Shown one piece after another: positions 1 through 64,000 of a DNA stretch of 64,000 nt (position 1 is its first letter; the number at the start of each line of letters is the position of its first letter). Position numbers and translations under genes: made by a program. The notes beneath the pieces are model-generated. The model had not been told where the DNA came from and made no database searches. It saw only the letters and a list, made by a program, of their open reading frames with translations. The stretch is taken from the NCBI RefSeq assembly GCF_008274585.1, contig NZ_VTRT01000001.1, forward strand, positions 1,054,001 through 1,118,000, given 5' to 3'. Source of the DNA: Pedobacter sp. BS3 (lineage in GTDB: Bacteria > Bacteroidota > Bacteroidia > Sphingobacteriales > Sphingobacteriaceae).

Positions 1-702
1 AACGTTATCCAGTTAGATGATGCCGATGCATCATCACGTAAGTTTATAGCCAACGTGTTTTTATGGATGTTTGCCGCTTTGGGCATATCCGCAGGCTTTG
101 CGTATTATTTCGCAAACGATGTTACATTAATACAATACTTGGTGGATTTTAACACCGGCAGTACAACGCTGCTGGGTAAAATCGCCATATTTTCACCATT
201 GGCATTTGTATTACTCATGTCTTTTGGTTTAAACCGGTTATCCTATCCGGTACTAACGGTATTATTTATTGCTTATGCAGCGTTAACAGGTATCAGCCTG
301 AGTTTTATTCTGCTGGCCTATACAGCTTCCTCTGTTACAGGTGTGTTTATTACTACCGCAGTGTTGTTTGGTGTGATGGCTGTTGCCGGGTATACTACAC
401 ACCAGGATCTTACCAAATTTGGCTCTATTCTCATTATGCTGCTTATTGGTCTGGTAGTAGCCAGCGTGGTAAATATGTTCCTGGGCAGCGAAAAGCTGGA
501 TTATATTTTAAGCTATGTTGGGGTGGCCATCTTTGTGGGATTAACCGCGTACGATGTACAAAAGCTGAAACGTATTGGCGCAGGTTTGGAGTACGGCGAT
601 GCATCGGCCAAAAAAATGGCGGTTATGGGAGCCTTAACCCTGTATCTTGATTTTATTAACCTGTTCTTGTACTTGCTGCGCTTATTTGGCAGAAGAAAAT
701 AG
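1..702 (+). CDS. Bax inhibitor-1/YccA family membrane protein, 5' end outside the window
   Basis: The reading frame is open from the first base (N-V-I-Q-L-D-D...), so the gene begins upstream; the GTG at 55 lies inside the conserved part and is not the likely start. The visible protein is almost entirely hydrophobic, with about seven membrane segments, and has the BI-1 family signature region near the end (IFVGLTAYDVQKLKRI) followed by a last membrane segment and a basic C-terminus (GRRK). Family members (UPF0005/BI-1) are integral membrane proteins linked to ion leak and stress; the role in Bacteroidota is not established. A good terminator follows directly. Confidence 0.9.
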   Translation, partial: NVIQLDDADASSRKFIANVFLWMFAALGISAGFAYYFANDVTLIQYLVDFNTGSTTLLGKIAIFSPLAFVLLMSFGLNRLSYPVLTVLFIAYAALTGISLSFILLAYTASSVTGVFITTAVLFGVMAVAGYTTHQDLTKFGSILIMLLIGLVVASVVNMFLGSEKLDYILSYVGVAIFVGLTAYDVQKLKRIGAGLEYGDASAKKMAVMGALTLYLDFINLFLYLLRLFGRRK

Positions 703-723
703 AAGAAATTTCCCGATAACAGG

Positions 724-759
724 AATCCGTATAAGCCTCGTGGTTTATGCGGATTTTTT
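724..759 (+). terminator. Rho-independent terminator after the BI-1 family gene
   Basis: A stem AATCCG/CGGATT (724-729 with 750-755), continued by ATAA/TTTAT pairing around the loop, is followed by a T run ending near 759. It lies 22 bases after the stop codon of the upstream gene and before the promoter of the SAM riboswitch, so it separates the two units. Confidence 0.8.
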
Positions 760-774
760 GTTTATAGCTATCCA

Positions 775-806
775 CTTGCACATTAGTATTTTATTGCGCA
801 CCTTTG
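775..806 (+). promoter_or_regulatory. Candidate Bacteroidota promoter of the riboswitch-metH transcript
   Basis: CTTG (775-778) and CACCTTTG (799-806) are separated by 20 bases and resemble the Bacteroidota -33 (TTTG) and -7 (TAnnTTTG) elements. The implied start is about 811-813, exactly where the first strand of the riboswitch begins, which supports the assignment. Confidence 0.6.
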
Positions 807-810
807 TACC

Positions 811-948
811 GCTTATTAAGAAAGACGGAGGGATTAGACCCTGCGAAGTCTTAGCAACCTGTGCTAACAAGGTGCTAAATTCTATCCGCCGGTTGGCGGA
901 AAAGATAAGTGAAAGTCAAACCAGCAACCGGACTTTTCGAAGATAAGC
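811..948 (+). promoter_or_regulatory. SAM-I (S-box) riboswitch with a possible downstream switching region
   Basis: The aptamer spans 812-909. P1 is CTTATT (812-817) with GATAAG (904-909). P2 is AAGAC/GTCTT (822-826, 848-852), with an inner GGG/CCC (830-832, 839-841). P3 is ACCT/AGGT (857-860, 870-873), P4 is TCCGCC/GGCGGA (885-890, 895-900), and the conserved AGCAACCT and GGTGCTAA junction strings are present. It lies upstream of metH, a typical target. Beyond the aptamer come a stem AAAGTC/GACTTT (912-917, 931-936) and a second P1-like strand ATAAGC (943-948). CAACCGG (925-931) can pair with CCGGTTG (889-895) of P4. No U-rich terminator follows, so control may be translational or use these alternative pairings (inference). 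Confidence 0.92.
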
Positions 949-967
949 CCTACGAGTATTGAGATGT

Positions 968-1049
968 GAGTATTGCGTATTGTGATAATGTGTCGCAGTG
1001 CTAATACGACTGGCAATCATCGCAATACTCATTACGCTATACGCAATAC
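968..1049 (+). repeat. Inverted repeats in the metH leader
   Basis: GAGTATTGCG (968-977) is complementary to CGCAATACTC (1021-1030), and the overlapping GTATTGCGTAT (970-980) is complementary to ATACGCAATAC (1039-1049). One strand therefore has two perfect alternative partners, the second ending 2 bases before the metH ATG. Similar low-complexity palindromes occur around 5325, 5750 and 41664, so this may be an interspersed repeat, a leader hairpin, or both. Confidence 0.6.
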
Positions 1050-1051
1050 AA

Positions 1052-4000
1052 ATGAGTATCAGACAAGAGTTAAAAAAACGTATTCTGGTAATAGATGGTG
1101 CAATGGGCACCATGATACAGCGATACAGGCTGAGTGAGGAAGATTTTCGTGGTGAACGGTTCAAGGATCATCCCTGTGATGTAAAGGGCAATAATGATTT
1201 GCTGAACATCACCAGGCCGGATATCATTAAAGAAATTCACCTGGAATATCTTAAAGCCGGCGCAGATATTATTGAGACAAATACCTTTAGTACACAGCGT
1301 ATTTCTATGGCCGATTACCAGATGGAAGACCTGTCGTACGAGCTCAGTTATGAAGGAGCATGTATTGCAAAGCAGGCCGTAACAGAATTTATGGCCGCTA
1401 ATCCTGGCAGGGTGTGTTTTGTCGCGGGAGCTATTGGCCCCACCAACCGTACGCTTTCTATCTCACCGGATGTAAATGACCCCGGGTTCCGGGCCATTAC
1501 CTTTGATCAACTGGTTGACGCGTATTACGAGCAGGTACGGGGATTGGTTGATGGTGGTGCCGACGTTTTGCTCATTGAAACCATTTTTGATACACTCAAT
1601 GCCAAGGCAGCCATTTATGCTATTAAACAATATGAAGAAGAATTAAAAGCCCATCCCCGGCCCTTCCCAAAGGGAAGGGAGGTTGCAGGATGCACTCCTC
1701 CCCTTGGGGGAGGTTGGGAGGGGATTGAAATCATGATTTCCGGAACCATTACCGATGCTTCCGGTCGTACCTTATCTGGCCAGACTGCCGAAGCATTTCT
1801 GAATTCGGTAATGCATGCCAAACCCCTGAGCATCGGCTTTAACTGTGCATTGGGCGCTAAAGAAATGCGTCCCTATATCGAAGAGCTGTCTGCAAAGGCA
1901 GGATGCTATATTTCAGCTTACCCGAATGCAGGCCTGCCCAACGAGTTTGGTGCTTATGATGAATTACCGCACGAAACCGCTCATCAGGTCGAAGATTTTA
2001 TTGAATCAGGATTTGTAAATATTGTAGGCGGCTGTTGCGGTACAACGCCGGAGCATATAGGCTGTATTGCCGAAAAAGCCCGGAAAGCACAGCCACGTAA
2101 AGTACCGCACCCGGAACCATACCTGCGTTTAAGCGGATTGGAACCGGTTACCATCACACCCGAAAGCATATTTGTAAACATTGGCGAGCGTACCAATATT
2201 ACCGGTTCGCCGAAGTTTTCGAAGCTCATTCTGGGTGGTGATTACGAAGGAGCATTATCGGTTGCCCGTCAGCAGGTGGAAGGCGGTGCACAGATCATCG
2301 ATGTAAACATGGATGAAGGCATGCTTGATGGCGAGGCGGCCATGACCAAATTCCTGAACCTGATTGCTTCCGAACCGGATATCGCCAAGCTGCCCATCAT
2401 GGTCGATTCATCCAAATGGAGTGTCATTGAATGTGGCTTAAAATGCTTACAGGGTAAGGGTATTGTAAACTCCATTTCGTTAAAAGAAGGCGAAGAAAAA
2501 TTTATTGAAAGCGCTCGCAAAATATTAAAATTTGGTGCTGCCGTTGTAGTAATGGCTTTTGACGAGCAGGGACAGGCCGATAATTACGAGCGTCGTACCG
2601 AAATATGCAAGCGCTCGTACGACATCCTGGTTAACCAGGTAGGTTTCCCGCCGCAGGACATTATTTTTGACCCTAACATTCTAACCGTTGCCACGGGATT
2701 AGAAGAGCATAACAATTATGCGGTAGATTTTATCAAGGCAACCCGGTGGATCAAGGAAAATCTTCCGTATGCTAAGGTGAGCGGCGGTGTATCTAATATC
2801 TCATTCTCATTTAGAGGTAACAATGTAGTTCGCGAAGCCATGCACTCCGCATTTCTTTATCACGCCATTAAGGCGGGTTTAGATATGGGTATTGTGAATG
2901 CCGGGATGCTGGAAGTTTACGAGGAAATTCCGAAAGAACTGCTTGAAAAGGTAGAAGATGTGCTGCTCAATCGCCGTGAAGATGCTACCGAACGGTTAGT
3001 GGAATTTGCCGAAACAGTTAAAGCCAAAGGGAAAGAAGCGGTTAAGGATGAAGAATGGCGGAAAGGTACAGTTGAAGAACGCCTGTCGCACGCCCTGGTA
3101 AAGGGTATTATTGAATACCTGGATGCCGATGTGGAAGAAGCCCGGCAGAAATATCCCAAACCATTACAGGTAATTGAAGGTCCGCTGATGGATGGGATGA
3201 ATGTTGTCGGCGACCTGTTCGGCTCCGGGAAGATGTTTTTACCACAGGTGGTAAAATCAGCACGGGTAATGAAAAAGGCAGTTGCTTACCTGCTACCATT
3301 TATTGAAGAAGAAAAAAGAGCCCACCCCCAACCCCTCCCTAAGGGAGGGGAGCCGGAAAAAAGCCCATCCCCGGCCCTTCCCAAAGGGAAGGGAGGGCAG
3401 CTGGGCTACCATACGGCCGATCCAATGCTATATCCTGTTTTAAAAGAGTTTTCTTTGAAACACCGGGCTGTGCCAACAGAAGCAGAAAACATAATGTGGC
3501 AGTTGGTTAAAGGCAAAAAACTGGAAGGATATAAATTCTGCAGGCAGCATATTATTGGAACTTTTATAACCGATTTGGTTTGCCTTGATCGCAAGCTGGT
3601 AATAGAGATAGATGGGTTGATCCATCAGTTGCCTGAAAATCAGCTGTCTGATCAGGAGCGGACAGCCTGGCTACAGGATCAAGGTTATGAAGTAATCAGA
3701 TTTACTAACGATGAGGTTTTAGCTGATACGGATAATGTTTTAAATCGGTTAGTAGATGCTCTGGAAAAACGCCCGTCGATTAAAGCAGAAGAAGAAGAAG
3801 AAGAATTAGAGGCAGGGGCCTCTAACTCCTCCCCGCAGGGGAGGTCGGGAGGGGCTGCTGGTCTTGTGCTGCTGGCTACCGTAAAAGGCGATGTGCATGA
3901 CATTGGTAAAAACATCGTAGGGGTGGTGCTGGCCTGTAATAATTTTGAGGTGGTAGATATGGGCGTAATGGTTCCTGCCCAGGATATCATTAAAAAAGCA

Positions 4001-5317
4001 AGGGAAATTAATGCCGACATCATTGGTTTAAGCGGACTCATTACACCGTCGCTGGACGAAATGGTACATTTTGCCAAAGAAATGGAGCGGGAAGGCTTTA
4101 CCATTCCGTTGCTGGTTGGCGGTGCAACCACATCGCGTATCCATGCAGCGGTAAAGGTAGCTCCTAATTATTCAGGGCCGGCTATCCATGTGCTGGATGC
4201 ATCGCGAAGTGTAACTGTGTGCAGCACATTGATGAACAATGAGCTTCGCGATAGCTACATCAGCAACATTAAAGAGGAATATACCAAAGCTCGTGAGGCG
4301 CACCTGAATAAACGTTCTGATAAACGGTATAAAAGTATCGCAGAAGCACGGGAAAACAGGTTTCAGATTGATCTGAACGGCTCGCTGGCTCCGGCGCCAA
4401 CCTTTACCGGAACTAAGGTTTTTCACGATTTTCCGTTGGAAGAGCTTGTCCCTTACATCGACTGGACACCATTTTTCCATACCTGGGAATTGCGGGGAAG
4501 CTATCCCCGGATATTTGAAGATAAGGTGGTAGGTACTGAGGCTAAAAAGCTGTTTGATGACGCTCAGGCGCTTCTAAAAAGAATTATTGATGAAAAATTG
4601 CTGACCGCCAGAGCCGTTATTGGTTTCTGGCCCGCAAATTCGGTAGGAGATGATATTGTCTTAGAAGTGGAGGACTCCTCCCCGCCAAATGGCGGAAGGC
4701 CGGGAGGGGCCGTCATTCATACGTTGCGCCAGCAAACTGAAAAAGTGAACGGCGAACCTTATTACGCTTTAGCGGATTTCATTGCACCTGAATCATCAGG
4801 AAAGCAGGATTATTTTGGCGGATTTGCCGTTACGGCAGGCATTGGTTGTGATGAATTGGTCGCTTCGTTTGAAAAGAATTACGACGATTATAACAGCATT
4901 ATGACGAAAGCGCTTGCCGACCGTCTGGCAGAAGCCTTTGCTGAAAAAATGCACGAGCTGGTACGCAAGGAATATTGGGGATATGCCAAAGATGAGCAGT
5001 TTTCCAACGAGCAGCTCATTAAAGAAGAGTACAAAGGCATACGTCCGGCACCGGGCTACCCGGCCTGCCCGGATCATACCGAGAAAGCTACCTTATTTGC
5101 TTTGCTGGATGCCGAAAAGCAAATCGGCCTGCGCTTAACCGAAAGCTTTGCCATGTACCCGGCAGCGGCCGTTAGCGGATATTACTTTGCTCACCCGCAA
5201 TCACGTTACTTCGGCTTAGGCAAAATCACCAAAGACCAGGTAGAAGATTACGCTATCCGTAAGAACATGCCACTTGAGGAAGTTGAGAAATGGCTGGCGC
5301 CGAATTTAGCTTATTAG
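1052..5317 (+). CDS. metH: Cobalamin-dependent methionine synthase with in-frame inserts including a DUF559 nuclease domain
   Basis: MetH moves a methyl group from 5-methyltetrahydrofolate to homocysteine via cobalamin. ATG 1052 gives [19 protein letters not shown]; the longer frame from GTG 998 only translates the leader. The order is homocysteine-binding domain (zinc site NCALG and [10 protein letters not shown]), pterin-binding domain (FVNIGERTN...), cap helices, B12 domain (GDVHDIG, cobalt ligand His949), and reactivation domain ([17 protein letters not shown]). The product is 1421 residues against about 1230 usually. The excess is explained mostly by palindrome-derived residues 200-224, a DUF559 insert at about 757-934, and a short insert near residues 1209-1219. 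No frameshift or stop is present. It is SAM-riboswitch controlled and followed by metF. Confidence 0.95.
1649..1723 (+). repeat. In-frame GC-rich palindromic insert in metH (homocysteine domain), no nuclease
   Basis: 75 bases (25 codons, residues 200-224) interrupt the homocysteine-binding barrel just before the conserved IMISGT string. The left half is a palindrome CCCTTCCCAAAGGGAAGGG; the right half (CTCCTCCCC...GGGAGGGG) is a related copy in inverted orientation. Their translations ([17 protein letters not shown]) resemble the ends of the large insert at 3320-3853. It looks like an element reduced to its two ends. Confidence 0.8.
3320..3853 (+). mobile_element. DUF559 nuclease element inserted in frame in metH between cap and B12 domains
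   Basis: About 178 codons lie between the end of the cap helices (LPFIEEE) and the first B12-domain strand ([10 protein letters not shown]). Two palindromic copies lie at the left end (3320-3356 and 3363-3400, translated HPQPLPKGG and [11 protein letters not shown]) and an inverted relative at the right end (3821-3853, translated [11 protein letters not shown]). Between them is a DUF559-type domain: E810/E812 (TEAE), FCRQH, D841 (TDLVC), E852-I-D854-G (the ExD pair of PD-(D/E)XK folds), H857 and [12 protein letters not shown]. All expected acidic positions are present. No intein start Cys/Ser or terminal His-Asn is seen, so it is probably kept in the polypeptide or made from an internal start. 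Mobility is inferred. Confidence 0.85.
4675..4708 (+). repeat. Third in-frame palindromic insert in metH (reactivation domain)
   Basis: About 11 codons translating to [12 protein letters not shown] interrupt the surface region between [16 protein letters not shown] and [11 protein letters not shown], where other MetH proteins have only a short turn. The DNA (CTCCTCCCC...GGGAGGGG) matches the right-hand end type of the other two inserts, with an inner CCGCCAAATGGCGG palindrome. It is a solo end without the nuclease. Confidence 0.7.
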
Positions 5318-5324
5318 TTTTTTA

Positions 5325-5771
5325 GTTATGAGTTATGTGTTGCGTGTTATGGGTATAGACGAATCAAGTAGATCATGAGTAAAGATAATAAATCGTATAT
5401 CGAGTTAGATGTTTGGAAATCAGCCAGATTTTTAGCTAAAGAAATTTATACTATCACTTCTTTGTTTCCAAAGGAGGAACAGTATGGATTAATAAGCCAG
5501 ATGCGGCGGTGTGCTGTTTCGATTCCTTCAAATATTGCTGAAGGCTGTGGGAGAAATTATCCTAAAGATAGTATTCAATTCTTTTTTATGCAAGAGGTTC
5601 TGTTTATGAATTGGAAACCCAATTGTATCTTTCCTTTGATTTAGGGTATATTGATGAGAATAGTCTGAAGGAATTTCTGCTAAAGATTGAGGTGTCCAGG
5701 AAATTATTAAATGGTTTCATAAAATATTATCAAAGTTTGACGAATACAACCCGCAACCCATAACTCATAAC
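5325..5771. mobile_element. Inverted-repeat cassette holding a four-helix-bundle gene between metH and metF
   Basis: Bases 5325-5347 and 5749-5771 are inverted repeats matching at 21 of 23 positions. The left arm starts 8 bases after the metH stop codon, and the right arm ends 13 bases before the metF ATG and contains the stop codon of the enclosed frame. The only content is the broken four-helix-bundle gene. The structure suggests a small mobile or formerly mobile cassette placed in an otherwise compact metH-metF pair; no target duplication was established. Confidence 0.6.
5375..5763 (+). pseudogene. Four-helix bundle (S23 / 23S rRNA intervening-sequence type) protein, frameshifted
   Basis: The N-terminal part ([44 protein letters not shown]) is the family signature. 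The frame then reads 24 aberrant residues and stops at 5644. One frame over, from 5590, the expected C-terminus continues ([21 protein letters not shown]) to a TAA at 5761. Adding a single T to the six-T run at 5582-5587 joins the parts into a normal-length protein of about 129 residues. This is either a true loss of one base or a homopolymer sequencing error. The family is often found in rRNA intervening sequences and as lone genes; its function is unknown. Confidence 0.85.
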
Positions 5772-5784
5772 CCGCAACAGTTAA

Positions 5785-6738
5785 ATGAAAATAACACAAC
5801 ACATACAAAACGCAAAAGGTAAAACTCTGTTCTCGTTTGAATTACTACCTCCGGTAAAGGGCAAGTGCATTGACGAAATTTATGATGCTATTGACCCGCT
5901 GATGGAGTTTGATCCGCCATTTATTGATGTTACCTATCACCGTGAGGATTATATTTATAAGCAGCATACCAGCGGATTGCTGGAAAAAGTATCGTACCGT
6001 AAGCGGCCGGGAACGGTAGCCATTTGTGCCGCTATCATGAATAAATACAAGGTAGATGCTGTTCCGCATCTAATTTGTGGCGGTTTTACCAAAGAGGAGA
6101 CGGAAAACGCCCTCATTGATCTGCAATTCCTGGGAATTGATAATGTGCTGGTGTTGCGGGGAGATGCCCGCAAGGCTGATGCCGGCTTTATTCCCACACC
6201 CGGCGGACATGCGTATGCAACCGATTTGCTGGAGCAGGTTGTTAACATGAATAAAGGTTTATACCTGCACGAAGATCACGAGGCTTATAAAACCAACTTT
6301 TGTATCGGTGTGGCCGGCTATCCCGAAAAGCATTTCGAAGCTCCGAACATGAAAACAGATTTCAGCTTCCTGAAAAAGAAGGTAGAGATGGGAGCAGAAT
6401 TTATTGTTACCCAGATGTTTTTCGATATTCAGAAATATTGTGATTTTGTGAAGCTGTGCCGCGAAAATGATATTCACGTGCCCATTATTCCCGGATTAAA
6501 ACCTATTACATCATCCAAACAACTGATTAGCCTGCCTAAAATTTTTCATATTGACATTCCGGAGGAATTGAGCGAAGCGGTGCTGGCCTGTAAATCTGAA
6601 AAAGAGGTGAAAGAAGTAGGTATTGAATGGATGATCAATCAATGCAAGGAATTGGTGAAAGTAGGAGCACCTGTACTTCATTTTTACACCATGAGCAATC
6701 CGGAACCAACACGAAGAATTGCCAAAGCAGTGTTTTAG
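5785..6738 (+). CDS. metF: 5,10-methylenetetrahydrofolate reductase
   Basis: MetF is an FAD enzyme that reduces 5,10-methylene- to 5-methyltetrahydrofolate, the methyl donor used by MetH just upstream. The 317-residue protein is of normal length and single-domain bacterial type. It starts MKITQHIQ, has the catalytic-glutamate region FSFELLPPVKG, the LRGDARK loop that binds flavin, and the barrel-end motif GAEFIVTQMFFD. The ATG at 5785 follows the right arm of the inverted-repeat cassette by 13 bases. It may be co-transcribed with metH under the SAM riboswitch, now with the cassette in between. Confidence 0.96.
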   Translation: MKITQHIQNAKGKTLFSFELLPPVKGKCIDEIYDAIDPLMEFDPPFIDVTYHREDYIYKQHTSGLLEKVSYRKRPGTVAICAAIMNKYKVDAVPHLICGGFTKEETENALIDLQFLGIDNVLVLRGDARKADAGFIPTPGGHAYATDLLEQVVNMNKGLYLHEDHEAYKTNFCIGVAGYPEKHFEAPNMKTDFSFLKKKVEMGAEFIVTQMFFDIQKYCDFVKLCRENDIHVPIIPGLKPITSSKQLISLPKIFHIDIPEELSEAVLACKSEKEVKEVGIEWMINQCKELVKVGAPVLHFYTMSNPEPTRRIAKAVF

Positions 6739-6752
6739 GGTAGTTGTTGTAA

Positions 6753-6788
6753 GCCTCACCCCCGGCCTCTCTCCTAAGGAGAGGGGAG
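6753..6788. repeat. Intergenic solo copy of the GC-rich palindromic element, possibly acting as terminator
   Basis: CACCCCCGGCCTCTCTCC followed by TAAGGAGAGGGGAG forms a stem (CTCTCCT/AGGAGAG) and has the same layout as the element ends inside metH. It lies between the convergent metF and permease genes, where a bidirectional terminator would be expected, but no clear T run follows. Confidence 0.65.
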
Positions 6789-6835
6789 CAGTTAATGCTC
6801 TTTATCTTGTATCTTGATTCTATGTTCCTGCTTCT

Positions 6836-8080
6836 CTATTCGTATCGTAGCGCTTCAATTGGGTCTAATTTTGAGGCTTTGGATGCCGGGTAAAAGCCGG
6901 AAATTATACCAACCAGCACGCACAGGCACAAACCTAAGCCGATCCATAGCCAGGGAATAATGAAGCTGGCTTTAAGTGCCGCTGCCACCAGGTTACCAAT
7001 CACGATACCCAGTATAATGCCGGTTAATCCGCCGATAAGGCAAATAACAATAGCTTCCATCAGGAATTGCCTGCGGATAACCGATGGTGTAGCACCGATC
7101 GCCTTACGCACACCGATCTCTTGTGTACGTTCGGTAACAGAAACCAGCATGATGTTCATCAAACCAATTGATGCACCAACGAGTGTAATAAAGCCAATAA
7201 CGATAGCGGCAAGCGTTACCCATTTAATATTATCCAGTAACGTTTGGGCCAGGGCATCGCTTTTGGTGATCTCGAAATTATTCTCTGTTCCGGCATGCAG
7301 TCCCCTGATATTTCTGAACAGGGAAGTAGCCTCGCCGACAGCAGCGTCATTCTGCGTAGGCGATGAGGTCATTACCGATATGGTGTAGGATGGATTGGCT
7401 TGTGTAGAGATCTGTTTAGCCTTGATAATAGGAATAACGCACACCTTATCGCCGCCAAAGCCAACACTGGCGCCTTTTTCGGCAAACAATCCGATCACCC
7501 GGAACTTGTTGCTTCCCACATAAATCATTTTATTAATCGGGCTTTTATTCTCAAACAGCTGGTTTTTGATCTCGTGACCGATAATGGCAACATTACTGCC
7601 CAGATCAATATCATTTTGCGAAAAATTTCGACCTTCTTCCAGCTTGTAACCACCGGTAACGATATAGTTTTCATCGGCGCCCAGCACATTAATGTTCGGG
7701 TTGGTTTTCAATCCGCCATATTTTACGGTGGATGCATAGCTGGCAAAAACGTTTACCGATACGGTTGCCGGAAAGGTAAACCGTTGCTTAAAATCCATAG
7801 CCTGGTTAAACGTAATGGCCGTATAATGCTTGGGTGCTTTACCGCTACCGCCAATACGAATGCCAATGCCGTGGTTACGGATGGTGAACGAATTGGCGCC
7901 CATGCTGGAAAATGTGCTATTCAGCGAGCTTTTGATGGCATCAATAGACGTTAAAATACCCACTAATGCAGTTAACCCGATGGCAATAATAAGCGCCGTT
8001 AAAAATGTGCGCAGCTTATTACCGCTAATAGCCTGCAGCGCCATCGCAATATTTTCCTTATAGCTTATCTGTGTAGCCAT
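6836..8080 (-). CDS. ABC transporter permease, MacB/FtsX type
   Basis: The 414-residue protein starts [35 protein letters not shown], an N-terminal cytoplasmic stretch and first membrane helix typical of MacB-like permeases. A large extracytoplasmic domain follows (about residues 45-280), then three membrane helices with the FtsX-domain string [17 protein letters not shown]. It ends [13 protein letters not shown], the usual ending of this family. Such permeases pair with a LolD/MacB-type ATPase for lipoprotein handling or efflux; no ATPase gene is adjacent here. It is convergent with metF and divergent from the HIT gene. Confidence 0.9.
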
Positions 8081-8183
8081 GTTATAAAAATACCGGTAAT
8101 ATCCGGATTTTGACGGCGCCTTATCAACAATTGTTACAGCTATTGCGTTATTTTATCTACTTTTATCGTGTTAATATTCAGTT

Positions 8184-8591
8184 ATGGCAAGTATTTTCTC
8201 AAAAATTGTGGCGGGTGATATTCCGGCGTATAAGGTGGCCGAAACAACGGAGTTCCTGGCATTTTTAGACATTAACCCGCTGGTAGAAGGGCATGTGCTG
8301 GTTATCCCTAAAAGGGAAGTGGATTATATTTTTGACCTGGATGAGGAGACCTATGTCGGCCTGATGATGTTTGCCAAGATCGTTGCATCGGGCATAAAGA
8401 AAGCCGTTCCGTGTCTGCGTATTGGTATAGCTGTTGTTGGCCTGGAAGTGCCGCATACGCATGTTCACCTGGTACCGCTTAATACCATGGATGATATTAA
8501 CTTTAGCCGTAAAAAGCTGAATCCTACGCCCGAGGAATTATCGGCTACAGCCGAAAAAATACGTGAAGCCTTACGTGAAGAAACAAGGTAG
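8184..8591 (+). CDS. HIT family nucleotide-binding hydrolase
   Basis: The 135-residue protein has the classic histidine triad HTHVHLVPL near residue 93, plus the upstream FLDINPLVEGHVLVIPK segment of the HIT fold. These enzymes hydrolyse nucleoside phosphoramidates or dinucleotides; the exact substrate cannot be told from sequence. The start MASIFSKIVAGDIPAYKV is typical of the family. rsgA follows after a 63-base gap. Confidence 0.93.
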   Translation: MASIFSKIVAGDIPAYKVAETTEFLAFLDINPLVEGHVLVIPKREVDYIFDLDEETYVGLMMFAKIVASGIKKAVPCLRIGIAVVGLEVPHTHVHLVPLNTMDDINFSRKKLNPTPEELSATAEKIREALREETR

Positions 8592-8654
8592 TATTTTCAG
8601 TACATACTGTATGAGCAATTTTGACATCTTGATTTTGCACTTTTGACTTTTCTC

Positions 8655-9575
8655 ATGCAGGGGCTTGTGATCAAATCAACCGGAAGCTGGTATAGCGTTA
8701 AAACGGAGGCCGGTGAACGTTATGACTGCCGTATTAAAGGCAAATTCCGGATCAAAGGCATACAAACCACTAACCCCATTGCTGTAGGCGACCGTGTGGA
8801 TTTTGAACTGGAGCCCGATCTGCAAACCGGTATTATCACCCGGTTGCACGAACGTAAAAACTACATCATCCGTAAATCGATCAACCTGTCAAAACAAGCG
8901 CAAATACTTGCGGCCAATCTTGATCAGGCCTTTTTGATAGTTACATTGGCTTCTCCACGCACTTCGCTGGGGTTTATCGACCGTTTCCTGGTAACTGCCG
9001 AAGCCTATGATATTCCTGCGGGACTTATTTTTAATAAACTGGATCTGTTTTGCGATGAAGGTCTGGAGGTATTGGCCGAATACAGGACTATTTATGAGAA
9101 TTTAGGTTATATCTGTTTTGATGTTTCGGCATTGAAGCATACCAATATAGAACCGGTTAAGGAGGCGCTTAAAAATAAAACCACGCTTTTTTCGGGACAT
9201 TCAGGAGTGGGTAAATCCAGTTTGATCAATGCTATTTGTCCCGAACTGCAATTGCGTACAACCGAAATTTCTGAATGGCACGATAAGGGAATGCATACTA
9301 CCACATTTGCTGAAATGTTCGAGCTGCCTTTCGGCGGACACCTGATCGATACGCCGGGCATCCGCGAATTAGGCATTATCGACATCGAGCCCCAGGAACT
9401 GGGCCATTTTTTTCCTGAGATACGCAGCCGGATGAACGATTGTAAATTTCATAACTGCCGTCATATTAATGAGCCAGGATGCGCTGTTCTGAAAGCCGTT
9501 CAAAATGGTGAGATAGAACCTTCACGCTACGAAAGTTACCTGAGCATTTACCATAACCAGGATACGAGGGCTTGA
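8655..9575 (+). CDS. rsgA: Ribosome small-subunit-dependent GTPase A
   Basis: RsgA is a circularly permuted GTPase that helps late 30S subunit maturation. The order seen is an N-terminal OB fold (GLVIKSTGSWYSVKTEAG...), G4 (FNKLDL), G5-like (VSALKHTN), the P-loop GHSGVGKSS, G3 (DTPGIRELG), and a C-terminal zinc site with CKFHNCRHINEPGCAV. The preceding TTG frame start at 8643 adds four residues; the ATG at 8655 (MQGLVIK) matches the family start. The length of 306 is normal. Confidence 0.96.
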   Translation: MQGLVIKSTGSWYSVKTEAGERYDCRIKGKFRIKGIQTTNPIAVGDRVDFELEPDLQTGIITRLHERKNYIIRKSINLSKQAQILAANLDQAFLIVTLASPRTSLGFIDRFLVTAEAYDIPAGLIFNKLDLFCDEGLEVLAEYRTIYENLGYICFDVSALKHTNIEPVKEALKNKTTLFSGHSGVGKSSLINAICPELQLRTTEISEWHDKGMHTTTFAEMFELPFGGHLIDTPGIRELGIIDIEPQELGHFFPEIRSRMNDCKFHNCRHINEPGCAVLKAVQNGEIEPSRYESYLSIYHNQDTRA

Positions 9576-10032
9576 ATTGAGAAAGGTATAAGGAGGATGG
9601 TTTAAGGTAGCTTATGGTTCATGGCTTTATAGCTTATAGTTCATGGCTTATGGTTCATGGTTTATAGTCCGGAAAGCGATGTAGGTTATAGGTTTTAAGT
9701 TATACGTTTTACGTCACGGGTAATCACACATCACTCACGGCTCATAACAATGAAACAATTCAGCAATTAAACAATTAATTCTGAGCAAAGCGAAATCCCG
9801 CTTGCGCTCGTTTGCAAAACGAGTGCATAGCTATCCGGCGTTTGTAACGCCGCAAACGCAACAAAAAGTTCTAAAACTTTTTCATTATTTTAAGGCTTAA
9901 GTTAGGCCAAACGCTAATTGCCTCGCTAAAACTTAAGTCAGCTTAATGTGAAATGACAAGTAAACTTCGTAAGTCTGAATATCGCTTTGCGTGAAAACTT
10001 AATCTCACGTCATATATCCTCACTTAAATTAT
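9576..10032. repeat. Repeat-rich intergenic region after rsgA
   Basis: No convincing gene. 9610-9670 holds three imperfect copies of a CTTATGGTTCATGG-TTTATAG unit. 9804-9826 is a palindrome (GCGCTCGTTT, 3-base centre, AAACGAGTGC) and 9836-9852 another (CGGCGTT, 3-base centre, AACGCCG). AAAAAGTT/AACTTTTT follows near 9865. ACTTCGTAAGTCT at 9964-9976 recurs at 24088-24100. The same palindrome families reappear at 23974-24164, so these are interspersed repeats. Confidence 0.7.
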
Positions 10033-10323
10033 CTATTCAATCACTACGGTGGTTTCTTCAATAATAGCGTCGTTCCCCAAATTTTTGGCTGCTTTTACCG
10101 GACAATAACCGGTAACTCCGCGGTAAACCAATCCACCACCAAGCGCAAGCTCACCCAAGGCTAAAAGCGGATGAGAGAACAGGTTGCCAATTCCCTTTAT
10201 AAACACAAAAGCGCCGGCGCCGATGGACAGGATACGTTCTGATCTTTCAACATTCGCGTTGGGGTTATCCTGTAATAATGCTTCCTCAAGTGTATTGCCA
10301 ATGCTATTTAATGTAGTTTCCAT
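10033..10323 (-). CDS. Small membrane protein, DUF2892-like
   Basis: The 96-residue protein has a charged N-terminal region (NPNANVERSERILSIGAGA) and two hydrophobic segments, the second rich in Gly/Ala/Leu and ending GGGLVYRGVTGYCPVKAA. The string N-V-x-R-x-E-R-I and the YRGVTGYCP end are typical of the YgaP/DUF2892 inner-membrane family, whose function is unknown. It stands alone between two intergenic stretches; there are 41 bases of leader with no clear promoter. Confidence 0.75.
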   Translation of the reverse strand: METTLNSIGNTLEEALLQDNPNANVERSERILSIGAGAFVFIKGIGNLFSHPLLALGELALGGGLVYRGVTGYCPVKAAKNLGNDAIIEETTVVIE

Positions 10324-10520
10324 AGATCTCAGATTTGTTTATTGCTAATAACAGCCTAAACGATATAGTGTTTACATTATATCATTTATCGTATTGAAAT
10401 AGAAATATTGAGCAATTCAGAATAGGAGAGACCTCTTTAAAAAAAGTTATAGCTTAGGTCGCATAAGGATGCCCGCAGAAGGTACGGCTTTATGCTTTTG
10501 TTTAATAAATCTTTTTTATG

Positions 10521-10967
10521 CTATTTCAAAACTACTATCTGTAACATGATGGCGATGATTAGACATGCCAGCCATCCCCAAAACCATTGTATGCCTATCC
10601 CTGTATTTCTGACAGCCCGGTAATACAGAATTATTGTGACAATGAGCGACAGGTAAATAGCAGCTATTGATTGTATAAATCTGCTAAATGGCAAAAAGGA
10701 CATCAGGTTATAGCTGAACAGTAAACACGAGCCAATAAGGCAAGCAAAGCCTATATGCCTGATAAAAAGCCATTTATTTTTTCCTAAAAAGGTTAAAGCG
10801 GCAACAACCTGGATACCCCACTTAACACCGGCAATTGAACCTACAAGTATCATAATGCCCACACTTGGGTAAAGCCAGGATTTGGAAGCAATAAACAGTC
10901 CGGTTAACAGTGCTGAAAGCAGAAAGTATATGCTGGATAATGCGATATGTTTACTCTGGGCTGCCAT
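10521..10967 (-). CDS. Hypothetical membrane protein
   Basis: I do not recognise the family. The reading frame opens at 11006, but the ATG at 10967 (MAAQSKHIALSSIYFLL) is preferred because it places the first membrane segment right after a short polar N-terminus. The 148 residues contain four to five hydrophobic segments and little else; the C-terminus is LACLIIAIMLQIVVLK. It is on the same strand as its neighbours but well separated from both. Confidence that it is coding comes only from length and membrane pattern. Confidence 0.6.
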   Translation of the reverse strand: MAAQSKHIALSSIYFLLSALLTGLFIASKSWLYPSVGIMILVGSIAGVKWGIQVVAALTFLGKNKWLFIRHIGFACLIGSCLLFSYNLMSFLPFSRFIQSIAAIYLSLIVTIILYYRAVRNTGIGIQWFWGWLACLIIAIMLQIVVLK

Positions 10968-11145
10968 ATTGTTATTAGTCAAAGAAAAAGTTGAACAGTA
11001 TCGCACAAGCTTTTCCTGCTATGCCCGAATTTTGGTTTACCGGCTTTTTCATGTTCAGTTTAGGCTTTCATTTATAAAGATAAAAATAAAACTGCACAGG
11101 TATATAAGCGTACTTCACTATACCCGGGGATGATGCACTCAGCTC

Positions 11146-13092
11146 CTACGATGGAATCAGAATTTCGATGCGTGTGCCCACCAGTTTCTCGGAAGCTATC
11201 TTCATTTCACCATCCAGCAGGTTTACCCTGGCGCTGATGTTTTTCCAGCCCAAACCGTTCGATTGACTGATTTTTTCTGTATCAAAACCCTGGCCGTTAT
11301 CTTTTATAGAGATCTGTATATTTTGATTGATTTTTTCAATCTCCAAAGTTATTTCGGTGGCATTGGCATGTTTGAGCATATTGCCCAACACTTCCTGCAC
11401 AATGCGGTAAATAGAAAGCTCATTTTGCCTCAGGAACTTTATACCACGAATGTCAGGAGCGATATGCAGCTTTACGCAAGGTTGATCGCCCGTGTTTATC
11501 TTACTGCACATATCCTCAATGGCGTTAACAAGTCCAAAGTTCAGCTCTTCGGGTATCAGGTTGTGCGAAATGTTGCGCACCTCGGCAATGGTTTTGTCCA
11601 CCAGTTGCAGCGTCTTATTATCGGTATTTTCCGCAGTGGAAAGGTTCATTTTCACTACCGATAGCATTTGGCCAATGCTGTCGTGCAAATCTCTTGCAAT
11701 GCGTATGCGCTCCTGCTGCTCGCCATCAAAAACCGCTTTGGTGGCTATTTCCTGTTGTTTGTGTATTTCGGCCTGCAATGCCTTTTGTTGCTTTAGCTTA
11801 TAACTATTATAAAACAGAATGCCCATAATTAAGGCAATGCAAAATATAGAAATAATGATGCCGATACTCAGGTTTTTACTTTGTAAGGCAAGCTTCTGAA
11901 TGGTATTTTCCTTATTCAGCAAGGCGATTTTTTGTTCTTTATGCTCTGTATCGTATTTGGTTTGCAGTTCGGCGATTGCTGTTTTACTGCTTTCATTTTC
12001 AATGGAATCTTTTAAGGATACGTATTCCCTGTAAAATTCATAAGCCTTTTGATAATTTTTCAAGTTGCGGTAATCAATGGAAAGCTCCAGAAGTGCATCT
12101 TTATGCATATTCTGGTATTTAATTTCTTTGCTGAGTTTTAGCGCCTGCTCCTGGAAGCTTACAGCTTTCTCAAATTCATTTTTATAACGGTATAGATGAC
12201 CCAACGAATTCAGGATATTCGCTTTGTTCATATCGTCGCCTATTTTATTCGCCAATGCCATGGCCTGCCGGTAATAATCTTCAGATTCTTTAAAGCTTTT
12301 CAGCGAGCTGCAAACATCGCCCAACGAATTTAGCGTAGTGATCTGGCCGGTAACGTTATGTGTTTTCAGTTTGTAGGTTAAGGACTTTAGCAGGTAACTT
12401 TTGGTTTGCTTATAATCGTTCCTATCGTAAAACACCGTGGCAATGTTATTATAAAGTTTCCCCAGCTCAACTTCCATACCCAGCTTTTCGGCATAAGACA
12501 AGGCTTTTTGATAATAAAGAAGCGCTTTGTCGTCTTCCATAATGTCAAAATAAATATTACCGATGTTGATATTGCTGGCCTCCAGCTCAGCTTCGTCATT
12601 CAGTTCTTCGCGTATTTTTAGTGCCAACAACTGATATTTTAAGGATAGTTTGTTGTTGGACAGTTGCAAATAAGAAACTCCTAAATTATTATAGATCCTG
12701 GCCTCATCTTTTTTATAGTGTTTAGCTATCGCGATTTTCAAAGCCTCAAACAACAATGCATTGGCCTTTTCCATCTTTCCGTAAACAATTAAGAAAGCGG
12801 CCTTAGCCGAAAGATACCGGACTTTTTGCAGGGACGTTTTGCCAAGTTTTTCTGCTTTTAAGAGATAGGTATTGGCTTTGGCAGAATCTATGTTTTTATA
12901 CCGGTCAATTAAATCCAGGGAAATATTGAATTTTGCAGTATCAGATTTAGCCTGCTCAAAAGCTTTTTCCAGGCTATCTATCTGTATGGAAGCGGTTTGT
13001 GCACTCACTCCTTTTACTAATAAGCAAAGAAAAAACACCAGCACCATGTTAAAGGTGCTGGCGTTATAATCCACCGGTCTTTTTTTATTCAT
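11146..13092 (-). CDS. TPR-containing sensor histidine kinase, NarL/DesK type
   Basis: The 648-residue protein has an N-terminal signal/anchor (VLVFFLCLLVKGVSA), then about six tetratricopeptide repeats (for example YNNLGVSYLQLSN, YNNIATVFYDRND, LNSLGHLYRYKNE), a membrane helix (LSIGIIISIFCIALIMGILFY), a coiled segment, a HisKA_3 phosphoacceptor (RIRIARDLHDSIGQ, near residue 470) and a HATPase domain with DNGQGFD. The sensing TPR part is probably periplasmic and the kinase cytoplasmic. Such proteins usually pair with a LuxR-type response regulator, but none is adjacent here. Many Bacteroidota carry this architecture. Confidence 0.92.
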   Translation of the reverse strand: MNKKRPVDYNASTFNMVLVFFLCLLVKGVSAQTASIQIDSLEKAFEQAKSDTAKFNISLDLIDRYKNIDSAKANTYLLKAEKLGKTSLQKVRYLSAKAAFLIVYGKMEKANALLFEALKIAIAKHYKKDEARIYNNLGVSYLQLSNNKLSLKYQLLALKIREELNDEAELEASNINIGNIYFDIMEDDKALLYYQKALSYAEKLGMEVELGKLYNNIATVFYDRNDYKQTKSYLLKSLTYKLKTHNVTGQITTLNSLGDVCSSLKSFKESEDYYRQAMALANKIGDDMNKANILNSLGHLYRYKNEFEKAVSFQEQALKLSKEIKYQNMHKDALLELSIDYRNLKNYQKAYEFYREYVSLKDSIENESSKTAIAELQTKYDTEHKEQKIALLNKENTIQKLALQSKNLSIGIIISIFCIALIMGILFYNSYKLKQQKALQAEIHKQQEIATKAVFDGEQQERIRIARDLHDSIGQMLSVVKMNLSTAENTDNKTLQLVDKTIAEVRNISHNLIPEELNFGLVNAIEDMCSKINTGDQPCVKLHIAPDIRGIKFLRQNELSIYRIVQEVLGNMLKHANATEITLEIEKINQNIQISIKDNGQGFDTEKISQSNGLGWKNISARVNLLDGEMKIASEKLVGTRIEILIPS

Positions 13093-13117
13093 GTATGAAT
13101 TCTCTTTGCTAAATGAC

Positions 13118-13200
13118 GCAATCTATAGAAACTATCTGTTGATTTATCAATCTTGAATCAACATTTTTTACAAATTTATTAAGCACTGTCTATAGATTGC
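13118..13200. repeat. Inverted repeat upstream of the histidine kinase gene
   Basis: GCAATCTATAG (13118-13128) and CTATAGATTGC (13190-13200) are perfect 11-bp inverted repeats 61 bases apart, filling the gap between the kinase gene and the next minus-strand gene. They could be element ends, an operator pair, or a long hairpin. The second arm touches the 3' end of the lipoprotein gene. Confidence 0.5.
13171..13178 (-). promoter_or_regulatory. Candidate -7 promoter element of the histidine kinase gene
   Basis: On the minus strand this reads TAAATTTG, an exact TAnnTTTG match, 79 bases before the kinase ATG and inside the 13118-13200 inverted repeat. No convincing -33 element was found. Confidence 0.35.
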
Positions 13201-14522
13201 TACTCTTTAATCCTAATCACATCCAACTGCGGAAATACATCCAACCCGGCGAGGTAAGGGATATAGGCCACCACGTAATAATAACCGTTGCTGTATCGCG
13301 GAAGCGAAAGTTGTGTGGGTGCAACGAACTCGCCCACCTTTATACGTCCTATTTCTTTTATTCCCGATGCGCTGACGGTATTCAATGTAAAGTCCGAAGC
13401 TTGTTGTATAGAACCTTTCATCAGATAAAAAGGTGTACCGTCGGGCTTCATCTCAAAATATTTTTCCTTTGAGTATAGCATCGCATTGGGCAGACCATCC
13501 AAGGCAATATCGCCAAACACTTTGGTAATGGTGTTGTCGCCTTCTGTCCATTTAAACTCGTACAACTTTTTACTATCGCTGTTGTACACCAGTCCGTAAA
13601 AAATATTGCCACTTACGGTGCCACCTACCAATTGATTTTTAGGCGAACCAACTGGCAGGGCATTCTGTATGTTGGCCAGCGTATCGCAATTGTGGTTGGT
13701 CATATTAGGGCGTACAATCGTAATGCCTCCGTTATAGTCCGCTATCATTGCCCGATATTTGCCACTGCCCGTCATAAAGCCCCAACTGCTGGTAATTGCT
13801 GGCGGACGATTGGGCAACGAAGGGGAAATGGAATTGAACCCATTCTCATAAGGAGCGGTTTTTGCCAGCCATGTTTTTGTAGGCGCATCGTAATAATTGA
13901 GATACATAGCACCATATAAATAATCGGGACCTGCATCAGTGAACAATACCGAACCATCTTCATTATGGACAATGTTTTGCCTTTGGAAACATCCATCGTA
14001 CATACTGTATTGAGGCACGGTAACCGTATCTCGTTCATCTTTTTCCTCATAGGAAATACGATTGGGCTGAGTTTGGGTAGAGGCGTTATAAGTACCAAAT
14101 AAACGGGCATTGAACGTGTTGTTGAAGAAAATCATATTTACCCGATAATCGGTAGCGGTGTACGTTTTTCCGATGTACACATCTTTAAAAACTTGATTGA
14201 CCGTTACCGCATCTTTGTTGCCGATATTGATGATGGCCTTGTAGCTTCTGGCTCCGCTTGAGGCAAGGCCCTTAAAAGGGTCGTACACTTCGCCGTACAA
14301 TACGCCTATATTGTTGCCGTTTATTACCATATCCTCGGCCTGCATACCACAGCCGTTTATGCCTCCGGTAATAGAGAATTTTACAGACCCAAGGGTTTCC
14401 CAATTTGTGCTGCGCACCAGCGGAGAGGCGGTATTGCCGACATTGTTATCGTCTTGGTGTTTTTTACAGGAAAAAAAAGCGCTCAATAAAAGGATGAGGT
14501 AAAAGTTATTGTTTGTTTTCAT
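13200..14522 (-). CDS. Hypothetical lipoprotein
   Basis: I do not recognise the family. The frame is open to 14657, but the ATG at 14522 gives MKTNNNFYLILLLSAFFSCKK, a lipoprotein signal peptide with a Cys lipobox (FFSC) followed by charged residues, so this start is preferred. The mature part is about 420 residues, without internal membrane segments, and rich in Tyr, Gly, Asn and Thr, suggesting a beta-rich exported protein (possibly a propeller). No T9SS sorting tail is present. The next upstream gene on the same strand is the WG-repeat gene, 85 bases away. Confidence 0.7.
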   Translation of the reverse strand: MKTNNNFYLILLLSAFFSCKKHQDDNNVGNTASPLVRSTNWETLGSVKFSITGGINGCGMQAEDMVINGNNIGVLYGEVYDPFKGLASSGARSYKAIINIGNKDAVTVNQVFKDVYIGKTYTATDYRVNMIFFNNTFNARLFGTYNASTQTQPNRISYEEKDERDTVTVPQYSMYDGCFQRQNIVHNEDGSVLFTDAGPDYLYGAMYLNYYDAPTKTWLAKTAPYENGFNSISPSLPNRPPAITSSWGFMTGSGKYRAMIADYNGGITIVRPNMTNHNCDTLANIQNALPVGSPKNQLVGGTVSGNIFYGLVYNSDSKKLYEFKWTEGDNTITKVFGDIALDGLPNAMLYSKEKYFEMKPDGTPFYLMKGSIQQASDFTLNTVSASGIKEIGRIKVGEFVAPTQLSLPRYSNGYYYVVAYIPYLAGLDVFPQLDVIRIKE

Positions 14523-14607
14523 TGTTTTTTGTTTGGGTTTTCGTTCATCGTTGTTCGTTTGTCGTTGGTTATGGGTTGCAGGGCATTTTCCACTTTCAAC
14601 TCTCCAC

Positions 14608-16225
14608 TTAATTATACCCCGTACCGGCGCACATTGGGCAAAGGCGCTCGCCGGCAAATACCGTTTTGCCGTTTACTTTCTTTCCGCCGATATAAGTTTC
14701 CTGAATTTTGCCCGTACCGTGGCAGACAGAACAAACCCTGCGCTGAAACCTGTTATTGTTGTCGGTCGGTTGCGAAGTGTTGGGCTTGCTTGGCTCGTCC
14801 TTTGTCTTCGGGCCTAATTCATTTTTATTTGTAAATGTAAAATAACCGCTTTTGTCTATATAGCCCTCGTCGCCGTTCATTTTAACCACTTTTGCTCTTC
14901 CATTTTCAAAAGAATGGGCAATGAGATATTGTATCGGAATAACCTCTCTACCCGAGATATCAATATATCCCTGATTGCCATTGCGACTTGCCGTAGCCAA
15001 CCCATCGTGAAAACTGCCAAGATTAACATATATGAACGGCACAACAACCCTGTCTGTTTTGTCTATATATCCATATTTGCCATTAAGTTTTACGCATATC
15101 AGCCCGCTCACCTCATCAATAAAATCAACATACTCATATTTCATCGGGATGATAATTTTATCGTTTCTATCTATCACACCCCAGTTGCCGTTGAGCTTTA
15201 CGATAGCTGTGCCCTTGTAAAAATCCCGTGTGTCTTCGTATTTTATCGGAATAATTTCTTTGCCGGTTTTATCGATATACCCGTATTTGCCGTTAAAGAC
15301 ACGGGCAATCCCATCCTGAAAGCGAGAAATTGAATTGTATTTTACCGGGATGATTTCCTTGCCTGTGGCAATATTGATTATACCCCATTTACCGTTAGAT
15401 TTTACCCAAGCTATTCCTTTATTCTCGGCGCCGTTTTCCACACCAACATCGTCATATTTCCCAAAAGGGATTGCTTCAGTGCTGTCTTTGGCTATCAGCC
15501 CAATTTTTTCTGTGAAACGATTGTGTTCTTTGTCGGTATATTTTCTAATTTGAGCCGGGGTATACCCATTTCTAAATTCATAAACAAAAACATTGTCATA
15601 GTCGTAATTGCTGTATTTTTTTATTTGTGTGCGCCCTGTTTCATCAACTTTAAATTTTACGCCGTTTAATACTGCTTCGGCATCGCCATAAGCAGAAACG
15701 AACTTCACTGTGTCGTATTTTATATCGGTAATTCTCTTGCCCGTGTTATCAATAATACCCCATTTGCCGTTCAGTTTCACAATGGCTCTGTCGTTCTTGT
15801 CATTATGACCATTTCCCTCAAACGGATTGGCTTCATCGTATTGAAACGGTACGATTTCTTTTCCGTCCCTATCTATATAACCCCATTTTCCATTTTGTTT
15901 TACAGCTGCCTTACGACCGTATCCACCACCCGCTTCGCCCCCCCGAAAAATCTTTTTCTTCTTCGTACACCAACGGAACAACTATTTTGTATTTTTGATA
16001 GTAGCCGCCAACAAAACCCCATTTGCCGTTCAGTTTCACTTTTCCATAATGGTTGTCGTGGTCTATATAATCTTCGGCGGCCTCATAGATGGGTTTTACG
16101 ATTACTTTTCCTTGCGAATCTTTATATCCCCATTTACCGTTTTTATCCTGATAGGCTTTGTATTGTGCCTGGGCTGTTTGTGCAAAAGAAGCACAAACGA
16201 TGATAATAAATAATAACTTTTTCAT
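14608..16225 (-). pseudogene. WG-repeat protein with a frameshift in a poly-G run
   Basis: The N-terminal part (14 codons short of 100; start MKKLLFIIIVCASFAQTAQA, a signal peptide) carries NGKWGYKDSQGK-type WG repeats, then runs out of frame at a seven-G tract (minus strand; plus-strand C run 15938-15944). The rest is in another frame from 15981 down. Removing one G joins them into about 539 residues with roughly ten WG repeats (for example NGKWGIID, NGKYGYIDKTG). The C-terminus has a DnaJ-like zinc module, CSVCHGTG...CPMCAGTG. WG repeats are extracellular or periplasmic beta motifs of unknown partner. The lesion could be phase variation, decay or a sequencing error. Confidence 0.85.
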
Positions 16226-16306
16226 GGTTAAAATTTTGGTTTATGCTATCGATTTTTCTATTATCGCATCGAAGTTATAACGCTTTTGAATTGCCGTAAA
16301 TAGAGG

Positions 16307-16474
16307 GGGCTGACCAAAAAGTCGATCGTCATTTCGAGACGCAGCCGAGGGATCTCCACCAGAAATACTTAGGCAGAAGATTTTGCTTCGCAGCTACTTC
16401 GTGGTTTCCTCTCCCGATCCCGTATGTACGGGAGGGATCGAAATGACACTACTTTTTGACTTTTTGGTCAGCCC
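16307..16474. mobile_element. MITE-like element with perfect 17-bp terminal inverted repeats
   Basis: Ends GGGCTGACCAAAAAGTC (16307-16323) and its exact complement (16458-16474) bound 168 bases. A second inverted pair lies inside: GTCATTTCGA (16328-16337) with TCGAAATGAC (16438-16447), plus a short CCCGTATGTACGGG palindrome. There is no coding potential. It fills the gap between the WG-repeat gene and the T9SS gene; on the minus strand it could also end transcription. Confidence 0.75.
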
Positions 16475-16491
16475 ACTTCACGGTTTCATCT

Positions 16492-19350
16492 TTAATCAAT
16501 CTGTAATTTATGTTTACTGCTTGTGCCATCCAAATAACCGATGTTCAGTACGTAAATGCCCTTAGGCAAATCAGGCAGCGTTATTTTTTCTGCCGGGTTT
16601 GCGACGGTTAACACTGGCCTACCTAATAAATCGGTTAAGATCACTTTGCTTACAGGCGAGGTATTACCGGCAATGCTGAAATAATCGGTAGCCGGGTTGG
16701 GGAAAAGGCGTAAGGTAGAAGGCTGAAGGTGGAAGGTGACTGTCCTTATGCCTAATTCCGTTTCTTTGCCATCATTGTCAACCTGTACCAGTTTATAATA
16801 GTTATTGCCGTTTAGCGGCGAATAATCTGTAAAGGCGTACAAGAGGGGCGAATAATCATTCGCCTGCATAGCCGCCGCAGATACCTCGCCTATTTTCACA
16901 AAACCTTCCAGACTTCCACCTTCCAACCCTCCTGCCTTATAAATGATAAAGCCTTTGTTGTTAAGCTCACTTGCGGTTTCCCAGGTCAACAGTACATTGT
17001 TGTTTTGGGCTTTAGCGGTAAATTTGGTGAGATTTACAGGCAGTATCACAGGTACTTCACCGCCGGCAATACCAATGGCGAAATCAGAGAAACCCGTAAT
17101 ATTTCCTGCTGTGGCGGTAACTATGCCGTCCGATTGAGTGGATGTACCGTTATCGCCATAAAAAGCCCAGGCACCGGATGAGTTGGGCCGTTTTACTACA
17201 ACGTAGTTAGCGGCATCGGCCACGCCATTGGTATAATCATGACCTTCGAGCGTTACGGTATAGCTGCCTGATGTTAGCGCAACATCAGGTGTTATGGTCC
17301 AGATACCTGCATTTAACAGCGATGTAACCGTTTGTCCGCCGGCTGTGGTATTGGGCGCTGAACCATTAATAGTTTTAGAAAAAGTTGCCGAAATGGTTTG
17401 AGGGCCGGTAATATTATTTAATTGCAGGCTAGCCGGAGCATATCGGTCGGCTGTCCCTACCGGAAAAGTATAGCTTCCGGTTGTTGTTACCTTTCGGCTT
17501 AGTGTGCCTGCAACATAGCTGGATGCTGAACCACCTGTAACATTTCCATTAACTGTTATCGAGCCAGAATAAATACCGTTGGTCAATATCAAATCGCCGT
17601 TGATAGTGCCTCCATAAGAAGTAATTGTTCCTGTGCTGTTTATTTCTATGGATTGGTCTAAAGGCTGAGTAAGATATATGCTTGTTTTATTGTTTTTAAA
17701 TACCAGTTTCCCCGTTCCGGTAGGCTTGACAGTATTAGCAAAAGTTCCCATGAAAAATCCGGTAGTGCTTTCGTTAATTTCTATAATACCATTGTTTACA
17801 ATACCCGCAGGTGCAGAAAAGTTTAACGGCAATTGCATAGTAGCCCCCGTTGCAATTTCCAGTTTTCCACCCGCAGCGTTTGTAGGTATAGTGGTTGGAT
17901 AAGAGGTTAACCCTGCCGGGATAACTGTTTTCTTGCTGCCGTCCGGAATGCCGTTATCCCAGTTGGCAGCATTGTTCCAGTCACCATCGCTGGCTGTTCC
18001 AGTCCAGTTGGTTATGGCAGGTGCGGCAACATTATTGCCGTTAAATTGCGCCAGATAAAAGTCTGTGGCATATAATGAGCCACTTGCCGAAAGAAGGGTA
18101 GAGCCAAACTTAACCGATGTTCCGTAAGCCCCTGCAACAATGATTTTGCCATTTGCCGAAGTTTCTAAAGCATTAAAACTCCCGGAATTATAACTGGAAC
18201 CATTAATCTCAAACGAGTTGGCCCAGGTAACTTGTCCGTTGGGAAGATTGTATTTGACAATGATACCCAAAGCAAAAGTAGAAGTTGCAGGCAGGTTATA
18301 AATATAATCACCGTAAGTAACACCATGTGCATTTCCTGCCTGATCCATATAAAAGCCATATACACTGTTGCCCTTAACCCTAAACATAACCTTAGAGACA
18401 ATGTATGGCGAAACCGGGGCATATTTTGTAACCGTTCCTGTATTATCCAATTCAAAATAACGATTGGCCAGCGATGCAGTTGAAACTCCCTGGAATGTTC
18501 CACCGCTACCGCCTGTAAAAATAATATAGCTTTTCCCGGTTTCATCAATAGTATAACCTAGCTGCACCTGGATATTATTAATAGTTTGCACCCAACGTTT
18601 TTGCCCGCTATTGTCTATTGAAGCAATAAAGCTGGCTAATCCGGTTGTAGTAATGCTTTCGCCGGCAATACTTACTGTGGTTGCAGACGAAGTAAAACAG
18701 GTGTAATAGATATTGCCATTCTGGTCTACAAAATCTTTATAAACTGTGCCTGCGTTTGAACCCGCATTGGTATTTTGTACCGTCCAGATAGTACTGCCAT
18801 CAGTTTTATTGATTTTGAGGATATTTTTTGTGGTTTGATTGCTTTCCATGATAATGAGATTGCCATCAGGGCCAATGTTGATTCCGCCAACTTCGTACAA
18901 TGAGAAATATTTATTCCAAAGCATGTTGCCATCATTATCATATTTGGCCAGAAAAGCTACGCCCGAAAGACTCGGCGTATCATCAGTACCACCAATGTAA
19001 ATGTTGCCGTCCGCATCAATGGTAATTACCTTACTTAATTCATTGTATCCGGTTGGTGGCGTATGACGTTTTAACCACTGTATAACTCCCGACGCATTGT
19101 ATTTTGCAATGAAAATATCGGTTCCGGTTGGAGCGCTTAAACTGAATGAACCAACGCTTATTGCTGCATTATACCGGCCAACAGTATACACATTGCCGTC
19201 TGCATCGGTAGCAATGTCTAATGCTCCGATACCGGGCGATGACGCGGCTGTTCCGGAAGCAGATGCCCAGTCCCATCCGGAACCGGGTTGTCCATACAAG
19301 CTGGCAATACACGATACCAGCACACAAATAATTAGATAAAACTTTTTCAT
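16492..19350 (-). CDS. T9SS type A sorting-domain protein with N-terminal propeller-like repeats
   Basis: The 952-residue protein starts with a signal peptide (MKKFYLIICVLVSCIASLYG). Residues about 25-440 contain SBBP/propeller-type repeats (DADGNVYTVGRYN, DADGNIYIGGTDD, GPDGNLIIMES). A region with WTGTASDGDWNNAANWDNG follows, typical of exported Bacteroidota proteins, then beta-helix-like repeats. The C-terminal 75 residues (LFPNPATDYFSI ... DLPKGIYVLNI) are a type A sorting domain that directs export through the type IX system and cell-surface attachment. The substrate or ligand is unknown. Confidence 0.93.
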   Translation of the reverse strand: MKKFYLIICVLVSCIASLYGQPGSGWDWASASGTAASSPGIGALDIATDADGNVYTVGRYNAAISVGSFSLSAPTGTDIFIAKYNASGVIQWLKRHTPPTGYNELSKVITIDADGNIYIGGTDDTPSLSGVAFLAKYDNDGNMLWNKYFSLYEVGGINIGPDGNLIIMESNQTTKNILKINKTDGSTIWTVQNTNAGSNAGTVYKDFVDQNGNIYYTCFTSSATTVSIAGESITTTGLASFIASIDNSGQKRWVQTINNIQVQLGYTIDETGKSYIIFTGGSGGTFQGVSTASLANRYFELDNTGTVTKYAPVSPYIVSKVMFRVKGNSVYGFYMDQAGNAHGVTYGDYIYNLPATSTFALGIIVKYNLPNGQVTWANSFEINGSSYNSGSFNALETSANGKIIVAGAYGTSVKFGSTLLSASGSLYATDFYLAQFNGNNVAAPAITNWTGTASDGDWNNAANWDNGIPDGSKKTVIPAGLTSYPTTIPTNAAGGKLEIATGATMQLPLNFSAPAGIVNNGIIEINESTTGFFMGTFANTVKPTGTGKLVFKNNKTSIYLTQPLDQSIEINSTGTITSYGGTINGDLILTNGIYSGSITVNGNVTGGSASSYVAGTLSRKVTTTGSYTFPVGTADRYAPASLQLNNITGPQTISATFSKTINGSAPNTTAGGQTVTSLLNAGIWTITPDVALTSGSYTVTLEGHDYTNGVADAANYVVVKRPNSSGAWAFYGDNGTSTQSDGIVTATAGNITGFSDFAIGIAGGEVPVILPVNLTKFTAKAQNNNVLLTWETASELNNKGFIIYKAGGLEGGSLEGFVKIGEVSAAAMQANDYSPLLYAFTDYSPLNGNNYYKLVQVDNDGKETELGIRTVTFHLQPSTLRLFPNPATDYFSIAGNTSPVSKVILTDLLGRPVLTVANPAEKITLPDLPKGIYVLNIGYLDGTSSKHKLQID

Positions 19351-19375
19351 AACATGATGTTTTATGGGTGAATGG

Positions 19376-19403
19376 AAAAACCCGGTACCTGGAGGTAGCC
19401 GGG
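19376..19403 (-). terminator. Terminator after the 178-residue lipoprotein gene
   Basis: Read on the minus strand, CCCGGCTACC, a short loop and GGTACCGGG are followed by five T (plus-strand A 19376-19380). It stands between the lipoprotein gene stop and the T9SS gene start, so these two are separate units. Confidence 0.75.
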
Positions 19404-19437
19404 AATGAGAACGTTATTGACTAAAACTATTTACCAC

Positions 19438-19974
19438 TTACTTAATGGTACCGCTAAATGTGCCCTGTTCTGCCCAGGCAGATTCGCCGGCAGTGTTATA
19501 GGCAGAAAAATAAAACTCACCCTCTACTTTGCTGCCATCTAATTTGGTAATTTTAAGCTGGCCTCCTCCTTTATAACCAGCGCCAAAATTGGTAGTCTTG
19601 TAGTTTAAAGTGCCATCGGCAGGTTTGGTATAGTCTTTTGAATAGATAATGCCCGACCCCTCCGCATTGTTGTAAGAAAGGTCAATTGTTTCTGAGCCGG
19701 TAATTTTGTGGTTTATTATTGCGGTAATGCTTTCTTTGCTGCCATCTTTTATAGCCGTAACGGTAAATACGGTAACGCCAGCCGCGGTAACCTGGATAAT
19801 ACCCGCCGCGGTGGAGGAAAATTTGCCGGGTGTTCCGCTGCCAATGCCCAACCTTTCTACCGTTACTGTTCCGCTGCCCCCGACTGCATCATCGTTATCT
19901 TTATCTTTTTTACATCCGCCAATGGCAAGGAGGCTGATAAGAATACATGCTGTGATTGTTTGAGTGAATTTCAT
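19438..19974 (-). CDS. Small putative lipoprotein
   Basis: I do not recognise the family by name. The 178-residue protein has a lipoprotein signal (MKFTQTITACILISLLAIGGCKK, lipobox AIGGC) followed by an Asp/Lys-rich linker (KDKDNDDA). The mature domain of about 140 residues alternates hydrophobic and Thr/Ser/Gly positions and ends AEQGTFSGTIK, suggesting a small beta-sandwich or barrel (DUF6252-like proteins of Bacteroidota look similar, unverified). It has its own terminator downstream. Confidence 0.75.
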   Translation of the reverse strand: MKFTQTITACILISLLAIGGCKKDKDNDDAVGGSGTVTVERLGIGSGTPGKFSSTAAGIIQVTAAGVTVFTVTAIKDGSKESITAIINHKITGSETIDLSYNNAEGSGIIYSKDYTKPADGTLNYKTTNFGAGYKGGGQLKITKLDGSKVEGEFYFSAYNTAGESAWAEQGTFSGTIK

Positions 19975-20410
19975 TTTAGTGCTGTTTTAATTTATGATTA
20001 TTAATGAATTAACATTACAAAATTGGCGAACAACCTGGCGGACAACAATAAGGAGAAGTTCTAATTGTTATAGGTATTTATACCTATTTTGAGGTGCAGA
20101 TGGGTAATACTGGCACCTGGTTTTACGCAAGGTTCTCAAAAGAGGTCTTGATGTAGACCATTTTCATGCAAAGTTCGTAAAAGTTTTATGCAAAGCTTTT
20201 AAAGAAGCTGGGGCGTTCATAGTGCTATAAGTGCTAAAAAGCTGGCCGGGTTGAGAGAAACAAAAGATTTATCCTCACCGGAGATCTCGAAACTGATGCA
20301 GATCACCTTGCTTTTTTTCTCGCCGGCAATAAAGCTCAGGCTGGTACATACAGCATCGTACCGATCCGGCGAACAACGATCTGCGCTTCCAGCTTTTTTT
20401 CGGGCAGGTA
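19975..20410. other. Intergenic region, no supported gene
   Basis: Three imperfect direct repeats of a GCAAAGTTCGTAAAAG-like unit lie between about 20123 and 20205. The minus strand from 20400 to about 20220 has an open frame without a start codon (containing SLSFIAGEKKSKV), which could be a gene remnant or chance. No promoter or terminator of note was seen. Confidence 0.4.
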
Positions 20411-21721
20411 CTATTCATCAAGTCTCTCTTTTATATACTGTATCAGTCTCTCATAAACCGTCAGCCACCCTTTCCATCTATCCTGATTGGTTAATGATTC
20501 ATTGTGCCACAAGGTGCACAACGTGCCTCCAACACTGAACACGTTATCCGCCAGTTTCTTTAATAAAATTAGCGCTTCGTCCGGGTTTAATTTCAGGTAA
20601 CGTTTCAGCGTAGCTTCCATTACTGCTGTGGGATGTAACAGCAACCCGGTTTCGCATTCCTTTTCCAGGTCATACCAGTAAAACGGGGTACAGGTAGACG
20701 CTCTGAATCCCGGTTGTGAAGCGTACACCATCGTATAATCATGAGTGATATCGTTTTCAAGCAGCAACCGATACGTATCAGGCAATTTCATCCTTAAAAA
20801 ATGCTGCCGCGATAATGCTGCTTTTTTGCCGGTAATGGTTTCCAGGCGGGATTTCTCTGTGCGCATCAGCTGCGGATCTTCCATTGTACGATACGAAGGA
20901 TGGATACCCGCATCTGCGTAAGCGCTAACCTGCCGGATGAGCTTAATCATTGCCGGATGCCGGAAAGAGAGGCTTGGATCACGTTCCGACCAGTTGGCCA
21001 GCAGGAAAAAGTACACCGGGCTAAATCCCTTGTGCAGGTTTTGCATCAGCTCATACGTATCGAACGGATCCGGCTGCTTACCGGCCAGCACACCAATTAT
21101 CCGGTTAAACTTAGTAAAATTAAGGGTTACGACAGCTTTGAACAGCTTCGCCATATTCAGCCACGCAGGAGCATATTTCCAGCAATAAGCCCGGTCAATA
21201 TCAATAGTAGGTATAAAACCTACTTTGCGCTGATTTATCACTAAATCAGGGAAACGGTTTTGCAATATGCGTGCTATTTCATAAGCCCATTCATCAATTA
21301 CCGGCCTGAGCAAAAAGCCGTTCCGGTAAGCAAAACTCTGCTCGGCCTGGTAACGGTTATGGTCATCGCCGGAAAACGATATGTATTCCTCGTATCGCGA
21401 AAGCAGGAAAAATGCTGCCGAAAAAACATCAAACGGCATAGCCGATCCGGTAACGGCAAAGCAAGCCCGGTAATTCTGGTAAGCAACGGTATCGGGATTT
21501 ATTGCCTGAATAGCATCTTGTTGTAACAGCCCGTAACGTTTAAAAAAAATTTCATCGGCAAGCGGACGGTCTGTATAGCTGAACTTTATGCCTTTATACG
21601 CCGCGAACTCCTGCAAATCGGATGTTAAGGCAAACGACAATCCCAGTATCTGCGTAAGCAAAAACTTAAACACGTAGTTTTGCCTGTTTGAAACCTCCGG
21701 GGTATAGATTAGCATCTGCAT
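20411..21721 (-). CDS. Polysaccharide deacetylase-like protein (DUF7033 type)
   Basis: The ATG at 21721 (MQMLIYTPEVSNRQNYVFKFLL) is preferred over the frame opening at 21850, because homologues begin at this string; the next Met (21715) is also possible. The N-terminal half (to about residue 170, with FLLSRYEEY) is the domain that commonly precedes deacetylase folds in Bacteroidota. The second half has FIPTIDIDRAY, the first Asp motif of the NodB fold, and HPSYRTM. The later catalytic motifs are less clear, so activity is uncertain. A role in cell-envelope glycans is inferred from the family only. Confidence 0.75.
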   Translation of the reverse strand: MQMLIYTPEVSNRQNYVFKFLLTQILGLSFALTSDLQEFAAYKGIKFSYTDRPLADEIFFKRYGLLQQDAIQAINPDTVAYQNYRACFAVTGSAMPFDVFSAAFFLLSRYEEYISFSGDDHNRYQAEQSFAYRNGFLLRPVIDEWAYEIARILQNRFPDLVINQRKVGFIPTIDIDRAYCWKYAPAWLNMAKLFKAVVTLNFTKFNRIIGVLAGKQPDPFDTYELMQNLHKGFSPVYFFLLANWSERDPSLSFRHPAMIKLIRQVSAYADAGIHPSYRTMEDPQLMRTEKSRLETITGKKAALSRQHFLRMKLPDTYRLLLENDITHDYTMVYASQPGFRASTCTPFYWYDLEKECETGLLLHPTAVMEATLKRYLKLNPDEALILLKKLADNVFSVGGTLCTLWHNESLTNQDRWKGWLTVYERLIQYIKERLDE

Positions 21722-21840
21722 GTCATTTTTAGCTAACAAAATGGCTATAAGAGTATTTAAAAACCAAATTGCTGCCATAAATGTATTATTTTTATCGATG
21801 AAACATTTCCATAATGTTTTGTTAAATAAGGTTTGATTGT

Positions 21841-21871
21841 GAGGAGTCACCAGGTGGCTCCTCTTATTTTT
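21841..21871 (+). terminator. Terminator-like hairpin in the uvrB leader
   Basis: GAGGAGTCACC (21841-21851) and GGTGGCTCCTC (21853-21863) form a near-perfect stem, followed by TTATTTTTT. It points toward uvrB, whose ATG is 41 bases further on, and no gene ends upstream on this strand. It may be an attenuator or a stabilising leader hairpin. Confidence 0.6.
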
Positions 21872-21912
21872 TCTTTTTGCTGTTTTTCAGGATATTCGGG
21901 GACGGGATTACT

Positions 21913-23955
21913 ATGGATTTTAAATTAACATCTGCATACCAGCCTACCGGCGACCAGCCGGAGGCCATACAACAATTAACAGAGGGGGTAAACCGCGGTG
22001 AGCATTATCAAACGCTGCTTGGCGTTACCGGTTCCGGAAAAACATTTACGGTGGCTAATGTTATTCAGCAAACACAAAAGCCAACCTTGATATTAAGCCA
22101 CAACAAAACGCTGGCAGCGCAATTATACGGGGAGTTTAAACAGTTTTTTCCGGAAAATGCGGTCAACTATTTTGTTTCGTATTACGATTATTACCAGCCG
22201 GAGGCCTATATCGCGTCATCAAATACATACATTGAAAAAGACTTACAGATAAACGATGAGATAGAGAAATTACGCCTGCGTACCACATCGGCACTGATGT
22301 CGGGCCGGCGTGATATTATTGTGGTATCATCCGTATCGTGCATTTATGGTATGGGTAACCCGGAAGATTTTTCCAACTCGGTTTTCCGCTTTGCCGTGGG
22401 AACCAAAATCAGCAGAAACGCGTTCCTGCACCGCCTGGTAGAGATTTTATATTCACGCACTACGGCTGATTTCAGGCGGGGAACCTTCCGCGTAAAGGGC
22501 GACACGGTAGATATTTACCCGGCCTATATGGATCATGCTTACCGCGTTTCCTTTTTTGGCGATGACATTGAAGAGCTGAGCGCCATTGACCCGGCCAGTG
22601 GCAAAACGCTGGAAAAAATGACACACCTGGCCGTTTTCCCGGCTAACCTGTTTGTGACGCCCAAAGAGCGATTCAACCAGTCTGTTTGGGCCATACAGGA
22701 AGAGCTGGAAGTGCGTAAGCAGCAGCTTATTGACGAAAAACGACTTTTAGAAGCGAAACGGCTGGAAGAGCGTGTAAACTACGATCTGGAAATGATCCGT
22801 GAGCTGGGATATTGCAGCGGTATTGAGAATTATTCACGGTTTTTTGATGGCCGATCGCCGGGTATGCGCCCCTTCTGCCTGCTGGATTACTTTCCGGACG
22901 ATTACCTGATGGTGATTGACGAAAGCCACGTAACCGTACCTCAGATCAGGGCAATGTACGGCGGCGACCGGTCTCGGAAATTATCGCTGGTGGAATATGG
23001 CTTCCGTCTGCCGGCTGCGCTGGATAACCGTCCGTTGAATTTTAACGAGTTTGAGCGTTTAGCGCCTCAAACCATTTACGTAAGCGCCACGCCAGGCGAT
23101 TATGAGCTGGAAAAATCGGGTGGGGTGATTGTAGAACAGGTTATCCGGCCAACGGGACTGCTGGATCCGACCATCGAGGTTAGGCCGGTAATTAACCAGG
23201 TGGATGATCTGCTGGAAGAAGTAGACCAGACCGTGAAAAAAGGCGACCGCGTGCTGGTAACTACACTCACCAAGCGCATGGCCGAAGAACTGACCAAATA
23301 CATGGACAGGCTGGGTATCCGTGTACGGTACATCCATTCTGAAGTGAAAACGCTTGACCGGGTTGAAATTCTGCGTGGGCTGCGCCTGGGCGAATTTGAT
23401 GTGCTGGTTGGTATTAACCTGCTGCGTGAAGGGCTGGATCTGCCCGAGGTTTCGCTGGTAGCCATACTGGATGCCGATAAGGAAGGTTTTTTACGTTCGG
23501 TGCGTTCGCTGATACAAACCATTGGCCGTGCTGCCCGTAATGATCGCGGCCGGGTAATTATGTACGCCGACAGCATAACTGACAGCATGCGCCAGACCAT
23601 CGACGAAACCAACCGTCGCCGGGATAAGCAGATTACCTATAACCTGGAGCATGGCATTGTTCCAAAAACAGTCGGCAAATCCAGGGAAGCCATTATTGAA
23701 CAAACTTCGGTAGTTGATTTTAAAGGTGGTGTGCAGAAACCATATATCGAAGCGGCTGATGCTACCGAGATGATTGCTGCTGATCCGGTTGTTCAGTACA
23801 TGAGCAAGCCGCAATTACAAAAAGCCATTGATACGGCAAAAAAAGAAATGACCGCCGCTGCAAAAGACATGGATTTCCTGCTGGCCGCCACGCTGCGTGA
23901 CGAAATGTTCGCTCTTGAAAAAATGATGGAAGAAAAATTCGGCAAAAGCCAGTAA
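21913..23955 (+). CDS. uvrB: Excinuclease ABC subunit B
   Basis: UvrB is the damage-verifying helicase-like subunit of nucleotide excision repair, acting with UvrA and then UvrC. The ATG at 21913 (MDFKLTSAYQPTGDQ) matches the family; the frame start at 21877 is a TTG in leader sequence. Motifs seen are the Walker A GVTGSGKT, the beta-hairpin YYDYYQPEAY, the DEAD-type DESH, helicase motifs V and VI (GINLLREGLDLPE, QTIGRAARN), and the UvrB-YvcK end region binding UvrC (the UVR motif near the C-terminus). The length of 680 is normal. Confidence 0.97.
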   Translation: MDFKLTSAYQPTGDQPEAIQQLTEGVNRGEHYQTLLGVTGSGKTFTVANVIQQTQKPTLILSHNKTLAAQLYGEFKQFFPENAVNYFVSYYDYYQPEAYIASSNTYIEKDLQINDEIEKLRLRTTSALMSGRRDIIVVSSVSCIYGMGNPEDFSNSVFRFAVGTKISRNAFLHRLVEILYSRTTADFRRGTFRVKGDTVDIYPAYMDHAYRVSFFGDDIEELSAIDPASGKTLEKMTHLAVFPANLFVTPKERFNQSVWAIQEELEVRKQQLIDEKRLLEAKRLEERVNYDLEMIRELGYCSGIENYSRFFDGRSPGMRPFCLLDYFPDDYLMVIDESHVTVPQIRAMYGGDRSRKLSLVEYGFRLPAALDNRPLNFNEFERLAPQTIYVSATPGDYELEKSGGVIVEQVIRPTGLLDPTIEVRPVINQVDDLLEEVDQTVKKGDRVLVTTLTKRMAEELTKYMDRLGIRVRYIHSEVKTLDRVEILRGLRLGEFDVLVGINLLREGLDLPEVSLVAILDADKEGFLRSVRSLIQTIGRAARNDRGRVIMYADSITDSMRQTIDETNRRRDKQITYNLEHGIVPKTVGKSREAIIEQTSVVDFKGGVQKPYIEAADATEMIAADPVVQYMSKPQLQKAIDTAKKEMTAAAKDMDFLLAATLRDEMFALEKMMEEKFGKSQ

Positions 23956-23969
23956 ATCTAAAAGTACGA

Positions 23970-24165
23970 CGCATGCGCTCGTTTGTAACGAGTGCATATC
24001 TTTACTGCGATTGTATCGCAAACCATTTACAAACGACGTTAATAGCAGGTAGACTTACGAAGTCTATCCTCCGGCTTGATATTGAAAACTTCGTAAGTCT
24101 AAAATTTTCACAGGCACGGCGTTAAAAACGCCGTAGAACACGGCACTCGTTAAAAACGAGCGCCA
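23970..24165. repeat. Cluster of interspersed palindromes between uvrB and the DoxX gene
   Basis: Perfect or near-perfect palindromes with 3-base centres are TGCGCTCGTT/AACGAGTGCA (23974-23996), ACGGCGTT/AACGCCGT (24116-24134) and GGCACTCGTT/AACGAGCGCC (24142-24164). AGACTTACGAAGTCT (24051-24065) and ACTTCGTAAGTCT (24088-24100) are further members. The same families occur at 9804-9852 and 9964-9976. They resemble REP-type repeats. Confidence 0.7.
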
Positions 24166-24230
24166 GCAAAGAGCGAGGAAAATCCGGCAAAAATCAGTAA
24201 CTTCGGTTCTGACAGCCAATTATCAACATC

Positions 24231-24623
24231 ATGAAAATAACCTCACTTTTAATTCTTCGCATTGGCTTAGGCATTAATATGCTGATGCATGGCCTGGTAC
24301 GTATTCCGCAATTGCAGGAATTTGCCGAAAAAACAGCCTTAACCTTTCATGGTACGTTTCTACCCTTTCCATTGATTAAGCTCTTTTTGCTGGTATTGCC
24401 CTTTATGGAACTGGCTACCGGCCTTTTGATTATTTTTGGCGGAAAATGGAGCCGTAACGGGTTTGTGCTTTGCGGCATTATCCTTTGCCTGCTGCTATTT
24501 GGCACAACCTTAAAAGAAGACTGGAATACCGCCGGTTTACAGCTGATCTACATGATTGCTGTAGCTTACGGCTTGTCATTATATAACCAGGACAACGAAA
24601 AAAGCACTGCCGAAGACCGGTAA
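24231..24623 (+). CDS. DoxX family membrane protein
   Basis: The 130-residue protein has four hydrophobic segments and starts MKITSLLILRIGLGINMLMHGLVRI. The R-x-x-L-G-x-x-M-x-x-H-G pattern in helix 1 and PFMELATGLLIIFG in helix 2/3 are typical of DoxX/DoxD-like proteins. Functions differ across the family (quinone-linked or oxidative-stress roles), so none is assigned. It stands alone, preceded by the palindrome cluster. Confidence 0.8.
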   Translation: MKITSLLILRIGLGINMLMHGLVRIPQLQEFAEKTALTFHGTFLPFPLIKLFLLVLPFMELATGLLIIFGGKWSRNGFVLCGIILCLLLFGTTLKEDWNTAGLQLIYMIAVAYGLSLYNQDNEKSTAEDR

Positions 24624-24685
24624 TAGTTTTTAAACAGGACTAACAAAAAGGAAATTTATCGTACATCCGCATAGCGAATAAATCA

Positions 24686-24693
24686 TATCTTTG
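24686..24693 (+). promoter_or_regulatory. Candidate -7 promoter element for yicC-gmk
   Basis: TATCTTTG is an exact TAnnTTTG match, only 3 bases before the ATG at 24697. If used, transcription would start at or just after that ATG, giving a leaderless transcript or pointing to the ATG at 24709 as start. Confidence 0.4.
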
Positions 24694-24696
24694 CCT

Positions 24697-25572
24697 ATGA
24701 TTAAATCCATGACAGGTTATGGCGTAGCCACCAGTAATTTCGCTTCGGCAAAGTACACGGTGGAAATCAAATCGCTTAACAGTAAGTTCCTGGAACTGGC
24801 ATTAAAACTCCCCAAAGCCTTTTCTGATAAAGAATTACAGATACGCAATGATTGCACCCGGCTGGTTGAACGCGGCAAGGTAAGCCTGGTTTTCACGGTA
24901 GAATATCCCGAAGGCAACATTAAACCTGCCGCTATTAACAAAAGCCTGCTCAAAGCATACTACGATCAGATCCGGCAATCGGCAGAAGAACTGGGCGATA
25001 CCGGCTCAAATATTTTACAGCTTGCGTTGGGCTTCCCAGAGGTAATAAGCACCGATGAAAGCACCGCTTCTGACGAGGAATGGCAGGTGTTCTACAACAC
25101 CTTTTTACAGGCGCTGAACAACTTTCAAACGTTCAGGCAAGACGAGGGCCGGGTGCTGCAGCAAGACCTCGCCATGCGTATTGAAAAAATACTGAGTTTA
25201 CTCGCTGAAGTTGAGAAGCTGGATCCCAATCGCATCCCGGCAATACGCGAACGCATTAACCAATTGCTGGAAGATAACGTTGGCCGTGAAAATATAGACC
25301 AGAACCGTTTTGAGCAGGAGCTTATTTACTACATTGATAAGCTGGATATTACCGAGGAGAAGATAAGGCTGAAAAGCCATTGCGATTATTTTCTGAAAAC
25401 GTTGCAGAACGAAGATGCCAATGGCAAAAAGCTGGGCTTTATCTCGCAGGAAATTGGCCGCGAAATTAACACCACCGGTTCAAAAGCCAACGACGCACAA
25501 ATACAGCAACTCGTTGTTGGCATGAAAGAAGAACTCGAAAAAATTAAAGAACAATTGTTAAACGTTTTATAA
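24697..25572 (+). CDS. YicC/YloC family endoribonuclease
   Basis: The protein of 291 residues begins MIKSMTGYGVATSN, the family signature, and has the YicC N-terminal domain to about residue 155 and the C-terminal DUF1732 domain (FISQEIGREINTTGSKAND, EELEKIKEQLLNVL). Family members are recently described RNA-degrading enzymes. The frame could open at TTG 24691, but the ATG at 24697 fits the family. It is followed 6 bases later by gmk, a linkage found in many phyla. Confidence 0.93.
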   Translation: MIKSMTGYGVATSNFASAKYTVEIKSLNSKFLELALKLPKAFSDKELQIRNDCTRLVERGKVSLVFTVEYPEGNIKPAAINKSLLKAYYDQIRQSAEELGDTGSNILQLALGFPEVISTDESTASDEEWQVFYNTFLQALNNFQTFRQDEGRVLQQDLAMRIEKILSLLAEVEKLDPNRIPAIRERINQLLEDNVGRENIDQNRFEQELIYYIDKLDITEEKIRLKSHCDYFLKTLQNEDANGKKLGFISQEIGREINTTGSKANDAQIQQLVVGMKEELEKIKEQLLNVL

Positions 25573-25578
25573 GGGCCG

Positions 25579-26148
25579 ATGCAAGGTAAACTCGTTATAT
25601 TTTCAGCCCCATCAGGAGCAGGCAAAACCACCATTGTACACCATCTGTTAAATAAATTCCCGGATAAAATACAGTTTTCCATATCGGCTACCACCAGGCA
25701 GTTACGCGGAGCAGAGGTACACGGCAAAGATTATTACTTTATTTCCAAGGAAGAATTTTTACATCGTATCGCACAAAAAGAGTTTGTAGAATTTGAGGAA
25801 GTATATTCCGGTACATTTTACGGCACGTTACGTTCTGAAATTGAGCGTATCTGGCAAACCGGCAAACACGTTATTTTTGATATTGACGTAGAAGGCGGAC
25901 TGCACCTGAAACGCAAATATGGCGATGATGCTCTTGCCATCTTTGTCCAGCCGCCCTCGCTGGACGTTCTTATTGAGCGATTAAGAGGCCGCGGTACAGA
26001 CAGCGAGCTTAAACTACAGGAGCGCATAGCCAAGGCGAGCAAAGAACTGGGCTATGCCGACAAATTCGATGTTATTTTAAAGAACTACGAACTGGATGAG
26101 GCCTGTGCCAATGCCGAAAAACTGGTGCTCGATTTTATTAGCCAGTAA
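25579..26148 (+). CDS. gmk: Guanylate kinase
   Basis: Gmk phosphorylates GMP to GDP with ATP and is essential for GTP supply. Seen are the P-loop FSAPSGAGKTT at the N-terminus, the GMP-binding segment SATTRQLRGAEVHGKDYYF, VEFEEVYSGTFYGT and the lid (RGRGTDSELKLQERI). The 189 residues are of normal length. It forms an operon with the yicC-family gene. Immediately after its stop lies a MITE-like element. Confidence 0.97.
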   Translation: MQGKLVIFSAPSGAGKTTIVHHLLNKFPDKIQFSISATTRQLRGAEVHGKDYYFISKEEFLHRIAQKEFVEFEEVYSGTFYGTLRSEIERIWQTGKHVIFDIDVEGGLHLKRKYGDDALAIFVQPPSLDVLIERLRGRGTDSELKLQERIAKASKELGYADKFDVILKNYELDEACANAEKLVLDFISQ

Positions 26149-26286
26149 GAAGCCGTCTAAAAAGTCAAGCAGAACTATCATTTACAGTACGCTGACCCCG
26201 AATTCTCGGGGGAAGCGTCTGTAACCACAATGAACTAATCTTTCGACAGGCTCAGGATGACCAGGAGTGCTTTTTAGACAGCTTCC
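26147..26286. mobile_element. MITE-like element with imperfect terminal inverted repeats
   Basis: The left end (AGAAGCCGTCTAAAAAG) and the right end (CTTTTTAGACAGCTTCC) are complementary with a few mismatches. They bound about 140 bases with an internal CCCCGAATTCTCGGGG palindrome. It abuts the gmk stop codon. The outer-end style (…CTAAAAAG) resembles the 16307-16474 element (…CCAAAAAG), but the interiors differ. Confidence 0.6.
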
Positions 26287-26347
26287 AGAAAGAATCCGGT
26301 TTAACCTTTTTTAACAATTAGCCGCTTCGCGTAGTGCAAAAATTAAA

Positions 26348-26355
26348 TAGCTTTG
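26348..26355 (+). promoter_or_regulatory. Candidate -7 promoter element for coaX
   Basis: TAGCTTTG is an exact TAnnTTTG match, 87 bases before the coaX start, in the gap after the MITE-like element. No good -33 partner was found. Confidence 0.4.
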
Positions 26356-26442
26356 CACTATTAAGTTTGTTATCGTCATTATGATGCCGGTTTAATGCTA
26401 AAAATGGCGTTTTGAGTTTTATTCTAAATCCTATACGTTTAA

Positions 26443-27186
26443 ATGGTAAGTCTCGTTATTGATATCGGTAATACGTTTACCAAGCTTGCCATCTTCAATA
26501 ACCGTACGATAGCGAAAACGGTTGTTCTCGAACAATTTAATATAGAAATGCTTCGCGAACATCTGGCTGCATATCCCGTTACTCATTCGGTCATATCATC
26601 GGTAGATGCCGATGTAACAGCTTTTGAGGCGCTGTTGCAACAGGAAACCCGCTATCAGCGCTTTAACTCCACTTATACAGCCGGAATAAAAAATCATTAT
26701 AAAACACCGGGCAGCTTAGGCTTAGACCGGCTGGCTGCCGTTATTGGCGCATCGGCTGAATTTCCTAACCGGAACAGCCTGGTTATAGATGCCGGCACCT
26801 GTATTACGTATGATCTTGTTGATGCCGATAAAAATTACTTTGGGGGAAGTATATCGCCGGGCTTAGCGATGCGCTACCAGGCGATGCACACGTTTACACA
26901 ACGGCTGCCTTCCGTTAATTTTTCCGGTTCGTTTAACAGCCCGTACGGCGATGATACACCATCAGCCATGCAATCAGGTGTGCAAAACGGTTTATTGTTT
27001 GAAGTCTCAGGTTTTATTGAAAGCTATAAAAAAACAGCAGATGATTTGCAGGTGATACTCTGCGGCGGCGATTTTAAATTTTTTGATACTCGGTTGAAAA
27101 ATAGCATCTTTGCCCCCATTGTAAAAGCAGATCCGTATCTGGTACTTAAAGGTTTAAATGAAGTTATTCACTATTATAATGCTTAA
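26443..27186 (+). CDS. coaX: Type III pantothenate kinase
   Basis: CoaX phosphorylates pantothenate, the first step to coenzyme A. The protein (247 residues) begins MVSLVIDIGNTFTKLAIFN, the actin-like fold's phosphate loop with the conserved Asp. It has GSLGLDRLAAVIGA and DAGTCITYDLV (second phosphate motif with catalytic Asp) and GGSISPGLAMRYQAM. The length is normal. It overlaps the next gene by 8 bases, forming the coaX-OMP-lptC unit common in Bacteroidota. Confidence 0.96.
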   Translation: MVSLVIDIGNTFTKLAIFNNRTIAKTVVLEQFNIEMLREHLAAYPVTHSVISSVDADVTAFEALLQQETRYQRFNSTYTAGIKNHYKTPGSLGLDRLAAVIGASAEFPNRNSLVIDAGTCITYDLVDADKNYFGGSISPGLAMRYQAMHTFTQRLPSVNFSGSFNSPYGDDTPSAMQSGVQNGLLFEVSGFIESYKKTADDLQVILCGGDFKFFDTRLKNSIFAPIVKADPYLVLKGLNEVIHYYNA

Positions 27187-28474
27187 ATTTTTCAGAAATA
27201 CAACTCTTCTGGCCCTGCTGGTTGTGCCCTTTGTTGTTTCAGCACAAACTACAACCAGTTCGCCGTATTCACAATATGGGTTAGGTAATATTAAAGGTTC
27301 ATTACTGCCTCAAAACCGGGCAATGGGCGGTATATCTGCCGGTGTAAGCAGGATCGGACTGTACAATAACATCAATATGGCTAACCCGGCATCGTATGCC
27401 TCAATTTCAATGACAACGATTGATATCGGCGCTTACGGCGGGTTAACCCAGCTCAGCAACGGCTCGCTTTCGCAGAACAGCTTTAACGCTTCGCTGAATC
27501 ATGTTGCCTTTGCCATGCCGGTAACTAAAAAATCGGCCATCAGCTTTGGTTTGTTACCTTACAGCGATCGCGGCTACCAATATCGCATTGCTGATAAAAT
27601 AGACAGCAACGTAGTAAATTACCTCTATTCCGGCGACGGCGGTATCTCAAAAGCCTACCTGGGATATGGTATCGGTATCGGCAAACATTTAAGCGTGGGC
27701 TTTAACGCCTCGGTATTATTTGGTAAGATCAAAGATGACCGCTCTACAGAATTTCCGGATGACATTGCCACCTTCATGAACTCGCAGATAGAAAACAGTT
27801 CAAGCATTTCGGGTTTAACGTTTGATTACGGAGCACAGTACAGGGCAAAAATTTCCAAAAAAACCGATCTTACTTTAGGCTATGCGGGTTCTGCAGGCAA
27901 CAAGATCAAGGCATCCTCCACCACGGTAGTTACCCGTTATTTCCTTACATCAAGCTCAGATGATGCACCATCAGCTATAGACAGCACCTATTATAAGGAA
28001 GGCGCCCGGCAAAAATTAACCCTGCCCATGTCGCATACCGTTGGGTTTACACTGAGCCATTCCAATAAATGGCTCTTAGGCGCTGATTACAACATCACTA
28101 AGTGGTCTGACTACAAGGTGGGGAATGTTGCACAAGGTTTGAACGACAGCTACAGCATAGCTGTTGGCGGCCAGTACACTCCCGATGTAACCTCTGTAAC
28201 CAGCTATTTCAAGCTCATAGATTACCGTCTGGGCTTTAAATACGATAAAACGTATATCAACATCAACAACACCGATATTACCCAGAAAGCCATTACCTTC
28301 GGTCTTGGCTTACCGCTGCCTTCAAACCGTACCTCTTTTTATAAGATAAACCTGGGAACAGAATTCGGTCAGCGGGGCTCGTACACCAACAGCCTGGTGC
28401 GTGAACGTTACATCAATTTCTATTTAGGCTTTACGCTGAACGATCAGTGGTTCCAGAAATATAAGTTTGATTAA
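27179..28474 (+). CDS. Outer membrane beta-barrel protein
   Basis: The ATG at 27179 overlaps the end of coaX and gives the signal peptide MLKFFRNTTLLALLVVPFVVSAQ. The rest (about 410 residues) alternates hydrophobic and polar residues, as in FadL/OmpP1-like barrels, and starts SSPYSQYGLGNIKG...NRAMGGISAGV, a string common to this Bacteroidota family. It ends with aromatic strands (YINFYLGFTLNDQWFQKYKFD). It sits between coaX and lptC, so an envelope role is likely, but the substrate is unknown. Confidence 0.85.
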   Translation: MLKFFRNTTLLALLVVPFVVSAQTTTSSPYSQYGLGNIKGSLLPQNRAMGGISAGVSRIGLYNNINMANPASYASISMTTIDIGAYGGLTQLSNGSLSQNSFNASLNHVAFAMPVTKKSAISFGLLPYSDRGYQYRIADKIDSNVVNYLYSGDGGISKAYLGYGIGIGKHLSVGFNASVLFGKIKDDRSTEFPDDIATFMNSQIENSSSISGLTFDYGAQYRAKISKKTDLTLGYAGSAGNKIKASSTTVVTRYFLTSSSDDAPSAIDSTYYKEGARQKLTLPMSHTVGFTLSHSNKWLLGADYNITKWSDYKVGNVAQGLNDSYSIAVGGQYTPDVTSVTSYFKLIDYRLGFKYDKTYININNTDITQKAITFGLGLPLPSNRTSFYKINLGTEFGQRGSYTNSLVRERYINFYLGFTLNDQWFQKYKFD

Positions 28475-29074
28475 TTGACCGGTTATCTACGATATGGCTT
28501 ATTAAGTATTGTTTCCTGTCTGGCACTTACAGGTTGCGAGAACAATTTGAAGGATGTAGAGCGTATATCCTCCCAGAAAGTAGCCATACTAATGGACCGG
28601 TCTACCGATGTGGAGATCATATACAGCGACTCCGCTGTTGTAAAAGCTAAGTTGATCACTCCCGTTTTACTGCATTACAAAGGCGTTAATAAGCCCTATT
28701 ACGAAATGCCCAAAGGCGTTAAAGTAATTTTTTTTGATGAGAACCACCAGGAAGAAAGCAACATAGTAGCCGATTATGCCATTAGCCGGGAGACTGAAAA
28801 GCTGGTTGAATTACGCAAAAATGTGGTTGCTACGAATCGTGAAGGCAGTACATTTAAATCGGATGAACTATTCTGGGATGAGACCAAACGCCGCTTTTAT
28901 TCCAATAAAACCGTAACCATTACCTCGCCTAATCAAACCATTTACGGAACCAGCTTCTGGGCTAACGAAAATTTCTCATACTACGAGATCAAGCAGTCGA
29001 CCGGTACGCTGAACGTTCCCGAACAGGAATTAGGAACCGATTCGCAAGCTGTGACACCAGCCGTACAACCGTAG
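28475..29074 (+). CDS. lptC: LPS export protein LptC
   Basis: LptC links the inner-membrane LptBFG exporter to the periplasmic bridge carrying LPS. This 199-residue protein has a lipobox-like end of its signal (LSIVSCLALTGCEN) and the OstA/LptC-type strands (VVKAKLITPVLLHY, KVIFFDENHQEESNIVADYA, TFKSDELFWDETKRRFYSNKTVTI). Its TTG start follows the stop codon of the preceding gene with no gap in the same frame, so the unusual start is forced by that stop. Being a lipoprotein rather than a membrane-helix type is common in Bacteroidota. Confidence 0.88.
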   Translation: MTGYLRYGLLSIVSCLALTGCENNLKDVERISSQKVAILMDRSTDVEIIYSDSAVVKAKLITPVLLHYKGVNKPYYEMPKGVKVIFFDENHQEESNIVADYAISRETEKLVELRKNVVATNREGSTFKSDELFWDETKRRFYSNKTVTITSPNQTIYGTSFWANENFSYYEIKQSTGTLNVPEQELGTDSQAVTPAVQP

Positions 29075-29230
29075 CGGTAAGTTAAATAAGGTACAATTTT
29101 GGAGTGTAAGGATTATTCATTTAGCCTTTATGTTTTCAAGGCATTTATGAAACAAATTTTTATGCCGAATTTTTATCAAAAATTGTATCTTGCGCCTCTT
29201 TTTATAGAGTGATGATAAGCCTTAAGGCCT

Positions 29231-29238
29231 TAGTTTTG
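29231..29238 (+). promoter_or_regulatory. Candidate -7 promoter element for the ppiD-like gene
   Basis: TAGTTTTG matches TAnnTTTG and lies 33 bases before the ATG at 29272. The 197-base gap after lptC leaves room for an independent promoter. Confidence 0.4.
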
Positions 29239-29271
29239 CAACGTAAATTTTTAGAATATTAGAATACATAT

Positions 29272-31383
29272 ATGGGAATAATGAATTTTCTGCGAAACCG
29301 TGCAGGTGCCATCATTGTAGTGGCAATCGGTGTAGCAATTTGCGCTTTCTTGGTGAGCGATGCAGTAAGAATGGGCGGCTCTTTTATGGGAGGCAACCGT
29401 AATAAAGTTGGCGAAGTAGCAGGTGAATCTATTGATATACAGGAATATCAGGCAAAGGTAGACCAAAACTCCAATAACTTTAAGCAGCAAATGGGTCAGG
29501 GAAGCCTGAATGCACAAATGACAGCATACGTGCAGGAAAATACCTGGAATCAGACCGTGGCCGAAATCATCCTGAGCAAAGAGACAGAGCGTTTAGGTTT
29601 AACCGTGAGTAAAAACGAGCTGAATGATATGCTGACCGGAAAAAATCCCGATCCGCAGGTAGTGCAGAATTTTGGAGATCCTCAGACAGGACAGATCAAC
29701 CGTTCTCAGCTTAATGCCTTTCTTTCCAATATGGAGACACAAGATCCCTCAAGTCCCATCCGGCAGCAATGGGGTAACTTCCTGGTAAGCTTACGCGAGA
29801 GCCGTTTATCACGTAAATATTCAAACCTGGTAAAAAACTCGGTATATGTAACTTCGCTTGAAGCGCAGGACGATTATCAGAACCGTAACCGCCTGGCTAA
29901 ATTTGATTACGTATCCCTTGATTATGCTTCCATTCCTGATAAGGATGCACAACCTACCGAACAGGACTATAAGGATTATTATAACGCTAACAAAGAGAAG
30001 TTCAAAAATCGTGAGGAAACACGCTCTATAGATTACGTGATCTTTAATGCCGAGCCTTCTAAAGAAGATACTCTTGAGGCAAAAGCCCGCATAGAAAAAT
30101 TAGCTGCCGATTTTAAGGCAACCAAAAACGATTCGCTGTTTGTAAGCATTAACTCAGATACCAAAACGCCAATTTCTTACGTACATAAAGGGCAGCTTGA
30201 CCCGGCTATTGATTCGGTTGCATTCAAATCAGAAGCCGGCACATTCATTGGCCCCGTATTTATCAACGGAAGCTACAAAATGGCAAAGGTGCTTGATGTC
30301 CGCATGAGCCCCGATTCAGTAAAAGCAAGTCACATCCTGATCAACCCGGCTACCGAAGGCGGTATGGATAAGGCAAGAGCCAAAGCAGATTCTATTGCCA
30401 ATCTTATCCGTAAAGGAGCCAGCTTTGCCGAAATGGCTAAAAAATTCGGAACCGATGCCTCAAAAGATAAAGGCGGCGATTTAGGAACATTTGGCCGCGG
30501 CGCCATGATCCCGGTATTTGAAGATGCTGTTTTCAATGGCAAAACCGGCGATTTAAAAGTTATTACCACTCAATATGGTGTGCATGTTATCCATATCGAT
30601 GCACAAAAAGGAGCATCTAAAGTTGCCAAAGTTGCGGTTGTGGATAAAGCCTTGGTAAGCAGTAATAAGACCCAACAGGCAGCGTATGCCAAAGCTTCGA
30701 CATTTTTGTCGCAAGCTGCTAATGCCAAAGCTTTTGACGAAACAGCGCAAAAGCAAAAGCTGAACAAGCTTTCTGCCGAGAACATTACCAGTTCACAAGG
30801 TTATGTTCAGGGACTTGATAGTCCGCGTGAGCTGATACGCTGGGCCTATAAAGCCGACGTAGGCGATGTTTCAGAGCAGGTATTTGAAATGGATAACAAA
30901 TACGTAGTTGCAAAACTTACCGGAATTAATGAAAAAGGTTACCTGAGCGTTGACCAGGTAAAAAAACAAATAGAGCCTGCCGTAATCAATGCCGTTAAAG
31001 CTAGGAAACTTATCGAAAAGCTAAATAACGCACTGGCTGGCGCTGCCTCTATCAACCAGGTAGCTCAAAAAGTAGGCAAAACGGTACAACCGGTAGAAAA
31101 TGTTGTATTTGCTAACCCGGTACTTCCCGGTGTAGCCCAGGAAAACAAGGTTATAGGTACTGTATTCGGCATGCAGCCGGGTAAACTATCCAAGCCTATT
31201 GAAGGCGACCACGGTGTTTACGTGGTAGTTGTAAAAGGCTTCACCAATCCGGCTCCGCTTACCAATATCGTTAAGCAAAAAGACCAGATGATACAATCCA
31301 TCAGTCAGCGGGTGCAGGGCGCCGCATTTACCGCTTTACGCGATAAAGCCGATATTAAAGATTATCGCGTTAAATTCTTCTAA
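29272..31383 (+). CDS. SurA/PpiD-like periplasmic peptidyl-prolyl isomerase
   Basis: The 703-residue protein has an N-terminal membrane anchor (residues about 12-30, IIVVAIGVAICAFLVSDAV), a SurA_N-type chaperone region (VGEVAGESIDIQEYQAKVDQ), and a parvulin domain at about residues 345-450 (SHILINPA, FGTDASKDKGGDLGTFGRG, YGVHVIHID). A long C-terminal region with a second parvulin-like part follows. The layout is that of PpiD, which assists folding of exported and outer-membrane proteins. It lies after lptC and before a strong terminator. Confidence 0.93.
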   Translation: MGIMNFLRNRAGAIIVVAIGVAICAFLVSDAVRMGGSFMGGNRNKVGEVAGESIDIQEYQAKVDQNSNNFKQQMGQGSLNAQMTAYVQENTWNQTVAEIILSKETERLGLTVSKNELNDMLTGKNPDPQVVQNFGDPQTGQINRSQLNAFLSNMETQDPSSPIRQQWGNFLVSLRESRLSRKYSNLVKNSVYVTSLEAQDDYQNRNRLAKFDYVSLDYASIPDKDAQPTEQDYKDYYNANKEKFKNREETRSIDYVIFNAEPSKEDTLEAKARIEKLAADFKATKNDSLFVSINSDTKTPISYVHKGQLDPAIDSVAFKSEAGTFIGPVFINGSYKMAKVLDVRMSPDSVKASHILINPATEGGMDKARAKADSIANLIRKGASFAEMAKKFGTDASKDKGGDLGTFGRGAMIPVFEDAVFNGKTGDLKVITTQYGVHVIHIDAQKGASKVAKVAVVDKALVSSNKTQQAAYAKASTFLSQAANAKAFDETAQKQKLNKLSAENITSSQGYVQGLDSPRELIRWAYKADVGDVSEQVFEMDNKYVVAKLTGINEKGYLSVDQVKKQIEPAVINAVKARKLIEKLNNALAGAASINQVAQKVGKTVQPVENVVFANPVLPGVAQENKVIGTVFGMQPGKLSKPIEGDHGVYVVVVKGFTNPAPLTNIVKQKDQMIQSISQRVQGAAFTALRDKADIKDYRVKFF

Positions 31384-31407
31384 TCCGATACAACGCATTT
31401 TATATAG

Positions 31408-31440
31408 AAATCCGGAAGATCATTCTTCCGGATTTTTTTT
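31408..31440 (+). terminator. Strong terminator after the ppiD-like gene
   Basis: AAATCCGGAAGA, a 4-base loop and TCTTCCGGATTT form a perfect stem, followed by a run of T. It is 25 bases after the stop codon. Confidence 0.95.
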
Positions 31441-31842
31441 GTTGTGCACTGCGCTTCGGGGTGCCCGCCGCTCGACGGGATTTGAAATCCCGTCGTTAAT
31501 AGCCTCTGATTTTCAATCAGTTAAATTAATTCCATAGTTCTAACGCCCCGATTCGTGTCTCCATGAACCGATAATAAGAAGCTTCGCGATGACACGAAGC
31601 CCTAACTTGGAAATCACTATCAGACAATCGGGATCAATAAAAATTTGCAATTACAAACCCGGTCGGGCGAAGCTTCAATCTTTAGCCTTTCGCTCTCCGT
31701 TTTTCGATTAGTTCCGTTTTATTCTTTTATTCTGATCTCCCGGGTATAGCAAATCGCTAACAGATCATTGCAGGAATTTGGCGAGCGCTTACCGGTTAAT
31801 ATTAACGATATTTTTTACTTTTGACTTTCAACTTTAAATACA
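31441..31842. repeat. Intergenic region with a perfect palindrome
   Basis: 31473-31495 is CGACGGGATTT, one base, AAATCCCGTCG. CCCCGATTCG near 31546 and CAATCGGGAT near 31626 are inverted partners around a stretch containing two ACACGA/TCGTGT pairs. An exact -7-like TACTTTTG lies at 31816-31823, 20 bases before the next start. No gene is supported. Confidence 0.6.
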
Positions 31843-32190
31843 GTGTCAAAGAAAAATAAACAGATATCCGGTGTAGTATATTCAACCGATCCGGATTTTG
31901 AATATGATTATAACGCAAGTGACGGCCAGGAAGAAACGTTGCCTCCTGCCCGGCAGGATTTGCGGGTTTGGTTAGATAAAAAACAGCGGGCAGGCAAGGC
32001 GGTAACGCTGGTAACCGGCTTTGTTGGTACAACCACCGACCTGGAAGCGCTCGGAAAGAAGCTAAAGCAAAAATGCGGTGTCGGAGGCGCTGTAAAGGAT
32101 AACGAGATCATGATACAAGGCGATTTTCGTGATCGAATTGTAGCACTATTGCTTCAGGATGGTTATCGTGTTAAAAAGGCAGGCGGTTAA
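31843..32190 (+). CDS. SUI1/eIF1-like translation factor (YciH family)
   Basis: The 115-residue protein begins with GTG and ends in a SUI1 domain: [31 protein letters not shown] and [20 protein letters not shown] are the family's signature strings. The N-terminal 40 residues are charged and variable. Bacterial members bind the 30S subunit in initiation proofreading-like roles. The exact -7-type TACTTTTG at 31816 and a terminator after it suggest a single-gene unit. Confidence 0.92.
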
Positions 32191-32248
32191 AAACAAGCGA
32201 AATATTTCATAAGAATTTGCAATTCAAAAAAAAAATAGTTTTTATTGT

Positions 32249-32282
32249 AAAAAATTGTCTCGCAGAGGGGCAATTTTTTTTT
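32249..32282 (+). terminator. Terminator after the SUI1-like gene
   Basis: A stem of AAAATTG and CAATTTT around a TCTC/GAGG-containing loop is followed by eight or more T. It closes the single-gene unit before the TonB operon. Confidence 0.7.
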
Positions 32283-32383
32283 GAAAAAACGTTATAGTTA
32301 TCCTGAACAGGGACTGCTGCAGAAATAAGATAGCATTAATGTTAGAATAACAATTGTGGTATTTTTTGTTAATCCGAAAATTA

Positions 32384-32391
32384 TAACTTTG
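32384..32391 (+). promoter_or_regulatory. Candidate -7 promoter element of the exbB-tonB operon
   Basis: TAACTTTG is an exact TAnnTTTG match, 76 bases before the exbB ATG, in an A/T-rich leader. TTTG at 32365-32368 is nearby, but its spacing (15) is shorter than usual. Confidence 0.5.
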
Positions 32392-32466
32392 TTATCGCTT
32401 AAAAAGCAACACACTAAAATTCAATAAATAAAGAAAACTTAAAATTTAAATTAAACTATTAAAACA

Positions 32467-33294
32467 ATGGCAAACGCACCAAAACCTACAACAGCGAAGA
32501 AAGAGAGCTCTGGGTCAAGCATTTTTGCAAGTCTTACAATTGTTATTTGTGTTATAGTCGGTATCCTGATCTGGAAGTTCATCATGGGAAATCCGGCTAA
32601 CTTTGAGGGGGGAGACCCTGTGCACGGACACCCGTTGCCGGAAAATTATTTTGGTATGGTATACAAAGGAGGTATCATTGTGCCTATTCTGATCGGAATG
32701 CTTCTGATGGTTATTGTATTTTCAATTGAACGTTTTTTCGTTATCAGTAAAGCAGCCGGAACAGGTAATGTTGACGCCTTTGTTAAAAAGGTACAGGTAC
32801 AGCTTGCCAGCAGCAATATCGAAGCTGCTATTGCCGAGTGCGATAAACAGAAAGGTTCTGTAGCTAACGTAATTAAATCCGGGCTGAAGAAATACAGGGA
32901 AGTAGAGCCTGATCAGGCTATGGATACAGAGCAAAAATGCCTGGCCATTCAAAAAGATATCGAAGAGGCTACGGCTCTTGAAATGCCTATGTTAGAACAA
33001 AATCTAACCGTAATAGCTACCCTGGTATCTGTGGGTACGCTGATGGGTCTGTTAGGAACAGTAACCGGTATGATCAAGGCGTTTGCCGCGTTGGCTACTG
33101 CCGGCGCTCCGGATCAGGCTCAATTGGCAAACGGTATTTCTGAAGCGCTTATCAACACTGCTACAGGTATATTAACTTCTACACTGGCTGTTATCATGTA
33201 CAATGTATTTACGTCTAAAATTGATAAGCTCACTTACTCTATTGATGAGGCCGGCTTCTCAATTGTTCAGACCTACGCCAGTACACACAAATAA
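32467..33294 (+). CDS. exbB: MotA/TolQ/ExbB proton channel family protein
   Basis: ExbB with ExbD forms the proton-driven motor that energises TonB. The 275-residue protein has an N-terminal membrane helix (IFASLTIVICVIVGILIW), a second (GIIVPILIGMLLMVIVFSIERFF) and two more in the conserved core (LTVIATLVSVGTLMGLLGTVTGMIKAF, TATGILTSTLAVIMYN). These include the LLGTVxGMI string of the channel. The N-terminus is longer than in E. coli, as in other Bacteroidota. First gene of the operon exbB-exbD-exbD-tonB. Confidence 0.95.
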   Translation: MANAPKPTTAKKESSGSSIFASLTIVICVIVGILIWKFIMGNPANFEGGDPVHGHPLPENYFGMVYKGGIIVPILIGMLLMVIVFSIERFFVISKAAGTGNVDAFVKKVQVQLASSNIEAAIAECDKQKGSVANVIKSGLKKYREVEPDQAMDTEQKCLAIQKDIEEATALEMPMLEQNLTVIATLVSVGTLMGLLGTVTGMIKAFAALATAGAPDQAQLANGISEALINTATGILTSTLAVIMYNVFTSKIDKLTYSIDEAGFSIVQTYASTHK

Positions 33295-33318
33295 AATGAA
33301 GTAGTAAAAAAATTATTT

Positions 33319-33342
33319 ATCCCGGTTTATGGAAACCGGGAT
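33319..33342 (+). promoter_or_regulatory. Intercistronic hairpin between exbB and the first exbD
   Basis: ATCCCGGTTT, 4 bases and AAACCGGGAT form a perfect 10-bp stem within the 96-base gap. No T run follows, so it is unlikely to be a full terminator on this strand. It may stabilise the exbB message or mark an RNA processing point. Confidence 0.65.
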
Positions 33343-33390
33343 GAATAAGCATCTACTATATAGATAGTTAAAGGATCAATAAATTAAACG

Positions 33391-34005
33391 ATGCCTAAAG
33401 TAAAAGTTCCAAGAAAGAGCACGATCATTGACATGACGGCAATGTGCGACGTGGCTGCTCTCCTGCTGACATTTTTCATCCTGACAGCAACAGCCCGCCA
33501 GCCAGAACCGCTTCCTGTTGATACCCCAGCATCTACAGTTACCATGCCACAGCCTGATACCGATATCGGTACCATTACCATCGGTCAAGGAAAGGTATTC
33601 TTTGGCGTGAAAGATCAGCCTGTACGTGCACGTATGCTGGAGAAAATGGCTGCCATCTATAAAATACCATTTACACCCGAAGAAATTAAGCGCTTTTCGC
33701 TGATAGACAATTTTGGGGTGCCTATTGGTAACCTGAAACAGCTTATTGCCATGAGCGGTGCACAGCGCAACAAGGAGGGCCTGCAACCCGGTATCCCGAC
33801 CGATTCTACCGATAATCAGTTAAAAGAATGGATATACCAGGCCCGTTATGCAACCAAAGAGCTGAATAACAAGGACATGCGTATCAGTATAAAAGGCGAT
33901 GCCCAGGAAGATTATCCCGTAATTAAAAGAGTGATAGACATTCTTCAGGACCAAGAGGTTAATAAATTTAGCTTGATAACTTCTCTGCGTGCAGAGGACA
34001 AATAA
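33391..34005 (+). CDS. exbD: ExbD/TolR family biopolymer transport protein (first copy)
   Basis: The 204-residue protein has an N-terminal basic stretch (MPKVKVPRKSTIIDMTAMCD) and one membrane helix (VAALLLTFFILTATA) carrying the essential Asp (MCDVA). A periplasmic domain follows, with AMSGAQRN and MRISIKGDAQEDYPVIKRVIDIL. The two ExbD copies in this operon are divergent, as usual in Bacteroidota, and may form a mixed rod in the motor. It ends 14 bases before the next gene. Confidence 0.93.
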   Translation: MPKVKVPRKSTIIDMTAMCDVAALLLTFFILTATARQPEPLPVDTPASTVTMPQPDTDIGTITIGQGKVFFGVKDQPVRARMLEKMAAIYKIPFTPEEIKRFSLIDNFGVPIGNLKQLIAMSGAQRNKEGLQPGIPTDSTDNQLKEWIYQARYATKELNNKDMRISIKGDAQEDYPVIKRVIDILQDQEVNKFSLITSLRAEDK

Positions 34006-34019
34006 AATAGTAAAAGACA

Positions 34020-34592
34020 ATGGCAGAATTAAATAGCGGCGGCGGTGGCGGTGGCCATAAGAAGGGCGGCAAAAAAATACGGAGCAAAAAGCAGTCGGCC
34101 AGGGTTGATATGACCCCTATGGTTGACCTCATGTTCCTGCTAATTACCTTCTTTATGTTAACTACCACGCTGGCTAAGCCCAAAGCGATGGATTTGGCCA
34201 TGCCGGATAAAGACAAGAAACAGCCTGAAAACAGGTTAGAGATAGCCGATAACCGTACATTGAACGTGTTATTAGGTACCGATAACCGGTTAGAATGGTA
34301 TATGGGTCAGGTAGAGAAACCATTAACACCACCAACAGTAGACAGTTACGGTAAAAATGGTATCCGTAAGATACTGATCCAGAAAAATAAAGAAGTACTT
34401 GCTGCAACCGGCGATCCTAAAAAGGGCCTGATCGTACTGATAAAGCCCAGCGATCAGTCAAAATACCGTAACCTGGTTGACATATTGGATGAAATGAAAA
34501 TTACCAATATTCAACAGTATGCGATAGTTGACATTACAGATCCGGAAATAGATTTGATAAAACGCGATGGTATCTATAAAGATAAAAAATAG
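34020..34592 (+). CDS. exbD: ExbD/TolR family biopolymer transport protein (second copy)
   Basis: The 190-residue protein begins with a Gly-rich and Lys-rich stretch (GGGGGGHKKGGKKIRSKK), then VDMTPMVDLMFLLITFFML, with the conserved Asp in the single membrane helix. The periplasmic domain follows and ends near QYAIVDITDPEIDLI. It resembles typical ExbD more closely than the first copy. It is 14 bases after the first exbD and 39 before tonB. Confidence 0.94.
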   Translation: MAELNSGGGGGGHKKGGKKIRSKKQSARVDMTPMVDLMFLLITFFMLTTTLAKPKAMDLAMPDKDKKQPENRLEIADNRTLNVLLGTDNRLEWYMGQVEKPLTPPTVDSYGKNGIRKILIQKNKEVLAATGDPKKGLIVLIKPSDQSKYRNLVDILDEMKITNIQQYAIVDITDPEIDLIKRDGIYKDKK

Positions 34593-34631
34593 TACCGTTG
34601 CAACAAGTAATTAACCTAAAAATAAGGTGAT

Positions 34632-35465
34632 ATGTTAGGATCAAAGTTAGATCTTTTTAAATTAGACTGGATAGACGTGGTTTTTGCCGGCCGTAACAAA
34701 GCCTACGGTGCGTATGAATTGCGTAAAGATAACTCAAAAACTACATCCAGGGCACTTATAATAGGTAGTATACTGTTTGTTTTAGCAGTAAGCTCGCCTA
34801 TTATTATAAAATATATTTCGGGTTTTATACCAGAAAAGCAGGAGGAAAAGATAATACAAACAGAAGTTGTGTTAACACCTCCGCCTCCGGTAGATGAGAA
34901 AACTCCGCCTCCGACACCACCGGCAGAGCCTCCCCGCCCGAGGGTTAACCAGGTGAAGTTCCCGCCTCCCGTTGTTGTTCCTAAAGAGCAGGTGCGTGAT
35001 GAGGAGCCTCCAACCGTTGAAGAGCTTAAAACAGCAGATCCGGGGCAAAAGAAAATTGAAGGTGACCCGAATGCTGAGGTGCGCATTGATGAGCCTGTAG
35101 GCGAAGCACCAAAAGGCGCTGCTGTTACCGAAGATAATGGTGTACACGATTTTGCCAGCGTGGAAGTTCTTCCCGAATTTCCCGGAGGGATACAAAAGTT
35201 CTACCAGTATGTTGCTAAAAACTATAATTATCCGGCAGCGGCTAAAGAACAAGGTGTTTCAGGCCGTGTTACCGTTAGCTTCATCGTAGAAAAAGACGGA
35301 AGCCTGACCGATATTAAAGTATTACGTGATCTGGGTATGGGTACCGGCGAAGAAGCAGTACGCTTATTAAAAAAATCGCCAAAATGGAAACCCGGTATAC
35401 AGAACGGGCGTCCGGTGCGGGTAGCCTATACCATACCGATCATGTTGAATCTTGAAGTTCAATAA
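34632..35465 (+). CDS. tonB: TonB energy transducer
   Basis: The 277-residue protein has the Bacteroidota-type N-terminus (LDLFKLDWIDVVFAGRNKAYGAYELRK), a membrane helix (IIGSILFVLAVSSPIII), a Pro-rich periplasm-spanning stretch (TPPPPVDEKTPPPTPPAEPP), and a C-terminal TonB domain (YPAAAKEQGVSGRVTVSF, DIKVLRDLGMGTGEEAVR, KWKPGIQNGRPVRVAYTIPI). The TonB domain contacts the TonB box of outer-membrane receptors. It directly abuts the next small gene. Confidence 0.96.
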   Translation: MLGSKLDLFKLDWIDVVFAGRNKAYGAYELRKDNSKTTSRALIIGSILFVLAVSSPIIIKYISGFIPEKQEEKIIQTEVVLTPPPPVDEKTPPPTPPAEPPRPRVNQVKFPPPVVVPKEQVRDEEPPTVEELKTADPGQKKIEGDPNAEVRIDEPVGEAPKGAAVTEDNGVHDFASVEVLPEFPGGIQKFYQYVAKNYNYPAAAKEQGVSGRVTVSFIVEKDGSLTDIKVLRDLGMGTGEEAVRLLKKSPKWKPGIQNGRPVRVAYTIPIMLNLEVQ

Positions 35466-35702
35466 ATGAGACAGGTTCAGAAAGAAGATTCAGAACAGAA
35501 ATCGCCCGCAAAGCGATTTTTGTTCATTTTAGGACTTTTTGTAGCTACGGTATATATTATACTGGGATTGCTTATTTTGCTGAAAAAAGACTTTTTACCA
35601 GGCCTGAACGGCCCGTTTCGTTCAGTATTTGGTGGTGTTTTGATCTTTTACGCTCTGTTCAGGCTGTCCCGGATAGTACAAAATCGCAGCCAGGAAAGGT
35701 AA
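35466..35702 (+). CDS. Hypothetical small membrane protein
   Basis: I do not recognise it by name. The 78 residues contain two hydrophobic segments (FLFILGLFVATVYIILGLLILL and SVFGGVLIFYALFRLSRIV) between charged ends. It starts with the ATG immediately after the tonB stop and ends 3 bases before the PstS-like gene, so it is clearly operonic. The position suggests an envelope-energy role, but nothing in the sequence shows which. Confidence 0.75.
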   Translation: MRQVQKEDSEQKSPAKRFLFILGLFVATVYIILGLLILLKKDFLPGLNGPFRSVFGGVLIFYALFRLSRIVQNRSQER

Positions 35703-35705
35703 CTC

Positions 35706-36608
35706 ATGTATAAATTTAGTTACATAATCGTTCTTTTGTTCCTTGTTTCCTGTCAGAGGAATAAGTCAGCTACACAGGCTACGCAGTCTTATGTGGCAGG
35801 TGCTACGCAAATTGTTGCCGACGAAACATTTGAGCCCATCCTGGAAGACCAGCTTTTTGTGTTTTCAAGCAGCTATCCCGATGCCCGGATAAAAATGATA
35901 TACCAGCCGGAGGCTGGCGTTGTTAATTCGCTTCTCAATAACCCTGAAACCCGGATCGCGGTATTATCCAGGAAACTTAATAACAGGGAACAGAAGGTTT
36001 TTGACAATAGGAAGATCAGGGTTCGGGTAAACCGTATTGCTATTGATGCGGTAACACTCATTGTTAACCAGGCCTCTGCCGATACGGCAGTTACGGTAAA
36101 CGATATAGTAAATGTTTTGCAGGGCAAGCCATCGCCAATAAAAAAACTGGTGTTTGACAATGCAAACTCAAGCACGGTAAGGTACCTGAAAGAGCTGAGC
36201 AATGTAACCGATGTGCCTGCCAGCGGCGTGTATGCGTTAAAAAATAATAAGGAAGTAATTAAATATATATACAATAATAAGGGCGCAATTGGAGTTGTAG
36301 GATTTAACTGGATAGAACAGCCGGATAAGGATATGGAGGAAGCTGTGAGTAAGATCAGGGTGCTGGGCGTGAAAAATCTGGCGGGTAAACCCGGAGACGA
36401 TAAGTTTTATAAACCCAATCAAACCAACCTGGCTTTAAGTTTGTATCCTTTGAAAAGAGAAGTATTTATTATAAATTGCCAGGGTGGTCCCGGATTAGGC
36501 ACAGGTTTTGCTGCTTTTGTAGCAAGCGACCGTGGTCAACGCATCATACTTAAATCTGGTTTATTACCGGATAGTATACCCTCACGGGAAATAATAATTA
36601 GAAAATAG
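35706..36608 (+). CDS. PstS-like substrate-binding lipoprotein
   Basis: The signal peptide MYKFSYIIVLLFLVSCQRN ends in a lipobox. The mature domain of about 280 residues has the periplasmic binding-protein type II layout, with FEPILEDQLFVFSSSYPDARI, LNRREQ-like switch strings and GAIGVVGFNWIE, as in phosphate-binding PstS relatives. No pst transporter genes are adjacent. In Bacteroidota such proteins often follow the TonB genes, so a role separate from phosphate uptake is possible. Phosphate binding itself is not shown. Confidence 0.85.
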   Translation: MYKFSYIIVLLFLVSCQRNKSATQATQSYVAGATQIVADETFEPILEDQLFVFSSSYPDARIKMIYQPEAGVVNSLLNNPETRIAVLSRKLNNREQKVFDNRKIRVRVNRIAIDAVTLIVNQASADTAVTVNDIVNVLQGKPSPIKKLVFDNANSSTVRYLKELSNVTDVPASGVYALKNNKEVIKYIYNNKGAIGVVGFNWIEQPDKDMEEAVSKIRVLGVKNLAGKPGDDKFYKPNQTNLALSLYPLKREVFIINCQGGPGLGTGFAAFVASDRGQRIILKSGLLPDSIPSREIIIRK

Positions 36609-36626
36609 ATAACTATAAATTTGGAA

Positions 36627-38300
36627 ATGAAAGTAATGAAAAATGCAATTAAAGCATCTTTAGTGCTTGCCTTAGCTGCATCTTCGGCATTTGCTCAAAA
36701 CATTGACGATGCGAAAAAAGCTATAGATGCCGAACAGTATCAGAAGGCTAAAGATGTATTAAAGAAGTTAATAACCGAAAAGCCTGCAGAACCTGAAAAT
36801 TATTTTTTTCTGGGCAACGTTTATCTTAAAACAGATTATATCGATTCTGCCAAGGCTACTTACAACAAAGGTGTTGCCGCCGATGCTAAAAACCCCCTAA
36901 ATTATGTGGGTTTAGGCGCAGTAGATCTGAGTGCTAATAATACAGCCGCAGCCAAAGCTAATTTTGACAAGGCTATTGAGCTGAAAAAGCGTAAAGATGA
37001 GCTACCCTTATTGTATATAGGAAGAGCCTATATCGATACCAAAAAACCTGATTACACTACAGCTATTAATTACCTGGAACAGGCAAAAGCGCTGAACGAA
37101 AAAAATGCTGAGGTGTACCTGGCATTGGGCGACGCACATCGTGCTATGAAAGATAATAGCGCTGCCTACAGCGATTATCGTACCGCATACGATATGGATA
37201 ACAAGCTTTTGCGTGCCAAGGTTGAGTTAGGCGTAATTAATAAGCAGTCAAAAGCCTTTAAAGAATCTGCTGATGAATTTAACAGTGTTCTGGCTATTGA
37301 CCCTAACTATGGCCCGGCTTACCGCGAGCTTGCCGAAACCTATTATCTCTGGGCCAATGCAGAGCCAAAAGAATACGATACCAGGATAAAACAGGCGTTG
37401 CAGTATTACGAAAAATACATTGATCTTACCGATAAGTCGCTGGATTCGCGTATGCGTCATGCCGACTTCCTCATTCTTGCCAAAGATTATAAGGCACTTG
37501 AGGCCGAAGCACAGGCCATGTCGCAAATTGATAAGACCAATCCCCGTATATTCCGCTATTTAGGATATTCTGCTTATGAGAATGGAAATTATGCGGCCAG
37601 CGAAAAAGCTATCCAGGAATTTATCAATAAAGTAGATTCAAGCCGGGTTATTGCCCGCGATTATCTGTACCTGGGTAAAGCCCAGCTTAAAACAGATACA
37701 ACTGCTAACAGCAAAGGATTTGCGAACCTGGAAAAAGCTGTGGACATGGATTCTACCATTGCCGATGACATGTCAGACATAGCCAAAGAGCTTTATACTG
37801 CCAGGAAATACGGTGAAGCAGCCCGTATCTATGAATTGGCAACACAGAGCCCTAAAGTTCCCCTGCTGGACTACTATTATTTAGGAGTTTCGCATTATTT
37901 TGATTACGGAGCCAAGAAAACAGCAAACCTTAATCCGGATAAGCAGATCCTGGTACAAGCTGACTCTGCCTTTAGTAAACTGCTGCAACGGTCTCCAACT
38001 ACAGAGCAGGCTATATTGTACCGTGCCCGTATCCATCGTTTAATGGACGATGAAAACGACAGCCAGGGCTTAGCCGTACCTTATTATCAGCAATATGTTG
38101 AGCTGGTAACGGTAACCCGCCCTGAAAAAGCAGAGAAAAATAAAACGCAGATGGTAGAAGCCTATACTTACCTGGGTTCTGTATCGGCACGAAAAGACCA
38201 GGATAATGCCAAAGCCCTGGAATACTTTAACAAAGGCCTGGCGTTAGATCCGCAGAATGCTACACTGCTCGAAGCCAAAAAAGCCGTTTCGGGTAGTTAA
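36627..38300 (+). CDS. Tetratricopeptide-repeat protein
   Basis: The ATG at 36627 (MKVMKNAIKASLVLALAASSAFAQ) gives a clear signal peptide; the frame could open at TTG 36621. The 557 residues contain many TPR units, for example PENYFFLGNVYLKTDYIDSA, AEVYLALGDAHRAM and YLGSVSARKDQDNAKALEYFNKGL. TPRs bind other proteins. As the last gene of the TonB operon it probably helps assemble or regulate an envelope complex, which is inference. A terminator follows 28 bases after the stop. Confidence 0.88.
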   Translation: MKVMKNAIKASLVLALAASSAFAQNIDDAKKAIDAEQYQKAKDVLKKLITEKPAEPENYFFLGNVYLKTDYIDSAKATYNKGVAADAKNPLNYVGLGAVDLSANNTAAAKANFDKAIELKKRKDELPLLYIGRAYIDTKKPDYTTAINYLEQAKALNEKNAEVYLALGDAHRAMKDNSAAYSDYRTAYDMDNKLLRAKVELGVINKQSKAFKESADEFNSVLAIDPNYGPAYRELAETYYLWANAEPKEYDTRIKQALQYYEKYIDLTDKSLDSRMRHADFLILAKDYKALEAEAQAMSQIDKTNPRIFRYLGYSAYENGNYAASEKAIQEFINKVDSSRVIARDYLYLGKAQLKTDTTANSKGFANLEKAVDMDSTIADDMSDIAKELYTARKYGEAARIYELATQSPKVPLLDYYYLGVSHYFDYGAKKTANLNPDKQILVQADSAFSKLLQRSPTTEQAILYRARIHRLMDDENDSQGLAVPYYQQYVELVTVTRPEKAEKNKTQMVEAYTYLGSVSARKDQDNAKALEYFNKGLALDPQNATLLEAKKAVSGS

Positions 38301-38327
38301 TTTCCGTTAGTTATTAACAGAAAATAT

Positions 38328-38360
38328 AAAAAGAGCTCCGCAAAATCCGGGGCTCTTTTT
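38328..38360 (+). terminator. Terminator at the end of the TonB operon
   Basis: AAAAAGAGC and GCTCTTTTT (38328-38336, 38352-38360) form a strong stem with a CCG/CGG extension, ending in a T run. The -7-like element of the nuo operon starts at its last base. Confidence 0.9.
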
Positions 38361-38367
38361 ATATTTG
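38360..38367 (+). promoter_or_regulatory. Candidate -7 promoter element of the nuo operon
   Basis: TATATTTG is an exact TAnnTTTG match 17 bases before the nuoA ATG. It begins at the end of the TonB operon terminator, so the -33 region would overlap the terminator stem. Confidence 0.5.
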
Positions 38368-38383
38368 CAGGAAAATTGTGCAC

Positions 38384-38755
38384 ATGCAAGTTCAAAGTAC
38401 CCCCATAGATTACCTGCCCATTATTTTTCAGATGATTATAGCCGTCGGGTTTGTGGTAACCACCATGCTGGCAACGCATCTTATTGGGCCCAAACGGAAA
38501 ACAAAAGATAAATTATCAACGTTCGAATCGGGTATAGAAGTGGTAGGTAACGCCCGTCAGCCCTTTTCCATCAAATACTTTCTGGTAGCCATTTTATTTG
38601 TGCTGTTTGACATTGAAGTTATCTTTATGTATCCCTGGGCGGTGAATTTCAAAGAGATGGGAATACCCGGCATGATCGAGATGTTTGTGTTTATGGCTAC
38701 GCTGCTGCTGGGCTTTATCTATATCATCAAAAAGAAGGCTTTAGACTGGGATTAA
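38384..38755 (+). CDS. nuoA: NADH-quinone oxidoreductase subunit A
   Basis: The 123-residue protein has three membrane helices. The loop with TKDKLSTFESGIEVVGNARQ matches the NuoA family, and the strings YFLVAILFVLFDIEVIFMYPW are its hallmark. The ATG at 38384 is preferred; a GTG at 38378 would add two residues. It is the first gene of the nuoA-N operon, separated from nuoB by 123 bases carrying a promoter-like element and a hairpin. Confidence 0.96.
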   Translation: MQVQSTPIDYLPIIFQMIIAVGFVVTTMLATHLIGPKRKTKDKLSTFESGIEVVGNARQPFSIKYFLVAILFVLFDIEVIFMYPWAVNFKEMGIPGMIEMFVFMATLLLGFIYIIKKKALDWD

Positions 38756-38815
38756 CGACGTTTTTAGACTGATTCTAAATAAGTGTCGTTCCTAAATAAA
38801 CAACTTATAAGTTAG

Positions 38816-38823
38816 TAACTTTG
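38816..38823 (+). promoter_or_regulatory. Candidate internal -7 promoter element before nuoB
   Basis: TAACTTTG matches TAnnTTTG exactly and lies 56 bases before the nuoB ATG. The hairpin of 38825-38855 begins directly after it. Confidence 0.4.
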
Positions 38824-38824
38824 T

Positions 38825-38860
38825 AGCTCATTTCTGGCACGTGTAGAAATGAGCTTTTTT
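38825..38860 (+). terminator. Terminator-like hairpin between nuoA and nuoB
   Basis: AGCTCATTTC (38825-38834) and GAAATGAGCT (38846-38855) form a perfect 10-bp stem with an 11-base loop, followed by five T. It lies in the untranslated gap between two genes of the same operon, so it would reduce nuoB-N relative to nuoA unless antitermination or the adjacent promoter is used. Confidence 0.75.
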
Positions 38861-38878
38861 ATTGCAAAGCATAGTTCA

Positions 38879-39421
38879 ATGAGTGAAGTAAATTTAGTTG
38901 AAGCCCCCCCTGGAGTTGAAGGTTCCGGATTCTTTGCAACATCGCTGGATAAGGTAATTGGCATGGCCCGGTCTAATTCATTATGGCCCCTGCCGTTTGC
39001 AACTTCCTGCTGCGGTATTGAATTTATGGCAACCATGGCTTCGCATTATGATTTTGCCCGGTTTGGAGCAGAGCGCTTAAGCTTTTCGCCCAGGCAGGCA
39101 GACTTATTAATGGTAATGGGTACAATAGCTAAAAAGATGGGGCCGGTTTTGCGGCAGGTTTACCTGCAAATGGCAGAACCGAGGTGGGTAATGGCAGTTG
39201 GCGCTTGTGCATCAAGTGGAGGAATATTTGATACCTATTCTGTTTTACAGGGTATTGATGAAGTGATACCGGTAGATGTTTATGTTCCGGGTTGTCCGCC
39301 GCGTCCCGAAGCAATATTAGACGGCGTGCTCAAAATCCAGGAGCTGGTAAAAAATGAATCCTTACGGAGACGTAACTCTCCCGAATATAAAGAATTGTTG
39401 GCTAAATACGGCATCCAATAA
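38879..39421 (+). CDS. nuoB: NADH-quinone oxidoreductase subunit B
   Basis: NuoB holds iron-sulfur cluster N2 at the quinone site. The protein has the conserved twin-Cys string [25 protein letters not shown] and [11 protein letters not shown]. The ATG at 38879 ([12 protein letters not shown]) is preferred to the frame start at 38849, which overlaps the hairpin. The 180 residues are typical. Its stop codon overlaps the nuoC ATG by one base. Confidence 0.97.
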
Positions 39422-39924
39422 TGGGTAAATTAAGCAATCAGGAAGTTTTACAGAAGTTAACCACCCGTTTCGGTGAGCAGATATCCATACCAGTGGAACC
39501 TTTTGGACTGCTAACGTTCGAGACCGGTAAGGAGAATATCAGCGAAGTGCTAAGCTTCCTGAAAAACGATGAAACACTAAAGTTTAACTACCTGACAGAT
39601 ATTACGGCAGTACATTATCCCGAAAAGGAGCTGAGCATAGCTGTAGTTTATCACCTGCACAGCCTTTCAAATAATGTACGGGTGCGGATAAAAGTGTTTT
39701 TAGAGAGTGAAAATCCGCAGATTCCAACAGCTACCAGTTTATGGAATGGCGCCAACTGGATGGAGCGTGAAACATACGATTTTTTTGGAGTCAATTTTAT
39801 CGGTCACCCGGATTTACGGCGTATTCTCAATGTAGATGATATGACCGTATTCCCCATGCGGAAAGAATATCCGCTGGAAGACCCTAACAGAGTTGACAAA
39901 AGAGATTATTTCTTTGGAAGATAA
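39421..39924 (+). CDS. nuoC: NADH-quinone oxidoreductase subunit C
   Basis: The 167-residue protein is the separate NuoC type (not fused to NuoD). Hallmark strings are YLTDITAVHYP, ERETYDFFGVNFIGHPDLRRIL and MRKEYPLEDPN. It belongs to the peripheral arm near the quinone site. It overlaps nuoB and nuoD by one base each (TAATG junctions). Confidence 0.97.
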   Translation: MGKLSNQEVLQKLTTRFGEQISIPVEPFGLLTFETGKENISEVLSFLKNDETLKFNYLTDITAVHYPEKELSIAVVYHLHSLSNNVRVRIKVFLESENPQIPTATSLWNGANWMERETYDFFGVNFIGHPDLRRILNVDDMTVFPMRKEYPLEDPNRVDKRDYFFGR

Positions 39925-41135
39925 TGGAGAATCATCCCGTTTATATTGATACAGATCCGCAGGTACAAACCACAACCCTGAATCTGGGGCCAACGCACCC
40001 GGCTACACATGGTGTGTTTCAGAATGTACTTGAAATGGATGGGGAGCGTATCGTGAGCGGTGTATCCACCATTGGGTATATACACCGTGCATTTGAAAAA
40101 ATTGCCGAGCACCGTCCTTTTTACCAGATAACGCCGTTAACAGACCGCTTGAACTATTGCTCGTCGCCTATTAATAATATGGGCTGGCACATGACGGTAG
40201 AAAAGCTGCTGGGAATAAAAACGCCTAAACGGGTAGATTATATGCGGGTGATTATCATGGAATTATCGCGTATATCCGACCACATTATCTGCAATACTAT
40301 TATTGGGCAGGACACCGGTGCTACCACGCCATTTTTGTACCTGTTTCAATACCGCGAGCATATCTACGAAATATTTGAAGAAGTATGCGGCGCCCGTTTA
40401 ACCACAAATATTGGTCGTATTGGTGGTTTTGAGCGTGATTTTAACGATCGGGTCTTTGCAAAGCTTGATAAGTTCCTGCAAACGTTCCCGCCGGCATTAA
40501 AAGAATTTGAAAGCCTGCTTACCCGTAACCGGATATTTATAGACCGTACCGCCGGCGTTGCATGTGTAAAACCGGAAGTTGCCCTGGATTACAGCTGGAG
40601 CGGCCCGTTGCTGCGGGCTACCGGCATTGATTACGATGTGCGTGTTAATGAGCCGTATTCATCGTACGAAGATTTTGAATTTGATATCCCGGTAGGTACA
40701 AACGGCGACATTTATGACCGTTTCAATGTACGTAACGAGGAAATGTGGCAAAGCTTACGCATCATTGAACAGGCCGTTGAAAAAATGGCTAAGGAGGAAA
40801 AAGGCGTTTTCCATGCCGATGTTCCCGAATTTTACCTTCCCCCGAAAGAGGAAGTATATAACAACATGGAAGCCTTGATATATCACTTTAAAATTGTGAT
40901 GGGCGAGGTAGATACACCGAAAACAGAAGTGTACCATTGTGTTGAAGGCGGAAACGGCGAGTTGGGTTTTTACCTGATCAGTGATGGAGGACGCTCGCCT
41001 TACCGGTTGCATTTCCGCAGGCCAAGCTTCATCAACTACCAGATGTATGCGCCAATGAGCCGGGGAATGTTACTTTCTGACGCCATTATTAACATGAGTA
41101 GCTTGAACGTTATAGCAGGAGAGTTAGATGCTTAG
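39924..41135 (+). CDS. nuoD: NADH-quinone oxidoreductase subunit D
   Basis: The 403-residue protein lines the quinone cavity. Strings seen are LGPTHPATHGVF (quinone-pocket His), GYIHRAFEK, RLNYCSSPINN and the C-terminal MSSLNVIAGELDA. The length and ends are normal. It overlaps nuoE by 8 bases, suggesting translational coupling. Confidence 0.97.
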   Translation: MENHPVYIDTDPQVQTTTLNLGPTHPATHGVFQNVLEMDGERIVSGVSTIGYIHRAFEKIAEHRPFYQITPLTDRLNYCSSPINNMGWHMTVEKLLGIKTPKRVDYMRVIIMELSRISDHIICNTIIGQDTGATTPFLYLFQYREHIYEIFEEVCGARLTTNIGRIGGFERDFNDRVFAKLDKFLQTFPPALKEFESLLTRNRIFIDRTAGVACVKPEVALDYSWSGPLLRATGIDYDVRVNEPYSSYEDFEFDIPVGTNGDIYDRFNVRNEEMWQSLRIIEQAVEKMAKEEKGVFHADVPEFYLPPKEEVYNNMEALIYHFKIVMGEVDTPKTEVYHCVEGGNGELGFYLISDGGRSPYRLHFRRPSFINYQMYAPMSRGMLLSDAIINMSSLNVIAGELDA

Positions 41136-41637
41136 TGTAACCCATACCGAAGAAATTGAGTTTAGCCCTGCATTGCTGGCACAATTCTCAGAAATAGTAA
41201 GCCGCTATCCCGAAGGAAAACAAAAATCGGCGTTATTACCCATTCTGCATTTAGTGCAGGCCGAATACGGCTGGGTAAGTGTTCCGGCAATGGATAAAGT
41301 AGCGCAATTTTTATCGATAGAACCCATCGAGGTTTATGAAGTAGCTACCTTTTATACCATGTTTTTCCTAAAGCCGCAGGGCAAATATGTACTTGAAGTA
41401 TGCCGTACCGGCCCGTGCTGTCTGGTAGGTGCAGAAAAAATAATGAAGTACATTGAGCAAAAGCTGGGCGTTAAAGAAGGCGAAGTAACAGCCGATGGGC
41501 AATTTAGCTGGCGGGGAGTAGAATGTTTGGCAGCATGCGGCTTTGGCCCGGTATTGCAGATTGGACCCGAGTACACATTCTATGAAAACCTGACCGAGGA
41601 GAAAATAGATAAGCTGATAGCGGATTTAAAAGGATAA
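41128..41637 (+). CDS. nuoE: NADH-quinone oxidoreductase subunit E
   Basis: NuoE holds the 2Fe-2S cluster N1a beside NuoF. Cys ligands are visible in CRTGPCC and CLAACG, with VYEVATFYTMF upstream. 169 residues, normal. The gap to nuoF (183 bases) is filled by low-complexity palindromes rather than a gene. Confidence 0.96.
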   Translation: MLSVTHTEEIEFSPALLAQFSEIVSRYPEGKQKSALLPILHLVQAEYGWVSVPAMDKVAQFLSIEPIEVYEVATFYTMFFLKPQGKYVLEVCRTGPCCLVGAEKIMKYIEQKLGVKEGEVTADGQFSWRGVECLAACGFGPVLQIGPEYTFYENLTEEKIDKLIADLKG

Positions 41638-41663
41638 GATATAAGAGACATAAGATATGAGAT

Positions 41664-41692
41664 TTTAGATATAAGATAATCTTATATCTAAA
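41664..41692. repeat. Perfect palindrome between nuoE and nuoF
   Basis: 14 bases (41664-41677), one central base, then the exact complement (41679-41692). It lies in a 183-base gap made of related TAAGATATGAGAT-like strings. It is of the same low-complexity style as 5325-5347 and 968-1049. Confidence 0.7.
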
Positions 41693-41820
41693 GGACGAAG
41701 TAAAATATGAAAAGTTATAGTCTCGTATTTAAATTAAAATTATTAGCAAAAAGATAAAAGCAGATACGGATTTGACGATAGACTGATGTCTCAAATCTTA
41801 CATCTCAAATCTAAAATACA

Positions 41821-43188
41821 ATGGGCCGTAAACTATTAATAGAGCATATCAACGTTCCCGGAATCAATACCCTGGAAGTTTACCGGCAAAAAGGTGGTTA
41901 CCGTGCAGTAGAAAAAGCCTTGAAAACCATGTCGCCTGATGATGTGGTTGAAGAAGTGAAAAAATCGGGCTTACGCGGACGTGGTGGCGCCGGTTTTCCT
42001 ACCGGGATGAAGTGGAGCTTTTTGGCTAAGCCCGAAGGAGTTCCCCGTTACCTGGTGTGCAATGCCGATGAATCTGAGCCGGGAACATTCAAGGACAGGC
42101 ACCTGATGACCTATATTCCTCATGCTTTAATTGAAGGAATGATCATTTCGAGCTACGCATTAGGCGCTAACGTATCTTACATTTACGTGCGTGGCGAGAT
42201 GATGCCGCAAATACGCATTCTTGAAAAAGCCATTGCCGAAGCTAAAAATGCCGGTTTCCTGGGTAAAAATATCTTAGGCTCAGGTTACGATTTAGAATTA
42301 TATGTACAGCCCGGTGGCGGAGCATACATCTGCGGCGAGGAAACAGCACTGATAGAATCCCTTGAGGGAAAACGAGGAAATCCACGGATCAAGCCTCCTT
42401 TTCCAGCCATTGCCGGTTTATATAATTGTCCCACCGTTGTTAATAACGTAGAATCTATTGCAGCTACGGTACCCATTATTAACGATGGCGGCGAAGAATA
42501 CGCTAAAATAGGCGTTGGCCGTAGTACCGGAACTAAGTTAATTTCCGCTTCGGGAAATATTAATAAGCCCGGTGTTTACGAAATTGAATTAGGTGTTCCG
42601 GTAGAAGAATTTATTTATTCTGATGAATACTGTGGCGGAATTGCTAACGGAAAACGGTTAAAGGCGGTTGTAGCCGGAGGTTCATCTGTGCCTATTTTGC
42701 CAGCCAACCTGGTTATGAAAACCGCTAATGGTGAGAATCGCCTGATGACTTATGAATCGCTTGCTGACGGTGGATTCGCTACCGGCACCATGATGGGGTC
42801 GGGCGGATTTATTGTATTTGATGAAGACCAGTGTATTGTACGCAATACCTGGAACTTTTCGCGGTTTTACCATCACGAAAGCTGCGGACAGTGTTCTCCA
42901 TGTCGTGAAGGTACGGGCTGGATGGAAAAAGTGCTGCACCGGCTGGAATATGGTCACGGTAAATTAAGCGATATTGATTTGCTGGTTGATGTATCCAAAA
43001 AAATAGAAGGTAACACCATTTGTCCGTTAGGGGACGCGGCGGCATGGCCGGTAGCCAGTGCCATACGGCATTTCAGGGATGAATTTGAGTGGCATGTAAA
43101 AGAGCCAATGAAAAGCCAAAGTACCAATTATGGTTTGGCCAATTATGCAAAGCCGATTGAAAAAGCTGTGGCGGCTGAGGAGAAATAA
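41821..43188 (+). CDS. nuoF: NADH-quinone oxidoreductase subunit F
   Basis: NuoF is the NADH-oxidising flavoprotein. It shows the NADH-binding [13 protein letters not shown], the FMN region ([17 protein letters not shown]), [19 protein letters not shown], and 4Fe-4S ligands [14 protein letters not shown] with a fourth Cys in NTICPLGD. The 455 residues are normal. An ORF6N element separates it from nuoG. Confidence 0.97.
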
Positions 43189-43195
43189 TTACAAT

Positions 43196-43976
43196 CTTAA
43201 GGTCGCAATTTGCGACCTTAGAATTACAAAACTTGTTAAATGAACTCGTTAAGGTCACATTTTGTGAGAATTGTCAAATTTGTGAAAAGAAATTTCTAAG
43301 ATCACATTTTGTGATCTTAGAAATTTGAATAAAGACTTTGAAAATGGGACTTGGTAGCTAATTGAGGCCGTTTAATATAAAATAATAATAAAATTCTAAG
43401 ATCACATTTTGTGACCTTAGGATAACAACTTAATAAATGTCAAAACAAGAGTTATCCATAATTCCTAATGAGATAATCATTAATAAAATATATCTTTTTA
43501 GAGATATTAAAGTGATGTTGGATACAGATTTGGCAGAACTTTTTGGAGTAGAAACGAGGTTGTTGAAGCAATAAGTTAGAAGAAACATAGAGCGTTTTCC
43601 AGAACATTTTATGTTTGAACTAACAAAAGAAGAAAACGAAGTTCTAAGGTCGCAAAATGTGACCTTAGAACAAGGGAAATATTCAAAATACCTGCCTTTT
43701 GCATTTAGCGAACATGGTATTTTGCAATTGTCGAACGTTTTAAAAAGTAAACGTGCGGTAGAGGTAAGTATAAAAATAATAGATGTGTTTGTTGAGCTTA
43801 GAACAATGGCTTTAAGTAATGCAGACCTTCGCATCGAAATAGAAAAGGTTAAAAAGAAAGTAGATAATCAAGATAAAAATATAGAGGTAATATTTCGTTA
43901 TTTTGATGAATTATTACAACAACAGGAAAAGCCGAGAAAACAGATAGGATATAAAATTCCTGATAAGAAGAAATAA
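43196..43976. mobile_element. Palindrome-flanked ORF6N element inserted in the nuo operon
   Basis: Copies of a TAAG(G/A)TC(G/A)CA-3-TG(C/T)GA(C/T)CTTA palindrome lie at 43198-43220, 43249-43268 (decayed), 43290-43326 (perfect 17-bp arms) and 43396-43420, all before the ORF6N frame. A fifth copy lies inside that frame at 43644-43668. The whole 788-base stretch splits nuoF from nuoG, which are adjacent in other complex I operons. Mobility is inferred; no target duplication was identified. Confidence 0.7.
43437..43976 (+). pseudogene. ORF6N-domain protein with an in-frame stop
   Basis: From ATG 43437 the frame reads MSKQELSIIPNEIIINKIYL...VMLDTDLAELFGVETRLLKQ, hits TAA at 43572, and continues in the same frame with VRRNIERFPEHFMFELTKEE...YLPFAFSEHGILQLSNVL to 43976. 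This is an ORF6N (KilA-N-like, phage-derived DNA-binding) domain with a C-terminal coiled segment (LRIEIEKVKKKVDNQDKNIEVIFRYFDELL). The stop replaces an expected Gln or Ala codon, a single-base change. A restart at ATG 43611 would lack the DNA-binding half. The ORF6N domain is usually a DNA binder; its natural target is unknown. Confidence 0.85.
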
Positions 43977-43978
43977 AA

Positions 43979-44983
43979 ATGGCTGAAACAGTTAAAGTGA
44001 CCATAGATGGAATAACAGTAGAGGTAGCTCCCGGCACTACCATTTTAAATGCTGCAAGGCAGATAGGAGGGGAGATTGTTCCGCCGGCGATGTGCTATTA
44101 CTCTAAATTACAGGGAAGTGGAGGTAAATGCCGTACCTGTTTAGTTAAGGTAAGCAAGGGTTCAGAAAAAGACCCGCGTCCGATGCCAAAGCTGGTAGCA
44201 TCATGCCGTACAGGTGTAATGGACGGTATGGAAGTGCAGAATATCACTTCGCCGGAAGTTATTGAAGCACGTAAAGGTGTGGTAGAGATGCTGCTCATCA
44301 ATCACCCGTTGGATTGCCCGATTTGCGACCAGGCCGGTGAGTGTCATTTGCAAGACCTGGCTTACGAACACGGAGAAGAAGCCACCCGCTATGAATTTGA
44401 GCGTCGTACGTTTGAAAAACATACCTTGGGCGATAAAATCCAGCTGCACATGACGCGTTGTATTTTATGTTACCGTTGTGTTTTCGTAGCCGACCAGATT
44501 ACCAATAAGCGTATTCATGGCGTGTTAGGCCGTGGCGATGCCGCCGAAATATCAACATATATTGAAAAGGCTATTGATAACGATTTTTCGGGCAACATGA
44601 TCGATGTTTGCCCGGTTGGCGCATTAACCGATAAAACGTTCCGGTTTAAAAACCGGGTGTGGTTTACCAAGCCGGTAGATGCACATCGCGATTGCCCGAC
44701 CTGCAGCGGTAAAGTAACCCTTTGGTATAAAGGTGAGGATGTAATTCGCGTTACCGCCCGGAAAGATGAATATGGTGAAGCAGAGGAATTTATCTGCAAT
44801 ACCTGCCGCTTTGATACCAAGAAAACCAGCGACTGGGTGATTGAAGGCCCTCGTCATATTTCCAGGCATTCGGTGATATCGTCTAACCATTATGAAACCA
44901 TGCATCCGCTGCCGGTTATACAACAAAAGCCGCAATTGCAGGAGTTTAATAAAGAACAATTTGAAAGAGCTACAAAACTGTAA
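43979..44983 (+). CDS. nuoG: NADH-quinone oxidoreductase subunit G, short form
   Basis: The 334-residue protein has the 2Fe-2S ferredoxin-like domain (CYYSKLQGSGGKCRTCLVKV, SCRTG), the His-Cys-type cluster site (HPLDCPICDQAGECHLQDLAYEHG), and the 4Fe-4S motifs RCILCYRCV and IDVCPVGAL. It ends at CPTCSGKV...CNTCRF, so the usual molybdopterin-oxidoreductase-like domain (about 400 residues or more) is absent. This short form appears normal for Bacteroidota rather than a truncation. The start follows the ORF6N stop by 2 bases. Confidence 0.94.
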   Translation: MAETVKVTIDGITVEVAPGTTILNAARQIGGEIVPPAMCYYSKLQGSGGKCRTCLVKVSKGSEKDPRPMPKLVASCRTGVMDGMEVQNITSPEVIEARKGVVEMLLINHPLDCPICDQAGECHLQDLAYEHGEEATRYEFERRTFEKHTLGDKIQLHMTRCILCYRCVFVADQITNKRIHGVLGRGDAAEISTYIEKAIDNDFSGNMIDVCPVGALTDKTFRFKNRVWFTKPVDAHRDCPTCSGKVTLWYKGEDVIRVTARKDEYGEAEEFICNTCRFDTKKTSDWVIEGPRHISRHSVISSNHYETMHPLPVIQQKPQLQEFNKEQFERATKL

Positions 44984-46038
44984 TGGAATTAGCACTCGTT
45001 ATACAAAAATTTATCCTGGTTATCGTCATTTTTGCGGTTAGCCTGCTTGTTGCCATGTATTCCACCTGGGCAGAGCGTAAAGTAGCCGCCTTTTTGCAGG
45101 ATCGTGTTGGCCCTAACCGGGCCGGCCCCGGGGGAATTTTACAACCTCTGGCCGATGGTATAAAGATGTTTACCAAAGAAGAGATTATTCCTTTAGACTC
45201 CAATAAGTTCCTGTTTATCGCAGGCCCGTCGCTGGCTATTTTAACAGCCTGTATCGGTAGTGCCGTTATTCCCTGGAGTACACCGCTTACCATCGGTTCT
45301 AAAACCATCCCCTTGCAGGTAACAGACATTAATGTAGGTATACTGTACATTTTTGGCGTGGTATCGCTGGGTGTTTACGGAATTTTAATTGGCGGCTGGG
45401 CCTCCAATAATAAATATTCGCTGATGGGCGCTATCCGGGCAGCGTCACAGAATATCAGTTATGAAATTGCCATGGGCTTATCGATTATCGCTTTACTGAT
45501 GTCTACCGGCTCATTGTCGCTCAAAGTAATTGTAGAACAGCAATCCGGTTTCTGGGCGCATGGCTGGTTTACCTGGAACGCGTTTCAGCAGCCTTTGGGC
45601 TTCCTGATTTTCCTGGTGTGCGCTTTCGCGGAAACCAATCGTACACCGTTTGACCTGCCCGAATGTGAAACCGAGCTTATTGGTGGTTACCATACCGAGT
45701 ATTCGTCCATGAAATTAGGGTTTTACCTGTTTGCCGAATATATCAATATGTTCGTGTCATCGGCAGTAATGGCCAGCCTCTATTTTGGAGGATATAATTT
45801 TCCGTTCATGCATCATTTAGGCCTGGATGCCAACTGGTTAAGCATATTGGGAATTGTGGCGATGTTGCTGAAAACCTTCTTTTTCATATTCCTGTTTATG
45901 TGGGTACGGTGGACAGTTCCCCGTTTCCGTTATGACCAGTTAATGGATTTAGGCTGGAAAGTGCTTATTCCGTTATCTATTGTCAATATTGTACTAACAG
46001 GAATCTGGATAACGGTGAAAGACATATATTTTAAGTAG
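44983..46038 (+). CDS. nuoH: NADH-quinone oxidoreductase subunit H
   Basis: NuoH is the membrane subunit that, with B and D, forms the quinone chamber. The 351-residue protein has eight predicted helices, with TWAERKVAAFLQDRVGPNRAGP, FAETNRTPFDLPECETELIGGYHTEYSS and VRWTVPRFRYDQLM. It starts at the ATG overlapping the nuoG stop by one base. Confidence 0.97.
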   Translation: MELALVIQKFILVIVIFAVSLLVAMYSTWAERKVAAFLQDRVGPNRAGPGGILQPLADGIKMFTKEEIIPLDSNKFLFIAGPSLAILTACIGSAVIPWSTPLTIGSKTIPLQVTDINVGILYIFGVVSLGVYGILIGGWASNNKYSLMGAIRAASQNISYEIAMGLSIIALLMSTGSLSLKVIVEQQSGFWAHGWFTWNAFQQPLGFLIFLVCAFAETNRTPFDLPECETELIGGYHTEYSSMKLGFYLFAEYINMFVSSAVMASLYFGGYNFPFMHHLGLDANWLSILGIVAMLLKTFFFIFLFMWVRWTVPRFRYDQLMDLGWKVLIPLSIVNIVLTGIWITVKDIYFK

Positions 46039-46075
46039 AAACGCATCCGCCTGAAGCGGATAGGAAGAGATACTA

Positions 46076-46585
46076 ATGGAAGCATTGAGTTCAAAAAAGA
46101 AAGTATTAGAGCAGAAGCCTTTAAGTTTATCAGAACGGTTATACCTGCCTGCTATCCTTAAAGGAATGGCTACAACAATAAGCCACCTGTTTAAGCGTGT
46201 GCCAACGGTTAAATATCCCGAACAACAGCGGGAGTTCTCTAAAAACTGGCGTGGCATGCACTCGTTAAAACGCGATGAGCAGGGCCGGGAACGTTGTACC
46301 GCCTGCGGTTTGTGCGCCTTGTCATGTCCGGCGGAAGCCATTACCATGATTGCCGCCGAGCGTCAGAAAGGCGAGGAAAACCTGTACCGTGAGGAAAAAT
46401 ACGCAGCGGTTTATGAAATCAATATGCTGCGGTGCATATTCTGTGGTTTATGCGAGGAAGCTTGTCCTAAGGAAGCCATCTATCTGGACGGCCCCATTGT
46501 ACCGGCGGATTACCTGCGTAAAGATTTTATATACGGAAAAGATAAACTGGTTGAACAACCGTTTCATGCGGAACAGGCTAATTAA
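46076..46585 (+). CDS. nuoI: NADH-quinone oxidoreductase subunit I
   Basis: NuoI carries two 4Fe-4S clusters (N6a, N6b). Two ferredoxin motifs are visible: CTACGLCALSCPAEAI and CIFCGLCEEACPKEAI. 169 residues, normal, preceded by a basic N-terminal region. It lies 37 bases after nuoH. Confidence 0.97.
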   Translation: MEALSSKKKVLEQKPLSLSERLYLPAILKGMATTISHLFKRVPTVKYPEQQREFSKNWRGMHSLKRDEQGRERCTACGLCALSCPAEAITMIAAERQKGEENLYREEKYAAVYEINMLRCIFCGLCEEACPKEAIYLDGPIVPADYLRKDFIYGKDKLVEQPFHAEQAN

Positions 46586-46617
46586 CCGTTTTAATTAAAT
46601 TTTTGGAAGAGAAATTA

Positions 46618-46625
46618 TACCTTTG
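46618..46625 (+). promoter_or_regulatory. Candidate internal -7 element before nuoJ
   Basis: TACCTTTG matches TAnnTTTG and lies 39 bases before the nuoJ ATG, in an 79-base gap of the operon. A nearby TTTG (46602-46605) is too close to be a normal -33. Confidence 0.3.
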
Positions 46626-46664
46626 CCCGCATTGTAAGCGGATGAGGCAACAACAACAAGATAA

Positions 46665-47174
46665 ATGGGCATATCTCTATTCTATTTAGTAGCGTTTTTA
46701 TCCATATTTTTTTCGCTGCTGGTTATTTTTTCCAAAAATCCGGTGCACAGTGTGCTGTACCTGATAATAACCTTCTTTACGTTTACCATCCACTACATTA
46801 TTCTCAACGCACAATTCCTGGCTGTAGTAAACTTCATTGTGTACATGGGAGCCATTATGGTGCTGTTCCTGTTTGTACTGATGTTGTTAAACCTGAACCG
46901 CCAGAGCGAGCCGGCAAAACCCCTGCTACTCAAGTTAACGGCTGTTATTGCCGGTATGTGTTTACTGGTAACACTGGCCGGTTCTGTAAAGGCATTGCAT
47001 ACTTCAAACCCGGTTTTACTGCATCATCCTAATCTGGGGTTGGTTCAGAACCTGGGGAGGGTACTGTTCAGCGAATTTCTTTTACCGTTCGAAATATCGT
47101 CAATACTGTTGCTTACCGCTATGGTAGGCGCTGTACTGTTGGCTAAAAAGGACGAAACACAACCTGAAGCATAA
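46665..47174 (+). CDS. nuoJ: NADH-quinone oxidoreductase subunit J
   Basis: The 169-residue protein has five hydrophobic segments, with NPVHSVLYLIITFFTF, FIVYMGAIMVLFLFVLMLL and the C-terminal LLTAMVGAVLLAKKDE, all NuoJ hallmarks. It overlaps nuoK by one base. Confidence 0.95.
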   Translation: MGISLFYLVAFLSIFFSLLVIFSKNPVHSVLYLIITFFTFTIHYIILNAQFLAVVNFIVYMGAIMVLFLFVLMLLNLNRQSEPAKPLLLKLTAVIAGMCLLVTLAGSVKALHTSNPVLLHHPNLGLVQNLGRVLFSEFLLPFEISSILLLTAMVGAVLLAKKDETQPEA

Positions 47175-47503
47175 TGGAAGCATTAGTAAAATCCATACAT
47201 GGCGTTCCGCTTAATCATTACATCCTGTTAAGCGCTATTATATTTACCATCGGCGTTATCGGGGTGCTGATACGCCGCAATGCTATTGTGATATTCATGT
47301 CGGTAGAGCTGATGCTGAACGCGGTAAACCTGTTGCTTACGGCATTTTCTGTTTACCTGGGCGATGCTTCAGGACAGGTGTTCGTGTTTTTTATTATGGC
47401 GCTTGCCGCTGCCGAGGTAGCCGTGGGTTTAGCCATTATTGTAATGGTTTACCGCAACACCAATTCAATAGATATTAATATACTTAACCGCTTAAAGTGG
47501 TAG
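47174..47503 (+). CDS. nuoK: NADH-quinone oxidoreductase subunit K
   Basis: The 109-residue protein has three membrane helices with IFMSVELMLNAVNLLLTAF (conserved Glu in the proton path) and FFIMALAAAEVAVGLAIIV. The gap to nuoL is 139 bases of A-rich sequence with no gene. Confidence 0.96.
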   Translation: MEALVKSIHGVPLNHYILLSAIIFTIGVIGVLIRRNAIVIFMSVELMLNAVNLLLTAFSVYLGDASGQVFVFFIMALAAAEVAVGLAIIVMVYRNTNSIDINILNRLKW

Positions 47504-47642
47504 GGTTAAAGCTAAAAGTGTAAAGTTAAAAGTCAAAACAGTTAATACGTTTAAAATCAATAAATAAAAACAATAAACAAGACAGTTTATAATTGACTTG
47601 GCAATTGTGACAAATAAAATCTCCCGGTAAGGGATTTCGATT

Positions 47643-49568
47643 ATGATAGATTTAGTTTGGTTAATTCCTTTATTACCATTAGCAGGATTCCTCATCAATG
47701 GCTTTGGGCGCAATGTTCTTTCAAAAGGCGCTGTAAGTGTTATTGGCTGTGGAGTTGTTTTTCTGTCGTTTTTATTGAGCTGTGGTGTTTTTGGACAGAT
47801 ATACACGGCTGTGCAACAAACAGATGTTGCGGCGCAAAGTATTACCGTTCCTTTATTTAGCTGGATACAAGCCGGAAATTTATCGGTAACATTTTCATTC
47901 CTGGTAGATTCATTAAGCGCTGTTATGTTGCTTATTGTTACCGGTATCGGTTTTCTGATTCACGTATATTCTACCGCTTATATGCATGACGATAAGGGAT
48001 TCGCTAAGTTCTTTTCTTACCTGAATCTTTTTGTGTTTTTCATGCTGCTGCTGGTGCTTGGCTCAAACTACATCGTGATGTTTATTGGCTGGGAAGGCGT
48101 GGGCTTGTGCTCATACCTGCTTATCGGCTTTTGGTTTACAAATTCCAGTTATGCCAGTGCCGCTAAAAAAGCCTTTGTAATGAACCGTATCGGCGATTTG
48201 GGTTTCCTGGTTGCCGCTTTCCTGATATTTTACACCTTCGGAAGCCTGGAGTTTGCCAAGGTATTTCCGGCAGCAGCCAATATGGCTTCGGGAAATGCTA
48301 CGCTGGTGCTGATTACCATTTTACTCCTGGTAGCAGCTACCGGTAAATCGGCACAAATTCCGTTGTTTACCTGGTTACCCGATGCGATGGCTGGCCCTAC
48401 GCCGGTATCAGCGCTGATACACGCCGCGACCATGGTTACAGCCGGTATTTATATGATTACACGTTCAAACGTGTTGTTCACGCTATCGCCGGTAACTATG
48501 GAAGTAGTTGCGGTGGTTGGTTTGGCTACGGCATTACTGGCGGCAACTATCGCGTTATCTCAAACAGATATTAAAAAAGTATTGGCGTATTCAACGGTAT
48601 CGCAATTGGGCTACATGTTTTTAGGTTTGGGCGTGGGCGCCTTCACCGGGGCCATGTTTCATGTAATTACACATGCCTTTTTTAAAGCCCTGTTGTTTTT
48701 GGGGGCAGGCTCGGTAATTCACGGTGTAAGCGGCGAGCAGGATATGCGTTTAATGGGCGGGTTGAAGAAAAAAATGCCGGTTACTTATATCACCATGCTT
48801 ATCGCAACTATTGCCATAGCCGGTATTCCGCCATTCTCAGGCTTTTTCTCCAAAGACGAAATCCTGGCCCATGCTTATGAGCATAATAAAGTATTATGGG
48901 TTTTGGGTGTTATCGGTGCATTGTTTACCTCATTCTATATGTTCCGTATGCTGTTCCTGACTTTTTTCGGAACATTTCGCGGTACACACGAGCAGGAGCA
49001 TCATCTGCACGAATCGCCTAAGGCCATGACCATGCCATTGATTATCCTGGCAGTTCTTTCTGCTATTGGCGGATTAATCAATATCCCCGAAGTATTTGGC
49101 GGAAACCATTGGCTGGCTAATTTCCTTTCACCTGTACTTAGCTTTTCAAATGCGCCGGCAGAAAATACCCCGGCAGACCATAATACCGAATATTTGTTGA
49201 TGGCGGTTTCTGTAATAGGAGCCCTGATTGCTGCTTTTGTGGCATACAGCCGGTATGTGGGTAAAACCCATGTTCCGCAGCCCGACAATGGTGAGCGGAG
49301 CTTCCTGGCAAAACTATCGTATAACAAATATTATATCGATGAATTGTATGATGCGTTGTTTAAAAAGCCGTTAGACGCGATTTCTGGATTCTTTTATAAA
49401 ATTATTGACCGTTCGGGTATTGATGGTATTGTGAATGGCGTGGGTAAAAGCGCTACCGAAGCCGGTAATGGGCTGCGTTTATTGCAAACCGGTAATATCG
49501 GCTTTTATATTTTTATGATGGTTATCGGAATCATCGCCCTGCTGGTTTATGGTTTTTATAAAATTTAA
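47643..49568 (+). CDS. nuoL: NADH-quinone oxidoreductase subunit L
   Basis: The 641-residue proton-pumping subunit has the antiporter-like core (FIGWEGVGLCSYLLIGFWF, TWLPDAMAGPTPVSALIHAATMVTAGIYMI), FKALLFLGAGSVIHG, and the long C-terminal helix region ending GIIALLVYGFYKI. Length normal. It lies 22 bases before nuoM. Confidence 0.97.
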   Translation: MIDLVWLIPLLPLAGFLINGFGRNVLSKGAVSVIGCGVVFLSFLLSCGVFGQIYTAVQQTDVAAQSITVPLFSWIQAGNLSVTFSFLVDSLSAVMLLIVTGIGFLIHVYSTAYMHDDKGFAKFFSYLNLFVFFMLLLVLGSNYIVMFIGWEGVGLCSYLLIGFWFTNSSYASAAKKAFVMNRIGDLGFLVAAFLIFYTFGSLEFAKVFPAAANMASGNATLVLITILLLVAATGKSAQIPLFTWLPDAMAGPTPVSALIHAATMVTAGIYMITRSNVLFTLSPVTMEVVAVVGLATALLAATIALSQTDIKKVLAYSTVSQLGYMFLGLGVGAFTGAMFHVITHAFFKALLFLGAGSVIHGVSGEQDMRLMGGLKKKMPVTYITMLIATIAIAGIPPFSGFFSKDEILAHAYEHNKVLWVLGVIGALFTSFYMFRMLFLTFFGTFRGTHEQEHHLHESPKAMTMPLIILAVLSAIGGLINIPEVFGGNHWLANFLSPVLSFSNAPAENTPADHNTEYLLMAVSVIGALIAAFVAYSRYVGKTHVPQPDNGERSFLAKLSYNKYYIDELYDALFKKPLDAISGFFYKIIDRSGIDGIVNGVGKSATEAGNGLRLLQTGNIGFYIFMMVIGIIALLVYGFYKI

Positions 49569-49590
49569 ACGGATAGAATAGTTTAGAAAC

Positions 49591-51054
49591 ATGTATTTAC
49601 CCTTTATCATATTTTTTCCGTTGGTAGCATCGCTGCTGCTGTTACTGGTTAAAAGCTATGCCCGGCAGTTTGCCCTGGTAGCATCGCTTATTACATTGGG
49701 ATATACTTTCGTACTGACCTGTAACTTTGTTCCCGATGCTTCCATGCAGTTTGTTACCAGTTACCCGTGGATTTACTCACTGGGGATAAACTTCAAAACC
49801 GGTATTGATGGTATCAGCCTGCCGATGGTGCTTTTAACCAACGGACTCATGCCGCTCATTATCCTGGCCAGCTTCAAGCAAACGTATAAAAACAGCGCCG
49901 CGTTTTATGCTTTGGTACTGTTTATGCAGGCCGGTTTGCTGGTTGTATTTACAGCGCTCGATGCCTTTTTATTCTACGTAGGTTGGGAAGCCGCGTTAAT
50001 TCCCATTTATTTTATCTGTGCACTGTGGGGCGGCGAAAACCGTATCCGGGTTAACCTGAAATTTTTCATCTATACCATTTTCGGAAGTTTACTGATGCTG
50101 GTAGCCATTATTTACCTGTACCTGCAAACTCCCGGACAGACGTATGATATTAATGCTATTTACAGTCTTGCCGTGAGTGGAAATGCGCAAAGCTGGATAT
50201 TCTGGGCTTTCTTTATTGCTTTCGCGATAAAAATGCCGGTATTTCCATTCCATACCTGGCAGCCCGATACCTATACCGAAGCGCCAACTGCCGGTACCAT
50301 GCTGTTAGCCGGTGTTATGCTTAAAATGGGTGTTTATGGCGCTATCCGCTGGTTGATACCGGTTGTTCCGCTGGCATTTGCTGCCTGGGGTAAAACTGCT
50401 ATCATACTTGCCATAATCGGAATTGTATATGCCTCAATCATTGCCTTTACCCGCAATGACATCAAGCGTTTAATCGCGTATTCATCTATTGCACACGTTG
50501 GCCTGATTGCTGCCGGTGTGTTTGTGTGGAATGTGCAGAGCTTACAGGGCGCCATGATTCAGATGCTGAATCACGGTATCAATGTTGTTGGTCTGTTTTT
50601 CATTGCCGATATCATTATCCGCCGGCTTAATACCCGCGATATGCACAACATGGGCGGCATCGCTAAACAAGCTCCAACGTTTGCCATTGCTTTCCTGCTG
50701 GTAGTAATGGCTGCCGTAGCTTTACCGTTAACAAATAGTTTCATCGGCGAATTTTTACTGTTGCTGGGCGTTTATCAGTATAGTATCTGGGCCGCCGCGA
50801 TATCCGGTTTAACCATTATTCTTGGCGCCGTATATATGCTGCGTATGTACCAGCGGATAATGCTTGGGCCGGTGAACGAAAAGATTCCGGTTTTTGCTGA
50901 TATAGACGGAACCGAAAAAACAGTGCTTGTAATTATCGGCATCCTTATCCTGGCTATCGGGGTATATCCAAAACCGTTGCTTCATTTATCAGAGGCTGCC
51001 GTAAGCAACCTGGTAGAAACCGTGAACAGCAAACTATTAAGTACCAAATTTTAA
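49591..51054 (+). CDS. nuoM: NADH-quinone oxidoreductase subunit M
   Basis: The 487-residue subunit shows FYVGWEAALIPIYFI, the HTWQPDTYTEAPTAGTMLLAGVMLKMGVYG antiporter motif and YSSIAHVGLIAAG. About 13 membrane helices are expected. Length normal. Confidence 0.97.
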   Translation: MYLPFIIFFPLVASLLLLLVKSYARQFALVASLITLGYTFVLTCNFVPDASMQFVTSYPWIYSLGINFKTGIDGISLPMVLLTNGLMPLIILASFKQTYKNSAAFYALVLFMQAGLLVVFTALDAFLFYVGWEAALIPIYFICALWGGENRIRVNLKFFIYTIFGSLLMLVAIIYLYLQTPGQTYDINAIYSLAVSGNAQSWIFWAFFIAFAIKMPVFPFHTWQPDTYTEAPTAGTMLLAGVMLKMGVYGAIRWLIPVVPLAFAAWGKTAIILAIIGIVYASIIAFTRNDIKRLIAYSSIAHVGLIAAGVFVWNVQSLQGAMIQMLNHGINVVGLFFIADIIIRRLNTRDMHNMGGIAKQAPTFAIAFLLVVMAAVALPLTNSFIGEFLLLLGVYQYSIWAAAISGLTIILGAVYMLRMYQRIMLGPVNEKIPVFADIDGTEKTVLVIIGILILAIGVYPKPLLHLSEAAVSNLVETVNSKLLSTKF

Positions 51055-51072
51055 ACAGGTCAGAAAGAATCA

Positions 51073-52455
51073 ATGAATTCATTATTAACCATATCTGTTT
51101 TAGCCATACTGGTTTTATATTTAGGTTTATTTAAGGCTAAAAAGGCCTTATTGCCTGTTACCATTCTGGGCTTACTGTTTGCGCTGGGTAACGCAGTAGT
51201 GCAATGGAACCAGTTTAATCCGCCTATCTTTCACGGTATGATGCAATTTGATAATTATGCCGTAGCGTTTTCGTCGATAGTAATTGTATCAACCATTTTA
51301 ATCCTGCTGTTATCTAAAAACTATTTTGAGCGCATCAGCCGGCATGTGGCCGAATATTATGCCGTTATGCTATTTTCGCTGGCCGGGATGGTGGTCATGG
51401 TTTCGTATCATAACCTTACCATGCTGTTCATCGGCATAGAAATCATGTCGGTAAGCCTGTACATTCTTGCCGGTATAAAGAAGCAGGATTTTGCTTCAAA
51501 CGAAGCTGCGCTGAAATATTTCCTGATGGGAGCATTTTCAACAGGCTTTTTGTTGTTTGGTGTCGCCCTGATTTACGGTGCTTCCGGCTCATTCGATTTG
51601 GAGGTGATTAAAGGTTCGCTGGAGAAAGTTCAGCCTAAAGATATATCGCCGTTATTTTATGCGGGCATATTGCTGATTTCGGTTGGTTTGCTATTCAAGG
51701 TTGGCGCTGCTCCGTTCCATTTCTGGACACCCGATGTGTACGATGGCGCTCCAACCATTATCACAACATTCATGAGCACAGCTGTGAAAACCGCCGGATT
51801 TGCCGCGTTTTTACGCTTGTTTGCTACCTGCTTTGTGCCGCTACAGGATTTTTGGATGCCGGCAATGCTTACCATAACAATTATCACCTTGTTTGTAGGC
51901 AACATTACGGCTTTATATCAGCATAGCTTTAAACGCTTGCTGGCTTATTCAAGCATTTCGCATGCAGGATATATGCTTTTTGCCATTGTAGCATTGAACG
52001 GAAATTCAGCTTATGGCGTATTTGTGTATGCCATTGTTTATTCGGCAGCAACCATCATTGCCTTTGCCGCTTTAATGCTTATCCAGTCGCAAACCGCTTC
52101 AGACGCCATCGATGGACTGAATGGCTTGGGCAAGCGCAACCCCTGGCTGGCATTTGCAGTAACAGTTGCCATGCTGTCATTGGCCGGTATTCCGCTAACA
52201 GGCGGATTTATCGGTAAGTTTATCATGTTCTCAAATGCGCTCAGCAGTTATCATATCTGGTTAGTTATTCTGGCGGTGGTAAACGCAGTAATTGCCATAT
52301 TCTATTACCTGCGGGTGGTAGTTGCCATGTATTTTAAAGATGCCGAACACGGTAATATTGTGGTTCCGGCATATTTTAAGCTGGTACTGGTTATCACGGT
52401 AGCGGCAACAATCCTGATTGGTATTTATCCTGCAGTTTTAACTAATCTTATCTGA
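51073..52455 (+). CDS. nuoN: NADH-quinone oxidoreductase subunit N
   Basis: The 460-residue subunit shows FIGIEIMSVSLYILAG, FHFWTPDVYDGAPTIITTFMSTAVKTAGF and YSSISHAGYMLFA. It ends the nuoA-N operon; DedA follows after 42 bases without a clear terminator, so some read-through is likely. Confidence 0.97.
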   Translation: MNSLLTISVLAILVLYLGLFKAKKALLPVTILGLLFALGNAVVQWNQFNPPIFHGMMQFDNYAVAFSSIVIVSTILILLLSKNYFERISRHVAEYYAVMLFSLAGMVVMVSYHNLTMLFIGIEIMSVSLYILAGIKKQDFASNEAALKYFLMGAFSTGFLLFGVALIYGASGSFDLEVIKGSLEKVQPKDISPLFYAGILLISVGLLFKVGAAPFHFWTPDVYDGAPTIITTFMSTAVKTAGFAAFLRLFATCFVPLQDFWMPAMLTITIITLFVGNITALYQHSFKRLLAYSSISHAGYMLFAIVALNGNSAYGVFVYAIVYSAATIIAFAALMLIQSQTASDAIDGLNGLGKRNPWLAFAVTVAMLSLAGIPLTGGFIGKFIMFSNALSSYHIWLVILAVVNAVIAIFYYLRVVVAMYFKDAEHGNIVVPAYFKLVLVITVAATILIGIYPAVLTNLI

Positions 52456-52497
52456 TAAGAATTATCTATATTCGTAATTTTACGGATAATAGGCACT

Positions 52498-53142
52498 ATG
52501 CAAGATATTTGGGCTTCCCTGCAACACATCATCAATCCAGAGAAACTGTTAAGAGAAGGAGGCTTATACGTACTTCTGTTTGTTGTTTTTGCTGAAACCG
52601 GCCTGTTTTTTGGTTTCTTCTTACCGGGTGACTATCTGCTGTTCCTTGCGGGGATGTTTGTAGCCACTCAAAAATTAGATGCTAATATCATTGTTCTGGT
52701 TGTAGGGTTAATTGTGGCAGCGATATCGGGCAACTTTACAGGATATTGGTTCGGAAAGCGTACCGGCCCGGTGCTGTATCACCGTAAAGATTCATTTTTT
52801 TTTAAGCAGAAGTATTTAGCTGCAGCCGAACAATATTATCGTAAACAAGGTGCATTTGCCCTCATCATGGGACGCTTTATACCCATTGTACGAACATTTG
52901 CTCCCATAATAGCAGGAATAGTAGGCCTGAATTTTAAACGGTTTGCTCTGTACAACATTGTGGGTGCAATATTATGGGTTACTTCATTAACTTTGTTGGG
53001 ATATTATCTCGGACGGAAGTTTGAGAGGCAGATAAACGATTATTTATTATACATTATTATCGGTTTTGTAGTAATTACTACGTTGCCATTAATAATAACT
53101 TACATCAGAAACCAGTTTTTTAAAGACGATAAACAAAAATGA
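52498..53142 (+). CDS. DedA family membrane protein
   Basis: The 214-residue protein has the DedA/SNARE-associated signature ([49 protein letters not shown]) and four or more helices. DedA proteins move phospholipids or related anions; the bacterial substrate here is unknown. It overlaps ppa by 4 bases (ATGA), so the two are translated together. Confidence 0.9.
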
Positions 53143-53684
53143 GTAAAAACCATCCTTGGCATGATGTTTCCCCCGGCGGCGCTGATATTCCGTCTATAGT
53201 TAATGCTATTATTGAAATTCCTAAAGGCTCAAAAGCAAAATACGAAATTGAAAAGGAATCCGGTTTATTAAAATTAGACCGCATCTTGTTTTCGTCGGTA
53301 ATGTATCCGGCAAACTATGGTTTTATTCCCCAAACCTACTGCGATGACAAAGACCCTCTGGATATTCTGGTACTTTGTTCCGCCGATGTTTATCCCTTGA
53401 CCATTATTGAAGCAAAGGTTGTTGGCGTGATGCACATGGTTGATAATGGCGAGCAGGACGATAAAATCATCGCGGTAGCTAAAAACGATATGTCTGTAAA
53501 TTATATTGAAGATTTAGAGCAGTTGCCGCCGCATACCATGAAAGAAGTTGTTCGCTTTTTCCAGGATTATAAAGCGCTTGAACATAAAAATGTAACCATT
53601 GAGGCGTTAATGGGTCGTGAGGAGGCGTATCGCATTGTCCGTGAAGGTCTGGAACTTTACCAGACAACTTTTGTTAACAAATAA
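53139..53684 (+). CDS. ppa: Inorganic pyrophosphatase, soluble family I
   Basis: The enzyme splits PPi to drive biosynthesis. The 181-residue protein shows the metal and substrate residues [37 protein letters not shown] and [15 protein letters not shown] short N-terminal extension (HPWHDVSPG) is common in Bacteroidota. It overlaps the dedA end. Confidence 0.97.
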
Positions 53685-53693
53685 GATTTAGCA

Positions 53694-55013
53694 ATGGGTT
53701 TCCAGCTTTTCATAACATTCTTTCTGGTATTTTTAAACGGGTTTTTCGTGGCGGCGGAGTTTGCCATTGTAAAAGTGCGTGGCTCGCAGATAGAAATTAA
53801 GGCGAAATCCGGAAGCCGGGTAGCAAAAATAGCCAAGCACATTACCCATCATTTAGATGGTTACCTGGCGGCTACGCAGCTGGGTATCACGCTGGCTTCG
53901 CTCGGTCTTGGTTGGGTAGGCGAAAGTGTAATGACCGAAATTGTTAAAGATTGCTTTGCCTGGTTCAACATTGATGTAACCGGCAGCATCACCATTAACA
54001 TTATTCATGCGCTGGCTTTCTCCATCATCACCATTCTGCACATTGTTTTTGGCGAGCTGGCCCCTAAGTCGTTAGCCATACAACGTCCCATTGGCGTTAC
54101 GATGGGTATTTCGTTACCCCTGCAATTTTTCTACGTCATATTCAGGCCGGTTATCTGGCTGCTGAACAGCCTGGCTATGCTGATTCTCAGCGTGTTTGGC
54201 ATTAAGCCCGTTGAAGGCGGCGAGGTACATCACAGCTCTGAAGAGCTGCAATATTTGTTAGACCAGGGAAAAGAAAGCGGTGTAATCGACATCAGCGAGC
54301 ATGAGCTGATTAAGAATGTGTTTGATTTTAACGAACGCATGGTGAAAAACATCATGGTTCCCCGAACCAAAATATCAGCCATAGAGCTTAATACCGATTA
54401 CAAGGAACTGTTGGATACCGTTATCAAGGAAGGCTATTCCCGTATTCCGGTTTATGATGAAACCATCGACAAAATAGTGGGTATTGTACATGCCAAAGAC
54501 ATTTTGCCGCTCCTGGCGGATAATAAACCATTAGTGTTAAAAGATATTATCCGGAAGCCCTATTTTATTCCCGAAACCAAGAAAATTAACGACTTGCTAA
54601 GCGAATTGCAGGCTAAGCGGATACAGATTGCCATTGTATTGGACGAGTTTGGCGGTACTGCCGGTATGGTTACCCTGGAAGATATTGTTGAAGAGCTGGT
54701 AGGCGAAATTCAGGATGAATATGATGAAGAAAAGCCTATTGTAGAGAAGCTTTCCGACCATGAATTTATGGTCAACGCATCGGCAAGTATATACGATGTG
54801 AACGAATATTTACCACACGATTTGCCCGAAGACCGCGATTACGATACCGTAGCCGGTTTGGTAAGCGATGTGTTTGACAAAATTCCCGAAGTAGGCGAGC
54901 GTCGTAGTGCGTTTGGCTATACTTTTATTGTTTTGAAAAAAACAGACCAGAATATTGAATCGGTGAAATTAGAACTGGAGCTTGAAAAACCCGATTTAGT
55001 GAATGTACGCTAG
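53694..55013 (+). CDS. CNNM/HlyC-CorC family transporter-like protein with CBS pair
   Basis: The 439-residue protein has an N-terminal CNNM (DUF21) membrane domain (FFVAAEFAIVKVRGSQIE, LGITLASLGLGWVGE), a CBS pair at about 200-335 (MVPRTKISAIELNTDYKELL, RIPVYDETIDKIVGIVHAKD, IAIVLDEFGGTAGMVTLEDIVEELVGE) and a C-terminal CorC_HlyC domain. Relatives are linked to Mg/Co efflux; the 'hemolysin' name is historical. It is followed one base later by rsmE. Confidence 0.92.
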   Translation: MGFQLFITFFLVFLNGFFVAAEFAIVKVRGSQIEIKAKSGSRVAKIAKHITHHLDGYLAATQLGITLASLGLGWVGESVMTEIVKDCFAWFNIDVTGSITINIIHALAFSIITILHIVFGELAPKSLAIQRPIGVTMGISLPLQFFYVIFRPVIWLLNSLAMLILSVFGIKPVEGGEVHHSSEELQYLLDQGKESGVIDISEHELIKNVFDFNERMVKNIMVPRTKISAIELNTDYKELLDTVIKEGYSRIPVYDETIDKIVGIVHAKDILPLLADNKPLVLKDIIRKPYFIPETKKINDLLSELQAKRIQIAIVLDEFGGTAGMVTLEDIVEELVGEIQDEYDEEKPIVEKLSDHEFMVNASASIYDVNEYLPHDLPEDRDYDTVAGLVSDVFDKIPEVGERRSAFGYTFIVLKKTDQNIESVKLELELEKPDLVNVR

Positions 55014-55014
55014 T

Positions 55015-55719
55015 ATGCACATTTTTTATACGCCGGATATTGTTCCAGATGCAGCGTATGAACTCAATGAAGAAGAGAGCAAACACTGTGTCAGGGTGCT
55101 ACGCTTGCAGCAGGGCGATGAGATTGTGCTGGTTGATGGTAAAGGCGGATTTTTTAATGCCGTTATTGAGAATATCCATCCCAGGAAAGTCAGTGTAGCC
55201 ATTGTTCATAGCCGGTATGATTATGGTAAACGGAATCATTACCTGCACATTGCTATTGCACCTACAAAAAATATTGAGCGTATAGAATGGTTCCTGGAAA
55301 AAGCTACCGAAATTGGTGTTGATGAGGTTTCCTTTATCATTTGCGACCGTTCTGAGCGTAAAGATATTAAGTTAGAGCGGCTCAATAAAATTATCACAGC
55401 AGCGGTAAAGCAATCCATTAAAGCGTATCATCCCAGACTTAATGAAGCTGTGAAATACAAAACGTTTTTGCAGCAGAAACCGGCCGGGCAGAAATTTATA
55501 GCACATTGTATTGATGCGCAAAAATCGTACGTTAAAGATTTAATGAACCTTAACGGGACATATACCGTATTAATCGGACCTGAAGGTGATTTTACTCCGG
55601 CGGAAGTTGATGCGGCCTTACAAGCGGGTTATCAACCGGTAACATTAGGAGAAAGTCGTTTGCGTACCGAAACGGCAGCGCTTGAGGCCTGTTTTGAATT
55701 TAATTTCCTGAACCGATGA
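55015..55719 (+). CDS. rsmE: 16S rRNA m3U1498 methyltransferase
   Basis: RsmE methylates U1498 of 16S rRNA. The 234-residue SPOUT-fold protein starts MHIFYTPDI and has the PUA-like N-terminus, FLEKATEIGVDEVSFI, and the knot strings IGPEGDFTPAEVDAAL and LRTETAALEAC. An in-frame ATG at 55003 overlaps the previous gene and is less likely. It overlaps the next gene by 4 bases. Confidence 0.96.
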   Translation: MHIFYTPDIVPDAAYELNEEESKHCVRVLRLQQGDEIVLVDGKGGFFNAVIENIHPRKVSVAIVHSRYDYGKRNHYLHIAIAPTKNIERIEWFLEKATEIGVDEVSFIICDRSERKDIKLERLNKIITAAVKQSIKAYHPRLNEAVKYKTFLQQKPAGQKFIAHCIDAQKSYVKDLMNLNGTYTVLIGPEGDFTPAEVDAALQAGYQPVTLGESRLRTETAALEACFEFNFLNR

Positions 55720-56369
55720 AGTTGCATCTGCTGGTTATTTTCGGAGCTTTATTGCTTACTGCCTTTGTGCCGCCATCGTATAAAATGGCTAAGCTTAAAT
55801 ATAATGGCGGTGGCGATTGGTATGGCGACCGTACGGCCTTACCTAACCTGATTAAATTCTGCAATAAAAATTTAGGCACCAATTTCAGCGAGGATGATGC
55901 TGTTGTTGAAGTGGGAAGTAAAGACCTGTTTAACTATCCGTTCGTATTTATGACCGGGCATGGTAATGTACAGTTCTCAGACCAGGAAGCCCGCAATCTG
56001 AGGCAATATCTTATAGCAGGGGGGTTTCTCCATATCGATGATAACTACGGACTTGATGCGTTTGTGCGTCCGCAGATGAAGAAGGTTTTTCCCGAGTTAG
56101 AGTTTAAGGAACTACCAGTTACACATCCCATTTATTCACAGAAATATAAATTTCCAACGGGGCTACCTAAAATCCATGAGCACGATGGCAAACGTCCGCA
56201 GGGATTTGCATTGATTTATAAAGGCCGTGTGGTTTGCTTTTATACCTACGAATGTGATTTGGGGAACGGCTGGGAAGATTATGGTACGTATACCGGCGAT
56301 ACCCAGGAAACCCGCGAAAAAGCGCTTAAAATGGGCGCTAACCTGGTGCAGTTTGCATTGACGCAGTAG
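55716..56369 (+). CDS. DUF4159 domain protein with signal peptide
   Basis: The 217-residue protein begins MKLHLLVIFGALLLTAFVPP, a signal peptide. The body is the DUF4159 domain: KLKYNGGGDWYGDRTALPNLI, FVFMTGHGNVQFS, NLRQYLIAGGFLHIDDNYGLDAFVR. The domain is of unknown function and of type-1 glutamine-amidotransferase-like fold. It is operonic with rsmE (ATGA overlap). Confidence 0.85.
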   Translation: MKLHLLVIFGALLLTAFVPPSYKMAKLKYNGGGDWYGDRTALPNLIKFCNKNLGTNFSEDDAVVEVGSKDLFNYPFVFMTGHGNVQFSDQEARNLRQYLIAGGFLHIDDNYGLDAFVRPQMKKVFPELEFKELPVTHPIYSQKYKFPTGLPKIHEHDGKRPQGFALIYKGRVVCFYTYECDLGNGWEDYGTYTGDTQETREKALKMGANLVQFALTQ

Positions 56370-56522
56370 GGGTAAGACGTGAGATGTTAGAGATTTCTCA
56401 GTATAATTCTATCGATTGAGCGAGGCCCTAACTTCGTTTAACTAACTTTTACAGCCTACGGACTATATCTTATAATTTGAGTTATAGCCTAAACATCGTA
56501 TTGAACCATAACTGGCCTGTTT

Positions 56523-56949
56523 CTATTCAAACTCTTTTTTATATTGAGCTTCAAATTCTTCGTAGGTTAATACTAAAATTTGTGGAAACCGATTGTTCTT
56601 GATTTGATGAATATGCTTATCGTTACTTATGATATAGTCACTTTGACCGGCTATATAACAATCTATAAATTTATTGTCATCCTTATCATTTTCAACCAAT
56701 TGCCATAAAAAACTTGGATTTTTTAGTATGACATTTGGCAATAATAACAGAAAGTCGAGCGAAGCCTCTGTTTGTTCAAGCCCATATCTTATACTAATTT
56801 GCTCTTGATATTCTGTTAATATTTCGTTGGAAACTACTAAATCATATTTCTCCTGTAATAATGCTTTGTATATCCAATGGTACTTGTACTTAGGCGCAAG
56901 CGCTACCATGAAAACATTAGTTGTCTAAAACTAAACGTAACCTATCCAT
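56523..56949 (-). pseudogene. PIN-domain toxin-like protein with a frameshift at its catalytic motif
   Basis: From ATG 56949 (minus) the frame reads MDRLRLVLD, then an extra A near 56921 shifts it into a stop. One frame over it continues [22 protein letters not shown]...[14 protein letters not shown]...[23 protein letters not shown]. Removing that base restores LDTN, the first catalytic Asp motif of PIN ribonucleases (about 142 residues). The ATG at 56909 would start inside and lack that Asp. The start overlaps the antitoxin-like gene by 8 bases, a typical toxin-antitoxin layout. Inactive as read. Confidence 0.85.
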
Positions 56950-57139
56950 TTAGCCACTTATCCAAATCCTTTTCGGTAATACCTTTGTCGTCAACCGCTT
57001 TTTGAATGTTCTTTTGCAGTTTATCGGAAAAATATTGAGCCAGCATTTTTTTTATGGCTAACAAATCTTCTTCCTTTGGTTGAAAAGAGTAGACATTTAA
57101 TAATTCCAGTTGTAGTGCACTTAGCTTTTGACCTTGCAT
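56942..57139 (-). CDS. Antitoxin-like protein paired with the PIN gene
   Basis: The 65-residue protein MQGQKLSALQLELLNVYSFQ...KDLDKWLNG is acidic-basic mixed, with a predicted helix-rich layout, and its stop overlaps the PIN start by 8 bases. I do not recognise a named antitoxin family; the assignment rests on size and position. With the toxin broken it would have no visible partner. Confidence 0.7.
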   Translation of the reverse strand: MQGQKLSALQLELLNVYSFQPKEEDLLAIKKMLAQYFSDKLQKNIQKAVDDKGITEKDLDKWLNG

Positions 57140-57288
57140 AAAAACCTCCTTTTAACAAAAATAACAATTTAGGAGTGATTTACCTCGTAAGTCGCTTTGC
57201 TAAACTTTTAAGATTGGCAAAATCTTCAAAGCGATGTTTTACACTTACAAGCCTTGGTTTTTACTTTATAATTGGAGTACATTATCCC

Positions 57289-58779
57289 TTACTTATCCAT
57301 CAACTCCGCCATCAGCGTAGAAATCCGGTCTGTCAATGCTGATGCCGTTAATACATTCCCTTTGTATTGTTCGCCGCAAAGGCCATGAATATAAGCAGCT
57401 GCAATGGCCGAATGTTGGGGCGTATATCCCTGGGCCAGTAACGATGCAATCATTCCGGTAAGCACATCGCCCATACCGCCTGTTGCCATCGCTGGACTTC
57501 CGGTTGGATTGAACAGGCATTCACCGGAGGTTGTAAAGATGATGGTATAGCGGTTTTTTAGCAGGATGGTGCATCCCAGTGTTTTGGCCCGGTCTAGCCC
57601 GGTCTCTAAACGTTCCCACCAGGATTGATGATTACCAAAAAGCCGGTCGAATTCTTTTACGTGTGGCGTAAATACTGAACCCTCGGGGACAAATGACATA
57701 AGCTCATAATTTTTAGCAATCAGGTTAATGGCGTCGGCATCAATGACAATTGGCTTTTGAGCATTTCGCAGGGTAGTTTCTACCAGGCTTTTAGCGGATG
57801 TAGTTTCACCAAGTCCCGGCCCAATAGCGATGGATTGATATTTCTCCCAGTTTAGTGCCGGAGGATTATTATCTCGTAAAACGGCCATCACTTCAGGTAA
57901 ACGGGTATTTAAGGCAGTTAATCCGCTTGCCGGGATGCAGGCTGTTGTTAAGCCAGCCCCGGTTTTAAGGCAGGCTTCTGCCGATAGCAGAGCGGCGCCC
58001 ATAGTTTCTTCTGCGCCTGCTATAATGAGCGCATGTCCGTAAGTGCCTTTATGGCTAAACGGCTTTCGCGGTTTTAATAAATGCCGGATGTCCGCTTCTT
58101 CAATTAATTTATATGGACTCGGCAGATCCCGGATAAAATTTTCATCCAGGCCAATATCAGCTACTTCAAATGTATCGAACGTCACGGCAGATTCAGGCAG
58201 CAGGAAGTTGATTTTAGGTCGCTGAAAGGTGATAACCCGGTTGGCTTTAAGTGTCATGGATTGCTCCGGTGCGCTTCCATCGGCAAAGAAACCGGTAGGA
58301 ATATCCACTGCGACCTTTTCTGCATGAAGCGAATTGATAAACGAAACCAGCTGAAGCCAGTCACCTGCTAATGGCTTGTTTAAACCTGAGCCGAGTAAGG
58401 CGTCGATAATGATATCGGCCTGTTCCGTTGGGAAATCTCCGGATTGAAGCTCGCAGCTATTTACCGGTGTTGACCGGAGTCGTTGTAAATTCTGCTCAAA
58501 ATCCGGGGACTGTTTGTTGCTGAACCTGGCAATATACACCCGGATATGTTTATAATCCTGCTGTGACAGCAATCGTGCTATGGCCAGTCCGTCGCCACCA
58601 TTATTCCCGGTTCCGCAATAAACGGCAATGTGTTTATCCCTATCGGGATAATGTGTAATGAAAATCCGCACAAATGCCTTTGCCGCGTCTTCCATCAGGT
58701 CAATAGAGGTTATCGGCTTATGAGCAATGGTCCAGGTATCAGCCTGGCGCATTTGTTCTGATGTTAACAGGTTGAGCAT
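57289..58779 (-). CDS. nnr: Bifunctional NAD(P)H-hydrate repair enzyme (epimerase plus dehydratase)
   Basis: The enzyme repairs hydrated NAD(P)H. The N-terminal half (about 1-215) is the YjeF-type epimerase (CGTGNNGGDGLAIARLL, ADIIIDALLGSGLNKPL); the C-terminal half is the ADP-dependent dehydratase (HKGTYGHALIIAGAEETMGAA, AIGPGLGE, GSPAMATGGMGDVLTGMIASLL). 496 residues, the normal fused length. It stands alone between the two defective toxin-antitoxin pairs. Confidence 0.96.
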   Translation of the reverse strand: MLNLLTSEQMRQADTWTIAHKPITSIDLMEDAAKAFVRIFITHYPDRDKHIAVYCGTGNNGGDGLAIARLLSQQDYKHIRVYIARFSNKQSPDFEQNLQRLRSTPVNSCELQSGDFPTEQADIIIDALLGSGLNKPLAGDWLQLVSFINSLHAEKVAVDIPTGFFADGSAPEQSMTLKANRVITFQRPKINFLLPESAVTFDTFEVADIGLDENFIRDLPSPYKLIEEADIRHLLKPRKPFSHKGTYGHALIIAGAEETMGAALLSAEACLKTGAGLTTACIPASGLTALNTRLPEVMAVLRDNNPPALNWEKYQSIAIGPGLGETTSAKSLVETTLRNAQKPIVIDADAINLIAKNYELMSFVPEGSVFTPHVKEFDRLFGNHQSWWERLETGLDRAKTLGCTILLKNRYTIIFTTSGECLFNPTGSPAMATGGMGDVLTGMIASLLAQGYTPQHSAIAAAYIHGLCGEQYKGNVLTASALTDRISTLMAELMDK

Positions 58780-58843
58780 ACTGCTAAATTAAACAATGTA
58801 GCAGCAATTCAATAATTTGAGAATTTATAATTAGGAAGTGTTA

Positions 58844-59305
58844 TTAATCCTTAAAATCAAGGAGAATACGTTTGAGCAGTAAAGGATCTATTCTAAAATC
58901 AGTTGATTTAATCAGCTCAAAGTAGGGTCTTAAAGAATAATCTATTACATTTTGTTGCCGAGCAGAAATTAGAATACCTATTGTACCTGTAAAACGAATA
59001 TTCAGTTGGGTAGCAAGCCGACGTCCTTTCAGGTCATCTACAATAAGTAGCGCATGTTGTATCTCCTGGGCTCAAGCAATGGCGCTGGCTTCACCTAAAT
59101 CCACCTGATTGGCATAGGCTTTGAGCAAATTGCTGTTCTTTACTGATACGACTTGTATCCATGCCGGTAAGGCTGTTTTAAACTCAGCAGCAATCTGTGG
59201 AGTAATTAATACGTTGCGATATAAAGTATACAGTAAATTAAGCGCTCCAATCTTGTCTAATAGAATTAAACAACTGGTGTCTGTAATAATAACGTATTCA
59301 GCCAT
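58844..59305 (-). pseudogene. DUF3368-type (PIN-like) toxin gene with an in-frame stop
   Basis: MAEYVIITDTSCLILLDKIGALNLLYTLY...NQVDLGEASAIA is the N-terminal part of a DUF3368 PIN-like protein with its first Asp (ITDTSCLI). A TGA at 59072-59074 (minus) follows, and the same frame then continues AQEIQHALLIVDDLKGRRLATQLN...GTIGILISARQQNVID to a stop at 58844. Leu is expected at the stop, so a single base (TTA to TGA) would explain it. The start overlaps the UPF0175 gene by 8 bases. Confidence 0.85.
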
Positions 59306-59531
59306 TGATTCTGGCTACGTCAGTTAATACATCTTCATAAGTATATTGGATATAGTTTACATTGAACTTTGCCAATATTTTAGTAAAATCCCGTTTAGCC
59401 ATTCCACACATTTCAGCCGCTTGCCCTAAAGATAATTTACCTGCCTCATATAACTTAGCTGCAAAAAAACGGACAGTTTCGTCATGTTCTTTTTCAAGTG
59501 CCTCGGGAACATTTAACATCATTGTGGTCAT
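59298..59531 (-). CDS. UPF0175 family antitoxin-like protein
   Basis: The 77-residue protein has a helix-turn-helix-like core (FFAAKLYEAGKLSLGQAAEMCGMAKRDFTKILAKFNV), the UPF0175 signature. UPF0175 proteins commonly precede DUF3368 genes as the putative antitoxin, as here. Intact, although its partner is broken. Confidence 0.88.
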   Translation of the reverse strand: MTTMMLNVPEALEKEHDETVRFFAAKLYEAGKLSLGQAAEMCGMAKRDFTKILAKFNVNYIQYTYEDVLTDVARING

Positions 59532-59766
59532 AACAAAAAGATAAGCAATTTATATAATATTTACAGCATGTGTATAACTGTGTTATTGCTGAATATGAGA
59601 TAGCTAAGTTTCGGTGTAGTTGTGCTCACACTCTTAACCCATGAATCTGAAAATACAAATCTTTCCGGTCCTTTTGGTTAGATTATGAGTCTATTATGCT
59701 TATAAAACTGAACTTTTTTCAAAAAATGTTTTCAAAACAACTTCGGTCTTAGCTCAAAAAAGATAC

Positions 59767-59774
59767 TAACTTTG
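59767..59774 (+). promoter_or_regulatory. Candidate -7 promoter element of the malic enzyme gene
   Basis: TAACTTTG matches TAnnTTTG exactly, 28 bases before the ATG at 59802. TTCG at 59742-59745 at a 21-base distance is a weak -33. Confidence 0.55.
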
Positions 59775-59801
59775 AGGCGCTCACAAAGATTAAAAAGCAT
59801 A

Positions 59802-62105
59802 ATGAGTAAAATAAATCGCAAGCAGGACGCACTGGATTATCATTCACAGGGCCGTCCGGGTAAAATACAGGTCTTACCAACCAAACCCACCAATTCACAA
59901 CGAGATCTTTCTTTGGCTTATTCGCCAGGTGTTGCAGAGCCCTGTTTACGCATTGCCAGCAATGCCGACGATGCCTATAAATATACAACCAAAGGGAATT
60001 TGGTTGCTGTTATCAGCAATGGTACAGCCGTTTTAGGTTTGGGCGATATTGGCCCGGCAGCCGGGAAACCGGTGATGGAAGGAAAAGGTCTGCTGTTTAA
60101 AATATTTGCAGATATTGATGTATTCGACCTGGAGCTTGATACTAAGAATGTGGATGAATTTGTCCGCATTGTTAAAGCGCTGGAACCAACATTTGGCGGG
60201 GTAAACCTGGAAGATATCAAAGCTCCCGAATGCTTCGAGATAGAACGCCGGCTAAAAGAGGAAATGAACATTCCTGTAATGCACGATGACCAGCACGGTA
60301 CAGCCATTATATCGGCGGCGGCCTTATTAAATGCCTGCGAGTTACAAAAGAAAAAGATCGACAAGGTTAAAATTGTGGTTAATGGGGCCGGTGCGGCAGC
60401 CATTTCTTGTTCCCGCCTGTATGTAAGCGTAGGAGCCAGGAAAGAAAATATTGTGATGCTTGATCGTTCGGGAGTAATCCGAACTGACCGGGAAAAGCTT
60501 GATCCGTTAAAAGCTGAGTTTGCTACATCGCGTGATCTGAGCACATTAGAAGATGCGATGAAGGGGGCCGACGTATTTATTGGCCTGTCATCAGCTAATG
60601 TGCTTGGTGCCGAGGCCCTCAAAACGATGGCCAAAAATCCCATCGTGTTTGCCATGGCTAACCCCGATCCTGAAATTGCTTATGAGCTGGCTGTGAGCAC
60701 CCGCAAGGATATCATTATGGCTACCGGCCGGTCTGATTATCCCAACCAGGTAAACAATGTGCTCGGTTTCCCCTATATTTTCAGGGGGGCGCTGGATGTA
60801 CGTGCCACAACCATTAACGAGGAAATGAAAATTGCCGCCGTTAAAGCTATAGCCGATCTGGCCCGGAAACCTGTTCCGGAAGCTGTTAATATGGCTTATA
60901 ACAATGTGAACCTTAAGTTCGGAAAAGATTATATCATACCCAAGCCTGTTGATCTGCGGCTGATCACAACCGTATCGCCGGCGGTGGCAAAAGCAGCCAT
61001 CGAATCAGGGGTGGCACGTAAGGTAATTACCGATTGGAATGCTTACACCGAAGAGCTGGAAAAACGTTTGGGTATTGAAGAGGCCCTGATGCGCTCGTTA
61101 ATTACGAAGGCAAAGAGTAATCCTAAACGGGTGATTTTTGCTGAAGCCGATAATTATAAGATACTCAAGGCTGCTCAGATCGTAAAAGATGACGGCATAG
61201 CCATACCCATTTTACTGGGAAATAAGGATGCTATCCGGGCCATTATCCGCGAACATGCATTAGAACTGGATGGTGTGGAAATTATTGATCCGAGGGAAGA
61301 GACTGCACGTAGCCAGAAATATGCTGATTATTTGTATAAAAAGCGTCAGCGAAGAGGTGTAAGCACCTTTCAGGCTGCTAAATTTATGCTCGACCGGAAT
61401 TATTTTGGCGCCAGCATGGTTGAGTTTGGCGAAGCTGATGCACTGATCTCCGGTCTTACCAAAGATTATGCGTCAACGGTGCGGCCTGCATTACAGATTA
61501 TCGGTACGGCGCCCAATGTTAACCGTGTAGCCGGTATGTACATGATGCTGACACGTAAAGGCCCTGTGTTTTTTGCAGATACAACCATTAACGAAGATCC
61601 CACCATTGATGAATTGGTAGACATCACCGTTCTGGTGAATGAGGCAGTAAAGCAATTTAATATCACCCCAAGGATAGCCATGCTAAGCTATTCGAACTTT
61701 GGCTCTACCGAAGGTGAAGTGCCGTTAAAAACCCGGAAAGCTGTTTCTATTCTGCACGAAAAATACCCGGATATTATTGTAGATGGTGAAATGCAGGCTA
61801 ATTTTGCCATTAATCCGCAGTTGTTAAAAGACAATTTTCCTTTTAGCACACTGGTAGATAAACCGGCAAATACATTGGTGTTTCCTAACCTTGAATCGGG
61901 AAATATTGCTTATAAACTGTTACAGGAACTGGGTGAGGCAGAAGCGGTAGGACCAATTCTGCTTGGTTTGAATAAGCCGGTTCATATTTTGCAGCTGGGC
62001 AGCTCGGTACGTGAAATTGTCAACATGGTAACCATTGCAGTTGTTGATGCTCAGGCCAAAGAAGCGGGTGCGAGCGATAAGAAAAAAAGAATGTTTAAAA
62101 AATAA
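59802..62105 (+). CDS. maeB: NADP-dependent malic enzyme with phosphotransacetylase-like C-terminal domain
   Basis: The enzyme converts malate to pyruvate and CO2 with NADP. The ATG at 59802 (MSKINRKQDALDYHSQGRPGK) is preferred to the frame start at 59772. Residues about 1-420 are the malic domain (LAYSPGVAEPCL, NLEDIKAPECFEIERRL, MHDDQHGTAI) and the NAD-binding domain (VVNGAGAAAISCSRL). Residues about 430-760 resemble phosphotransacetylase (FAEADNYKILKAAQIV, MYMMLTRKGPVFFADT), a regulatory domain in MaeB. 767 residues, normal. Confidence 0.96.
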   Translation: MSKINRKQDALDYHSQGRPGKIQVLPTKPTNSQRDLSLAYSPGVAEPCLRIASNADDAYKYTTKGNLVAVISNGTAVLGLGDIGPAAGKPVMEGKGLLFKIFADIDVFDLELDTKNVDEFVRIVKALEPTFGGVNLEDIKAPECFEIERRLKEEMNIPVMHDDQHGTAIISAAALLNACELQKKKIDKVKIVVNGAGAAAISCSRLYVSVGARKENIVMLDRSGVIRTDREKLDPLKAEFATSRDLSTLEDAMKGADVFIGLSSANVLGAEALKTMAKNPIVFAMANPDPEIAYELAVSTRKDIIMATGRSDYPNQVNNVLGFPYIFRGALDVRATTINEEMKIAAVKAIADLARKPVPEAVNMAYNNVNLKFGKDYIIPKPVDLRLITTVSPAVAKAAIESGVARKVITDWNAYTEELEKRLGIEEALMRSLITKAKSNPKRVIFAEADNYKILKAAQIVKDDGIAIPILLGNKDAIRAIIREHALELDGVEIIDPREETARSQKYADYLYKKRQRRGVSTFQAAKFMLDRNYFGASMVEFGEADALISGLTKDYASTVRPALQIIGTAPNVNRVAGMYMMLTRKGPVFFADTTINEDPTIDELVDITVLVNEAVKQFNITPRIAMLSYSNFGSTEGEVPLKTRKAVSILHEKYPDIIVDGEMQANFAINPQLLKDNFPFSTLVDKPANTLVFPNLESGNIAYKLLQELGEAEAVGPILLGLNKPVHILQLGSSVREIVNMVTIAVVDAQAKEAGASDKKKRMFKK

Positions 62106-62110
62106 CAGGG

Positions 62111-62473
62111 ATGCTACAGGGACTTAGAACGATAATTTATCATGTTGCCGATATAGAGCAGGCTAAGCAATGGTATAAGCAGGTTTTTGCTATAGAACCG
62201 TATTTTGATGAGTCTTTTTATGTAGGATTTAATGTGGGCGGTTATGAGCTTGGCCTTGACCCTGATCCAACTACGTATACCAACGGGCATCATGCCCTAA
62301 CTTACTGGGGAGTTGCTGATATACAAAGTGCTTTTAAGCGTTTTGCAGCACTAAATATCAGCATACACGAAGCTCCTAAAAATGTAGGCGGCCCAATTTG
62401 GGTTGGAAGCATTTACGATCCGTTTGGCAATGTTATTGGTTTAATAGAAAACCCGGAGTTTAAAGTTGGATAA
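62111..62473 (+). CDS. VOC (glyoxalase-like) family protein
   Basis: The 120-residue protein has the single-module VOC fold (LRTIIYHVADIEQAKQWYKQVFAIEPYFD, ALTYWGVADIQSAFKRFAAL, VGSIYDPFGNVIGLIENP). These proteins bind a divalent metal and range from glyoxalase to antibiotic-binding proteins; no specific substrate is evident. It follows maeB by 5 bases and is probably co-transcribed. Confidence 0.85.
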   Translation: MLQGLRTIIYHVADIEQAKQWYKQVFAIEPYFDESFYVGFNVGGYELGLDPDPTTYTNGHHALTYWGVADIQSAFKRFAALNISIHEAPKNVGGPIWVGSIYDPFGNVIGLIENPEFKVG

Positions 62474-62480
62474 TATTTAC

Positions 62481-62549
62481 AACGCAGACAGCGTTCAAAA
62501 CGCTGTCTGCGTTAACTTTGACAACTTTTTAAAAGTTGTCAAAGTTAAC
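62481..62549. repeat. Two overlapping perfect palindromes after the VOC gene
   Basis: 15-bp arms AACGCAGACAGCGTT/AACGCTGTCTGCGTT (62481-62495, 62499-62513) with a 3-base centre. They are followed by 19-bp perfect arms (62511-62529 and 62531-62549) around one base, sharing GTT. The first could serve as a terminator, but such length and perfection suggest recently spread repeat elements. Confidence 0.75.
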
Positions 62550-62590
62550 GTCTCAGAAAAGTAACAGCAGCACTGCTTTAACCAAACTAA

Positions 62591-62643
62591 ACCCGACAGG
62601 AGCGGCAGCCCCGATTGCAATGAGGGCTATAGCGGATGGCGGG
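62591..62643 (+). ncRNA. Candidate structured RNA in the maeB-yebC gap
   Basis: The strand can fold with CCCG (62592-62595) to CGGG (62640-62643) and AGCCC (62607-62611) to GGGCT (62624-62628), with GCTATAGCGGATGGCGGGA as an unpaired-rich 3' part. The string CCCGACAGGAGCGGCAGCCCC is, to my recollection, widespread in Bacteroidota intergenic regions. A covariance search, not done here, is needed to name it; function unknown. Confidence 0.4.
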
Positions 62644-62720
62644 ACTACCTGAACCTATGAAATACGACAACTGCTTTTCAAATATCAACTAAAAAGCCTA
62701 CCAGAAATTAAAGATAACAT

Positions 62721-62728
62721 TAACTTTG
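62721..62728 (+). promoter_or_regulatory. Candidate -7 promoter element of yebC
   Basis: TAACTTTG is an exact TAnnTTTG match 26 bases before the ATG at 62754. No clear -33. Confidence 0.5.
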
Positions 62729-62753
62729 CTGCACTAACGACAGATCATTTTTT

Positions 62754-63476
62754 ATGGGAAGAGCTTTTGAATTCCGCAAAGAGAGAAAATTTAAACGCTG
62801 GGCTAAAATGGCCGTGCAGTTTACCCGCTTAGGTAAGGAAATTGCCATGGCGGTTAAAGCCGGCGGCCCGAACCCCGACGCCAATGCACGCTTACGCACA
62901 GCCATGCAAAACGCAAAGGCGGTAAATATGCCGAAAGACCGCGTTGAAGCAGCTATTAAACGGGCGTCGAGCAAAGACGAAAGCGATTACGAAGAAATTG
63001 TATACGAAGGTTATGCGCCATACGGCGTTGCCGTGCTGGTTGAGACCGCTACCGATAACACCAACCGCACCGTGGCCAATGTGCGCAGCTATTTTAACAA
63101 AGTTGGCGGCACACTGGGTAAAACCGGTTCGCTGGACTTTATTTTTGCACGTAAGTCTGTTTTCAGGTTTGATCCGGGAGATTTTGACCTGGAAGAGCTG
63201 GAACTGGAACTGATCGACTTTGGCCTGGAAGATCTGTACGTGGAAGAAGATGAAGAAGGGAACGATGTTGCCGTGATCCACACGTCGTTTGAGGATTTTG
63301 GTAAAATGCAAAAAGCGCTGGAAGAGAAGGGCATTGAAGTAAAAAGCGCCAAGCTGGAGCGTATCGCCTTGTCGACCACTGAAGTTACCGAAGAACAGGC
63401 GGCAGACGTATTAAAGCTGATCGATAAGCTGGAAGAGGACGATGATGTGCAGGCGGTATATTATAACATGGCGTAA
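62754..63476 (+). CDS. yebC: YebC/PmpR family translational-rescue or regulatory protein
   Basis: The 240-residue protein begins MGRAFEFRKERKFKRWAKMAVQFTRLGKEIAMAVKAGG, the YebC signature, and shows NARLRTAMQNAKAVNMPKDRVEAAIKRAS and ETATDNTNRTVANVRSYFNK. Long named as DNA-binding transcription regulator; recent work links the family to resolving ribosome stalls. The C-terminal acidic part (LEEDDDVQAVYYNMA) is typical. Confidence 0.96.
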   Translation: MGRAFEFRKERKFKRWAKMAVQFTRLGKEIAMAVKAGGPNPDANARLRTAMQNAKAVNMPKDRVEAAIKRASSKDESDYEEIVYEGYAPYGVAVLVETATDNTNRTVANVRSYFNKVGGTLGKTGSLDFIFARKSVFRFDPGDFDLEELELELIDFGLEDLYVEEDEEGNDVAVIHTSFEDFGKMQKALEEKGIEVKSAKLERIALSTTEVTEEQAADVLKLIDKLEEDDDVQAVYYNMA

Positions 63477-63675
63477 GCATTGCTTAATCAAAAGTCAAAA
63501 GTTGAATCCCGTATCCCAAATCGTTCCTCTCGGGACAGGCAGTACGGGAAGACTCCGACTATTCGGGGCCAAAAACCACACAAGGCTCCTGATATGGCTA
63601 ACGAAACTGAGGGTCTTTTTTAAAACTGGTTGTATAGTATAGTTCGTGTAGGCTAATTTATATAAACGTATTATT

Positions 63676-64000
63676 ATGCTCACATTCGAAGAATTTTTTA
63701 AGAAAAAAAAGATAGATCTGGTGCAGCTTAAAGCTGCGGAGCCAGCGCTATATACCGAATTTGAGTACGATTATGCCCAGATGGGCGAAAAAAGCTTTGA
63801 CCACACCAAGAAATTCTGGTTCAACAAATTGCGCCGGCTCTATCATACTAAGGAAGAGCCTAAACCGGCCAGGATTGCCACCCAGCCGGCTCAGCCCGAA
63901 CCAACTGCTCCGGCGGCTACCCCGGCAGAGCCAGCTACTCCTGCTAAAACCGGCTTTACGCCTCGTTTTAAACCGGGACTGGCCAAACCTAAGCCAGCAG
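63676..64000 (+). CDS. Hypothetical protein, 3' end outside the window
   Basis: MLTFEEFFKKKKIDLVQLKAAEP...YAQMGEKSFDHTKKFWFNKLRRLYH is an N-terminal domain seen in Bacteroidota hypothetical proteins. It is followed by a Pro/Ala/Thr-rich linker (PAQPEPTAPAATPAEPATPAK) that runs off the window. The linker suggests a flexible tail. I cannot name a function. Confidence 0.7.
   Translation, partial: MLTFEEFFKKKKIDLVQLKAAEPALYTEFEYDYAQMGEKSFDHTKKFWFNKLRRLYHTKEEPKPARIATQPAQPEPTAPAATPAEPATPAKTGFTPRFKPGLAKPKPA

Follow-up and report, generated by a model that had tools for sequence, protein, structure and literature searches.

Genes for ORF6N proteins carry, at one homologous place within their coding sequence, a two-fold symmetric palindrome whose bases change with residues of a predicted recognition helix of the protein encoded by the same gene. 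From sequence comparisons, we consider it probable (about 0.75) that this palindrome is the cognate DNA site, or operator, of that protein, and that it probably serves an autoregulation travelling with the gene. The starting point was an ORF6N gene in the window, as we call the whole stretch of 64,000 nt from Pedobacter sp. BS3 that was analysed; this copy is a broken member of the ORF6N family.

The ORF6N copy between nuoF and nuoG

The ORF6N gene of the window (PF10543; 43437–43976, plus strand, with the ATG at 43437 and the final stop at 43974–43976) follows nuoF (41821–43188, plus strand) and precedes nuoG (43979–44983, plus strand). Both neighbours were taken from the ORF list, nuoF with the name given in the initial annotation, and tblastn with the nuoF protein recovered the same gene order in relatives. 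The ORF6N gene had been said to split nuoF from nuoG; it does sit between them, but neither gene is interrupted. Its frame scores 108.5 bits against the ORF6N profile (Pfam gathering cut-off, 27.8; 113.7 bits for the intact relative L007) and contains one stop, an in-frame TAA at 43572–43574, so that the frame is not intact, either because this copy is broken or through a sequence error. The stop lies within the codons of the putative recognition helix (43551–43586, plus strand; ETRLLKQ*VRRN), which were placed from an AlphaFold2 model of L007 (helix 41–50) together with mutual information, and which give this copy an R and a Q at alignment columns 35 and 39. Intact relatives are present at the same nuoF-nuoG place.

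Four palindromes had been described upstream of the gene; three are intact, one of them with a mismatched pair, and the other is only a half. The first (TAAGGTCGCAATTTGCGACCTTA; 43198–43220) is perfect and, according to the helix code described below, of the K/E type, unlike the R/Q helix of this copy. The second (43250–43267; TAAGGTCACATTTTGTGA followed by GAATTG) has lost its right outer arm. The third (43290–43326) spans 37 nt, with perfect 17-nt arms around a centre of 3 nt, and its AGATCACA...TGTGATCT matches the R and Q of the helix, while the fourth (43397–43419), which ends 17 nt 5′ of the ATG and has one mismatched pair, matches them on one side, with its left arm. The in-frame palindrome reported to encode VLRSQNVTLE was confirmed (GTTCTAAGGTCGCAAAATGTGACCTTAGAAC; 43641–43671, 31 nt with its arms), with one G-T mismatch in the stem, and occupies a place homologous to that of palindromes in other ORF6N genes. 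The pattern said to be common to all these elements, TAAGRTCRCANNNTGYGAYCTTA, is found exactly at three upstream sites (43198–43220, 43297–43319 and 43397–43419) and at the internal site (43645–43667), but not in the second upstream element. The pattern had a mean of 0.01 matches, and never four, in 100 dinucleotide shuffles of the window and, with up to three mismatches allowed, the four sites are its sole places in the 4.8 Mb genome, versus two places for the control pattern read backward. The internal site of the window copy (AGGTCGC...GTGACC) departs from the helix code, with G-T at pair 4 and G.C at pair 7, which would suit a dead copy in which the constraint has lapsed.

The second ORF6N gene in this genome (L002; G000:C1:829304-829504) is a frame of 110 aa in which the loop is joined to the C-terminal tail, which looks like an internal deletion; it retains a palindrome, GGTATCACAAAATGTGATACC, that matches its own helix. 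Separately, the gap 5′ of nuoF holds a perfect AT-rich inverted repeat (TTTAGATATAAGAT / ATCTTATATCTAAA; 41664–41692), unlike the ORF6N palindrome.

An ORF6N gene lies between nuoF and nuoG at 25 further loci, and 24 nuoG loci of related genomes (L088–L111; no nuoF was found at L108) gave no ORF6N match. In the nearest of the ORF6N-free loci, from the same genus, the gap between nuoF and nuoG is 45 nt. At least three diverged ORF6N subtypes occupy this one place in Pedobacter (L037, L039, L047 and L051 versus L007–L024), as if they were alleles replacing each other.

The in-gene palindrome across the ORF6N family

A genome search with one genome per species returned 318 ORF6N relatives, and the best 80 of the 318 loci were used. 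Nearly all of these 80 have a palindrome in the same codons, often perfect over 27–41 nt, with a sequence that varies by clade. When the best palindrome of each gene was scored, 66 of 82 ORF6N genes (the 80 loci plus the two of the window's genome) reached 10 or 11 of 11 pairs, versus 28 of 1640 synonymous reshuffles; among the other ORFs of the same 80 loci, 4 of 274 did so. Further Bacteroidota genomes and viral contigs were then added, five faecal phage records from a phage collection being left out of the analysis, and 206 of 221 HMM hits were kept after dropping fragments, extreme loop lengths and duplicates. In this larger set, 163 of the 206 genes show 8 or 9 of 9 pairs at the site, versus 25 of 760 control windows taken from these genes. 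Synonymous reshuffling, neighbouring ORFs and control windows rule out a chance palindrome or codon accident, and the two-fold symmetry goes beyond codon constraint in the family, with one mismatched pair in the window copy.

Of 190 distinct segments, 180 have an internal palindrome of at least 7 of 9 pairs, and these 180 constitute the set used for the helix code; the best centre lies exactly 42 nt 3′ of the same codon in 157 of the 190. Three of the ten segments lacking an internal palindrome (L039, L047 and L051) are at the Pedobacter nuoF-nuoG place. The internal palindrome is thus a feature of the ORF6N family. It extends to plasmids: among ten plasmid-borne ORF6N genes with named hosts, five have an internal palindrome of at least 8 of 9 pairs (Segatella twice, Treponema, Bacteroides ovatus and Parabacteroides), and a Butyrivibrio plasmid gene has a flanking palindrome only. 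Two tiny plasmids of Segatella copri (L230 and L231; 4.1 and 2.95 kb) have just two listed genes each, one for a replication initiator and one of the ORF6N family that contains a palindrome. As a separate observation, the loop peptides of nine genes (L176, L159, L161, L188, L147, L180, L193, L203 and L170) suggest two in-frame tandem palindromes, perhaps of differing specificity; in L176, LRFQIGT is followed by LRSQIVT.

The symmetry is kept as DNA, and not as RNA or peptide. Pair ±4 is Watson-Crick in 160 of 165 class I segments (38% expected from the columns) and pair ±10 in 163 of them (50% expected), and at ±4 the pairs A.T, G.C and C.G all occur, that is, both bases change together. Mismatches within the gene in these 165 segments comprise 31 G-T, 47 A-C and 100 others, and those in the flanking palindromes 53 G-T, 56 A-C and 60 others; the corresponding G-T and A-C counts are 9 versus 11 in the RhuM genes and 11 versus 6, too few to tell, in the Bro-N genes, both described below. 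The palindrome centre stands in another frame in 14 segments, and 12 such genes have unrelated peptides there (e.g., VANCDHL and ITNCDNL). In the AlphaFold2 model of L007 (mean pLDDT 79), the residues encoded by the palindrome (around 70–80) correspond to the end of helix 65–73 and the start of a loop, where pLDDT falls below 50 at 76–83. Because the palindrome is read in different frames and its G-T mismatches are not above the A-C ones, it acts as DNA and not as mRNA.

Palindromes also flank many of the genes. A search with the core TCRCAANTTGYGA, at 11 of 13 letters, found a similar palindrome near 75 of 194 ORF6N genes (64 upstream and 11 downstream), with 70 of 83 upstream sites at 20–80 nt before the start codon. 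As these flanks were selected by their likeness to TCRCAANTTGYGA, no weight attaches to their shared core; when upstream palindromes were scanned for without selection, 65 of 193 genes had one, mostly with the TCRCAANTTGYGA core among the rows listed. The initial annotation had proposed to check whether flanking and internal palindromes covary, and they do so weakly. Within loci, agreement is clearly above random at ±10 to ±12 (e.g., 0.73 versus 0.45 at ±10, uncorrected for relatedness), and at ±4 it is 0.52 versus 0.46 for random pairing. Strict covariation was rejected, agreement being confined to the outer arms. The flanks also follow the code of their own protein weakly (E, 22 G.C versus 12 A.T; Q, 23 A.T versus 15 G.C; Fisher p 0.037).

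Coupling between helix residues and palindrome bases

Alignment columns 35, 36, 39 and 43 correspond to residues 42, 43, 46 and 50 of L007 and fall in its helix 41–50, which in the predicted model is the second helix of what we label as a helix-turn-helix (HTH; 30–37 and 41–50). Over the 180 segments, residue 39 goes with the base pair at ±4: Q with A.T in 70 of 76, E with G.C in 69 of 71, R with C.G in 16 of 20 and K with C.G in 7 of 7, which makes 23 of 27 for R and K together; at ±5, R goes with G.C in 16 of 20 and K with T.A in 7 of 7. Similarly, K at residue 35 accompanies G.C at ±7 in 115 of 117 segments, with R mixed, and at residue 43 R accompanies C.G at ±3 in 168 of 169 and N accompanies A.T in 5 of 6. 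L007 has the helix K-R..E (where residue 39 is E46), and its Q-type relative L008 the helix K-Q..Q. The best predictors of ±4 among 164 columns are 39 and 36, apart from column 69, whose tie to ±4 is trivial because the 3′ arm of the palindrome encodes residue 69; the code therefore rests on columns 35, 36, 39 and 43. In the outer arms (±10 to ±13), symmetry has no strong tie to any helix column, and template-switch correction between the arms is possible there.

A rule trained on cellular genes and applied to viral genes, held out by source and not by similarity, was right at ±4 in 31 of 32, versus 7 by majority guess. The gains were small at ±5 (29 of 32 versus 25) and ±3 (29 of 31 versus 26), and prediction of ±7 from residue 35 was poor (16 of 31 versus 11). 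For the ten plasmid genes, ±4 was predicted correctly in seven; in L237 the prediction misses at the palindrome that was scored, while a second palindrome fits the code, and no palindrome was found at the expected place in L235 and L236. Helix and palindrome also switch together among close relatives: in 62 non-overlapping close pairs that differ in the class of residue 39, ±4 differs in 56, and both members are as predicted in 51, versus a different ±4 in 7 of 70 close pairs with the same residue 39. Nine of the 62 are Pedobacter-type nuoF-nuoG orthologues, 2–6% apart elsewhere; six of them fit on both sides, and the three that do not are those with L012, L011 and L017. The exceptions to the code are L012 (E with A.T), L011 (half) and, with Q and G.C, L017 plus four Mucilaginibacter genes. 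Of the genes with the palindrome in another frame, 10 of 12 follow the code at ±4, both R genes (L184 and L157) being off. A partial Mantel test of helix against palindrome gave 0.42 (n = 180, p ≤ 0.001). Cognate recognition, with the ORF6N helix and the in-gene palindrome matched base by base, is thus strongly supported by sequence comparison for the family; the broken window copy, at its internal site, is an exception. The suggestion made at the outset that the protein may bind its own repeat is supported, in that helix residues predict bases of the in-gene palindrome almost deterministically in ORF6N and strongly in RhuM and Bro-N.

Of 27 RhuM genes (PF13310), 20 have 10 or 11 of 11 pairs, versus 15 of 270 reshuffles, and a larger set of 112 windows, which include spurious frames, yielded 69 parsed genes, 65 of them with at least 7 of 9 pairs. 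The palindrome core varies with the residue that precedes the helix histidine: all 22 genes with E have CGG...CCG, those with L or M mostly AAG...CTT (GAG...CTC in L286 and L342), those with K TTCCA or GTGCA, those with R TGCA and those with Y CGAAATTTTCG. The same core recurs at other positions and frames (L305, L359 and L424; L309 and L341). Partial Mantel tests of helix against palindrome (n = 65) gave 0.53 given the C-terminal part (p ≤ 0.0005) and 0.56 given the residues beside the helix (p ≤ 0.001); among pairs far apart elsewhere, palindromes differ by 6% where the helices are similar (38 pairs) and by 60% where they are different (722 pairs). Two RhuM genes of the window's genome, L299 (C1:55578) and L374 (C1:92953), have in-gene palindromes of differing types, TTTCCA with K and CGGAAATTCCG with E, respectively.

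All 36 genes of the WYFS subfamily of Bro-N (PF02498; L264 matches Bro-N) have at least 7 of 9 pairs, versus 3 of 35 control windows, with a partial Mantel value of 0.54 between helix and palindrome (n = 36, p ≤ 0.0005). Coupling of helix and palindrome is strongly indicated in RhuM and in this Bro-N subfamily too. Fourteen of 26 PF02498 genes lie outside the WYFS subfamily and were excluded from the set of 36; their best values in the scanned stretch were 5 to 8 of 9. Two genes outside the subfamily, L253 and L275, have palindromes (CTGTTCGGGATTCAACCCCGAACAG and CTGATGCCTATAATACAGGTATCAG; 10 and 9 of 11 pairs) in the loop after DPDEKL, that of L253 just outside the scanned stretch, and the in-gene palindrome may reach further into Bro-N. 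In DUF1016_N (PF17761; L426–L449, L455 and L038), which we take to be a nuclease family, 11 of 24 genes reach 10 or 11 of 11 pairs, versus 3 of 240 reshuffles; since L038 was picked for having shown a palindrome, the fair count is 10 of 23. The DUF1016_N palindromes lie shortly 3′ of a GFSxxN motif in the genes listed (e.g., AAAACTGCTACAGGCTGTAGCAGTTTT in L445).

A putative operator inside the gene of its own reader

We infer a mechanism in which the N-terminal domain would be an HTH followed by a disordered loop whose start is encoded by the palindrome itself. The second HTH helix would read bases in either half-site, with the protein binding as a dimer to the two-fold symmetric site some 200 nt into the gene and, in around one third of the genes, also to the copies mostly 20–80 nt 5′ of the start codon. 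The protein would thereby repress its own transcription, through a block to elongation in the gene and repression of the promoter upstream. Autoregulation is the simplest use because sites are located within the gene and immediately next to it, and the type that was counted is not in excess elsewhere. Being located within the coding sequence, the in-gene site would be inseparable from the gene when it moves into foreign operons such as nuoF-nuoG, and this place may keep control attached to the moving gene. Specificity would switch by paired changes of helix and palindrome, which would prevent cross-talk between paralogues. Against autoregulation, an elongation block at the nuoF-nuoG place would affect nuoG and the genes downstream of it as well. 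In PHROGs the ORF6N protein is annotated as anti-repressor, under transcription regulation, and phage antirepressors with ORF6N and Bro-N domains belong to the same protein families. A Dachshund/Ski, Mbp1 or MerR-like winged-helix fold was considered for the predicted domain, but its structural matches are weak, with a best Z of 6.6 (granulovirus Orf22; rmsd 3.4, 91 aligned), followed by 6.4 and 5.9 (Ski-like and Dachshund), 5.0 (RacA-DNA) and 4.8 (Mbp1), and Foldseek E values of 0.27 or worse.

Alternatively, the encoded protein might bind the palindrome for a use other than repression, which could be to keep out related incoming elements, to serve replication or partition, or to mark a target for homing or allele conversion. 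We regard this as unlikely. In its favour, many of the genes are carried by mobile elements, on viral contigs and plasmids and some beside integrases, ArdA or rep genes; the subtypes that share the Pedobacter nuoF-nuoG place, the in-gene palindromes of DUF1016_N genes, and flanks whose specificity often differs from that of the resident helix, as if from earlier alleles, speak for it as well. Conversely, three ORF6N proteins scanned (L007, L067 and L039) have no second Pfam domain and hence no known catalytic part, and each copy at the nuoF-nuoG place stands as a single gene within a housekeeping operon.

It is very improbable that the palindromes are themselves mobile units moved by the protein, as in a selfish hairpin element of the REP/RAYT kind. 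In REP/RAYT systems and Rickettsia palindromic elements, palindromes accompany a dedicated gene or occupy coding frames, and the palindromes in and around the ORF6N gene, the tandem in-frame duplications suggested by the peptides of nine genes including L176, and two solo palindromes like the other-frame site (L240 and L246) would agree with such an origin. However, the ORF6N palindromes are not dispersed. The 15-mer RTCRCAANTTGYGAY occurs in 48 of 74 genomes with ORF6N, at 96 sites versus 13 for the backward-read control, and in 28 of 173 genomes without ORF6N at the control level, with 31 sites versus 29. At least 42 of the sites, among the 75 of 127 that were listed, are within 1 kb of ORF6N; the ORF6N places used for this neighbourhood were part of the known places, which makes 42 of 75 a lower bound. 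Likewise, the long pattern forms a single cluster in its own genome, the internal site is at one homologous place, and the protein has an HTH, ORF6N being the sole Pfam domain of L007, L067 and L039, with no known transposase domain, Y1 included. A dispersed REP-like family is rejected for TCRC-type sites, the sole type counted genome-wide, and this explanation is largely refuted; the proposal in the initial annotation that the protein mobilises its repeat is left unsupported by the distribution of the 15-base form. A genome-wide regulon was also rejected, for the RTCRCAANTTGYGAY specificity only, as RTCRCAANTTGYGAY is not in excess in the 173 genomes without ORF6N.

Twelve symmetric palindromes with no listed ORF6N nearby were examined. 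Ten of them gave no ORF6N match; seven of the ten are in an ORF of more than 80 aa, and L243, L245 and L251 are outside such an ORF. The other two, AAGGTGGTCGCAATTTGCGACCACCTG (L240:1507) and AAGGTTATCACAATTTGTGATAACCTG (L246:1507), are solo palindromes whose surroundings yielded no ORF6N gene; they are similar to the in-gene site of the other-frame genes, of which L240 also matches nine residues, and look like solo remnants of it. Three weaker sites of the window's genome (L117–L119) gave no ORF6N match.

Descent alone is just as improbable an explanation of the association, even though helix and palindrome are only some 90 nt apart and would travel together, and a passage of PMC10111431 describes proteins of this network as domain-swapping. 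A given residue meets the same bases even where frame, position and peptide differ (10 of 12 other-frame ORF6N genes; L305, L359, L424, L309 and L341 in RhuM), the code learned from cells holds in viruses, the correlation remains after controlling for the residues beside the helix, and close pairs switch helix and palindrome together. Least probable of all is an mRNA hairpin for translational control or attenuation: a long inverted repeat would fold in the transcript, but we rejected it given G-T mismatches not clearly commoner than A-C ones (the small Bro-N counts apart) and a coupling to HTH residues for which it has no place.

The operator reading has partial counterparts in known systems. 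The lambda O initiator binds iterons inside gene O, with specificities that differ between lambdoid phages; that site is a replication origin with several iterons, whereas ORF6N genes usually have one palindrome, also when they stand alone in the chromosome. The operators lac O2 and gal OI are inside coding sequence, but in structural genes and not in the regulator's own gene, and they are not known to have a family-wide link with the domain that reads them. Another counterpart is Roi of phage HK022, a DNA-binding protein resembling Ant1/KilA that, as Clerget and Boccard are said to have reported in 1996, binds a site within its own gene; Roi is one case, whereas the ORF6N site is near-universal in the genes sampled. 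No palindrome of at least 8 of 9 pairs was found in the HK022 roi gene or its surroundings, so its site is not the same element, and roi was rejected as a homologous case. PMC3430580 cites Clerget and Boccard (1996) and has a passage on lytic growth. Among the matches listed for the literature on ORF6N, Bro-N, RhuM, antirepressors or Roi, none describes a cognate site inside the gene.

More tentatively, and with somewhat less than even odds, ORF6N, RhuM, Bro-N and perhaps the DUF1016 nucleases may be self-addressed proteins, with the reading helix and its target locked in one frame. Selection for pairs that do not cross-react, as in immunity between alleles competing for the same sites, would then drive a natural experiment in protein-DNA specificity, and an HTH code could be read from public genomes. 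The targets of most DNA-binding proteins of mobile elements are unknown; if this holds true, very many helix-site pairs would be readable from sequence alone and, with each gene carrying its own target, the HTH recognition code could be put to a direct test. The unexplained RhuM, ORF6N and Bro-N genes of operons, plasmids and prophages would likewise gain a function, and their loop sequences would be explained as dictated by the DNA palindrome.
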